Part shown: piece by piece, positions 1 through 35,209 of the stretch
Layout: each line of letters starts with the position of its first letter
Position numbering within the stretch: the stretch's first letter is position 1
Virus record (IMG/VR): IMGVR_UViG_3300042542_003300
Span: 1 to 35,209 of that record
From: a virus
Strand: one strand, 5' to 3'
Length of the DNA: 35,209 nucleotides
The notes under the pieces: generated by a model
What the model was told of the DNA's origin: nothing
Seen by the model: the letters and a program-made list of their open reading frames with translations, nothing else
The model's database searches: none
Position numbers and translations under genes: made by a program

Positions 1-127
1 CTTGCTGTAGCTCATGTCGCGCCACTCATCGGACGCGCGGTTTTTCAGGCCGAACACAACAGCCGTGGCGTTGCCTTCGCCAGTCATGGCCAGGTGTCGG
101 GCTCGCTCCTCCCACCATTGAACGGCT
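1..127. repeat. 127-bp terminal direct repeat (left copy)
   Basis: Bases 1-127 are identical to 35083-35209. The repeat lies inside the terminase small-subunit gene, and joining the ends restores that frame perfectly. The odd-number length of 127 is a common assembly k-mer size, so this is most likely the overlap of a circular assembly and not a biological terminal redundancy. Confidence 0.95.
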
Positions 128-309
128 CCAGCCCGTCCGACCTTTACGGCTTCCGAAAACTCGGGATGCGTATCGATCCACAAACTGACGGTCGAGACCG
201 CTACGCCAAGCTTTCCAGCCAGGGCGGCGGTTGAATAGCCATCCTTCAGGAAGGTTCTGGCCTCTTCGCAGTATGCCGGATCGTAAAGAGTTGGACGCCC
301 GCCGGGCAT
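1..309 (-). CDS. Terminase small subunit (5' part, cut by window edge)
   Basis: DNA-recognition subunit of the packaging motor. The first 103 codons are here; the last 19 and the TAG stop lie at 35023-35082 across the circle junction, giving a 122-aa protein. It starts MPGGRPTLYDP, a basic N-terminus typical of small terminases, followed by a helix-turn-helix at about residues 25-45 (STAALAGKLGVAVSTVSLWI) and a WWEERARHLA helix. The C-terminal part includes NRASDEWRDM, usual for this family. The ATG at 309 has an AAGGA Shine-Dalgarno about 7 bases upstream. It is the first gene of the late operon and overlaps the start of terL. Placement directly before terL and the HTH make the call firm; the pac/cos site is not identified. 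Confidence 0.88.
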   Translation of the reverse strand, partial: MPGGRPTLYDPAYCEEARTFLKDGYSTAALAGKLGVAVSTVSLWIDTHPEFSEAVKVGRAGAVQWWEERARHLAMTGEGNATAVVFGLKNRASDEWRDMSYSK

Positions 310-702
310 TGGTCAGTCCTTTCGGTTGCTGACAGGTTTCCCAATCTGGCCGTTGCCGCAGCGCAGAACACAGATGGGGTAAGGGGTCGCCCGCCGGTCA
401 GCGGTCAGTGTTTAGGGCTTGCCTGTAAGGGAGGCCGCGCCGGGGGCGATGGGAGACCTCCAAGCCGGAACCCGGAGGGGGCGAGCGGTAAACCGGTCGC
501 GGCGATGTGGTTGCGCGTCGGCGCGAATGTCTTTGGGCACATTGACGGCTTGCCAAACCTCACAGGTTCAGGCTGGACGGCCCGGCGCTACCCGAGCATT
601 TCTGACTATGGGCGCTTGCCCTGCCGCCTCCGGCTGTTGGCATATGACGCCCAGCCCAAAGATATAGTGCCATGATTTGCGGAAGACGCAAGGGGTGGTG
701 TA
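310..702. other. 393-bp non-coding leader between early operon and terS
   Basis: No convincing gene on either strand. Read on the minus strand it would be the untranslated leader of terS. It contains potential hairpins, for example an 8-bp stem with one mismatch and loop TTTA around 481-500, and several short GC stems at 440-480. A weak promoter-like pair reading toward terS (TTGCGT, 18 bases, CTATAT) lies near 665-695. A 37-codon minus-strand frame starting near 674 has no good ribosome site. The segment lies between the NusG-like gene operon and the late genes, a position where late promoters, terminators or antitermination sites are often found in phages. Confidence 0.5.
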
Positions 703-894
703 CTAGCAGCAGACAAAACCGCGAGCGATGGCGGCATTCCAGCAGGAGACCGCGCGGCGCATGAACTCCTCTCGCGTCACGACTTGCGCGCCGGGAAATC
801 GGTACGGGCGGGCTCCATTGGCCATCGCCGCGTAAGCGTTGCCGCTGTAGGCATACATTCCGCTGCGGCCTTGACCGTACTTTCCGGTCATCAC
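703..894 (-). CDS. Hypothetical small protein
   Basis: 63 aa; not recognised. It starts MMTGKYGQGRSGMYAYSGNAYAAM, rich in Gly, Tyr and Ala, and ends with two Cys (RGFVCC). The middle carries TREEFMRRAVSCWNAAI, which looks helical. No membrane segment or known motif. The start ATG overlaps the stop of the NusG-like gene (ATGA), so it is probably translated by coupling as the last gene of the leftward early operon. The coupling is the main reason to regard it as real. Confidence 0.6.
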   Translation of the reverse strand: MMTGKYGQGRSGMYAYSGNAYAAMANGARPYRFPGAQVVTREEFMRRAVSCWNAAIARGFVCC

Positions 895-1415
895 GCCGCC
901 TCCAGCTTTGCCGCGTCAATGTCCACCGGAGCCGCAAACCCGTCAACCTGGATACCCACGGCGTGCTTGCCCTTGAGCGCCTTGATCGTAGCAAGGTGGC
1001 CCATCCATGCGCCGACCGTGACCTTGACCCGCTGGCCAACGGATAGCCCCTCGCCCTTGCGCCGGGTGTGGTCAAACTCGCCTTCCCGCTCCCTGACCCG
1101 GATGGACTCGATAAACACGCCGATCATGTCGCCTATGTGCCGATCCATTGCGTAAGTCTCCTCGCCTGTAGCGCAGAGGATGCGAAGGGCGCCGGTCACG
1201 TCGGGTAACTGGCGGGCAATGGCAAAGGCGGGCTCGTCCAGATTGGCGAAGACGTAGCCGCTGGGCAGGAAGGGCCGCTTATGGGGAGCCCTGCGATGGG
1301 CGGGGCCTTTCCACACGGTTTCGGTCGGGACGTAGCCGTCCAGCTTGCGGGCTACCAGCTCGGCTAGAACAGCGTATTCCCGACCGCTGCGGACGTAGAG
1401 GAGCCTCCAGGTCAT
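891..1415 (-). CDS. NusG-like transcription elongation/antitermination factor
   Basis: 174 aa with the two-domain plan of NusG/RfaH proteins. An NGN domain covers about residues 2-82: WRLLYVRSGREYAVLAEL at the start, then RPFLPSGYVFANL, the counterpart of the NusG (F)PGYVFV strand. A KOW domain lies at about 124-158 (GQRVKVTVGAWMGHLATI). In this family the NGN domain binds the RNA polymerase clamp helices and suppresses pausing, while KOW recruits partners. Phage and plasmid copies are usually specialised factors. Here it is the penultimate gene of the early operon, overlapping both neighbours by ATGA, and sits just upstream (in transcription order) of the late leader. A role in switching on or extending late transcription is an inference. 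Domain call firm, function not tested. Confidence 0.85.
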   Translation of the reverse strand: MTWRLLYVRSGREYAVLAELVARKLDGYVPTETVWKGPAHRRAPHKRPFLPSGYVFANLDEPAFAIARQLPDVTGALRILCATGEETYAMDRHIGDMIGVFIESIRVREREGEFDHTRRKGEGLSVGQRVKVTVGAWMGHLATIKALKGKHAVGIQVDGFAAPVDIDAAKLEAA

Positions 1416-1594
1416 TGGCCCGTCTCCAGATTAAGGCGCTCTGCCTCGGCTTCGCAAAACTCTCGGGTGTCAAGCTTTCCGCCGTACATGCGCCCCGTCT
1501 TCAGGACGTTCAGGCCGTGAAACTCGACATACCAAAGCGGCCAGTCAGGGTTCTTGTCAGAAGCGCAGCGGGCGCGGTGTTGGTCTCTGCTCAC
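1412..1594 (-). CDS. Hypothetical protein, GTG start
   Basis: 60 aa from GTG at 1594, which overlaps the TGA of the preceding gene (GTGA). An upstream extension of this frame has unlike composition and is not used. Contains PLWYVEFHGLNVLKTGRMYGG and an acidic, helical C-terminus (EFCEAEAERLNLETGQ). Not recognised. Its stop overlaps the ATG of the NusG-like gene, so it belongs to the coupled early operon. Confidence 0.6.
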   Translation of the reverse strand: MSRDQHRARCASDKNPDWPLWYVEFHGLNVLKTGRMYGGKLDTREFCEAEAERLNLETGQ

Positions 1595-1809
1595 TGTCCC
1601 TGATCCTTCAGCCAGGGCGCCGGGTGGACGAACCCCTCTTGCGCCATCACCTCGGCAAAGACCGGGTACAGGGCGAGCGTCAGCTTCTCGCTGTCGATGG
1701 ACCGAAACCACGCTCGGGTCAGGTCCAAGTCGCCCTGGTCGATGATGAGCTGGTCGAGCCGCTCGGCTATGCGGGGCGTGTGTCGGTTTTCCAGTCTGTC
1801 TGTCCTCAT
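1591..1809 (-). CDS. Hypothetical protein
   Basis: 72 aa from ATG 1809, which has GAAGG about 8 bases upstream. A GTG at 1824 overlapping the previous stop is an alternative start and would add five residues. The protein is soluble and acidic in the middle (IAERLDQLIIDQGDLDLTRA), with hydrophobic LALYPVFAEVMAQ near the C-terminus. No known motif. Its stop overlaps the GTG of the next gene. Position between primase and NusG-like genes suggests an early accessory or host-takeover role, but the sequence gives no direct hint. Confidence 0.65.
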   Translation of the reverse strand: MRTDRLENRHTPRIAERLDQLIIDQGDLDLTRAWFRSIDSEKLTLALYPVFAEVMAQEGFVHPAPWLKDQGQ

Positions 1810-1820
1810 AGTGCTAACCT

Positions 1821-2165
1821 TCACTGTTCTGCTCTTGTGGTTGCTGGTTGAGAGAGTTGTTGTCCGGGCATAGGACGACCAGCCCCGACGCTTTTCAGCG
1901 CCAGAGCCGGTCCCATACCCTCGCGATCTTGCTGGCCGAGCCGAGCCGCCGCCTTGGGCCGAGCCGTGGGAGTGACTTCCCCGGATCGTTGAGAGCTACT
2001 TTCGACACCAACGTCACTGTGCCGGGAACCGCGCTTCTCTCTTTCGGACTGCGCTTCGCCTGGGGTTCCGCCCCGTGGTAGGCTTCCTGTGTCTGACGCC
2101 ACTGTCTTGAATCCGTCCGTCAGACCGGCCCCGCGTAACTTGAAAGCGCGGGGTCTTTGGTTCAT
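1821..2165 (-). CDS. Hypothetical low-complexity basic protein
   Basis: 114 aa starting MNQRPRAFKLRGAG, with the ATG overlapping the primase stop as ATGA. Rich in Gly, Arg, Ser, Ala and Gln, with little hydrophobic core; likely disordered. Not recognised. The coupled start argues that it is translated, but the composition is unlike its neighbours and the frame could be fortuitous. No alternative minus-strand gene explains 1825-2160. Confidence 0.45.
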   Translation of the reverse strand: MNQRPRAFKLRGAGLTDGFKTVASDTGSLPRGGTPGEAQSEREKRGSRHSDVGVESSSQRSGEVTPTARPKAAARLGQQDREGMGPALALKSVGAGRPMPGQQLSQPATTRAEQ

Positions 2166-3085
2166 CCCAGCGCCTCCCGTAAGTGCAGGGCTACGGCCCG
2201 CAGGCCCTCGGTCGTATGCATGTCGTTGAAGTCGCCGAGCGCCGGAGGCTGGGTCCACTTGCGACCCGAGCGGCGGGCGTAAAACTCACCCGCGCCCTTG
2301 CCTTCCAGATGCTCATTCGGGCCGTCGTGGTCGGCGGCGATCAGGGCGCCGGGGATAGCGGCGGCGACCTTCTCAACATTCGAGGCGCTGAAGGCGCTCA
2401 GGACCGTCGCGGAGGCCCCCAGAAGCCGCAGGGCGGCCCTGACGCTCAACGCGGTGGCGATGCCCTCACAGACCCACGTCTGCGCCCCTGTGGCGATCCT
2501 GTAGGACGCGCCGGTCATGTGGCCGCGCAGGATGTTCTTCTTCGCCCCGTCCGGGGTGATGAATTGAACGGTGGTGATCTTCTGGCCGACGCGACCAGGG
2601 ATAACCAAAAGCGGCCCTTTGCCCGGAAGCGCGTTCGCTAGCGCCTCGCCGAAGCGACCGGCGGGAAAATGACGCGTCGGGTCTTCGCAGATCAGGCCGA
2701 TCTGTTCGGGAAACCCCTTGCGTTCAAGGTACGGGTGCTTGTCCTGCTCACAGTGGCGGACAAGGTCAGCGCAGATCCGCTCGACCATCTGCTGTTGAGC
2801 GTGGTTCTCGGCGTCCCGCTGCTTGCGGCGGCGCTCGGCCTCGGGGTCCACGCGATGCCCGCCCGCCCCGTTCATGGTGAAACGCTGACTGACGCCGGTT
2901 TGGTGGTTCCAGACCATGCCGCCGCGCTCGTCGTCAAAGATCAGGACGGCGGCGTCATCCTTGCCGTTGCGGCCCTTGGTGTCGGTGCGAACCCACTGGC
3001 CGGGCACAAGGCGGCGCTTGGGCGGATCAATGCCCACGGCCCCGCAGGCTTCGCGCAAAGCGTCGGTGAGGCTGGCAAAACTCAT
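2162..3085 (-). CDS. Toprim-domain DNA primase-like protein
   Basis: 307 aa. The C-terminal half is a Toprim domain: the conserved Glu lies in VCEGIATAL (about residue 207) and the DxD pair in LIAADHDG (D252, D254), followed by LGDFNDMH (283-290). These are the metal-binding motifs of phage and plasmid primases that make RNA primers. The N-terminal part, with FDDERGGMVWNHQTG, resembles the domain found before Toprim in alphaproteobacterial phage and plasmid primases. No CHC2-type zinc finger is apparent, and no helicase domain is fused. The gene overlaps the upstream SF2 helicase (ATGA) and the downstream gene, placing it in the replication operon. Confidence 0.85.
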   Translation of the reverse strand: MSFASLTDALREACGAVGIDPPKRRLVPGQWVRTDTKGRNGKDDAAVLIFDDERGGMVWNHQTGVSQRFTMNGAGGHRVDPEAERRRKQRDAENHAQQQMVERICADLVRHCEQDKHPYLERKGFPEQIGLICEDPTRHFPAGRFGEALANALPGKGPLLVIPGRVGQKITTVQFITPDGAKKNILRGHMTGASYRIATGAQTWVCEGIATALSVRAALRLLGASATVLSAFSASNVEKVAAAIPGALIAADHDGPNEHLEGKGAGEFYARRSGRKWTQPPALGDFNDMHTTEGLRAVALHLREALG

Positions 3086-4656
3086 GCAGCCCTCCGCATC
3101 CGACTTGTCTTGCGGAACCGGGCGACCTCGCGCTCGACCAGCGCCAGAGCGTCCGCGCTCGGGGCGCCTGTTCGCATCCCGAACCAGCCGGGTTTAGCCC
3201 GCTCGCCCGGATAGATGCCGCACCACATTGCAAACGCCCTCTTGCGGGCCTTGTCGCAGTCGCCTTCGCGGCTGTTGGCTATCGCGTAGTAGACGCAGGC
3301 GCTGTAGACGCCCCGAGGGTCTTTAAGGCACTCAGCGCGCAGCCCGGCTCGCGGCGTCATGCCCAGCCCACGGGGATCGAACTCCCGAAGCTCGCCCTCG
3401 ACCGCGTGAATGTTGGACCGCGCCGGGCGCTCCCATCCGCAGGACATGCAGGTGTTGCCGCGAAGGGCGCCCGAACACTCGGGACAAACGACCTTTTCGC
3501 GCTCTTTCGCGTTGCGCTCGCGGGCGATGCTGTCGCGCTTCTCGGCCTTGTCCAGTTCCCCGGCGCCGTTCTCCCAGACGTCATACATATCCACGGCGAA
3601 GCGTTCGATATTGCCGGAGTGATCCAGCCACAAGGCGCGCTTGTCCTCGCCGGGGATGGGCCGCATCACGCGCCCAATCTCCTGCATATGGCTGGACAGG
3701 CTCTTGCGGTAGGGCTTGCAGGAGATGCCGATCAGGACGTCGGGAACGTCAAAGCCCTTGGTCAACACGCCGCAGGAAACCAGGCCGTGGATGATGCTGT
3801 CGGGCCTGCGGAACTCGCCGATCTTGGCCATCCGCTCGTCGTCGTCGCGGTCGAGGTAGCTGATCTGTTGAAAGTTGTACCCAGCGGCATTAAAGGCGGC
3901 GCAAAGCTCGCGGCCATGCTCAACGGTCGGGCTAAACACGATGGTCTTGGCCGGGCCTCCGAAGTGTTCGTGCGTCTTACCGATCCACTCCTGGACGACA
4001 TCGCCGACGATCTTGATCCCGGCTGACGCGGCGCTTTCGTCGCTAAACTCGCCGAAGCTGTTGCGCCCGAACTCCTCATCGCCGGGGCTCTTGGCGACGT
4101 AGATCTTCGGCTCAATCAGATAGCCGTCGTCGATCAGGCGGCGCGTCGGGATGACGTTGACCATATCGTCCCAATGCTGCCCCATGCCCTTGGTGAACGG
4201 GGTCGCAGTCAGGCCGATCTTCACCGCGTTCGGGAAGCGGGCCATCAGGTCGAGCGTGGCCTTGTACTGGCAATGGGCCTCGTCCACGACGATCAGGTCG
4301 GGGTCGCGAAGCAAGCCACGCCGGGCAAGCGTTTGGGCAGAACAAACCTGAATGTTCTCACGCGGCGACCAGCGGCGGTGAATGCCCTGAATGACCCCGT
4401 GGCGGATTCCGTATTCGCTGAAGACCTCGCTCGTCTGTTCGACCAGGGCCACGCGATCCACGATGAACAGGGCGAAGCTGCCCTTGCGGTCGGCCTCGCG
4501 CAGCAGGCTCGCCGAGGTGAGCGTCTTACCCGCCCCGGTTCCGGCGCAAAGGATCAACCGGCGGCTTCCGCCCCGGATTTTCTGGCGCAACGCGTCGATG
4601 GCGTTGGCCTGATAATCGCGCAAAACAATCTGCTTGGTGTCGGTCAGGGTCAGCAT
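3082..4656 (-). CDS. SF2 DEAD/DEAH-box helicase with C-terminal zinc finger
   Basis: 524 aa. ATP-dependent nucleic-acid helicase of superfamily 2. Visible motifs: RDYQANAI (Q-motif-like, residues 13-20), Walker A AGTGAGKT (38-45), DEAH in LIVVDEAHCQY (125-128), LTATPF (149-154), and motif VI QEIGRVMRP (325-333). A CPEC-x8-CMSC zinc ribbon follows at 391-406. The C-terminal 100 residues look like an accessory domain (CVYYAIANSREGDCDKARKRA). Proteins of this layout occur beside phage primases and are thought to act in replication or recombination restart. The next gene, the Toprim primase, overlaps by ATGA. All key motifs are intact. Confidence 0.92.
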   Translation of the reverse strand: MLTLTDTKQIVLRDYQANAIDALRQKIRGGSRRLILCAGTGAGKTLTSASLLREADRKGSFALFIVDRVALVEQTSEVFSEYGIRHGVIQGIHRRWSPRENIQVCSAQTLARRGLLRDPDLIVVDEAHCQYKATLDLMARFPNAVKIGLTATPFTKGMGQHWDDMVNVIPTRRLIDDGYLIEPKIYVAKSPGDEEFGRNSFGEFSDESAASAGIKIVGDVVQEWIGKTHEHFGGPAKTIVFSPTVEHGRELCAAFNAAGYNFQQISYLDRDDDERMAKIGEFRRPDSIIHGLVSCGVLTKGFDVPDVLIGISCKPYRKSLSSHMQEIGRVMRPIPGEDKRALWLDHSGNIERFAVDMYDVWENGAGELDKAEKRDSIARERNAKEREKVVCPECSGALRGNTCMSCGWERPARSNIHAVEGELREFDPRGLGMTPRAGLRAECLKDPRGVYSACVYYAIANSREGDCDKARKRAFAMWCGIYPGERAKPGWFGMRTGAPSADALALVEREVARFRKTSRMRRAA

Positions 4657-4901
4657 CCGGCGACCTCCGCATAAGCGGCGCGCTCGGCCTCATCGCGAGA
4701 CATGCCGCCGTCGTATTCCATGATGGCGGCTCGCTCTTCGAAGGTGTCGAACAGGGGCCATGCTTCGAGGCAGGCTTCATTCCAGCGCGCCCGCAGCCAA
4801 GTCAGGGCTTCGCTCGTCAGTCGTCCGCGACGGAGGCTAAACCGCCATTCGTCGCGAATGACGGCGCCGCCGTTGGCTTCGATGCGGGACAGGATGGACA
4901 T
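4650..4901 (-). CDS. Hypothetical protein of replication operon
   Basis: 83 aa. Starts MSILSRIEANGGAVIRDEW and ends with an acidic helical stretch EERAAIMEYDGGMSRDEAER. I have an impression of similar small proteins in alphaproteobacterial phages and plasmids beside primase/helicase genes, but know no function. The ATG overlaps the ParB-like stop (TGATG), and its own stop overlaps the helicase start by 7 bases. A single compact domain is likely; no membrane segment. Confidence 0.7.
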   Translation of the reverse strand: MSILSRIEANGGAVIRDEWRFSLRRGRLTSEALTWLRARWNEACLEAWPLFDTFEERAAIMEYDGGMSRDEAERAAYAEVAGC

Positions 4902-5809
4902 CAGAAGCTGACCTCCATGTTTTCCAGTTCCTTGGTCCGCGCCTCGGCTTTCTTGAGTTTGTTTTCCATGCGCTTGGTCGCGGCCATCGCCTCGTCGCGC
5001 GCGAACTTGGCGGCGCGGAGTTGGCCTTGCAGATTGCCGATCGTCTTGCCCTGGTCGCCGACCAGAGCCTCGGCCAGCTTGGCGGCCATGTCGTCGCGCT
5101 CGGCCTTGTAGCGAGCCGCCCTAGCCTTTTGGTCCGCCAGGTCGGCGCGCAGTCCGATGATCTCGTCGATCATGGCCTCGGTGTTCATCTTGGCGATCTG
5201 GCGACGAACGGGGTCCACGGGTTCGGGCGGCGTCGTGGAAGCTGTCGGGGCCTCCTGCGTCGCCCGCTCGCGCTTTACGGCGGCAACCGGCTTGCCCGCT
5301 TCGATGGCCGCTTGAAGCTCGGGATCGGCCTCGATTTCCTGCGCAAACTTGGCCGCGCGGCGCACCGTGGCTTCGGATACGCCATGCTCTTTTGCGAGGG
5401 TGTCGGCGGTCTTCTCGCCCGAGTGGTCATTTTGACCACTCGGGGCGTTCTGGACCAGATTGGCCGCTGGGTCCGCCTTCAGACGGTTATACCGGCGCCC
5501 CAACAGCAGCTTGCGAGCGTCGGGCGTCAGGTTGCGGCGGCCAAGCTGGTGGCAGTCCATCCAGTCAAGCGCGGCCTCGCGGGTCGGAAACTGCTTCTGG
5601 ACCGTCTGAAACGGGATGCCCAGGCGCGTGCAGATGTCGAACCGGTTGTGACCGTCGATGATGACCCGGCCCCAAAGGGTCAACGGATCGCGGCAACCGT
5701 CCTCGACAAGGTTGGCCTCTAGCTGCGCCAACTCCTCGACCGACAGGGCCGGGATATACTTGCGGAATTCGGGGTCGATGATGATGTCAGTCATGGTTTC
5801 ACTGGTCAT
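4901..5809 (-). CDS. ParB/Srx-like N-terminal domain protein
   Basis: 302 aa from ATG 5809; an ATG at 5794 is an alternative, and neither has a strong Shine-Dalgarno. The N-terminal ParB/sulfiredoxin-type domain spans about residues 8-90 with the signature VIIDGHNRFDIC (DGHNR at 53-57). A helix-turn-helix follows (TLAKEHGVSEATVRRAAKF, about 137-155). The C-terminal 90 residues are a charged coiled coil ending ELENMEVSF. In plasmids this fold binds centromere sites; in phages it is often a lone DNA-binding or nuclease-like protein. No ParA ATPase is present, so a partition role is unlikely. Position before the helicase and primase suggests replication or regulation. Confidence 0.8.
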   Translation of the reverse strand: MTSETMTDIIIDPEFRKYIPALSVEELAQLEANLVEDGCRDPLTLWGRVIIDGHNRFDICTRLGIPFQTVQKQFPTREAALDWMDCHQLGRRNLTPDARKLLLGRRYNRLKADPAANLVQNAPSGQNDHSGEKTADTLAKEHGVSEATVRRAAKFAQEIEADPELQAAIEAGKPVAAVKRERATQEAPTASTTPPEPVDPVRRQIAKMNTEAMIDEIIGLRADLADQKARAARYKAERDDMAAKLAEALVGDQGKTIGNLQGQLRAAKFARDEAMAATKRMENKLKKAEARTKELENMEVSF

Positions 5810-6005
5810 GGGGTTCAATTTCGTTGCGCCTCGCGACCAGCGCGTCAGCGAGCCTGTAAGCGACCTCAGCCGCGGCCTTGCCGCCGTCGATTGCTGCCAA
5901 AACGCCGAGCCCATAGGCGACGTAGGCACAGGCCACGTTGCGGCGGTCCTCGTCGGTGTTCGCGGCCAGCACGGCGTCAGCGATGGCGTTCCCGACGATC
6001 TTCAT
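5799..6005 (-). CDS. Hypothetical small protein
   Basis: 68 aa starting MKIVGNAIADAVLAANTDEDR, mostly alanine-rich helix (KAAAEVAYRLADALVARRNEIE). No signal peptide or clear membrane span. The ATG at 6005 overlaps the stop of the DnaA-like gene (ATGA) and its stop overlaps the likely ParB start. A longer in-frame extension to 6521 runs antiparallel to neither gene's start signals and is not used. Not recognised. Confidence 0.65.
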   Translation of the reverse strand: MKIVGNAIADAVLAANTDEDRRNVACAYVAYGLGVLAAIDGGKAAAEVAYRLADALVARRNEIEPHDQ

Positions 6006-6316
6006 GCGGCCACCTGCCGAACGATCTTCACGCCAGCGGCGCGGGCTTCGTATTGGCGGACGCCATAGAGGACCGTCGTGTGATCCAGGCCGAAATACCG
6101 GGCGATCTGCGTCAGCGTGTAGCGACCAGTTTGATGGATCTTGGCCATCGCCTCTTGGCGCGGGTGAGCGATACGCTGTGCGCGGTTGCGGCTTTTCAGT
6201 TCGACCAGGGTCAGGCCGTTGGCCTGCGCGACCTCTGCGGCAATGTCGGCCATCCGCTTGACTGGCGCCGGTTGCCAGCCCGCCCCGAAAGTGTAGGTGA
6301 AATTGTCGTCGATCAT
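6002..6316 (-). CDS. DnaA domain IV-like DNA-binding protein
   Basis: 104 aa matching the C-terminal DNA-binding domain of the replication initiator DnaA. Residues 19-60 give the first helices (DIAAEVAQANGLTLVELKSR, then R-x-R-A-Q-R and HPRQEAMAKI). The helix-turn-helix TLTQIARYFGLDHTTVLYGV covers 67-86 and includes the DnaA signature DHTTVL. The AAA+ ATPase part of DnaA is absent. Stand-alone versions occur in many alphaproteobacterial phages and may recruit or compete with host DnaA at an origin. The ATG at 6316 overlaps the previous stop (ATGA), which sets the start over a longer in-frame ATG at 6364. I saw no convincing DnaA-box cluster in the window. Confidence 0.85.
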   Translation of the reverse strand: MIDDNFTYTFGAGWQPAPVKRMADIAAEVAQANGLTLVELKSRNRAQRIAHPRQEAMAKIHQTGRYTLTQIARYFGLDHTTVLYGVRQYEARAAGVKIVRQVAA

Positions 6317-6672
6317 GCCGCCCACTCCGACCGATAGACCGTGCGCGGCTGGCCGTTGATCCACACCACGACGGGGAACCCGCCTTCAGCGATGCAGGCG
6401 GCGACGTACTCGTCATCCCGATCCGGGGCTGGTGGCGCCCACGGGACGGCGTTTTCAGCCGCAGCCCTTGCGCCCTCGGCGTAAGCAGTTCGCGCCGCCT
6501 CTCGGTCGCGCCTGATGCCAATCACCGCCGCGTATTGTCGGATGGCGTCGCCCGTGACCTTCCAGCGCCGCGTCATGTCGGCGATCTGTTCAGGCGTCGC
6601 GGTCGGGTAGTGTTCAACCAGATAGGCGGTGTTCTCCGGCTTGCGGAGAATCGCTCGCATAGACAGGCTCAT
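6313..6672 (-). CDS. Hypothetical protein
   Basis: 119 aa. The N-terminal half has a helical, possibly HTH-like pattern (TPEQIADMTRRWKVTGDAIR, then QYAAVIGIRRDREA). A Pro/Ala linker (ENAVPWAPPAPDRDDEY) leads to a beta-rich end FPVVVWINGQPRTVYRSEW. Not recognised; a small DNA-binding regulator is one possibility. ATGA overlap with the HNH gene upstream and with the DnaA-like gene downstream. Confidence 0.7.
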   Translation of the reverse strand: MSLSMRAILRKPENTAYLVEHYPTATPEQIADMTRRWKVTGDAIRQYAAVIGIRRDREAARTAYAEGARAAAENAVPWAPPAPDRDDEYVAACIAEGGFPVVVWINGQPRTVYRSEWAA

Positions 6673-7052
6673 GACCGCACCTCGACAGTTCCGTTGAGTT
6701 TCTTGCGCCGGGTCTTGTCGAAGCCGCGCGATTGGATCTTCCGCCCGCTGTCGGTCTTGATGCCGAGATGCTTCTGACGCTTGCGGGCGACGTCGGCCTT
6801 CTGGCGAACGTCGGCGGCGGTCTTGGCCTTGTGCTTGTCCGACAGGGCCGGGGCCAGGTTCGCTTCCCGGTTCTCGCCGCCGTTAATCAGGGCGATGACG
6901 TGATCGGCTTCCCACTTCTCACCGGCTCGGATTTTGCGGCCTGAGATATGGCAAACGCCGCCGTGAGCCTCAAACACGCGAAGCCGGACGCGGGGCGGAA
7001 TAGCGGTGTCGGGCGTGGCGCCGATCCATTCAGGGACGCTGCGGGCCGTCAT
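6669..7052 (-). CDS. HNH endonuclease
   Basis: 127 aa. HNH nuclease core at about residues 30-80: VCHISGRKI (C34), [14 protein letters not shown] (D50, H51), [17 protein letters not shown] (N65, H74). The pattern is that of single-domain beta-beta-alpha metal nucleases. The basic C-terminus ([20 protein letters not shown]) likely adds DNA binding. HNH proteins in phages serve packaging, recombination or homing; here the gene is far from terminase and overlaps an adenine methyltransferase, so a restriction or host-DNA-attack role is possible but unproven. Coupled by ATGA on both sides. Confidence 0.85.
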
Positions 7053-7735
7053 TGCGCGCCCTCCAGGTCGAAGGCGGTTTGAACAGGCTTTGCGACAGGC
7101 TCGGCGAACAGGCGGGGTTGGCGGTAGGCTTCTTCGATGCGGCGGCAGGCGATGTCGAAGTATGAGGGCTCGCGCTCTATGCCGATGAAAGAGCGGCCGA
7201 GGTTGACGCAGGCAACGCCAGTGGTGCCGGAGCCCATAAAGGGGTCGAGAACATCGCCGCTGGTCTTCTCAACAGACCACATCATGACCGCGACGGGCTT
7301 CTGTGTGGGGTGTAGGCGGCCCGATTCAGAGCGCGGGCTATCGATGACCCGGACGACGTTGTCCCGGTTCGTCCAAGCAAGCTCGGCCTCGGCCAGCGAA
7401 AAGTTGCGTTCAGGCTTGTTCCAAACGAGCCAGCAGCGCGACGGCGGAAGCGGGAAATAGTTTCCGCCCCATATGATTTGCTCGCTGCTGATTTGCCGCA
7501 GGAGATCGAACAGTTCGGCGCTAGGGGCGCCTTCGTCCCACTCGTTGCGAAGCTCGGCCTCGCCCTTTGCCTTGCCCCAGCCGTGCTTACCGCTAAAGCC
7601 GCCCTTCCACGTCGCCGCGATCCCATACGGAGGATCAGTCACCACCGCGCCCACCGTGCCCAACGTAGGGAGAATGTCCCGGCAGTCGCCCAGATACAGC
7701 GTGCAGTCGCCTATGGTCTCAACGCGCCCCGTCAT
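7049..7735 (-). CDS. DNA N6-adenine (or N4-cytosine) methyltransferase
   Basis: 228 aa. Contains the catalytic DPPY (residues 34-37), a HPTQKP motif (142-147), and the AdoMet-binding DPFMGSGTT (164-172) followed by RSFIGIERE. The order, catalytic motif before the AdoMet motif, is that of beta-class amino-methyltransferases. All key motifs are intact, so it should be active. Recognition site cannot be read from sequence. Phage methyltransferases of this kind protect against host restriction or alter early-promoter regulation. It overlaps the HNH gene, but no recognisable type II restriction gene accompanies it. Confidence 0.9.
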
Positions 7736-8085
7736 GCCCGGCGCTCCAGTTCCAGCATCCGGCGAACAGCCACGGCCAGCTTGCGGCGGGCAGCGGGATT
7801 ACCGACCTGAACACGGCGAAGGCGCAGGGCATCGGCGACCAAGGCGTCATGCTCACGGCGGTTGGCCAGTGCGACCAGATCAGCCCCCAAAAGGCCCCCC
7901 GCCGCGCTCGACTGCGGCGAGGGGAGTTCTTGGCCTTCCAGGGGAGGAAGTTCACCGGCTAGGCGAGTGCTAGTCGCCTCCGGGGTGTCTTGATTAGGGA
8001 GGACCAGCCGAAGCGGGTTAGCCTCTGACCTGTAGCGCCGAGGCGCGGGTTTGGAGGCCCGCTGCTCATGTTCAGGATTGGCCAT
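7732..8085 (-). CDS. Hypothetical protein
   Basis: 117 aa. The basic, Pro-rich N-terminal half ([20 protein letters not shown]) looks disordered. The C-terminal half is helical ([20 protein letters not shown], then [20 protein letters not shown]). Not recognised. It begins immediately after the Cro-like stop and its stop overlaps the methyltransferase ATG, so it is the second gene of the leftward early operon. Confidence 0.6.
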
Positions 8086-8280
8086 CTAGGCGGCCTCGCC
8101 AAAGATGAAGCGCGCCGCCGGGATGCCAGTCAGGGCTTCCAGCTTGACCGCCGTTTCAGGCGACGGGCGATTAACACCCTTGCGAAGTCGGAGAACCTGC
8201 ACGCGGCTTACGCCGACACGCGCGCTAACCGCACCATCGGTGTAGCCGCTCGCGTTCATCCATTGGGAAAGAATGGTCAT
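8086..8280 (-). CDS. Cro-like HTH regulator, likely leaderless mRNA
   Basis: 64 aa from ATG 8280 (MTILSQWMNASGYTDGAVSA). The helix-turn-helix is GAVSARVGVSRVQVLRLRKG (residues 15-34), followed by RPSPETAVKLEALTGIPA, an XRE-family pattern. A longer frame starting at 8316 would run through the promoter and operator and is rejected. The -10 lies so close that transcription should begin at or next to the ATG. It is divergent from the repressor gene at 8375 and first in the lytic operon, the usual place of Cro, which lowers repressor synthesis. Which of the two HTH proteins binds the palindromes more tightly is not known. Confidence 0.82.
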   Translation of the reverse strand: MTILSQWMNASGYTDGAVSARVGVSRVQVLRLRKGVNRPSPETAVKLEALTGIPAARFIFGEAA

Positions 8281-8286
8281 AGTCCC

Positions 8287-8316
8287 GATGTACGCTGACG
8301 GTACATTTAGCGTCAA
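8287..8316 (-). promoter_or_regulatory. Leftward early promoter (PL/PR-type)
   Basis: On the minus strand: -35 TTGACG (8316-8311), 18-base spacer, -10 TACATC (8292-8287). The expected start falls about 8280-8281, at the ATG of the Cro-like gene, so the mRNA would be leaderless. A palindromic operator fills most of the spacer. The architecture matches the rightward promoter at 8742-8771 base for base in spacing. Confidence 0.7.
8289..8305. promoter_or_regulatory. Repressor operator, full palindrome
   Basis: TGTACGCTGACGGTACA: perfect 5-bp inverted arms TGTAC/GTACA around 7 bases. It lies between -35 and -10 of the leftward promoter, so binding would block polymerase. It shares 15 of 17 bases with 8753-8769. 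Confidence 0.75.
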
Positions 8317-8323
8317 GCGGAAT

Positions 8324-8340
8324 TGTACGCCGAAGCGAAT
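8324..8340. promoter_or_regulatory. Possible operator half-site
   Basis: TGTACGC followed by a degenerate right arm (CGAAGCGAAT). It is spaced 35 bp from the start of the full operator and between it and the repressor gene. Could be a weak second operator for autoregulation; low confidence because only one arm matches. Confidence 0.35.
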
Positions 8341-8374
8341 GGACCGCCGGGCCTTGGTTGGCCACGCTGATTAA

Positions 8375-8677
8375 ATGGCCAAAACTCCGCACTACCTGCG
8401 CCAATGGCGAAAGCACAAAGGCCTGACGCTTGAACAGGTCGCAGAGCGGCTGCACACTACGCACGCGACCTTAAGCCGTATCGAGCGCGGCAAGTTGCCA
8501 TATAACCAGCTGCTTCTAGAACGGCTTGCGGAGGAGTACGGCACGGAGCCAGCAAGCCTGTTGATGCGCGATCCGGCTTCGCCCAGGTGGTCAATTCTGG
8601 ACGATCTTACGCCGGTCGAACGAAATCAAACCGTTGCGTTCATAGAAGCGATCCGTAAGACCGGCACCCGCGACTAA
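8375..8677 (+). CDS. XRE-family repressor (CI-like)
   Basis: 100 aa. HTH domain at about residues 6-62: LRQWRKHKGLTLEQVAERLH then TTHATLSRIERGKLPYNQLL, the standard XRE five-helix fold. The remaining 35 residues (EEYGTEPASLLMRDPAS, LTPVERNQTVAFIEAIRK) are short and helical, perhaps for dimerisation. There is no LexA/CI-type peptidase domain, so RecA-stimulated self-cleavage is not expected. No clear Shine-Dalgarno precedes the ATG. It diverges from the Cro-like gene across the operator region and is followed by a hairpin. Position and family make it the best candidate for the prophage repressor. Confidence 0.82.
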   Translation: MAKTPHYLRQWRKHKGLTLEQVAERLHTTHATLSRIERGKLPYNQLLLERLAEEYGTEPASLLMRDPASPRWSILDDLTPVERNQTVAFIEAIRKTGTRD

Positions 8678-8688
8678 TACGGAAAATC

Positions 8689-8704
8689 CCCAGCCCTAGC
8701 TGGG
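8689..8704 (+). terminator. Hairpin after repressor gene
   Basis: CCCAGC-CCTA-GCTGGG: a perfect 6-bp stem with 4-base loop, 11 bases after the repressor stop. No U-run follows, so it is a weak terminator or an mRNA-stabilising hairpin. Copies of CGGAAAAT flank it (8680-8687 and 8711-8718). Confidence 0.45.
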
Positions 8705-8711
8705 TGCTGAC

Positions 8712-8740
8712 GGAAAATGTACGTCAGAGAAACATTTTCC
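8712..8740. repeat. 9-bp perfect inverted repeat upstream of rightward promoter
   Basis: GGAAAATGT (8712-8720) and ACATTTTCC (8732-8740) are exact reverse complements separated by 11 bases. The right arm abuts the -35 of the rightward promoter, and the segment contains a TGTACG operator half-site at 8718. It could be a binding site for a dimeric regulator, an activator site, or part of the repressor terminator. Confidence 0.55.
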
Positions 8741-8741
8741 C

Positions 8742-8771
8742 TTGACCGCTCGTGTACGCTGTCCGTACATT
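8742..8771 (+). promoter_or_regulatory. Rightward promoter of recombination/integration operon
   Basis: -35 TTGACC (8742-8747), 18-base spacer, -10 TACATT (8766-8771). The spacer holds a full operator palindrome. The transcript would start near 8778 and carry the GGGAG ribosome site before the ATG at 8795. Same layout as the leftward promoter at 8287-8316. Confidence 0.7.
8753..8769. promoter_or_regulatory. Repressor operator, full palindrome (second)
   Basis: TGTACGCTGTCCGTACA, arms TGTAC/GTACA, here extended to TGTACG/CGTACA. Differs at two central positions from 8289-8305 and sits in the same place relative to its promoter. Suggests one repressor shuts both the leftward and rightward operons. 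Confidence 0.75.
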
Positions 8772-8794
8772 GTCCCCAACACCGGGAGACACCC

Positions 8795-9073
8795 ATGCAG
8801 ACCGCAACGATCAGTTTCGAAGTGGACGTATTCGTCGAGGCGATGGAAGGCGATGAGCCGGAGATCACTGAGATCGGCCTCGTCATCTATGACCCGACCG
8901 CCGCGATTGGCCGTCGTCACCGCACGTCGCGCATGGTTCCGGTTTCCGCCGAGCTGTCGCGCCTGATCCTCGATCACCTCCGCGCCGAGGCTCTCGACGC
9001 CCTCGCCGAAGCCGACACCGATTACGCCGAACAGGCAGCGGAGTCCCGCTGGGAAATGGCGAGCGGTCGATGA
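8795..9073 (+). CDS. Hypothetical acidic protein
   Basis: 92 aa from ATG 8795, preceded by GGGAG at 7-11 bases. An earlier in-frame start at 8717 lies upstream of the promoter and is rejected. The beta-rich N-terminal half (TISFEVDVFVEAMEGDEPEI) is acidic; the C-terminal half is helical (LSRLILDHLRAEALDALAEA, then DTDYAEQAAESRWEM). Not recognised. First gene of the repressor-controlled rightward operon; its stop overlaps the next ATG. Confidence 0.72.
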   Translation: MQTATISFEVDVFVEAMEGDEPEITEIGLVIYDPTAAIGRRHRTSRMVPVSAELSRLILDHLRAEALDALAEADTDYAEQAAESRWEMASGR

Positions 9074-9171
9074 GCATTCGCACCCGCGCCCTCCTCATCC
9101 TCGCGCTGGCCTGTGTGTCATGGGCCGCGCTTGTCGGGCTGTACGTGACGAGCATGGGGGCGGCGCAATGA
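9070..9171 (+). CDS. Tiny single-span membrane protein
   Basis: 33 aa: a basic start (MSIRTRA), one hydrophobic span LLILALACVSWAALVGLYV, and a short tail. ATG and stop both overlap neighbours by four bases (ATGA), which supports translation despite the small size. Function unknown; it would sit in the inner membrane. Confidence 0.55.
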   Translation: MSIRTRALLILALACVSWAALVGLYVTSMGAAQ

Positions 9172-9254
9172 CCCGCCCCAGCCGCTTCGCCGCCAACTAC
9201 CTTACCGTCGTCCTGATCGTTTGGGCGGCGCTTATCTGGATGATCGTTCAATGA
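9168..9254 (+). CDS. Tiny single-span membrane protein (second)
   Basis: 28 aa: MTRPSRFAANY followed by a hydrophobic segment LTVVLIVWAALIWMIV. ATGA overlaps join it to both neighbours. Together with the preceding 33-aa protein it forms a pair of miniature membrane proteins in the repressor-controlled operon. Function unknown; similar mini-proteins in phages act on host membranes, but no homology can be claimed. Confidence 0.5.
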   Translation: MTRPSRFAANYLTVVLIVWAALIWMIVQ

Positions 9255-9547
9255 CCGTTCTCGATTGGTCCCCCATCAACAGAACCCCGCGCGCTTCCCA
9301 GCAAGAACGCGCGAGCAGGGAGGACACGGCACGCCCCCCCGTCGTGTCCTCCCGACCCCTCACCGGCTCGATTTTTGATCATGACGCCCTAGCCGACGCC
9401 GTGGACCGCTACCGCCAGACGTACGGGCGCAAAGCCTATGAGGCCATGCGCGACGCCGCGACCCGATGCGGGATGCCGCAGGGAGAGCCGCCGCTGTCGT
9501 GGTCCGTCCGCCGGGTGAACACCTATCGCGCCACGATTGGAGCCTGA
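9251..9547 (+). CDS. Hypothetical protein
   Basis: 98 aa from ATG 9251 (MTVLDWSPINRTPRASQQER), overlapping the previous stop. A basic, Ser/Arg-rich N-terminal 40 residues precede a helical domain IFDHDALADAVDRYRQTYGR and KAYEAMRDAATRCGMPQGEP. Not recognised. Part of the rightward operon. Confidence 0.68.
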   Translation: MTVLDWSPINRTPRASQQERASREDTARPPVVSSRPLTGSIFDHDALADAVDRYRQTYGRKAYEAMRDAATRCGMPQGEPPLSWSVRRVNTYRATIGA

Positions 9548-9550
9548 CAG

Positions 9551-9751
9551 ATGGCCGCTTACCGCATCGTCATCCCAAACACCGGCCACGTTATCGAGGC
9601 GGTGGACGTGTTCGCCCGCGCCAAGGCCCGCGCCGAATGGCATCGGGCCCGCCTCGATCATCCGACGTACCCGGCTCAAGTCATCGTCCAGCGTGTCGGG
9701 CCAGACGGTCGGGCGCGGAAGGTCTGGCCGCAGCGCGAGGTGACGGCATGA
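9551..9751 (+). CDS. Hypothetical protein
   Basis: 66 aa: MAAYRIVIPNTGHVIEAVDV, then a helix ARAKARAEWHRARLDHPTYP and a strand AQVIVQRVGPDGRARKVWP. The beta-alpha-beta look suggests a small fold. Not recognised. Starts 3 bases after the previous stop and overlaps the Erf-like ATG. Confidence 0.7.
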   Translation: MAAYRIVIPNTGHVIEAVDVFARAKARAEWHRARLDHPTYPAQVIVQRVGPDGRARKVWPQREVTA

Positions 9752-10428
9752 CACCCACAATCAACAAGGAAAACACCGTGCAAATGACCGTCACATGGGA
9801 AGGCGAGCGCGCCCCCTTCGCAAAGGCTTTCGTTGCCGCCCAGATGGCCACCGAAGCCGTCAAGAAAGCCGCCACGAACCCGGCGTTTAAGAGCAAGTAC
9901 GCCGACCTGTCCGAAGTCGTGGAAGCCGTGGTTCCCGCGCTGAACAAGGCGGGGATCGGCGTGATGCAGTTCCCGTCCTATGACGGCGAGCTGGTTGGCG
10001 TCACCACGGTGCTGATGCACGAGAGCGGCGCGACCGTCACTGGAACGCTGCACCTTCGCCCGTCCAAGAGCGACCCGCAGGGCGTCGGGTCTGCCGTGAC
10101 ATATGCGCGGCGCTACTCGCTCCTCGCCATGACCGGGGCGGCGCCGGAAGATGATGACGGCGCCGCAGCTAGCGGGCCGCGTCAGGCCCCGCCCGCGACC
10201 GCCAAGCCTGCCTCGCAGCCGACGTTGACCGAGCGCGCCAACCGCCTCGCCGCGACGCTGGAAGCCGCCAAGACGCAAGACGACTTGCGCCGCACCTTCG
10301 ACCGCGCGGCGGGCCTGTGTGCCGATCTGGACGCCGCCGACCCCGAGCGCCTGGTCGAATTGACCGCGCTTTATGAGCGGCTGTTCCTCGCGCTGGACGG
10401 CATCCCGGCCGGGGCGGTGGCGGCATGA
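9748..10428 (+). CDS. Erf-family single-strand annealing protein
   Basis: 226 aa from ATG 9748, which overlaps the previous stop; an upstream frame extension to 9466 lies over two other genes and is rejected. The N-terminal domain (about residues 22-135) shows the Erf superfamily pattern: AFVAAQMATEAVKKAATNPA, FKSKYADLSEVVEAV, LNKAGIGVMQFP, and GSAVTYARRYSLLAMTGAAPEDDDG. These proteins anneal complementary single strands in phage homologous recombination, like P22 Erf or lambda Beta. The C-terminal region is Pro/Ala linker then helix, variable in the family. Followed by Gp157-like and NinB genes, forming a recombination cassette. Confidence 0.9.
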   Translation: MTPTINKENTVQMTVTWEGERAPFAKAFVAAQMATEAVKKAATNPAFKSKYADLSEVVEAVVPALNKAGIGVMQFPSYDGELVGVTTVLMHESGATVTGTLHLRPSKSDPQGVGSAVTYARRYSLLAMTGAAPEDDDGAAASGPRQAPPATAKPASQPTLTERANRLAATLEAAKTQDDLRRTFDRAAGLCADLDAADPERLVELTALYERLFLALDGIPAGAVAA

Positions 10429-10940
10429 GCGCGGCGCCGTACCTCGACCGCCACACCGTGACCGCCAAGGGCCTCGCCGACGCTTTGCGCGAGGGCGGGT
10501 TTGCCGATGATGAGGATCTGATCCTCGACACGCTGGAAGGCGAAACCGACGCGATGGAGGCAGTTAGCCGCCTCCTCCGCTGGATGAACGAACGGCAGGC
10601 TACCGCGCAAAGCCTTAAGGCGCTGGAAGGCGACTACGCCGCCCGGCGTAAACGGTTCGAGGAGGCGGTTAAATCCGCTCGCGGCGCCCTCGCCCGGTTC
10701 ATGGACGAAACCGGCCTGACGAAGATTGAGAGGCCCGAGGCGACGCTTTCCATGCGGCAGGGCTCGCCGTCCGTCATCTACCCGGCGGACCTTGACCCTG
10801 AAACGCTCCCCGAGAAGTTCCGCCGCTGGACCTGCGAAGCCGATAAGGCCGCGATTAAGGACGCGATGCTAGCCGGTGAAGACGTGCCGGGCCTGACGCT
10901 TTCCAACGGCGGAACCTCGCTTGCGGTGCGCGTCAAATGA
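10425..10940 (+). CDS. Gp157-family protein
   Basis: 171 aa matching the siphovirus Gp157 family: a long N-terminal helical region (LILDTLEGETDAMEAVSRLL, LKALEGDYAARRKRFEEAVK) followed by MDETGLTKIERPEATLSM and a short C-terminal domain with LPEKFRRW and EADKAAIKDAMLAGEDVPG, the family's usual ending. The family is found beside recombination genes in many phages; its role is unclear, one member having been linked to phage resistance when expressed in Streptococcus. ATGA overlaps on both sides. Confidence 0.85.
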   Translation: MSAAPYLDRHTVTAKGLADALREGGFADDEDLILDTLEGETDAMEAVSRLLRWMNERQATAQSLKALEGDYAARRKRFEEAVKSARGALARFMDETGLTKIERPEATLSMRQGSPSVIYPADLDPETLPEKFRRWTCEADKAAIKDAMLAGEDVPGLTLSNGGTSLAVRVK

Positions 10941-11332
10941 GCCGCCCCCTCGTCATCCTAAACACCAAGGCCAACCGGCAGACCGCCGCCAACTGGTGCA
11001 TGAACGCCCCGGAGGGAACGCAGGTCGAGTTTCGCGAGCGCCTTCGAACGGACGATCAGAACAAAAAAATGTGGGTAAGCCTGACTGACCTCGCCCGCCA
11101 GCGCCCGTTCCACCACGGCGTCAAGATGAGCCCCGACACCTACAAGGCGATGCTGATGCACGCCCTTGGCCATGAGACGCGGTTTATCCCGACCCTGGAC
11201 GGCGACGGCGTGTTTCCGCTGGGGTTCCGCTCCTCGCGCCTGACCATCCCCGAGATGTCGGATCTCCTCGAACTCCTCCACGCCTTCGCCGCCCGTGAAG
11301 GCGTCACCCTCAACCAGACAGAGGCAGCTTAA
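10937..11332 (+). CDS. ninB: NinB/Orf-like recombination mediator
   Basis: 131 aa. Matches lambda NinB (Orf) family features: LRTDDQNKKMWVSLTDLARQ at 37-56, then SPDTYKAMLMHAL, RFIPTLDGDGVFPLGFRSS, and MSDLLELLHAFAAREGV. NinB binds single-stranded DNA, interacts with SSB and helps load recombinase, substituting for RecFOR. Located after Erf and Gp157 genes, completing a recombination module. Symbol by family resemblance only. Confidence 0.88.
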   Translation: MSRPLVILNTKANRQTAANWCMNAPEGTQVEFRERLRTDDQNKKMWVSLTDLARQRPFHHGVKMSPDTYKAMLMHALGHETRFIPTLDGDGVFPLGFRSSRLTIPEMSDLLELLHAFAAREGVTLNQTEAA

Positions 11333-11613
11333 TGGCTAGCAAGTCGCGTTTCATCCGCGAAAACTTCGACACCGTGGAACCCACTCAGACCAAGCGAGGG
11401 TTTCGCTTTGAGGACAACGACAAGTGGCTCGTCATCGAGTGGGGCGGGTACGACTACGAAGTCGAAATGAGCCGCATCACTACGCCGCTCCAGCTACTCG
11501 GCTGGGTGAGCCATCTGGGCAACAAATCGTGGACCGACTGCACGGCTGAAAGGTTGGCCCGGCTGGTCGAGGTCGTCGCGAAGAAGCGAGGCTGGAACAT
11601 TTATGGCCTTTAG
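11332..11613 (+). CDS. Hypothetical protein
   Basis: 93 aa. Compact domain: KSRFIRENFDTVEPTQTKRG, FRFEDNDKWLVIEWGGYDYE, then a helical end TAERLARLVEVVAKKRGWN. Trp-rich. Not recognised. Begins on the NinB stop (TAATG) and overlaps the following gene by 11 bases. Confidence 0.72.
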   Translation: MASKSRFIRENFDTVEPTQTKRGFRFEDNDKWLVIEWGGYDYEVEMSRITTPLQLLGWVSHLGNKSWTDCTAERLARLVEVVAKKRGWNIYGL

Positions 11614-11791
11614 CCCGTCAGAAACGGCCCGCTTTACAGCCGCTGTCCATCGTCGAGAGGCGGAGGTTCGCCGGGCGTCTGAATACGCTCACCAGCGGGC
11701 GTTTGCCGATGTTCTGGACGCATGGGCTGCCGACGCCGAACACCGCGCCACAGAGGCCGAGAGAGGCCAGCAGGGGGAGTTGTTCGCATGA
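11603..11791 (+). CDS. Hypothetical protein
   Basis: 62 aa, almost entirely one charged helix (ARFTAAVHRREAEVRRASEY, AFADVLDAWAADAEHRATEA) ending GQQGELFA. Possibly a small coiled-coil partner protein. Not recognised. Overlaps the genes on both sides. Confidence 0.62.
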   Translation: MAFSPSETARFTAAVHRREAEVRRASEYAHQRAFADVLDAWAADAEHRATEAERGQQGELFA

Positions 11792-12048
11792 GGATGAGCC
11801 CTCGCCTGCTCGATCTGGCGTCCGCCGCTGCCTACCTGTCGCTCCCGCTCGCTGCGGTGCGCCGGCTGGCCGCTGGCCGCGTCCTGATTGACGGGCGGGC
11901 GCGTTGGGATCGGGTCGCGCTCGACGCATGGCTTGACGAGCAGCGGGGCGTTCGCGTTCAGTCACCGGCCAACGAAAACCCCAGCCCTGCGGATGCCGCC
12001 CTTGCCCGCTTCCTTGCGACCGCGCGACATGCTCCCCGGCGTTCATAG
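11788..12048 (+). CDS. xis: Excisionase candidate (winged HTH)
   Basis: 86 aa. N-terminal MerR/Xis-like DNA-binding domain: RLLDLASAAAYLSLPLAAVR (helix-turn-helix, residues 6-25), then a wing with VLIDGRARWDRVALDAWLDE, the arrangement seen in helix-turn-helix excisionases. The rest is a flexible tail. It overlaps the previous stop (ATGA) and runs 20 bases into the integrase gene, the typical xis-int order. Would bend attP/attR DNA to direct excision. Sequence of small Xis proteins is poorly conserved, so the call rests on fold pattern and position. Confidence 0.7.
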   Translation: MRMSPRLLDLASAAAYLSLPLAAVRRLAAGRVLIDGRARWDRVALDAWLDEQRGVRVQSPANENPSPADAALARFLATARHAPRRS

Positions 12049-13102
12049 GGTTCGAGCCAGGGCGACCGGCGGCAAGCTGGCCGAGTATTGGTATGCATGG
12101 CGGGGCGGGCCGCGCATCCTTAAAGCCGTGGCCGCTGGGGAGACCGCCCTAGCCCGCGAGATAGCCCGCCAGCTATCAGCCGCGACCGCAGCCTATCAGG
12201 AGGCCGTGCGCCCGGCTCGCGCTGACGCCTTCCTGTCGGGCCTGATCACCCAATACCTGACCGGCGAGGACGGCAAGCCGCCGCCCCATCTGGCCAAGCT
12301 CGCCGCGCGGACGCAGCGGGATATCCGCCTTGCGCTGGACGTGGTTCGCATCGACCTGGGCGAAATGGAGCTGGACGCGCTCAAAGCCAAAGGCGCCCGC
12401 CGCGCGCTTCTGGACTGGCGAGACCGCTACGCATCGACGCCGCGCACCGCTGACGCCCGCATGGAAGCCCTAGCCCGCGTCCTGTCATGGGCGGTCGAGT
12501 GCGATCTGATCGAAGCGAACCCGCTGAAAGAGTGGCCCCGCCTCTACAGCGTCAACCGGGCGGATGCGATCTGGACGAAAGCGGATTTGGTCAAGCTGTT
12601 GAAGGGAGCCCCGGCGCCGTTCCGCACCGCGATCCTGTTCGCAATCCTGACCGGCCTTCGCGGGGGCGATCTGGTCAAGATCACATGGCCCCAGGTCGGG
12701 AACGACGGCATCCGGTTACGCACGTCCAAAAGCGGGGGGAAGCGATCCGCCGTCATTCCCCTGACCCGGAAGCTGCGTGCGCTGTTGAACAAGATTGGAC
12801 GCCGCGACGTCGGAACCGTCCTCGTCAGCGCCACCGGCAAGCCTTGGACGCTGGGCGGGCTAAAGACTGCAATTCAGCGAGAGAAGACCGCCAAGGGCAT
12901 CACCGGCCTGCGGTTCCACGACCTACGCGGAACAGCGGCGACGAACTTTATACGCGAGGGGTTGCCGGTCGCGGACGTGGCGATGATCTTGGGATGGGAT
13001 CAACAGCGCACCGCCGCGCTGGCAAGCTATGTCACCGCCGACGCTGTTGCAGCGGGCATGCTGAAACGGCTAGAGAGGAACAGATCGGGGACGGGTTTGT
13101 AA
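12029..13102 (+). CDS. int: Tyrosine-recombinase integrase
   Basis: 357 aa from ATG 12029 (MLPGVHRVRARATGG); a longer frame from 11888 overlaps xis in another phase and is rejected. N-terminal arm-binding region (residues 5-35) and core-binding domain (65-165, LITQYLTG, TPRTADARMEALARVLSWAV) precede the catalytic domain. Active-site set is complete: R211 (TGLRGGD), K235 (TSKSGG), H297 and R300 (RFHDLRG), W323 (LGW, in place of the second His) and the nucleophile Y334 (ASYV). It catalyses attP x attB integration and, with Xis, excision. The stop codon overlaps the first arm-type repeat, and attP lies just downstream. Confidence 0.95.
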   Translation: MLPGVHRVRARATGGKLAEYWYAWRGGPRILKAVAAGETALAREIARQLSAATAAYQEAVRPARADAFLSGLITQYLTGEDGKPPPHLAKLAARTQRDIRLALDVVRIDLGEMELDALKAKGARRALLDWRDRYASTPRTADARMEALARVLSWAVECDLIEANPLKEWPRLYSVNRADAIWTKADLVKLLKGAPAPFRTAILFAILTGLRGGDLVKITWPQVGNDGIRLRTSKSGGKRSAVIPLTRKLRALLNKIGRRDVGTVLVSATGKPWTLGGLKTAIQREKTAKGITGLRFHDLRGTAATNFIREGLPVADVAMILGWDQQRTAALASYVTADAVAAGMLKRLERNRSGTGL

Positions 13103-13315
13103 AAGATCGGACGGGGCCTGTAAAAATGCCCGGTCAACGATCTAGCAGCGAGCGCGGAAAACCCTTACAGCGCAAGCGATTGCCGGCTTAGCTCAGATGG
13201 TAGAGCAGCGGTTTTGTAATCGGGCAAACAGCCCCGAAAAATCAATGCACCGGGTGTAAAAGATCGGGCCATCTGCCGTCGATCCGTAAAGGGTTGCGGG
13301 GGTCTGTGTAAAAGG
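13083..13315. other. attP region with arm-type repeats
   Basis: Core: 5' half of a tRNA-Thr gene (13182-13219). On both sides are copies of a TGTAAAA motif in one orientation: TGTAAAAGATCGG at 13098-13110 and again exactly at 13255-13267, TGTAAAAA at 13119-13126, and TGTAAAAGG at 13307-13315. The left pair also forms an imperfect tandem repeat of about 21 bp (13083-13104, 13105-13125). Arm repeats flanking a tRNA-derived core immediately after int are the hallmark of a lambda-type attP. Confidence 0.85.
13182..13219 (+). pseudogene. 5' half of tRNA-Thr(UGU), attP core
   Basis: 38 bases fold as the 5' half of a tRNA: acceptor strand GCCGGCT, TA, D-stem GCTC/GAGC with loop AGATGGTA, A26, anticodon 5' stem GCGGT and loop TTTGTAA with anticodon TGT at 13215-13217. 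After the loop the sequence departs (TCGGGC instead of an ACCGC pairing strand), and no T-arm or CCA end follows. Not a functional tRNA alone; it is the segment shared with the host attB. Confidence 0.85.
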
Positions 13316-13333
13316 CCGCAGCCCTTAAGGCCG

Positions 13334-13618
13334 TCACTTCCACAGCTTCCACCATGGCCGGGGATCAACCGTCTGCCGGTGAGCATCCACGATAGCCACG
13401 GCTGCGGCTCTACGGCCATCGCACACGGTCAACGCGGCCTCTTGGCGTAGGGCCAGCGCCCCGAGATCGCCAACGGTCTCCAAAGGGCCGACGTCGGCCC
13501 TAGGGCAGGCTTCCCGCAGGATCGGCGGGACGTTGATCGTCAGGGGCCGGGGCGTGCCCGCGCATGACGCCAATAGACCCGCGCAGAGCATCAGTAAAGG
13601 CGGGATCAAGGCGCGCAT
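13334..13618 (-). CDS. Rz1-like outer-membrane lipoprotein spanin
   Basis: 94 aa from ATG 13618 (MRALIPPLLMLCAGLLASCAG). A lipoprotein signal peptide ends in the lipobox L-A-S-C with Cys19 as the modified residue. The mature part is soluble (TPRPLTINVPPILREACPRA, then an Ala/Val helix). Its first 119 bases lie inside the Rz-like gene in another frame, the nested arrangement typical of Rz/Rz1 spanin pairs. It would sit in the outer membrane and join Rz to fuse the membranes in the last lysis step. A longer frame to 13678 lacks the signal peptide at its start. Last gene of the late operon, facing attP. Confidence 0.82.
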   Translation of the reverse strand: MRALIPPLLMLCAGLLASCAGTPRPLTINVPPILREACPRADVGPLETVGDLGALALRQEAALTVCDGRRAAAVAIVDAHRQTVDPRPWWKLWK

Positions 13619-13859
13619 CCGCCCCCGGTGCTGACTGGACAACATCGACTTGCCTTTCTGCTTCCTGCCTGACGACAACTTCCGTGCGAACCGTCCGTTC
13701 GATTATGCCCGTGGTCTGTTCGGCGAGGGCTTGGCCCTGTTCGGCGACGACGGCGCGGGCCTTGGCATCCTTGGCCGCTCGCTGCTGAAACCAGCCGACG
13801 GCCAGCAGCAGGGCCAGCGCGAGGGTAGCAAGGGCGGCGATGATCGCGCGGGCGTTCAT
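13500..13859 (-). CDS. Rz-like inner-membrane spanin
   Basis: 119 aa. N-terminal membrane anchor IIAALATLALALLLAVGWF (residues 6-24), then a periplasmic coiled coil (QQRAAKDAKARAVVAEQGQA, IIERTVRTEVVVRQEAERQV). This is the topology of i-spanins such as lambda Rz. The ATG overlaps the endolysin stop (ATGA), and the Rz1-like gene starts inside it. Family sequence is not conserved; the call rests on topology, order and nesting. Confidence 0.82.
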   Translation of the reverse strand: MNARAIIAALATLALALLLAVGWFQQRAAKDAKARAVVAEQGQALAEQTTGIIERTVRTEVVVRQEAERQVDVVQSAPGADARLDPAFTDALRGSIGVMRGHAPAPDDQRPADPAGSLP

Positions 13860-14470
13860 CCCCAGCCCCCCGCCGTCAGCGCCGCGAGGTAGTGCCCCGC
13901 CTCCGCAGCGATCTCCTCGGCATGATCCCGACCATTAATGATCCGCCGGGCGTTCACGAAGTCGGTTTTCTCGGCGGTAATGTAGTGGCGCAGGGATCGT
14001 CCAGTGAACCAGCCTTCGGCCATGCCCCGCACCATGATCGCGGCGGCAATGTCGGAGCGCATGGCAAGGTCAGGGTTGCCGACTAGCGGGTAGCCGAGCG
14101 CGTCGCCCGCCTTCGCGTAATTGGCCTTCCACGTCAGCTGGACGTAGCCCCGACCGCAGTAGCGCACGCCGTCGCCGGGAATCGTGTTGCCCATCTTGCG
14201 AGCGCGAGCCGGATCGCGTCCACTGACGTCATACATGCGCGTGAAATAGGACGGCCCGCCCCATTCCTTGATCGGCTGCATCGTCCCGCCGGTTTCCCGG
14301 TCTGCCGTGGCCAGCGCGTAGGCGGTCCACTTGGGGCCCCATCCCGCCGCGCCGCACGCCGCCAGGATCGCGTTGACGCCATCGACCTCAGATTGGTCAA
14401 GAGACGAGCCGAGTAGGTTTGCGGCCTTGACGGAGGCGAAGAACGCCGCGCCGTTGCCCAGCTTGGTCAT
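13856..14470 (-). CDS. GH19-type endolysin
   Basis: 204 aa. Glycoside hydrolase family 19 lysozyme-like muramidase/chitinase fold: ALATADRETGGTMQPIKEWG (catalytic Glu in RETGG), then YCGRGYVQLTWKANYAKAGD, the family signature, and FVNARRIINGRD near the C-terminus. Cleaves peptidoglycan at host lysis. No signal peptide, so export needs a holin. Ribosome site AAGGA lies 6 bases before the ATG. Followed by the overlapping Rz/Rz1 genes, forming a canonical lysis end to the late operon. Confidence 0.92.
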   Translation of the reverse strand: MTKLGNGAAFFASVKAANLLGSSLDQSEVDGVNAILAACGAAGWGPKWTAYALATADRETGGTMQPIKEWGGPSYFTRMYDVSGRDPARARKMGNTIPGDGVRYCGRGYVQLTWKANYAKAGDALGYPLVGNPDLAMRSDIAAAIMVRGMAEGWFTGRSLRHYITAEKTDFVNARRIINGRDHAEEIAAEAGHYLAALTAGGWG

Positions 14471-14522
14471 TGCTTGTCCTTTGATGGTGAGGTATAAAAA
14501 GGGGCTGTGGCGCGGGTTCGCG

Positions 14523-14543
14523 GGCGGCTTTGTTCGCGGGCGT
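14523..14543. repeat. 21-bp direct repeat, copy 1
   Basis: Core GGCGGCTTTGTTCG followed by a GC tail. Matches 14604-14624 in 20 of 21 positions, 81 bp apart (a multiple of three). Lies in the segment upstream of the endolysin gene. Confidence 0.7.
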
Positions 14544-14603
14544 CACCATGCGCTTTAGGCCGGTGGAAATCCGGCGCGGGCTGAAGCGCCACATGCTTAA
14601 GGC

Positions 14604-14624
14604 GGCGGCTTTGTTCGGGGGCGT
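14604..14624. repeat. 21-bp direct repeat, copy 2
   Basis: Same core GGCGGCTTTGTTCG as copy 1, with one mismatch in 21 bases. On the minus strand both copies precede the endolysin ribosome site. Role unknown; could be a regulatory site or the trace of a small tandem duplication. Confidence 0.7.
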
Positions 14625-14640
14625 TCGGACGGGTCGCCGC

Positions 14641-14757
14641 CTACTTCCTTCGCGGATCAACCGCCCGCCTCATCGCCCACCGCGCCAGAACGACGCCGCA
14701 CGCGAGAACAGAGCCGACGCCCAGCGCGAAGCCGACCGCGAACGCCAGCAGAGCCAT
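14641..14757 (-). CDS. Small membrane protein, possible holin-class
   Basis: 38 aa: MALLAFAVGFALGVGSVLAC followed by GVVLARWAMRRAVDPRRK. One membrane span with a strongly basic tail, so N-out/C-in by the positive-inside rule. It overlaps another tiny membrane-protein frame (14670-14810) in a different phase and sits just upstream of the endolysin. Too short for the usual holin families, but the place and topology fit a pinholin or holin regulator. No homology claimed. Confidence 0.5.
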   Translation of the reverse strand: MALLAFAVGFALGVGSVLACGVVLARWAMRRAVDPRRK

Positions 14758-14810
14758 GCGACACCCACCCCGATAAGGACGCCCTCAGCGACGTGAACGA
14801 GCGGCCACAT
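14670..14810 (-). CDS. Small membrane protein overlapping previous stop
   Basis: 46 aa: MWPLVHVAEGVLIGVGVAWL with one short hydrophobic span, then a Ser/Arg/Trp-rich tail (CWRSRSASRWASALFSRAAS). Its ATG overlaps the TGA of the upstream gene (TGATG), implying coupling. The tail region is the out-of-phase reading of the 38-aa protein's span, so only one of the two may be functional. Confidence 0.42.
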   Translation of the reverse strand: MWPLVHVAEGVLIGVGVAWLCWRSRSASRWASALFSRAASFWRGGR

Positions 14811-15004
14811 CAGCCCGGTTCAGGATCGACCGGCAGCGACGCGGGGGCGGGATGCTTGCCCTTGCCCAGACGCTTCAGCTTCACCCGGAAGCCTGCATCG
14901 ACCATCGCCTGAACCCATTCGGCGCGCTTGGCGTACCAGGCGGCATTGCGGCGGGTTTCCCAGCCGGGTTGCGCCATTTCCTCGGGAGTGATTGGCGGGA
15001 GCAT
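14810..15004 (-). CDS. Hypothetical protein
   Basis: 64 aa from ATG 15004, overlapping the phosphoesterase stop (TAATG). Starts MLPPITPEEMAQPGWETRRN; the middle is helical (AAWYAKRAEWVQAMVDAGFR) and the tail basic then Pro-rich. A longer frame to 15043 is not preferred because of the coupled start. Not recognised. Confidence 0.65.
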   Translation of the reverse strand: MLPPITPEEMAQPGWETRRNAAWYAKRAEWVQAMVDAGFRVKLKRLGKGKHPAPASLPVDPEPG

Positions 15005-16170
15005 TACGCAGCCTCCAGCCGACGAATACGCCTTAGCGAGCAAGTGTGACGCTCCACTTCGCCGTCCTCTTTGTGCAGGGTGATCGCTTGAACGTCGCGC
15101 TTTGACCTGTAGCCCGCGCCGTGGTGGTGAGCGTCAGACGCCGCCAGCGTGCGGACGTACTCGACCACGCAACCGTTATATTCCTTGACGTCCTTGTGGT
15201 GGACGTGACCGACGATCCAGAGGCGGAAGTCTGTTTGCCCCCATAGCGCGGGAACATCCGTCGCCATCAGCAGGGGAAGGTCTTTGCCCTTGGCGCCGTC
15301 GCCGTGACAGGTGCCGATCAGGTTCCGCCCAAAGGCATAGTACCAATACGGGTTCGGGCTAGTGATGATCTCAGCGCGGGGCTCGGCCTCGTATGCCATC
15401 TCCATCATCAGGTTTAGATGGAGCGCGGTTTCGCTGTCGTGGTTGCCGGTGTCGCCCCGGAAGATCACCCGCTCATGCTTTTCCAGCAGCCGCGTCATCT
15501 GGTAGCGGCGGACCCGCAAGGCGACCCGCGTAACCTGCGCGTGGCGCCCGTGAACGTCCAGCTCATGACCAGATCGCGGCGTGCGGTTTTTGCTGTTGTC
15601 GGCGTGGGTGCTGTCGCCCTTGTCGTTCAGGATGGCGAGGCGCGAGGGCGGGGTAGAGGCGACAAGCCGGTCAATGGCCGCGCACTGAAGCCGCTCAAAC
15701 TCCACCAGGTCGAAAGCCGCGCCGGTCTCCTCCTCCCATGCGTACAGGCCCGCGTGAGGGTCGCCTATGGGATAGATGGTGATAAGGTCGTCAAGGCAGC
15801 GGGTCGGAGCCGCAATCGGCTCATGGATCGGCAAGTCCTCGCGGAACACCTCACGCATTGCGGCGAGGTGGTCGGCTACGTCCGCCGCGTTGGGATGCTG
15901 CCGTTCCCAGACCCGCTCGACCCCGGCGGCGCTGCGCTGAATCGTAACCTTCCCCATCGCGTAGCCCGGCGCGACGCCTGCGGAAAAGTGCCCCGGCGCG
16001 TAGCCCGCTCGCGCGGCCTTGGCCCTTACCGCCCCCATCGCCTGGTCAATGCACGACGGGTGAACGCCCATCGCAACAGCGGCCTTGCGGTTAGACCCGT
16101 GCTGAATAACCGCGTCGATAATCTCGGATTGCCGTTCCGTCGCCCACTGTTTGAGATTGGGGTCGGCCAT
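15004..16170 (-). CDS. Calcineurin-like metallophosphoesterase
   Basis: 388 aa from ATG 16170. Metal-binding motifs in family order: IYPIGDPHAGL (D-x-H), LNDKGDSTHADN (GD), FRGDTGNHDS (GNHD) and LWIVGHVHHKD (GHxHH). This set is that of Mre11/SbcD-like and related phosphoesterases. An N-terminal region (residues 8-55, QSEIIDAVIQHGSNRKAAVA and MGVHPSCIDQAMGAVRAKAA) looks like a helix-turn-helix. Related phage proteins are annotated as DNA exonucleases or phosphatases. Its position within the lysis/late cluster and not with the replication genes is unusual. All catalytic motifs are intact. Confidence 0.85.
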   Translation of the reverse strand: MADPNLKQWATERQSEIIDAVIQHGSNRKAAVAMGVHPSCIDQAMGAVRAKAARAGYAPGHFSAGVAPGYAMGKVTIQRSAAGVERVWERQHPNAADVADHLAAMREVFREDLPIHEPIAAPTRCLDDLITIYPIGDPHAGLYAWEEETGAAFDLVEFERLQCAAIDRLVASTPPSRLAILNDKGDSTHADNSKNRTPRSGHELDVHGRHAQVTRVALRVRRYQMTRLLEKHERVIFRGDTGNHDSETALHLNLMMEMAYEAEPRAEIITSPNPYWYYAFGRNLIGTCHGDGAKGKDLPLLMATDVPALWGQTDFRLWIVGHVHHKDVKEYNGCVVEYVRTLAASDAHHHGAGYRSKRDVQAITLHKEDGEVERHTCSLRRIRRLEAA

Positions 16171-16234
16171 CAATCACCTGTCGGAAGATCAGCCCGGCCC
16201 TTGGGCCAGTGGCCGAAGGTTTCAGGGTTGCCGT

Positions 16235-16516
16235 TTAGGGAGTGGCTTGTTCAACCGGCGGGGGCGGTGTCGGGCTTCCGCGCCAACCGGCGGCAAGCTT
16301 GGCCCAGTCTACAAGGCTGGCGCCCATCATATAACAGCCCATGACCACGACGTTCTGCGCGATCAAGGCTATCGCCACCCACTTAAGCGCATCCGCGTCA
16401 GTCAGCTTGGCGATGATAACGCCGACGCCAACAGCGGTGAGCCCGCCTAGTGTGAACGTGTATATACGCCGCCACTTGAAGCTGACTTCGGCGGGCGTGT
16501 CGTCAGCCCCGCTCAC
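16235..16516 (-). CDS. Two-span membrane protein, holin candidate
   Basis: 93 aa from GTG 16516 (GTGA overlap with the upstream gene's stop). Two membrane spans: IYTFTLGGLTAVGVGVIIAK (about 18-38) and ALKWVAIALIAQNVVVMGCY (about 43-66), with a Pro-rich C-terminal tail (GSPTPPPPVEQATP). Short cytoplasmic N-terminus. Two-span topology and location upstream of the endolysin fit a class II holin. No family match can be asserted from the sequence alone. Confidence 0.6.
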   Translation of the reverse strand: MSGADDTPAEVSFKWRRIYTFTLGGLTAVGVGVIIAKLTDADALKWVAIALIAQNVVVMGCYMMGASLVDWAKLAAGWRGSPTPPPPVEQATP

Positions 16517-16809
16517 GACGCCGACCCACCGGGGCGACGACGGCGCGGAGACGGCTCCTCGATGACGAAGTGCCGTTCCAGCAATTCGCGAACGTATTTA
16601 AGCTGTTCCTCGACCCTGATCAGAGCATCTGCCGTGCTACGGTGCGCCTTGGCCTCTGCCTCGGCCCTGGCATTCGTCGCCGCGATGTCGCGCTCCATCG
16701 CAGCGGCGGCTTTTTCGGAGGTGTTCACACGGCCTTCCAATCGGACCAGCCAGACGACAGCCGCGACCGCAGCCAGTCCAATCGTGATTAGTTCACCCGA
16801 GACAGGCAT
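16513..16809 (-). CDS. Membrane-anchored coiled-coil protein
   Basis: 98 aa from ATG 16809, with GGTGA 7 bases upstream; a GTG at 16821 is the alternative. One N-terminal span ELITIGLAAVAAVVWLVRLE, then a long charged helix (RVNTSEKAAAAMERDIAATN, ALIRVEEQLKYVRELLERHF) and a basic tail. Topology resembles phage lysis-cassette proteins of the i-spanin or holin-partner type. It overlaps the two-span protein by GTGA. First gene of the lysis half of the late operon after the ejection proteins. Confidence 0.68.
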   Translation of the reverse strand: MPVSGELITIGLAAVAAVVWLVRLEGRVNTSEKAAAAMERDIAATNARAEAEAKAHRSTADALIRVEEQLKYVRELLERHFVIEEPSPRRRRPGGSAS

Positions 16810-16866
16810 CGGCGGTTTCACCGTTTACAGTTGGGGGTTTGGGGAGTTTGGCGGTAAGGTCGGCCC

Positions 16867-17160
16867 ATGAAGCCCATCCGCTGGGAACTCGGGAGCTATA
16901 TGGCGGCCAACAGCAAAGTGCTGCCCGGCGCGTTCTTCATGGTCTGGGGCGTGGCCCTCGCCATCATTTTTGTGCGGGAACTTTGCGCGGAGGGTTGGCG
17001 GTTGCTCCGTAAGCACCTGCTCCCCGTGAAAGTCGTTGAACTAGAACGGCTACGGCGGGATCAGATGCTGCAAGACCCGCGAGTTCGCGCTGCGCTGATT
17101 GGGAAGATGCCCCGCCCTGCGCCATCAGCCGCAAGAGATCATCTACCTTCTGACGAGTGA
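16867..17160 (+). CDS. Plus-strand membrane protein within late region
   Basis: 97 aa on the strand opposite to all surrounding late genes. AAGG lies 7 bases before the ATG. One membrane span PGAFFMVWGVALAIIFV (about 20-37), then a basic helical region (RLLRKHLLPVKVVELERLRR). The first 97 bases fall in a stretch with no minus-strand gene; the rest is antisense to the end of the 587-aa protein. Could be a moron, expressed in the lysogen, for example for superinfection exclusion. Could also be chance; no promoter was found. Confidence 0.42.
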   Translation: MKPIRWELGSYMAANSKVLPGAFFMVWGVALAIIFVRELCAEGWRLLRKHLLPVKVVELERLRRDQMLQDPRVRAALIGKMPRPAPSAARDHLPSDE

Positions 17161-18727
17161 TGCGGTCGGCGGCGAATTTGGACACCACGCCCGCCGCGCC
17201 GGGAACAGCGCCCAGAGGACCGGCCACCGCAGCGGCGCCGAGATTGCCCGCCGCCATGAGGCCCGACCCTTGCGGTGACAACTTGCCGACCAGCCGCAGG
17301 GCGTTTTGCCCCGGCGTCCCCATGATGATTTCATCCATCGCCGCAATCTCCTCGGGGGAGAAGTTGCCGCCCTTTTCACGAAGCGCGCGGATGTTCTGAC
17401 GAATGGCGTTGTCTTCGTTGCCACCAGAGCCCGTTGACCCTGCCCGACGCACGGCCCGCCCGGTAGCATCTTCGACGCTTTGCACCTTGCGGAACCGGGT
17501 GTTGAGGTCGCGCGCGTTGTTGATAAGCGACGCGGCATCGTCAGCAGAGCCCGCGTTGACCATAGGCGACCCGGCAATAAAATCGTCTATTTCTTCGATC
17601 ATTTTCTGACCGAAGAACCGTTCGGCCTCATCCGGGGCGTTGGCGACGTCTCGGCGGACGATTTGGCGAAGCTGATCCAGTTGCGTCAGCGTCATCGGCT
17701 CGCCGCGTAGGCCGTTGATGTCCTCAAGCATAGAAGCGGCTTTTGGATGACGCGCGGGATTAATGCGGAACTCCCCGACCTTGGCCGTGATACGGTCGGC
17801 GAGATCGTCCAAGGCTTGGGGGGCATAGGTCACGCCTGCATCATCAGCAGCTTTGTAAGCGGCGCGCGTTTGAACGCGAAGATCGTCAGCGTTTGGAACA
17901 GCCTTGGGCCCGGGCGGCTTGGGGATGCGTTTGCCGCCCAATGCGCCGCCAAGCGCGCCGCCGGTAAGTCCGCCGACGAGGCCACCCGTAAGGGCCGATT
18001 GGCCTCGCTCTGCCATAGTGCCGCGATCCAGCGCGCCCATAACAGAGCCTTGGGCGGCCCCGACAAGCGCGCCCTGCGCTGCGGCTCCCATCCGCGTTGC
18101 AGCGGCAGGCATAGCCCCCATTGGGACCATGATGGTTGCAGTGGTACCAAGTCCACCGGCGGCTCCCGCGACAAGCGGTCGGCGCTCACGGGCGTCATCT
18201 TCAACGCGCTGCACAGTATCCATATTGCGCGCAAAGGCATCGCCAACACCGCGCATCAACGGCGAAAGCCCCACAGGGGCCTCTCCTTCCACGACGCGCG
18301 GCCTTACCTTGCCGGTGACAAGATCGGCGACCGTCCCCAGCCCGGCGGTAAACTCGTCTCCGATGCCCGCCCGGCGGTTAAAGTTTGCCGCTAGCCCAGC
18401 CGCCTCGTTCAAAAACGGCACACCCTTGCCTCGCGTGCCGGTCTTACGCGGCGCGGTGACAATGGGATTGCCCGCGTCCGCATTCTCATTCAGGCGAATG
18501 TTGCCCTTCGGATCGCGGTAGTATGAGCCCTTGGGGATGGCCGTGCGCGACTGGCCACCCGACAGGTCGAACGGCGAGGCGTAGCTGCCTTGGCCTTTAG
18601 GCTTGACCGGCGGAACCGTTTTGGGAGCCGGGTAACGCTTTCGCATGGCCCCGGCAATTGTGGCCTGCGGTGTGCCGTCCGGGAACTCGTAGACAACACC
18701 GTCAGGGCCTTCAATTTCAATCGGCAT
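16964..18727 (-). CDS. Probable virion ejection/internal protein
   Basis: 587 aa. Opens with a short structured module (PIEIEGPDGVVYEFPDGTPQ, then AGAMRKRYPAP), then a PFDLSGGQSRT module shared with the preceding gene. A Gly/Ala-rich hydrophobic stretch follows at about 195-265 (ALTGGLVGGLTGGALGGALG). The C-terminal half is helical (DELs and LDQLRQIVRRDVANAPDEAE) and ends with another Ala/Gly segment. Large, partly hydrophobic, repeat-poor proteins after the tail hub in short-tailed phages are usually ejected with the DNA to form a channel. No lytic transglycosylase motif seen. Overlaps the upstream gene by TAATG. Confidence 0.65.
   Translation of the reverse strand: MPIEIEGPDGVVYEFPDGTPQATIAGAMRKRYPAPKTVPPVKPKGQGSYASPFDLSGGQSRTAIPKGSYYRDPKGNIRLNENADAGNPIVTAPRKTGTRGKGVPFLNEAAGLAANFNRRAGIGDEFTAGLGTVADLVTGKVRPRVVEGEAPVGLSPLMRGVGDAFARNMDTVQRVEDDARERRPLVAGAAGGLGTTATIMVPMGAMPAAATRMGAAAQGALVGAAQGSVMGALDRGTMAERGQSALTGGLVGGLTGGALGGALGGKRIPKPPGPKAVPNADDLRVQTRAAYKAADDAGVTYAPQALDDLADRITAKVGEFRINPARHPKAASMLEDINGLRGEPMTLTQLDQLRQIVRRDVANAPDEAERFFGQKMIEEIDDFIAGSPMVNAGSADDAASLINNARDLNTRFRKVQSVEDATGRAVRRAGSTGSGGNEDNAIRQNIRALREKGGNFSPEEIAAMDEIIMGTPGQNALRLVGKLSPQGSGLMAAGNLGAAAVAGPLGAVPGAAGVVSKFAADRITRQKVDDLLRLMAQGGASSQSAQRELAGLAASDPAVAVLVQRLSRGAGAYGATANPPRKVPAQK
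18461..18575 (-). repeat. Duplicated PFDLSGGQSRT module (copy in 587-aa protein)
   Basis: Encodes about 40 residues: SPFDLSGGQSRTAIPKG, YRDPKGNIRLNENADAGNPI. It matches the module at 18849-18970 in the adjacent gene, about 30 of 42 residues identical and DNA clearly alignable. Confidence 0.85.
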
Positions 18728-19449
18728 TATTCAAAGGCCCCGGTTTGCGGATTGTAACGCATGCGCCGTTGGCCGGCCGCCTTGGCAGGCGCGGGCTTGC
18801 GCGGAGCCGTGGCAGCGACCGAAGCCGCTACCGGCTTCCGCACCGGAACAATGATCGGATTACCCGCGTCGCCGTTGTCGTTGCGGCGGATGTTGCCTTC
18901 CGGGTCGCGGTACATGGCGCCGATTGGAACCGTCGTGCGCGATTGCCCACCTGACAGGTCGAAGGGGTTGTCTTCAGTCAGCCCCGGCGTCCGCGCGATG
19001 ACCGCTTGACGCACTCTGTCGAGATTGTTGTCGAACTGCTTTTCGCCTTGCGCCGGGTCGAGGTTGCCAGACGTGGCTTGAAGCATTTGAAGCTCGGGCA
19101 CCGCAATGCCGCCCAACGCACCGCCGGTTGGCGACGCGCGACGCATAGCGGAAAGTTCGCCAAATGCGTTTCGCGCTTTCAGCGTGTCCACATCAGCGGC
19201 AAAATTGTAAGCGTTCCACCCCGGAACATTGCTCAGCAACCCGCCAATGGTCCCGGTGTTGTCCCAGGTGGACCGGTCACGGAGATCGCTCAAAGACCTA
19301 AGCGTGTCTTGCTCGCGCGCAAACTCATTAGACGGAACGGCTTTGGAGTTTGGCCCCGTACCCGGAACCGCAACCCAAAAACCGCCCTCGTACTTGAGCT
19401 TTTGCCCCGTCTTGGGATTGGTGGCCGTCTGGCCTTCACGAAATTCCAT
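18727..19449 (-). CDS. Probable virion-associated protein
   Basis: 240 aa. Begins MEFREGQTATNPKTGQKLKY, a short beta-like module with FWVAV. A helical middle follows (TLKARNAFGELSAMRRASPT, GGIAVPELQMLQATSGNLDP). Residues about 160-200 hold the PFDLSGGQSRT module shared with the next gene. The C-terminus is Ala/Pro/Lys-rich and ends RRMRYNPQTGAFE, a peptide echoing the N-terminal NPKTG motif. Located between two other probable ejection proteins and coupled to both (TGATG, TAATG). Function inferred from position. Confidence 0.65.
   Translation of the reverse strand: MEFREGQTATNPKTGQKLKYEGGFWVAVPGTGPNSKAVPSNEFAREQDTLRSLSDLRDRSTWDNTGTIGGLLSNVPGWNAYNFAADVDTLKARNAFGELSAMRRASPTGGALGGIAVPELQMLQATSGNLDPAQGEKQFDNNLDRVRQAVIARTPGLTEDNPFDLSGGQSRTTVPIGAMYRDPEGNIRRNDNGDAGNPIIVPVRKPVAASVAATAPRKPAPAKAAGQRRMRYNPQTGAFE
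18849..18970 (-). repeat. Duplicated PFDLSGGQSRT module (copy in 240-aa protein)
   Basis: Encodes NPFDLSGGQSRTTVPIG, YRDPEGNIRRNDNGDAGNPI. Paralogous to 18461-18575; about 390 bp separates the two copies. Confidence 0.85.
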
Positions 19450-20069
19450 CAGTTGCCATCCAGAATAAAGCCGGAGGGAAGTTTGGCGCCACTACCGCCA
19501 CTACCACCGCGACCACCGCTGACACGCGGGGGGGCGAAAACCTTGGGGGCGGCGCCAAAGTTAGCGACCTTCTTCCACTGGCCGTCGTCTTGCAGTTCGT
19601 AAATGCCGTCAGGCCCGCGCTCGCGGGGCCGCTCTACCGGCCCTGGCGCGGCCTCAAACGGCCCTTGGCTCCGCACCACCTCACCCGTGCGGGGGTCGGT
19701 GATATCGTAGGCGCCCCTGCCGCGATTGATGAATTGCAGTTGCGGCGCCTCTTGCGGCATCCCGTAGCTTCTCGCCCACGCCTCCTTCGAAACGTCGAAC
19801 AGCGCCTGTTGCTCCGGCGGCAGGTTGTCCCGGATCTGGCCAATGCGCTCTTGCTCGCCGCGCTCGGCAAACATCTTGCGGGCGGCGTCAAGGTTCCCCT
19901 GACCCCCGCCCATGTCCTGCAATCCAGCGCCGATGATGTACGCCTTGTCTTGCCACGAGCGTTTGGGCACGCGCTTGCCGCCGGACGGGTCCACACGCGG
20001 CGGAACGCCGGGGGCCTGCGGTTGATTTTGCTGCGGCATGAAGCCCGACAGGATGTTTCTTAAGTTCAT
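19449..20069 (-). CDS. Probable virion-associated protein
   Basis: 206 aa from ATG 20069, overlapping the stop of the 843-aa gene (TGATG). N-terminus is Gln/Pro-rich (FMPQQNQPQAPGVPPRV); the middle helical (YIIGAGLQDMGGGQGNLDAA, RKMFAERGEQERIGQIRDNL). Two short beta modules follow (GAYDITDPRTGEVVRSQG and GIYELQDDGQWKKVA), with a Gly/Ser-rich end. Not recognised. Order in the operon suggests an internal or ejection protein. Confidence 0.65.
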   Translation of the reverse strand: MNLRNILSGFMPQQNQPQAPGVPPRVDPSGGKRVPKRSWQDKAYIIGAGLQDMGGGQGNLDAARKMFAERGEQERIGQIRDNLPPEQQALFDVSKEAWARSYGMPQEAPQLQFINRGRGAYDITDPRTGEVVRSQGPFEAAPGPVERPRERGPDGIYELQDDGQWKKVANFGAAPKVFAPPRVSGGRGGSGGSGAKLPSGFILDGN

Positions 20070-22600
20070 CACAGCGCCCCGTAATTGACCGTGAGATAAC
20101 CGGACGGATGCACGCTCACGGCCCCGGTGTGCATGACCTCTTGCGCCATCACGCCCTCCCGAACCGTGCCGGGCTCATCCCAGACGTAGCGGTAGCGATA
20201 CCAGTTGTGTTCGCCGCGCTTGCCGATGGGCTGGATGTCGGTTTTGACCCGAATGTCAGACGCCGCGACCATCGCAGCGGTTTGCAGCGCCTGCCCAATG
20301 ATCTGGGCCGGAGCCTGCGAATTGACCTGCGTCCCTTGGGTTGAGGCCCCCGCGTACAGCGCCGGAATGGTGCCCAGCAGCCCTTGCGTCTGTGCAATCT
20401 GGTTCTGGCCGTACTGCTGTTGCAACAGGTATTGCTGATACAGCCGGTCAAGGCTGGCCTGATCAAGCTGTTGAGCCTGCGAGCCGAAGGCGTTCAGCGC
20501 GTTGACCGCGTTCAGGTTCATGCCCTGCTGTTGCTGGCCGATGTTGCCGAGCAAGCCCGCCGCCTGGAGGTTCTGCGAGTTGTTTTGCAGGAAGTTGTTT
20601 GCGTTGGCGAGCGCCGCCTGTTGTGCAAGCGTGGCGTTGGCATTGGCCGCCGTGTTGCGCGCATCCGCCCCGAACCGGGCCGCGTCCGCCATCTGACCGG
20701 CGTTGAACTGCCCGGCGCTCTGCAACAGCCCGGCGTTGAACTCCTGCCGGGAATTGGCCGCCGCAGCGTTCTGGCCAGCCGCTTGATTGAACGCCCCGGC
20801 CCCGAACTCCGCCGCACGGTTGCCCGCCGACAGGTTGGCCATCGCCATGTCCTGACCAAGCCCGGCGTTGAACTGATCGCGCGCGTTCAGGGCGGATTGA
20901 TTGGCAAGGCTTGCGGTGTTTTGAGCGCCCGCGCCGAATTGCGCCGCCTGGTTGCTGGCGTCCATGTTGGCGAGGCCAAGCTGTTGCAACAGACCGGCGT
21001 TGAACTGGTTTCCGCTGTTGATCGCGCCCTGATTGGCGAGGCCAGCCTGTTGCGCCAGTCCGGTGTTGAACTCGTCGCGGCTGTTCAAAGCGTTTTGATT
21101 GGCAAGGCCCGATTGTTGCAACAGGCCAGCGTTAAACTGCCCTTGATTGTTCATCGCCGATTGATTGGCGAGACCCGCCGTGTTCTGCGCCCCGGCTCCG
21201 AACTGCGCCGCCTGATTGAACGCCCCCGCCCCAAACTCAGCGGCCCGGTTTCCGGCATCCGCGCGGAACTGCCCCGCCGTGTTAGCCGCGCCCTGATTAG
21301 CCAGCCCAGCCTGTTGCAGAAGACCGGCGTTGAATTGGTTTTGGTTGTTGAGCGCCGCTTGATTGGCAAGGCCGAACTGCCCGCTAAGGCCCGCGTTAAA
21401 CTCCTCGCGGCTGTTGGCGGCGCCCTGATTGGCCAGCCCAGCCTGTTGCGTAAGGCCCGCATCAAACTGCCGTTGGCTGTTCAGAGCGTTTTGATTGGCG
21501 AGGTTGGCCTGTTGCGCGAACCCGGCGTTCTGCCCCGCAATGGACATGTCAGCGCCCTGGTTCGCCATGCCCGCTTGCAGACGGTTGCCAACATCTTGAC
21601 CCGACAGGCCCGCCGCCGTGTTGAACCCTTGCGCCCGCATCGCAGCCGACAGGTTGCCGCTTTCGCGCAGAAACGCCTCGTTCGTCAGGCTATCGGCGAC
21701 GCCTTGCCGAGATCCGCCAAACGCCCCGGCCTGGGTAAAGCCGCCAGCGGCGTTGTTGATCGACCGCTGACGTTGCAGGTTCAGATCGCTCAGCGAGTTT
21801 TGAACGACTTGATCTTCAAAGGGGTTTCGATACAGCCCCATTCCCGAGGCGATAGTATCGGCGTCAACGTTCCGCACGGCGCCACGGTTGACGCTTGCGG
21901 CCTGCGCCATTTCCGCCGGGCCAGCCTGCGCGGCGTTCATCATGTAGGCATTGCCAGCGGTCGGAGCCGTGCCAAGCGCAGCAGGGCCAGCCGAAGCCGC
22001 CCCCGTCATTGCCGGATTATAGCCCTGCGACTGATAGCCTTGCGACTGATAGCCTTGCGCGTTGGCCAGCATTGCCGGTCCAGCCGACGCGGCGTTGGAC
22101 ATGGCCGCAGGGCCAGCTTGCGCGCCGTTCATCAGGGCGGTTTGCGCGGTCGGCGCCTGGCCCATCTGCGTGGCCTGGTAGCCTTGGCCCATCGCCATAG
22201 CAGCAGGCCCGGCCTGCACCGACTGCCCCGTGATCGGCTGATAGCCTTGCGCCGTGACGTTGTTGGTTTGCCCGGCGTTGGCCGCTTGCATCGGCCTGAA
22301 CCGGTAGCCTTGCGCTTGCGTGGCCGCAGGCGTGACCACCGGGGCCTGAGACCCCATCAGCCCGTAAGCGCCACGCGCCGCCGCGTTGGTCGCGCGCTGT
22401 CCCGCGTTGACGTTCAGCAGGCCCCGCGCCGCTTGTTGGTCCGCGTTCATGGGCGCCGAAAGCTGCCCCTCATACGGGGTAAACGGCCTGTTGATCAGCC
22501 CCTGCATGTTGTTGAACGCAGGGTTAAACAGCGCCGCCGTTTGCGGGTTCGAGGCCGTCGTAGACGTCGTCTTCGTCTTCGACTTGAACAGATTGCTCAT
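20069..22600 (-). CDS. 843-aa repeat virion protein with C-terminal S74-like chaperone
   Basis: N-terminal region (1-117) leads into an Ala/Gly/Gln section (118-240) with recurring QAGPAAM and GYQ motifs. Residues about 344-630 are a precise 22-residue repeat: GLANQxAxNxxxQFNAGLLQQ-like, Leu at 367, 389, 411, 433, 477, 499, 521, 543, 565 and Phe at 379, 401, 423, 445, 467, 489, 511. Twenty-two equals two hendecads, the period of right-handed coiled coils. The end (781-843) SDIRVKTDIQPIG through EGVMAQEVMHTGAVSVHPSG resembles the intramolecular chaperone (peptidase S74) domain, which trimerises fibres and cleaves itself. Probably a long fibrous tail, needle or ejection component. Composition is unlike neighbours. 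Confidence 0.8.
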   Translation of the reverse strand: MSNLFKSKTKTTSTTASNPQTAALFNPAFNNMQGLINRPFTPYEGQLSAPMNADQQAARGLLNVNAGQRATNAAARGAYGLMGSQAPVVTPAATQAQGYRFRPMQAANAGQTNNVTAQGYQPITGQSVQAGPAAMAMGQGYQATQMGQAPTAQTALMNGAQAGPAAMSNAASAGPAMLANAQGYQSQGYQSQGYNPAMTGAASAGPAALGTAPTAGNAYMMNAAQAGPAEMAQAASVNRGAVRNVDADTIASGMGLYRNPFEDQVVQNSLSDLNLQRQRSINNAAGGFTQAGAFGGSRQGVADSLTNEAFLRESGNLSAAMRAQGFNTAAGLSGQDVGNRLQAGMANQGADMSIAGQNAGFAQQANLANQNALNSQRQFDAGLTQQAGLANQGAANSREEFNAGLSGQFGLANQAALNNQNQFNAGLLQQAGLANQGAANTAGQFRADAGNRAAEFGAGAFNQAAQFGAGAQNTAGLANQSAMNNQGQFNAGLLQQSGLANQNALNSRDEFNTGLAQQAGLANQGAINSGNQFNAGLLQQLGLANMDASNQAAQFGAGAQNTASLANQSALNARDQFNAGLGQDMAMANLSAGNRAAEFGAGAFNQAAGQNAAAANSRQEFNAGLLQSAGQFNAGQMADAARFGADARNTAANANATLAQQAALANANNFLQNNSQNLQAAGLLGNIGQQQQGMNLNAVNALNAFGSQAQQLDQASLDRLYQQYLLQQQYGQNQIAQTQGLLGTIPALYAGASTQGTQVNSQAPAQIIGQALQTAAMVAASDIRVKTDIQPIGKRGEHNWYRYRYVWDEPGTVREGVMAQEVMHTGAVSVHPSGYLTVNYGAL
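20590..21571 (-). repeat. 66-bp tandem coding repeats
   Basis: About 13 imperfect units of 66 bp, each encoding one 22-residue repeat of the 843-aa protein. Recurrent DNA words on the plus strand include TGATTGGCAAGGC and GCGTTGAACTG. Unit length is kept exactly in frame throughout. Confidence 0.85.
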
Positions 22601-22929
22601 TCGATATTCTCCGCGAGCGCAACGCCCACTACTTTCCAGCCGAGAGCCTTTTCCCAGCCCCGACGTCCGACCAATGCCTTGCGCGTGCAGCCTTGAGCCT
22701 TGCCCCAGGCGGTTATCCCGTCCTCGTGCGAAAGGATCTCCGCCAAATCGCCACCGGCCAGCCAGAAGAACAGCGTCCGCCCCGCGTCCTCGTCGATGAA
22801 CTGCGTCACCAGCGCCGACCGCTCAAACAGCCACAGATGCGCCTCGCCCGCTTCGATCTGGGCAATGACGCTTTCATAGGTCCAACGGTCGCCGCCATCG
22901 CGTAGGGCGGCCTCGATCCACTCTCTCAA
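22597..22929 (-). CDS. Conserved phage protein, GNAT-like, TTG start
   Basis: 110 aa from TTG 22929, overlapping the previous stop (TTGA); no ATG fits. Sequence MREWIEAALRDGGDRWTYES, HLWLFERSALVTQFIDEDAG, FWLAGGDLAEILSHEDGITA, WGKAQGCTRKALVGRRGWEK has the pattern of a small family common in podoviruses, with a GNAT-like G-C-x-R/K-GRRGWxxAL end. I recall this from short-tailed phages next to tail genes, but its role is not known to me. Confidence 0.7.
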   Translation of the reverse strand: MREWIEAALRDGGDRWTYESVIAQIEAGEAHLWLFERSALVTQFIDEDAGRTLFFWLAGGDLAEILSHEDGITAWGKAQGCTRKALVGRRGWEKALGWKVVGVALAENIE

Positions 22930-23135
22930 AGGGCGGTCAATGCCAGCGCGCCGCTCGTCACCGCGACCGCGTAGCGCGTGCCCGTGACCGTATCGACGAA
23001 GATCACACGGCAGCCCTTGCCAACCTCGATATCCCGCCCGCGCTTGTGATTGGCGTCGTCCTGTTGCGCGAGTTGAGACCGGAACAGCGCCTCGTTCTGC
23101 CGGTCATACGTCCCCGGCGCCTGCGGAAAGTTCAT
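22926..23135 (-). CDS. Hypothetical small structural-cluster protein
   Basis: 69 aa: MNFPQAPGTYDRQNEALFRS, QLAQQDDANHKRGRDIEVGK, then a beta-rich end CRVIFVDTVTGTRYAVAV. Overlaps the hub gene by ATGA-type coupling and the next gene by TTGA. Position suggests a tail-assembly or virion accessory; not recognised. Confidence 0.7.
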   Translation of the reverse strand: MNFPQAPGTYDRQNEALFRSQLAQQDDANHKRGRDIEVGKGCRVIFVDTVTGTRYAVAVTSGALALTAL

Positions 23136-24610
23136 CGCTTGCTCATCGGCTTGACGTCGAATTGATAGACCCCGGCCCGTGCATCGCTTGGCGTCACGAA
23201 GCTGATCTGCATCTCAATGTCCCGGCCCGAAAACAGGCAGTCCACCGGGCTTGTCGAGATGGTGTAGGGACCAAAGGTCTCTGTTGACCCGTTGGGCCAC
23301 GGCTTGGCGTAGAACGTCACCTGACTATCGCCGACCGTCGCCTCATCGGGCACAAAACCCCGAATGAGCGAGCGCCGATCCGAGCCGCCACCCTCGCCCG
23401 GCCACTCAAACGGCCCCGTGCGCGCGTAGGGCGTCGCCCCCGACCATGACCAGCCAAACTCGTGCGTGTAGATGGCCCCAGAGGCGTCAACACAGATGGG
23501 ATAGGTAAACACACCGGCAGGCGCGCCGCAGGTCCGTGAGAGCGTCCCTACGTCCCAGGCGTTGGTCCGGTAGCTCCACTTGACGTAGCGGTCATTCTCA
23601 GTGGAGGCCCCAGACGGATAGAACCACCAGACCTCAGAGAATTGCGTGTTGTGCCACGCCGAGACCTTGGAGATAGCCGCCGCCGACAGGTCGGAAAACA
23701 CGTAGTCAGCCACCTCGCAAGGAAGCTGCGACACCCCGCCGTCGTAGATGTAGAAGTTGTCTTGCCCCATCCACACCGCGCGGCTATCGAGCCCGACCGC
23801 CGCGCCCTTGGCGACAATGCCGCAGTTATCGCCGACCTTGGTAAAGCCGTAGACGGTCGGCAGGCCCTGATAGTTGGCCAGCCAGACGTCCACATTGCTA
23901 AACAGCAGCGTTCCCCCCGCGACCCGCTGGCCGCAGACAAGCCGCCCCGCCGTGTCAAGCTCCTGGTCCCCGGCCTGATCGGTCGCACCCGCCGTCCAGT
24001 CGGTGTTGACCCCTTGGTCGCACCAGTGAACCGTCCGGTTCTTGAGCGCGAAGATAAACCGCTCCGCCGTGACCACCAGTCCCGTGCAGCCGGTCGGAGC
24101 GCCGGAGATCGCCGCAGCGTCAGACGCCGTGTTCAGTTGCCATTCGTACAGCTTGCCGTCGCCGTCCATGCACCCGACAAGGTATTGACCCCAGGTATCG
24201 AGCGACCAGACCGAAGCGGGCGTATAGGTGCCGGTATCGGGTCGCGGCGTGCCGTAAGTCCCGGCGCCATAGGCCCCGCCGCCATAGCCCGTCGTGGAAC
24301 CTGCATCCGCAGAGCCCGCCGTGAATCCGCTTGGCGTGATGTCCGTGATCGTGCCATCGGCAGACATGACGTACAGGCCCGAATGGGTGCCCACGCCTAG
24401 CCATCGGTTGCCATTGGTGGCCACCCACGGCAGGCAGGCGCGAGCCTTGCCCGTGACCGTGCTTGCGGTCGCTGCCGCCCATCCGCCGACCGGCTGGAGG
24501 TTGTTGCCATCAGGCCAGCGGATAAGGTTCCCGGCCCGCCATCGGTTCTTGGCCTGCCTTGCCGTGCCGTTGGCCATCAGCCCCGGCGGCAAGTCAATGT
24601 TGACCAGCAT
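23132..24610 (-). CDS. P22 gp10-like tail hub/DNA stabilisation protein
   Basis: 492 aa, close in length to P22 gp10 (472). Starts [20 protein letters not shown], then NRWRAGNLIRWPDGNNLQPV and GGWAAATA, the typical start of the packaged-DNA stabilisation family. Repeated beta modules follow: VATNGNRWLGVGTHSGLYVM, SLDTWGQYLVGCMDGDGKLY, LKNRTVHWCDQGVNTDW, AVWMGQDNFYIYDGGVSQLP, consistent with a WD/propeller-like hub. The protein would close the portal channel after packaging and carry the fibres. TAATG coupling to the tail-fibre gene. Confidence 0.82.
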   Translation of the reverse strand: MLVNIDLPPGLMANGTARQAKNRWRAGNLIRWPDGNNLQPVGGWAAATASTVTGKARACLPWVATNGNRWLGVGTHSGLYVMSADGTITDITPSGFTAGSADAGSTTGYGGGAYGAGTYGTPRPDTGTYTPASVWSLDTWGQYLVGCMDGDGKLYEWQLNTASDAAAISGAPTGCTGLVVTAERFIFALKNRTVHWCDQGVNTDWTAGATDQAGDQELDTAGRLVCGQRVAGGTLLFSNVDVWLANYQGLPTVYGFTKVGDNCGIVAKGAAVGLDSRAVWMGQDNFYIYDGGVSQLPCEVADYVFSDLSAAAISKVSAWHNTQFSEVWWFYPSGASTENDRYVKWSYRTNAWDVGTLSRTCGAPAGVFTYPICVDASGAIYTHEFGWSWSGATPYARTGPFEWPGEGGGSDRRSLIRGFVPDEATVGDSQVTFYAKPWPNGSTETFGPYTISTSPVDCLFSGRDIEMQISFVTPSDARAGVYQFDVKPMSKR

Positions 24611-25410
24611 TACAGCACGCGGTCGTAAACAATGACCGTGAAGTAGCTAGGATCGGTCAACGTGCCGGAGGTGTTGGTAAACCGCAGTTCAGCCGTTGTC
24701 GTGGTTTGCGTGCCTGGCGTTGTTTCGACATTTAGCGGCGTCGAGTTAGTGCCCGTCGTGGCGCTAACGGTCCAGTCAAGCGCCGCCGAAGCCGCCGAGC
24801 GCGTTACCAAATAGCGGCCCGTATTGTTTCGCGTGATGGTGCTGATAACGCCCGACACCCATTGCGTAGAAATGATGCCGCCCGAGACCGTGGCATAACC
24901 CATCCCCGCAATACAGGCCCCCGGCTTGATCGCGGCATTAGCCCCGCCGATCCGCGCCGACAGAGCCGACGACGTGACCCACACGTCACCATTGTTCGGG
25001 CTAGTGGGAGCCGTGCCAGCCGGGACGTTGAACCCTGCCGCACCCGTACCAGAGGCCACCGTGATCACCGGCCCGGTGTACGTGCCACCGGCCAGCGAGG
25101 CCAGTTGATGCGTCGTGCCGTTCAGGCGAACGAAAAACCCCGCCGTCGTGGTCCATGCATCGCCGTTGGTGATGTTCGTGGTCGGAGCCGCGCCATGCGG
25201 GTAACGGAACGAGGCATAGCCCGCACCGCCAGCCGCAGGCGTTGTGCCGACTAGCACGCCGGTCATGGTAGAACCGGCCTTGTCCACCTTGCCGAAGACA
25301 ATTGTATCGATACCGTCCAGATCGGTGTTGATCTTAGTGCCCCAGGTATCGCTGGAAGCGCCGACTTCGGGCTTGGTCCAGCTATAGTTCGTGGTCGTGC
25401 TGTCAGCCAT
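24610..25410 (-). CDS. Tail fibre-like protein
   Basis: 266 aa. N-terminus [40 protein letters not shown] is a widespread phage tail-fibre start. Beta-rich repeats follow ([11 protein letters not shown]-like, [39 protein letters not shown]). The C-terminal part ([40 protein letters not shown]) is Thr-rich beta. Likely a receptor-binding or connecting fibre in the short tail. Start ATG is preceded by GGGATGACCT. A 53-bp gap separates it from the upstream gene. Confidence 0.8.
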
Positions 25411-25463
25411 AGGTCATCCCCTCGCGGTTGCGAGTGTTTGCAGTCAGGTTGTGCGGAGAGCGG

Positions 25464-25739
25464 CTAGGCCGCGTCGTCGATCCAGTAGTCGGCCAACAGC
25501 ACCCGCGCCGTCGCCTCATCGGGAAACTTAAGCCACCCGGTTGAGCCGCCCGCGAAGATCCGCACCGGGTTCTCAGGCGTCACGGCGTAGAACGCCAGCT
25601 CCTCGGTCACGAGCCAGGGGGCGACGTTGATGTGATAGCCTTCAATGGTCCCGGTGACAGGGCGGACGCCATCAGCGTCGGGCTCGCCGTAGGTGTAGAC
25701 GGTTATTGGCCCATCGATCAGCGCAGGATTCCAGCTCAT
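25464..25739 (-). CDS. Hypothetical protein next to spike
   Basis: 91 aa. Beta-rich: LIDGPITVYTYGEPDADGVR, GYHINVAPWLVTEELAFYAV, PENPVRIFAGGSTGWLKFPD. Ends with EATARVLLADYWIDDAA. Overlaps the spike gene stop by ATGA. Could be a spike chaperone or small virion protein; not recognised. Confidence 0.68.
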   Translation of the reverse strand: MSWNPALIDGPITVYTYGEPDADGVRPVTGTIEGYHINVAPWLVTEELAFYAVTPENPVRIFAGGSTGWLKFPDEATARVLLADYWIDDAA

Positions 25740-27544
25740 GTCGTGAGGCTTTGCAGTTGGGCATCCGGCAGGGCGCGGTTGTAAATGCGGATGCGGGAGA
25801 TGGTGCCGTTGATGTTAATCCCGCCAAACCCGTACACTGAGTTTGAGAGCGCGATATTGGTGAGGGTAGGCGGTGTAACGGACGTGTCCGCCGTTGCAAG
25901 CGTCCCGTTCACGGCAAGGTTTACGTCATTGACGGCATACCGAGCCGCCATTTTCTGCGTTACGTTTGCCGTGACGGTCGCGCCTATGACCAGCGCCGTC
26001 GTCGAGCTGCTTTCGCGCACAAACGCCAGCCCAGACGTCGCAAGATATTGGCCAGCGCCGTTCGCAAGCGTGCCCCAGTTGACGATATCGACGCCCGAGG
26101 CGGTTCGGGGGACGTTAAACTCGGATACAACCGAGTAAGGCGCGGGTGCGCTCAACCCCGTGAAGTTCACATTATCCGCCGCCCGCGTTACCGCCGCTGT
26201 TGTGGTTGGGATGGGGGATGATGCTCCGGTTCCGAGTTCGAGTTGGGCTTGGTACACCCAGAACGATGTGCCGGTGCCGGTGTACAGCGACGGAACGCCA
26301 GTGTCGTCAGACTCCAACATAACAAGCTGTATATTGCCCGCCGCAGCAGCCACCGTGGCCGTCATTTCGACGCGATACCAGCCACTGTTACCGACGTTCG
26401 TTATGCGGCTCGTGGTTGATGCTTGCTTGCTGCCGACAACGCCGTTGAGCATGTCGAAGTTCGCCCAAAAAGATGTGGTTCCGTCAAAGAAAAACAGCCG
26501 CATCCAGCGATGGTCGTTGCGCTTTACGAACAGCGAGAGCGTGTGCGCCGCAGCCGAAGTAAACGTGTAGTCGCGGTAAATCCGGTGCTGGACGCCCGCC
26601 GTCGTGTTGTCTGCTAACTTTGAGGCGTTGGTAGTTCCATCGACACTGACCGCATCCGCTGCCGTGACTGTTACGTTGGTCGCCGTGGGCCACGTACCAG
26701 AGGTAAACGTGTTGCTCTGCAACGCCAGATTAGTCCGCGCTTCCTCCACGAGGATGCCCTGAGAGGCCAGCGTTACCGGGTCGTAGACGAGGCGCGGGCC
26801 GTAGTATGCCGCCGTTGTCGTCGGGTAGTAGGTGCTGGGGGTCGTCTGGTAGGTGACGGCCTCGAGTTGAGCGCCCCAGATGAAGATGCCGGACGTTCCG
26901 TCGCCGGTGTACGACGTGGACGATCCGCTGACGAGGTATTGGAGAAGCTGTTGCGATGTTCCGGTCACAGCCGGCTGGGCGACCATATAGACCCGATACC
27001 AGCCGTTGCCGACGCTCACCGAGCCGTAAGCAAGGCCCGGCGTCGAGATGGTCGAAAACGTATTGTCGGACGGGTCGAACGTACCGCGCCAAATGTAAGA
27101 GCCGCCGTCGAACCACTCCAAGCGGTATTTGCGGGAACCCGGCCCAGCCTTGATGTAAACGCTGTAGCAGATGGGCGCCGCCGAACCTGTCGTGATCGTG
27201 CGGTTCAACAGGTGGCCGCCGGTCGAGGTATCTTCGATCAGCGTGTCGGCGGTAGTCGTTCCGTCCGGTGCGGCGGTGCTATCGGCGCTAACCGTCGCGC
27301 CCGTTTTTGCCCACGCGGCGTTGTCAAACGCTTGTGAGAACGTCGCTAGATTATTCGGCCCGTACGTCAGCTTCCCCGTCGCGTCGTAGCCCATAGCGAG
27401 GGACGCACGCGTGAACGTAAAGCCGGGAAGCGCAGTCAGGTCGCTCACCGTCCGACCGTCCAGCCCAAATGATCCGCCCGCGAAGTTCAGATCGGCGTAA
27501 GGCCGCTGCGATCCGAAAACCGGGATGATGCTCGCGGGTGTCAA
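25736..27544 (-). CDS. Carbohydrate-binding spike/fibre protein
   Basis: 602 aa from TTG 27544 (TTGA overlap). N-terminal segment (1-60) with YADLNFAGGSFGLDGRTVSD and FTFTRASLAMGYDATG. Then two tandem jelly-roll-like modules with the same landmarks: NLATFSQAFDNAAWAKTG to GNGWYRVYMV and FIWGAQLEAV (about 65-245), and NLALQSNTFTSGTWPTATNV to NSGWYRVEMT and FWVYQAQLELG (about 270-435). A concanavalin/LamG-like C-terminus follows (APYSVVSEFNV, INGTISRIRIYNRALPDAQL). The pattern is that of phage head-spike/fibre proteins binding surface glycans. No pectate-lyase-type or hydrolase motif is obvious. Confidence 0.78.
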   Translation of the reverse strand: MTPASIIPVFGSQRPYADLNFAGGSFGLDGRTVSDLTALPGFTFTRASLAMGYDATGKLTYGPNNLATFSQAFDNAAWAKTGATVSADSTAAPDGTTTADTLIEDTSTGGHLLNRTITTGSAAPICYSVYIKAGPGSRKYRLEWFDGGSYIWRGTFDPSDNTFSTISTPGLAYGSVSVGNGWYRVYMVAQPAVTGTSQQLLQYLVSGSSTSYTGDGTSGIFIWGAQLEAVTYQTTPSTYYPTTTAAYYGPRLVYDPVTLASQGILVEEARTNLALQSNTFTSGTWPTATNVTVTAADAVSVDGTTNASKLADNTTAGVQHRIYRDYTFTSAAAHTLSLFVKRNDHRWMRLFFFDGTTSFWANFDMLNGVVGSKQASTTSRITNVGNSGWYRVEMTATVAAAAGNIQLVMLESDDTGVPSLYTGTGTSFWVYQAQLELGTGASSPIPTTTAAVTRAADNVNFTGLSAPAPYSVVSEFNVPRTASGVDIVNWGTLANGAGQYLATSGLAFVRESSSTTALVIGATVTANVTQKMAARYAVNDVNLAVNGTLATADTSVTPPTLTNIALSNSVYGFGGININGTISRIRIYNRALPDAQLQSLTT

Positions 27545-28059
27545 GGGCGGATGCCCTCGACGTCAACCGTGAACACCTCAGCCGAGGCAGGCGTGTAAGC
27601 CGCCGTCGCCTGAACCGCGATGTAGATGGTCGTGTCAGCCTGGGGGGCGATGGTGATCGCGCCTGACGACGGGTTGGCCATGCCATAGGCCCCCGCCGTA
27701 GCCGAAGCCCGGTCCATCGTCACGTCAACGAACCCACAGTGCCCGGCCATGTCCGTCACCGCCAGCGCGCCAATCGCACCCCCGGCGCCGTTGTCGCCAA
27801 CCGTCCACGTCGGGAGCCGGTCAAAGAAATGCACCCGGAAGCTGGCGCTTGTCAGCGAAATGCTGGACTTGCGAAGCCGCACCCGGTCCAGCCGAAACGC
27901 ATCGCCCTTCATGGCCACGGCGTTCACAATGGCAGGCGAGTTGACCGGCACAACAGCCGTCTGAAGCGCAACCAGATCGTTAGCCGTGTAGGCCGTCGTA
28001 TCGGCAGGGCGTGTGAGAACAGCGGTAAGAACCGCCACCCCTTGAGGAGAGTGAGACAT
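27541..28059 (-). CDS. Structural protein
   Basis: 172 aa. MSHSPQGVAVLTAVLTRPAD, TAYTANDLVALQTAVVPVNS, then a beta sandwich-like run (RLDRVRLRKSSISLTSASFR, VHFFDRLPTWTVGDNGAGGA, TTIYIAVQATAAYTPASAEV). Small beta-rich proteins of this type lie between the adaptor and spike genes of related phages and probably decorate the capsid or tail. Its ATG directly follows the adaptor stop codon. Exact role unknown. Confidence 0.72.
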   Translation of the reverse strand: MSHSPQGVAVLTAVLTRPADTTAYTANDLVALQTAVVPVNSPAIVNAVAMKGDAFRLDRVRLRKSSISLTSASFRVHFFDRLPTWTVGDNGAGGAIGALAVTDMAGHCGFVDVTMDRASATAGAYGMANPSSGAITIAPQADTTIYIAVQATAAYTPASAEVFTVDVEGIRP

Positions 28060-28734
28060 TTAGAGCCCCGTCGTGATGTTGAAGTAGCCCCGCCGCGTCG
28101 GGATGATGTCGTTTGCGGTGAATTGCGGCGTGAACATCACGCCCTGACGCCGCCGCTCAGAGGCGATCAGCCCCGCCAGCGCCGTCTGATAAAGCTGTTG
28201 CCAAAGCCCGACCCGCTCATCGTCCACCAGGTACGGCGCCGCCTGTAGCAGCGAGCCGTAAAGGTAGACGTTGGGATAGTTGGCCAGAACCCAATTGGAC
28301 GCGTTGCTATCGCTCAGCGCCGGGATCGCGGCATAGTAGGCAAGCTCGCCCGTGTACGCCTGATCGGGAACCGGCGAGTAGCGGAAATCGTCGCCCACCA
28401 TCGCAAACGAGCGCGGGAACGCCGCCTGAATGTCCGTCGTCGCACGCAAGAACGCGAGGCTCTCCGGCGTCACGTTGTCGAGCGGGTAAATGTCCGTGTT
28501 CGTGGTCAGCGTCAGAGACACGATGCCGACCATATCGGACGGGACCGCCTCATATTCCGCATCAACGGTAATCGCGAGCCGCGTCATCATGCGGGGCGAC
28601 TTGATCGCCTCCGGTCCCGTGCCGAACGCCTTTTCAGCCAGGGTCACGAAATCCGGAATCACCGACGTCAGGTCAGTGCGGTGCAGCCATGACGCAATGG
28701 ACGTCTTTAGCTCACTGTAAGTGGTTAGAGCCAT
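28060..28734 (-). CDS. Head-tail adaptor protein
   Basis: 224 aa. Begins MALTTYSELKTSIASWLHRT, DLTSVIPDFVTLAEKAF and continues with a beta domain (YEAVPSDMVGIVSLTLTTNT) and the helical ending NYPNVYLYGSLLQAAPYLVD, DERVGLWQQLYQTALAGLIA. This pattern is typical of podovirus adaptor proteins, the functional counterpart of P22 gp4, which forms the ring below the portal. It overlaps the glycosyltransferase gene by 23 bases. Location between capsid and hub genes agrees. Confidence 0.8.
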   Translation of the reverse strand: MALTTYSELKTSIASWLHRTDLTSVIPDFVTLAEKAFGTGPEAIKSPRMMTRLAITVDAEYEAVPSDMVGIVSLTLTTNTDIYPLDNVTPESLAFLRATTDIQAAFPRSFAMVGDDFRYSPVPDQAYTGELAYYAAIPALSDSNASNWVLANYPNVYLYGSLLQAAPYLVDDERVGLWQQLYQTALAGLIASERRRQGVMFTPQFTANDIIPTRRGYFNITTGL

Positions 28735-29359
28735 TTTTGATCCATTCGCCGATATGGCCGGTGTAGGACTTCGACCCCGCGACGTGCGTCAGCCGGTGTT
28801 CAGGGTCCAGCCACACCTTGCCGCCCGCATCCCGCCAATCGAGGCAGAACCGCGTATCCTCCCCGCCCCCTCTGGGCACATGGAAGAACGCAAAGCCCGT
28901 GAACGCGAAATGCGAATAGACGTGTTCCGGCTTGGCCAGGGTTTCGAACACCCGCTTGGAGAGGCACAGGAAGCCGCCGGGGAGGGTTTCGACCTCCAGC
29001 AGCCCGTTGACCGCGTAAAGCTCCTCGCCCGCCAGCCACGTCACCGGATAGGCTTCCGCGTCTTGCTTCAGCCGGTAAGCGCCCCCGACGAAGTCAACGT
29101 CGTGGCTGGCCAGTCGCAGCACCGCGCCCGGCTCCCATGCAACGTCACTATCGAGGAAAATCATCTTGTCCGCGTCGCTGGCCATGAACTGGTTCGCCAG
29201 TTGGTCGCGCGCCTGAGTGATCAGGCTGCATCGCGGAAGAAACGCGACCTCAAACTCTACACCCGTGAGGGCCGCAGCCCCCTGCTCATTGAGCAGGGAG
29301 CGCGCCGTTTCCACGGTAATCCCGCCGTCATAGGCGGGGATAGCCACAAGTAGTTTCAC
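28712..29359 (-). CDS. GT-A family glycosyltransferase
   Basis: 215 aa from GTG 29359 (GTGA overlap). N-terminus MKLLVAIPAYDGGITVETAR is the nucleotide-sugar-binding start of GT-A enzymes, and FLDSDVAWEPGA carries the DxD metal motif (D70, D72). GGAYRLK, GGFLCLSKRVFE and GGGEDTRFCLDWRDAGG (acceptor/ED region) follow. No membrane span, so it acts in the cytoplasm. It lies inside the head gene cluster, so it may glycosylate a virion protein, or modify host surface glycans. Catalytic motifs are intact. Confidence 0.82.
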   Translation of the reverse strand: MKLLVAIPAYDGGITVETARSLLNEQGAAALTGVEFEVAFLPRCSLITQARDQLANQFMASDADKMIFLDSDVAWEPGAVLRLASHDVDFVGGAYRLKQDAEAYPVTWLAGEELYAVNGLLEVETLPGGFLCLSKRVFETLAKPEHVYSHFAFTGFAFFHVPRGGGEDTRFCLDWRDAGGKVWLDPEHRLTHVAGSKSYTGHIGEWIKNGSNHLQ

Positions 29360-29649
29360 GCAGCGCCCTTGATAGCGCCAAGCGACACCAGCGCATTGCG
29401 CAGGGCGTTGCCCTGGGCCGCGAGAGTGGCGATAGCGTTGGCAAGGATCGTGCTGTTGTAGGTGCCAGTCAGAGCGGCGATACCGTTGGTCGCAGCGGCA
29501 GTGCCGGTCGAACCATCAGTAACCGCAGCTTGAGCCGCACCCGCCGGACGGGCCAGCGGAGTGGCGCCATAAAAGGCGATCAGGTCGGTGGCCGATTGGC
29601 CAAGCGTAGTGCCGTCCGGATTGCCGTCAGAGAGTTGCTTCACAGCCAT
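29356..29649 (-). CDS. Small head protein (hypothetical)
   Basis: 97 aa: MAVKQLSDGNPDGTTLGQSA, TDLIAFYGATPLARPAGAAQ, then Ala/Thr-rich (GTAAATNGIAALTGTYNSTI, LANAIATLAAQGNALRNALV). Similar small proteins follow the coat gene in many phages and may decorate the capsid. A strong AAGGAG ribosome site lies 8 bases before the ATG, the best in the late operon after the coat gene. Confidence 0.75.
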   Translation of the reverse strand: MAVKQLSDGNPDGTTLGQSATDLIAFYGATPLARPAGAAQAAVTDGSTGTAAATNGIAALTGTYNSTILANAIATLAAQGNALRNALVSLGAIKGAA

Positions 29650-29661
29650 GATATGATCTCC

Positions 29662-30855
29662 TTAGACCGAAGCGGAGTTGGCGATACGGGTCGCCAGTTG
29701 AGCGCGAAGCGTCTTGTAGCCGTAGAGGACATCGAGACGACACGGGAGAAGGTCGTTGTTGATGTCGTACTGACGAACGACGCGCATAGACACGCCGTCA
29801 TAGACTTCACGCGCGGCGAAATCGACGCCCTTGGGCATCACAAGGTCAGCGGTCGCGAAGGTGAACGCGTCCTTGTGATACATCATCGATTGCCCGTAGT
29901 TGGTCGAGGCCGTGCCGGAGATGGTCACGACCGCGTCAGCTTGCGGGAAGGCCGAGATGTTCTGAGTGGCGCCGGTCGTCTGCATGGCCGGGGAGACGCT
30001 GATGGTGCCAGCGCCGCCCGCGTAGTTCGACGTGACGACGAACTGTTGCAGGTTGCCGGTCGAGACCTTGGTTTCAGGGTGAACAGAGAACACCGACCCG
30101 AAGGTGATGATCTCGCCCGCCTGAATGGCGCCGGTGCCGGTCTTCAGGACAACCGAAGTGGCCCCTTGAGCCGAAACCGTAGTGGTCACGGCGTAGCTGG
30201 CGTTGCCCGCGCCGCGCTCTTGCGTCGAAAGGTGGGTGCTTTCGGCGAAGTCGAAGCCCGACGCGTAGCCCATGTAGCCTTCGCGGTACTGCTTGCCGAC
30301 CTCGCGACCGTCTTGGAAAAGGCCCTTGAGGGCGTCCACCAGGCGGGCGTTGTCGAGGGTGTTAAGCAGGGCCGTGCGGTTGCCAGCCGGGGTGAGGCTG
30401 TCTTCCAGCTTCTTGCGGCCTTCCAGCACCTTCGCGAAGGTGATGGCGGCAGCGGTGTTGTCGACCTGATTGTAGACGTCCTTACGCATGTTCAGGGCGT
30501 CGCTCTCAATCGCAGCCGCGAGAACCGCCATAGCGGGCTCAAGGATACGCTTGGAGAAGTCGTCCAGCGACAGGGTAAGGTCAGCCGACGTAAACGCCAG
30601 ATCAACACCCTTTTGGGTGGCGACTTGCAGCGTGACGCTGGTTTCGTTCGTGTCTTGAACGCCCATAACGCGGCCCGTGCGAACCGTGTATTGGTTCGGC
30701 AGGCGGATTTTCAGGCTATCGCCGATCTTGGCGCCGGACTTGGCGAAGCTGTCATCGTACTGACGGTTGATGCTGCCGATAAAGGTCAGCTTCTGGTGCA
30801 GCACGCGGAGGGCTTCGCGAGTGACGGCGGTCGGCGTCAGAAGCGCATTGCTCAT
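29662..30855 (-). CDS. Major capsid protein, P22 coat family
   Basis: 397 aa (P22 gp5 is 430). The N-terminus is diagnostic for the P22 coat family: MSNALLTPTAVTREALRVLH, LTFIGSINRQYDDSFAKSGA, KIGDSLKIRLPNQYTVRTGR. The HK97-fold backbone helix LDDFSKRILEPAMAVLAAAI follows. A Gly/Thr-rich insertion (about 200-300) may be the I-domain counterpart. It ends RLDVLYGYKTLRAQLATRIA. A ribosome site (AAGGAA) precedes the ATG. Scaffold gene lies directly upstream. Confidence 0.93.
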   Translation of the reverse strand: MSNALLTPTAVTREALRVLHQKLTFIGSINRQYDDSFAKSGAKIGDSLKIRLPNQYTVRTGRVMGVQDTNETSVTLQVATQKGVDLAFTSADLTLSLDDFSKRILEPAMAVLAAAIESDALNMRKDVYNQVDNTAAAITFAKVLEGRKKLEDSLTPAGNRTALLNTLDNARLVDALKGLFQDGREVGKQYREGYMGYASGFDFAESTHLSTQERGAGNASYAVTTTVSAQGATSVVLKTGTGAIQAGEIITFGSVFSVHPETKVSTGNLQQFVVTSNYAGGAGTISVSPAMQTTGATQNISAFPQADAVVTISGTASTNYGQSMMYHKDAFTFATADLVMPKGVDFAAREVYDGVSMRVVRQYDINNDLLPCRLDVLYGYKTLRAQLATRIANSASV

Positions 30856-30884
30856 GACGAAAAGTTCCTTCTAAGGGAGGGTCG

Positions 30885-30898
30885 GCGTCTCTCGACGC
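30885..30898 (-). other. Small GNRA hairpin between scaffold and coat genes
   Basis: On the minus (mRNA) strand GCGTC-GAGA-GACGC: 5-bp stem with a GAGA tetraloop, in the 53-bp gap upstream of the coat ribosome site. No U-run, so not a standard terminator; may protect or process the coat mRNA. Confidence 0.4.
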
Positions 30899-30908
30899 TG
30901 ATGGGGGG

Positions 30909-31793
30909 TTAGCCGCGCTTGCGGGCGGCCTGGGCTTGGGCTTGGCGAGCCTTCATCCAGGCATCAACGCTCGCACGGTCATCCAGCTTGCCGGGGGAGG
31001 CGGAATTAGCGCCCCGCACCTTCTGGGCCGGTTGGACCGATTGAGCCTTGAGGCCCTGTTGAACGGCTCGGCTTGTCTTCGCGCCCTTTTCCAGTTCCAT
31101 AAGCCGGTGCATGGCCACGATGAAACGCGCGTCAGTCACTTGGTTCAGCTCTTGCGGGCTGTACCCAAACTGCGTTCCGAACTGGATCAGCTTGCCAGCG
31201 AGATCAGGGGTAAGGGCGATGTTGTTCTGTTCAAGGTAAGCCATGCTTTCCTGGGCTTGGCGTGCGCTCTCGCGTGCCGATGCCAGTGCGGCTTCCTGTT
31301 GCGCCGTTTCGACGTATCGTCCCGCGTCGGCGCGCGCTTCCTTCAAGGCTTGATGTTTGCGAAGGGCGCTTTGGAGCGCAAGGGCGTCCTCTTGCGCCTG
31401 GTCGTACTGCCCGGCAGCACGAAAGGCGGAAACCCGTTGTTCCCAGCCATCCCAATCGATGGTCTCATATTCCGCAAGCTGTTGTTCCACCATGACCACG
31501 CGGGCTCTGGCTTGAACAATCTCATCCGACGTCTTGGCTTGCTGGGCCAGCCTTTCGCCCAGTTCCCGGCGCTGTTCTGCAATCTCTTGCGTCTTGCGGG
31601 TGTAGTCCGCCTGCATCAGGAACGCGCCCTTGAGCGCCTTCGGAATGCGATGCTTAACCCCGTCTAGGTCAACCTCTTCGGTATCGTCTTCCGGCTCTGC
31701 CTCGTCGGCGTCGCCTTCGTACTCAACGTCCAGATCGTCCTGCACGTCCTCGACTTCCGGGGCTTGCGCCTCCAGATTGGTCTCGTCTTCCAT
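30909..31793 (-). CDS. Scaffolding protein
   Basis: 294 aa (P22 gp8 is 303). A very acidic N-terminal 45 residues (EDVQDDLDVEYEGDADEAEP) lead to KHRIPKALKGAFLMQADYTR, then long charged helices (IAEQRRELGERLAQQAKTSD, YDQAQEDALALQSALRKHQA). The C-terminus is basic with DAWMKARQAQAQAARKRG, like the coat-binding helix-turn-helix end of P22 scaffold. Placement between portal and coat genes is the P22 order. AGAGGG ribosome site precedes the ATG. It would guide procapsid assembly and leave before packaging. Confidence 0.85.
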   Translation of the reverse strand: MEDETNLEAQAPEVEDVQDDLDVEYEGDADEAEPEDDTEEVDLDGVKHRIPKALKGAFLMQADYTRKTQEIAEQRRELGERLAQQAKTSDEIVQARARVVMVEQQLAEYETIDWDGWEQRVSAFRAAGQYDQAQEDALALQSALRKHQALKEARADAGRYVETAQQEAALASARESARQAQESMAYLEQNNIALTPDLAGKLIQFGTQFGYSPQELNQVTDARFIVAMHRLMELEKGAKTSRAVQQGLKAQSVQPAQKVRGANSASPGKLDDRASVDAWMKARQAQAQAARKRG

Positions 31794-31814
31794 GTTGTCC
31801 CTCTGGGGTTAGTT

Positions 31815-33767
31815 CTAGGGCTGCCCGAAGGCTTGGCCCAATGCGGGGAGCCGCATTTCCTGTTCGACCCTTGCGCGGTCGGTCTCGGCCTCAAACCGCT
31901 TGGTCTGGGCCTCGAATTGTTTGACCTGAAGCTCAGCCGCCTTCAGCGACTGGTCCGACTTCATGGCCTCGTTTTCCGCCTGTAGCTGGCCGATCATGGC
32001 CTGCCCTTGCTGGATTTGCTGTTGCAGTTCCGGCGGGATGCCGCCTTGCTGTTGAGCCTGGGGGTTCAGCGCGGCGAGGCGCTTGGCCACTTCCTCGTGT
32101 TCGGGCCAATCCATCGTCTTGGCGATCAGGTCGCCCAGCACCGGAGCGGCTTGCGGGAACGCCTGAATAAGCGCCGTCATCTGTTCGGCGGCTTCCTCGC
32201 GGCGTGACGTGTAGGACGGGCCGGCAGCGACGATCAGGTCATACTTGCCAGCGTCCAGCGCGTAGACCGCCGCAACCGGATTGCCCTGTTCGTCCGTGAC
32301 CGGCTGGCCGTTCTCGTCAATAGCCTGCGTCGGCTGGTTGACCGGGATGTTACGCGGCTGGCCGCTCACGCCCATCACCCGAACAATCCGTTCGGTCGAA
32401 TAGACATGCGGGATCAGGTCAATGATGACCCGGCCCGCGTGCCGGATACCCCGCGTCAGGTTGTCCACGAAGTGGAACGTCGAAACGTCCCCTTCCCGCT
32501 GACGCGCCATAATGGCCCGCCCGCTCGTCTCGTTAGACCTGGCGCCCAGCGAGGCGTCATAGATGCCAAGGATCGCCTTCATTTCGTCGGACGTGGACAG
32601 CGCCTCTTGCAGCGCCCCGGCAGGCACACCCGCAAAGCCCTGACGCTGCGGAGCTTCCGGCCCGTCGTACTCGATAAACGCGTGCGTCGCGCTGTTGGCG
32701 GTTTCCCACTTGGCGCGCTCTGTCTCAAACGCCCCGACACGCCCGATGAACGGAGCCTTGGGCGCCAGGGCCACCAGCTCCGTCGCCATCGTGCGCCAGT
32801 AGTTGTACATCCGCTGGGCGTCTTTGGCGTCGCGGATCAGCGAGCGGAAATACCGCTTGCCCTCCACATTTACCTCGTCCCCATAGACGGGAATGATCGG
32901 GATGTACTTGCCCGGCCATTCGACCGTGGACAGCACCTCCGCCCCGGTCATGGTGTATTGCGTGACCTTGTGGCCCTCGATCTCGCGGGGCGAGCCGACC
33001 ACGACAACCTCGTCAGCGTCAAACAGAGCTTTACGCTCTTGGTAGACCTTCGCGTCGATAATCTCGCCGTTGGACAGCAGCAGGATTTGCTTCTTGACCT
33101 TGTCGCGCTTCCACCATTCGGCGATCAGCACGCTATCGTCAGAAATCCACGGATCGCGCAGGCTGGTGTAGGGCTCGTCATTCCAGTTGACCGCGTCGGC
33201 GCCCTTGTACTCGCGCTCGAAAACCGACTTCTTGACGACGTCAACGATAAACGCGCTGTTCCAGTCGGAGCTATCAGCCGCCGTGGAAAAGGGATCGCCA
33301 TAGACCGCCAGCGGGTTGGCGATGCGGTCAATGCAGATGTCCTGGTCGAACGTGTCGTCGCTGCTGTACTTGGTGTTGATACGGAAAAACCCGTACCCAC
33401 CCGTTACCGCGCACTCCATCGCCGTATCATAGGCGACGTCGGCGTCAGACGTGTACTCGATGTTGCGGATCAGGTCGGAGTAGATATCCGCCACAGCCGG
33501 ATCCGCATCGCTGTCCGCCGGGTGTACCTTGATGCTGGGCTTGTTCTGCCGGGCATCGTTAACGACCTGCCGAATAAACGCGGGCAGCTTGTTAATCGTC
33601 AGGATCGGGCGCTGTTCAAGCTCGCGCTGCTGCTTAACGCGCTCGTCCCATTGCTCGCCAAGGCGGGCGAACTTCACGTCGTCAAGCCACAGTTCGCGGT
33701 TCTCGTTCTCCGCGTCGCGCGCCTGTTCGAACGCCTCGCGGGCCTGGTCTAGAATATCGTCAGACAT
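31815..33767 (-). CDS. Portal protein, P22 type
   Basis: 650 aa (P22 gp1 is 725). N-terminal SDDILDQAREAFEQARDAEN, LWLDDVKFARLGEQWDERVK, then RPILTINKLPAFIRQVVNDA and RQNKPSIKVHPAD are characteristic of P22-type portals. Wing and stem follow (AVTGGYGFFRINTKYSSDDT, IANPLAVYGDP, YFRSLIRDAKDAQRMYNYWR). The C-terminus is a long helical, Gln-rich barrel (PPELQQQIQQGQAMIGQLQA). It forms the dodecameric DNA channel and docks terminase. Its ATG overlaps the terL stop by one base. Confidence 0.93.
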   Translation of the reverse strand: MSDDILDQAREAFEQARDAENENRELWLDDVKFARLGEQWDERVKQQRELEQRPILTINKLPAFIRQVVNDARQNKPSIKVHPADSDADPAVADIYSDLIRNIEYTSDADVAYDTAMECAVTGGYGFFRINTKYSSDDTFDQDICIDRIANPLAVYGDPFSTAADSSDWNSAFIVDVVKKSVFEREYKGADAVNWNDEPYTSLRDPWISDDSVLIAEWWKRDKVKKQILLLSNGEIIDAKVYQERKALFDADEVVVVGSPREIEGHKVTQYTMTGAEVLSTVEWPGKYIPIIPVYGDEVNVEGKRYFRSLIRDAKDAQRMYNYWRTMATELVALAPKAPFIGRVGAFETERAKWETANSATHAFIEYDGPEAPQRQGFAGVPAGALQEALSTSDEMKAILGIYDASLGARSNETSGRAIMARQREGDVSTFHFVDNLTRGIRHAGRVIIDLIPHVYSTERIVRVMGVSGQPRNIPVNQPTQAIDENGQPVTDEQGNPVAAVYALDAGKYDLIVAAGPSYTSRREEAAEQMTALIQAFPQAAPVLGDLIAKTMDWPEHEEVAKRLAALNPQAQQQGGIPPELQQQIQQGQAMIGQLQAENEAMKSDQSLKAAELQVKQFEAQTKRFEAETDRARVEQEMRLPALGQAFGQP

Positions 33768-35041
33768 CAGCCCATCCAGCCGTAAGAGCCGACCTGCGAT
33801 TGCGGGCGCGGTCGCTTGATCATCGGTTCCTGATACGCAAGGCAGAGGTAGCGGAGCGCGTCCGCCGCGTGGCTTGTCCAGTCGTGCAGCGGGCCTAGCG
33901 TGAGGCGGCGCTTTTCATCCTTGCGGGCGCGGTATTGCTTGATCGCTTGAAGACCAGCCGCGCACTTATCGCCATCAATCCACATGCGCGGGATGTAGCG
34001 GCGCACCGTCTCGATACCGTCCTCGACGCTGGTTGCCGGAAGCACGCGGGTTTTGAACCCCATGGCCTCGAACATTTCCACGCGGCTCTTGCCGGTCCCC
34101 AGCTCGCGCGCCTGGGCGTCGTGAGGCAGGATCAACGGCTCGTACGTGTGGCCGCGATCCTTAAGCGCCTTGCCGTACCAATCGAGCGCCACACCGTTGT
34201 TTTCGATGTAGTCCACCAGCCTGATTTCCCGGCCCGTGAATTGCGCCAGCCAGATCGCCGTTGCGTCGCCGATGCCAAGGTCAAAGGCCGCATGAACGGG
34301 GAGAACCGGATCAATCGGAACCCGGCAGATACGGCTAGGCGTCTCATCAGCAGCGGCGTTTATAAGCTTGGCGTAATAAGCGCCCTCAACAGCCGCATCA
34401 AAGCTGCACTCAAACTCGCGCTGGTACTCGTCGTCTGAAAGCTCGCTGCGCAAGGACTGAAGCTCCTCGTCAGCGATCAAGCCCGTCTGCGAAGCCCGCA
34501 AGACCAGCGAGAACCATTCCGGGTCGCTTTCCGCCCGAAGGTGGATGTCGTGAAACGCGTTCTGGCCTTTCGGCGTGCCGATGAAGATCGCCCAGCCTTG
34601 CCGGTCGGACAGAGCCGGGCGGATGACCTCAGACCACGCTCGCGGGTCCATGTCCGCGAACTCGTCAAGCACCACGCCGTCAAGGTAGATGCCGCGCAGT
34701 CGGTCGTAATTGTCAGCACCGTACAAACGAACCCGACCACCGCCGGGAAGGTCAACGCGCAGCTCGCTTTCGTTTACCTCCGCGCCGGGGATAACGCCCG
34801 TGTAGTGCTTGACGTAGGACCAGGCGACATCCTTGGCCTGGGCAAAGTACGGCGCGACGTAGGCGAAGCGCGGGTTGGACTTGCCGCAGGTCAGCGCGGC
34901 CTTGATCAGCTCGTTAATCGCCGAAACCGTCTTACCCGCTCGCCGATGCGCGACGATGGCGCCGAAACGCTGTTGCCTGTTGTGGAACGGCTTGAACGGC
35001 TCGCGCGGGCAGTAGGGGATGACTACCCGTTGGACGCCCAC
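33767..35041 (-). CDS. Terminase large subunit
   Basis: 424 aa from GTG 35041, which has AGAGG just upstream and overlaps the terS stop by 19 bases; a frame extension to GTG 35107 runs inside terS and is rejected. ATPase motifs: Walker A AHRRAGKT (31-38), Walker B GVVLDEFAD (D126, E127), coupling GTPKG (155-159). The nuclease domain starts at AAFDLGIGDATAIW (D254) and continues with RVLPATSVEDGIETVRRYIP and HAADALRYL (DALRY). It packages and cuts phage DNA. P22-type portal and coat genes nearby suggest headful packaging. Complete, no missing motif. Confidence 0.94.
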   Translation of the reverse strand: MGVQRVVIPYCPREPFKPFHNRQQRFGAIVAHRRAGKTVSAINELIKAALTCGKSNPRFAYVAPYFAQAKDVAWSYVKHYTGVIPGAEVNESELRVDLPGGGRVRLYGADNYDRLRGIYLDGVVLDEFADMDPRAWSEVIRPALSDRQGWAIFIGTPKGQNAFHDIHLRAESDPEWFSLVLRASQTGLIADEELQSLRSELSDDEYQREFECSFDAAVEGAYYAKLINAAADETPSRICRVPIDPVLPVHAAFDLGIGDATAIWLAQFTGREIRLVDYIENNGVALDWYGKALKDRGHTYEPLILPHDAQARELGTGKSRVEMFEAMGFKTRVLPATSVEDGIETVRRYIPRMWIDGDKCAAGLQAIKQYRARKDEKRRLTLGPLHDWTSHAADALRYLCLAYQEPMIKRPRPQSQVGSYGWMG

Positions 35042-35209
35042 GAAACCTCTAGCTTGATCGCCTCGCCGTTTTCGCCGCCGTGCTTGCTGTAGCTCATGTC
35101 GCGCCACTCATCGGACGCGCGGTTTTTCAGGCCGAACACAACAGCCGTGGCGTTGCCTTCGCCAGTCATGGCCAGGTGTCGGGCTCGCTCCTCCCACCAT
35201 TGAACGGCT
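35023..35209 (-). CDS. Terminase small subunit (3' part, continues at position 309)
   Basis: The minus strand here reads the C-terminal portion of the terminase small subunit, ending KLEVSWASNG with TAG at 35023-35025. Bases 35083-35209 repeat 1-127, so only 35023-35082 (19 codons plus stop) are new sequence. Joined with 1-309 the gene is 369 bases, 122 aa. The TerL GTG lies within its last codons. Confidence 0.88.
   Translation of the reverse strand, partial: AVQWWEERARHLAMTGEGNATAVVFGLKNRASDEWRDMSYSKHGGENGEAIKLEVSWASNG
35083..35209. repeat. 127-bp terminal direct repeat (right copy)
   Basis: Identical to 1-127; see the left copy. Remove one copy to obtain the unique circle. Confidence 0.95.

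Follow-up and report, generated by a model that had tools for sequence, protein, structure and literature searches.

A tRNA-Thr(UGU) 5' half in a phage attP and the probable transcription of the restored tRNA gene from phage DNA behind the integrase

What becomes of a host tRNA gene when the phage that integrates into it brings the 5' half of that gene? This question is raised by a stretch of viral DNA of 35,209 nucleotides (IMG/VR record IMGVR_UViG_3300042542_003300), hereafter referred to as the window, in which an integrase gene (int) is followed by the first half of a tRNA-Thr(UGU). Our analysis indicates that this region is very probably the attP of a temperate phage with a P22-type portal, that its integrase probably recombines within the anticodon loop of tRNA-Thr(UGU), and that the restored tRNA would lie behind int and be transcribed from phage DNA. 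In a lysogen, the mended tRNA-Thr gene would no longer adjoin its own promoter but would follow the phage int, an arrangement that is rare in bacteria.

The integrase module of the window

The window appears to be a whole phage genome, as it starts and ends with the same 127 bases; hence, the mid-window place of int reflects only the point at which the circle was opened. A P22-type portal, a coat protein and a terminase are all encoded in it. The 357-aa tyrosine integrase (12029..13102, plus strand) was recognized by PF00589 (E = 1.5e-17) and by the PHROG 1 integrase profile (E = 4e-34). In an alignment with 12 relatives, R211, K234, R300 and Y334 were invariant and H297 nearly so, and the protein displays the catalytic set of the tyrosine recombinase family (R, K, H-x-x-R, W/H and Y). 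Directly upstream, a small gene that overlaps the int start (11788..12048, plus strand) likely encodes an excisionase (RDF), with a weak match to PHROG 66 'excisionase' (E = 2.5e-5).

Positions 12610-13330 of the window were compared with two further IMG/VR contigs, L007 and L008. Here, int was identical over approximately 480 nt save for a single difference close to its end, but the att flanks diverged sharply. Near-identical int ends beside such divergent flanks suggest that the int module was exchanged recently and that the breakpoint lay close to the stop codon of int.

Two side observations concern gene content. An 843-aa protein that adjoins the structural genes (20069-22600, minus strand) consists largely of FNAGLLQQAGLANQGAANT-type repeats and is possibly a virion or ejection protein. 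In Mesorhizobium phage P1, a spore photoproduct lyase is annotated near int (L014 1-1132).

The attP core is the 5' half of tRNA-Thr(UGU)

The core starts 79 nt past the int stop codon, occupies 13182..13219 on the plus strand and reads GCCGGCTTAGCTCAGATGGTAGAGCAGCGGTTTTGTAA. It corresponds to nt 1-38 of tRNA-Thr(UGU), starting at mature tRNA base 1 and covering the acceptor strand, the D arm, the 5' strand of the anticodon stem and the anticodon loop. An earlier, sequence-only reading of this DNA had described a perfect 5' tRNA half through the anticodon loop, followed by unrelated sequence and with the 3' half absent, and our results agree with it on both counts. TCGGG, right after the core, is unable to pair with the stem strand GCGGT, so that the anticodon stem stays open, and ARAGORN found no tRNA gene in the whole window, in which neither a tRNA 3' half nor an intact tRNA is present. 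When the 38 nt were joined in silico to the tRNA-Thr 3' half from another locus (L084), ARAGORN called a tRNA-Thr(tgt), whereas attP alone gave no call. A chance origin of the 38-nt match was computed to be negligible; a search of attP against Rfam gave no match.

The core runs from the tRNA end to the anticodon loop, which points to an anticodon-loop tRNA-targeting integrase. The loop itself, TTTGTAA with the anticodon TGT (13213..13219, plus strand), is the presumed 7-bp crossover overlap, as shared identity in relatives ends at or just past it. It would be flanked on the int-proximal side by the half-site GCGGT, i.e., the 5' anticodon stem (13208..13212, plus strand), whose CGGT recurs beside the overlap of the 3'-half relatives L028, L029, L031 and L084, there on the other strand of the tRNA. 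The putative int-distal half-site, TCGGGC (13220..13225, plus strand), is phage-specific; in the window group and L023, its first base varies (T/G/A) and is followed by CGGG.

The same 38 nt are unchanged in three further IMG/VR contigs (L003, L007 and L008), but the neighboring bases are not: L003 has a different base immediately 5' of the core, as do L007 and L008 immediately 3' of it. A comparison of the window with L007 shows approximately 10 differences in the 79-base arm and none in the 38-base core, while the distal arm differs at approximately 30% of positions. Conservation in this att region stands out only in the core and in TGTAAAA repeats, and the core is, on this comparison, under selection.

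The TGTAAAA repeats (all on the plus strand) have approximate offsets of -84, -63, +73 and +125 from the tRNA half. The first (13098..13104; family D1) overlaps the int stop codon and is conserved in relatives, and the second (13119..13125) is found at the same place in L003, L007 and L008, with counterparts in L023 and L024. The distal arm holds two more copies of family D1, one (13255..13261) at a nearly fixed offset in L007, L023 and L024 and the other (13307..13313) at a nearly fixed offset in relatives. In L023 and L024, whose integrases share 60% and 55% identity, respectively, with that of the window, the distal-side offsets are nearly the same and the int-side ones similar. Such an arrangement is that of integrase arm sites flanking a core, with the repeats as putative sites.

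Next to the distal arm lie the ends of minus-strand genes (13334-14470) that, by reading, resemble spanin and endolysin genes; in the integrated phage, transcription from the orphaned host tRNA promoter would run into them antisense.

A related lysogen displays the rearranged tRNA gene

Since int adjoins the 5' half, integration would complete this phage-borne half with the 3' half of the host gene, and the tRNA would be restored downstream of int and codirectional with it. The host promoter would remain at the opposite junction, together with a dead 5' fragment. Such a crossover at the anticodon loop, placing the tRNA behind int, had been proposed from the window alone; it is seen directly in L034 (45,762 bases), a lysogen contig with both junctions whose integrase is approximately 37% identical to that of the window. 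At one end of L034, a host CaiB-like reading frame is followed by TTGACC-N16-ACAGAA, the tRNA-Lys 5' half and then the phage arm. At the other end, int is followed by TAA, 20 bases, an intact tRNA-Lys(UUU) and a host ROK-like reading frame (both host genes were named by eye from the translated flanks). An attL/attR comparison of the kind that the earlier reading had put forward as a check was run on this related lysogen: the two sites are identical over a 41-nt core plus 1 base above tRNA nt 1, and the identity ends 2-3 nt past the loop. As the identity reaches no more than 1 nt beyond the tRNA start, the host upstream promoter is not duplicated and is left at the other junction.

Further contigs display parts of this layout. 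The host/5'-half junction of L124 is as in L034, L105 provides a second case of an int-to-intact-tRNA junction, and L118 and L039 represent the L034 type as free attP sites. In L122, host upstream DNA as in L034 (0 differences in 198 bases) is followed by an intact tRNA-Lys and then by a different element; thus, one host tRNA-Lys gene serves elements of both polarities. In both L122 and L123, the host promoter region of the tRNA-Lys is the same or similar, and an element of the ordinary layout comes after the tRNA.

Searches for a lysogen of the window's own integrase were negative: the scan of genome contigs gave only a Planctomycete relative (27%), the scan of viral contigs with the window 5' half and the L023 variant gave free attP sites only, and a DNA search of 50,697 phage records with the int-attP region gave no match. 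By its identical anatomy, a lysogen of the window phage would presumably have an L034-like layout.

Both tRNA polarities occur among related integrases

Relatives were collected by a profile scan of viral contigs, which yielded 80 loci, and layouts were counted only where they were readable (forty-odd attP or junction regions). In the usual layout, found in 33 loci (phage and plasmid records included), a tRNA 3' half or an intact tRNA faces int. The rarer layout, in which a 5' half or an intact tRNA points the same way as int, was found for tRNA-Thr in the window group and L023/L024, for tRNA-Arg CCT in L026/L027, and for tRNA-Lys in L034, L105, L039, L049 and L118. A third layout was present in L058, which was left out of the counts; here, at approximately 5490-5620, a tRNA-Gly 3' half lies codirectional with int at a distance of approximately 500 nt.

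The nearest described phage integrases (26-39% identity), such as those of Paracoccus phage Psul1 and Rhizobium phages RHEph27 and N3_2, are homologous to that of the window and also have attP just past int, with the anticodon-loop end away from int; an exception is L015, with a tRNA 3' half approximately 570 nt from int. TGTAAAA arm repeats are present in several of these alphaproteobacterial phages, as in the window. Unlike in the window, however, their tRNA points to int and it is the 3' half, on the int-facing strand, that is carried, so that the host promoter keeps driving the gene. The phage records L017 and L021 annotate the attachment site in a tRNA.

In a tree of 92 integrases, the layout requires at least two changes. 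A single clade for all the 5' forms was rejected with a p-AU of 0.024, a value that is optimistic in that the group was defined after tree inspection. Both layouts occur within the window's own clade, in which L028, L029 and L031 carry a tRNA-Gln 3' half or face an intact tRNA-Gln. L031 had been a candidate for the 5' layout, with an intact tRNA-Pro after int, and was rejected, its attachment tRNA being the tRNA-Gln that faces int.

In the orientation of int, the window has AGCGGT (tRNA-Thr 5' stem) as the half-site next to the crossover, and L028, L029 and L031 have ACGGT (other strand, tRNA-Gln 3' stem). Because the anticodon stem is near-palindromic, the integrase would meet a similar half-site in either direction. 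A switch of tRNA polarity may thus be possible through this stem; whichever half is on the int side would have to come in full from the phage. The presence of both polarities side by side in one integrase family makes such switching testable.

Transcription of the restored tRNA

Expression of the restored tRNA would be phage-driven, the source being read-through from int or a promoter located in the int 3' end or directly beyond it. S. meliloti has one listed gene each for tRNA-Thr(UGU) and tRNA-Lys(UUU) (PMC11476347, Table 3), and continued expression of the restored copy is therefore likely essential; a second host tRNA reading the same codons, if present, would allow its silence to be tolerated. 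A prophage owning the promoter of a single-copy essential tRNA would become hard to lose by partial deletion, since the tRNA would fall silent once the int end decayed. In the interval from int to the tRNA half of the window, the promoter scan made no call and no plus-strand terminator was found. With no recognizable promoter in this interval, read-through from int would be the default route, but the rightward gene block ending in int may be silenced by a repressor in the lysogen.

Instead of read-through, the tRNA might have a promoter dedicated to it within the int 3' end that mimics the host tRNA promoter, a possibility that we do not favor but that has a real chance of being correct. In the L034 group, only approximately 20 bases separate int from the tRNA, and a promoter must therefore lie in int or further up. 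The motif TTGACC-N16-ACARAA, derived from two different host tRNA-Lys upstream regions (L122 and L123), occurs at one fixed place with 0-1 mismatch in 12 in all six int genes of this group; it lies 96 nt before the tRNA in L034, L105 and L118, and the next best match in those loci has 3 mismatches. A scan of 79 other int ends gave a single match with at most one mismatch, inside a tRNA (L084). At the motif, the codons GCC-CTT-GAC and CAG-AAA are invariant in 6/6 genes (Fisher p 0.02 without the arm codons), and random DNA is estimated to give the motif in well under 1/100 cases. However, the motif was picked after being seen, and synonymous-codon shuffles recreate it in 2-17% of trials, so that the protein sequence accounts for much of it; moreover, it is absent from the window, where the best match has 5 mismatches. 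The copy of the host-promoter motif in the int 3' end of the L034 group is a lead and suggestive only. The broader proposal, in which this integrase family repeatedly flips orientation in tRNA genes and its 5'-half branches offset the lost host promoter by a copy inside the int end, driving an essential host tRNA from int, is tentative and, in our judgment, doubtful.

The sequence-only reading had pointed to a weak promoter among the arm repeats (TTGTAA at 13097-13102 and TAAAAA at 13121-13126, 18 bases apart), by which integrase binding might affect tRNA transcription. That this pair drives the tRNA and is occluded by integrase is improbable. Both hexamers are indeed present and kept in L007 and L008, with a permissible spacing, but they sit within two TGTAAAA repeats, which are also found on the distal arm, so that their conservation is explained by integrase binding. 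Further, they match only 8/12 consensus positions, were not called by the promoter scan, have counterparts of the same grade in approximately 23% of shuffles, and are altered in L023 and L024 while the arm repeats persist. With the promoter unsupported, the idea of control by integrase likewise lacks support.

Other readings of the site and comparison with known systems

The tRNA half might also be a relic or a chance transduced fragment, with attP elsewhere, in line with the lack of a lysogen of the window integrase in the scans of genome and viral contigs. We consider this very unlikely in view of the 38 nt invariant between diverging flanks, of the nearly fixed offsets of the arm repeats, and of a position that is that of attP in relatives, including the annotated tRNA attachment sites of L017 and L021. 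Hardly credible is a tRNA-dependent lysogeny, in which the phage supplies a whole tRNA from elsewhere and the host gene is not rebuilt: there is a precedent in mycobacteriophages (PMC10865867), where, as in our reading of the window, lysogen survival relies on phage DNA for an essential tRNA, but these phages carry a complete tRNA with its own promoter, whereas ARAGORN, which a very divergent tRNA could escape, finds no tRNA gene of the disrupted isotype or any other in this genome with terminal repeats, and the core spans 38 nt and reaches the gene end instead of being about 10 nt.

An attP with a tRNA 5' half, as we read it in the window, is of a kind already known, from archaeal pTN3-type integrases, from bacterial cases and from the Islander filters, which also allow for 5' fragments (PMC4383910). 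What is seen here is a branch in bacterial phages with int intact, an example of a lysogen, and close relatives of opposite polarity. Bacterial 5'-half integrations are 'seldomly encountered in bacteria', a statement cited to Williams 2002 (PMC8371274); they too leave the restored tRNA without its own promoter. For the pTN3-type integrases of Thermococcales, attB and attP share the tRNA 5' half up to the anticodon region (41 bp), and the rebuilt tRNA, apart from its original promoter, is said to use the integrase promoter (PMC5495485, PMC8371274). The window shares the 5' half in attP, and its rebuilt tRNA would likewise be parted from the host promoter, with the corresponding lysogen layout present in L034. 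In pTN3, however, attP lies inside int and the gene is split on integration (suicidal, as in the SSV type), whereas in the bacterial phage of the window attP lies after int, the 79 nt between stop codon and core leaving int whole.
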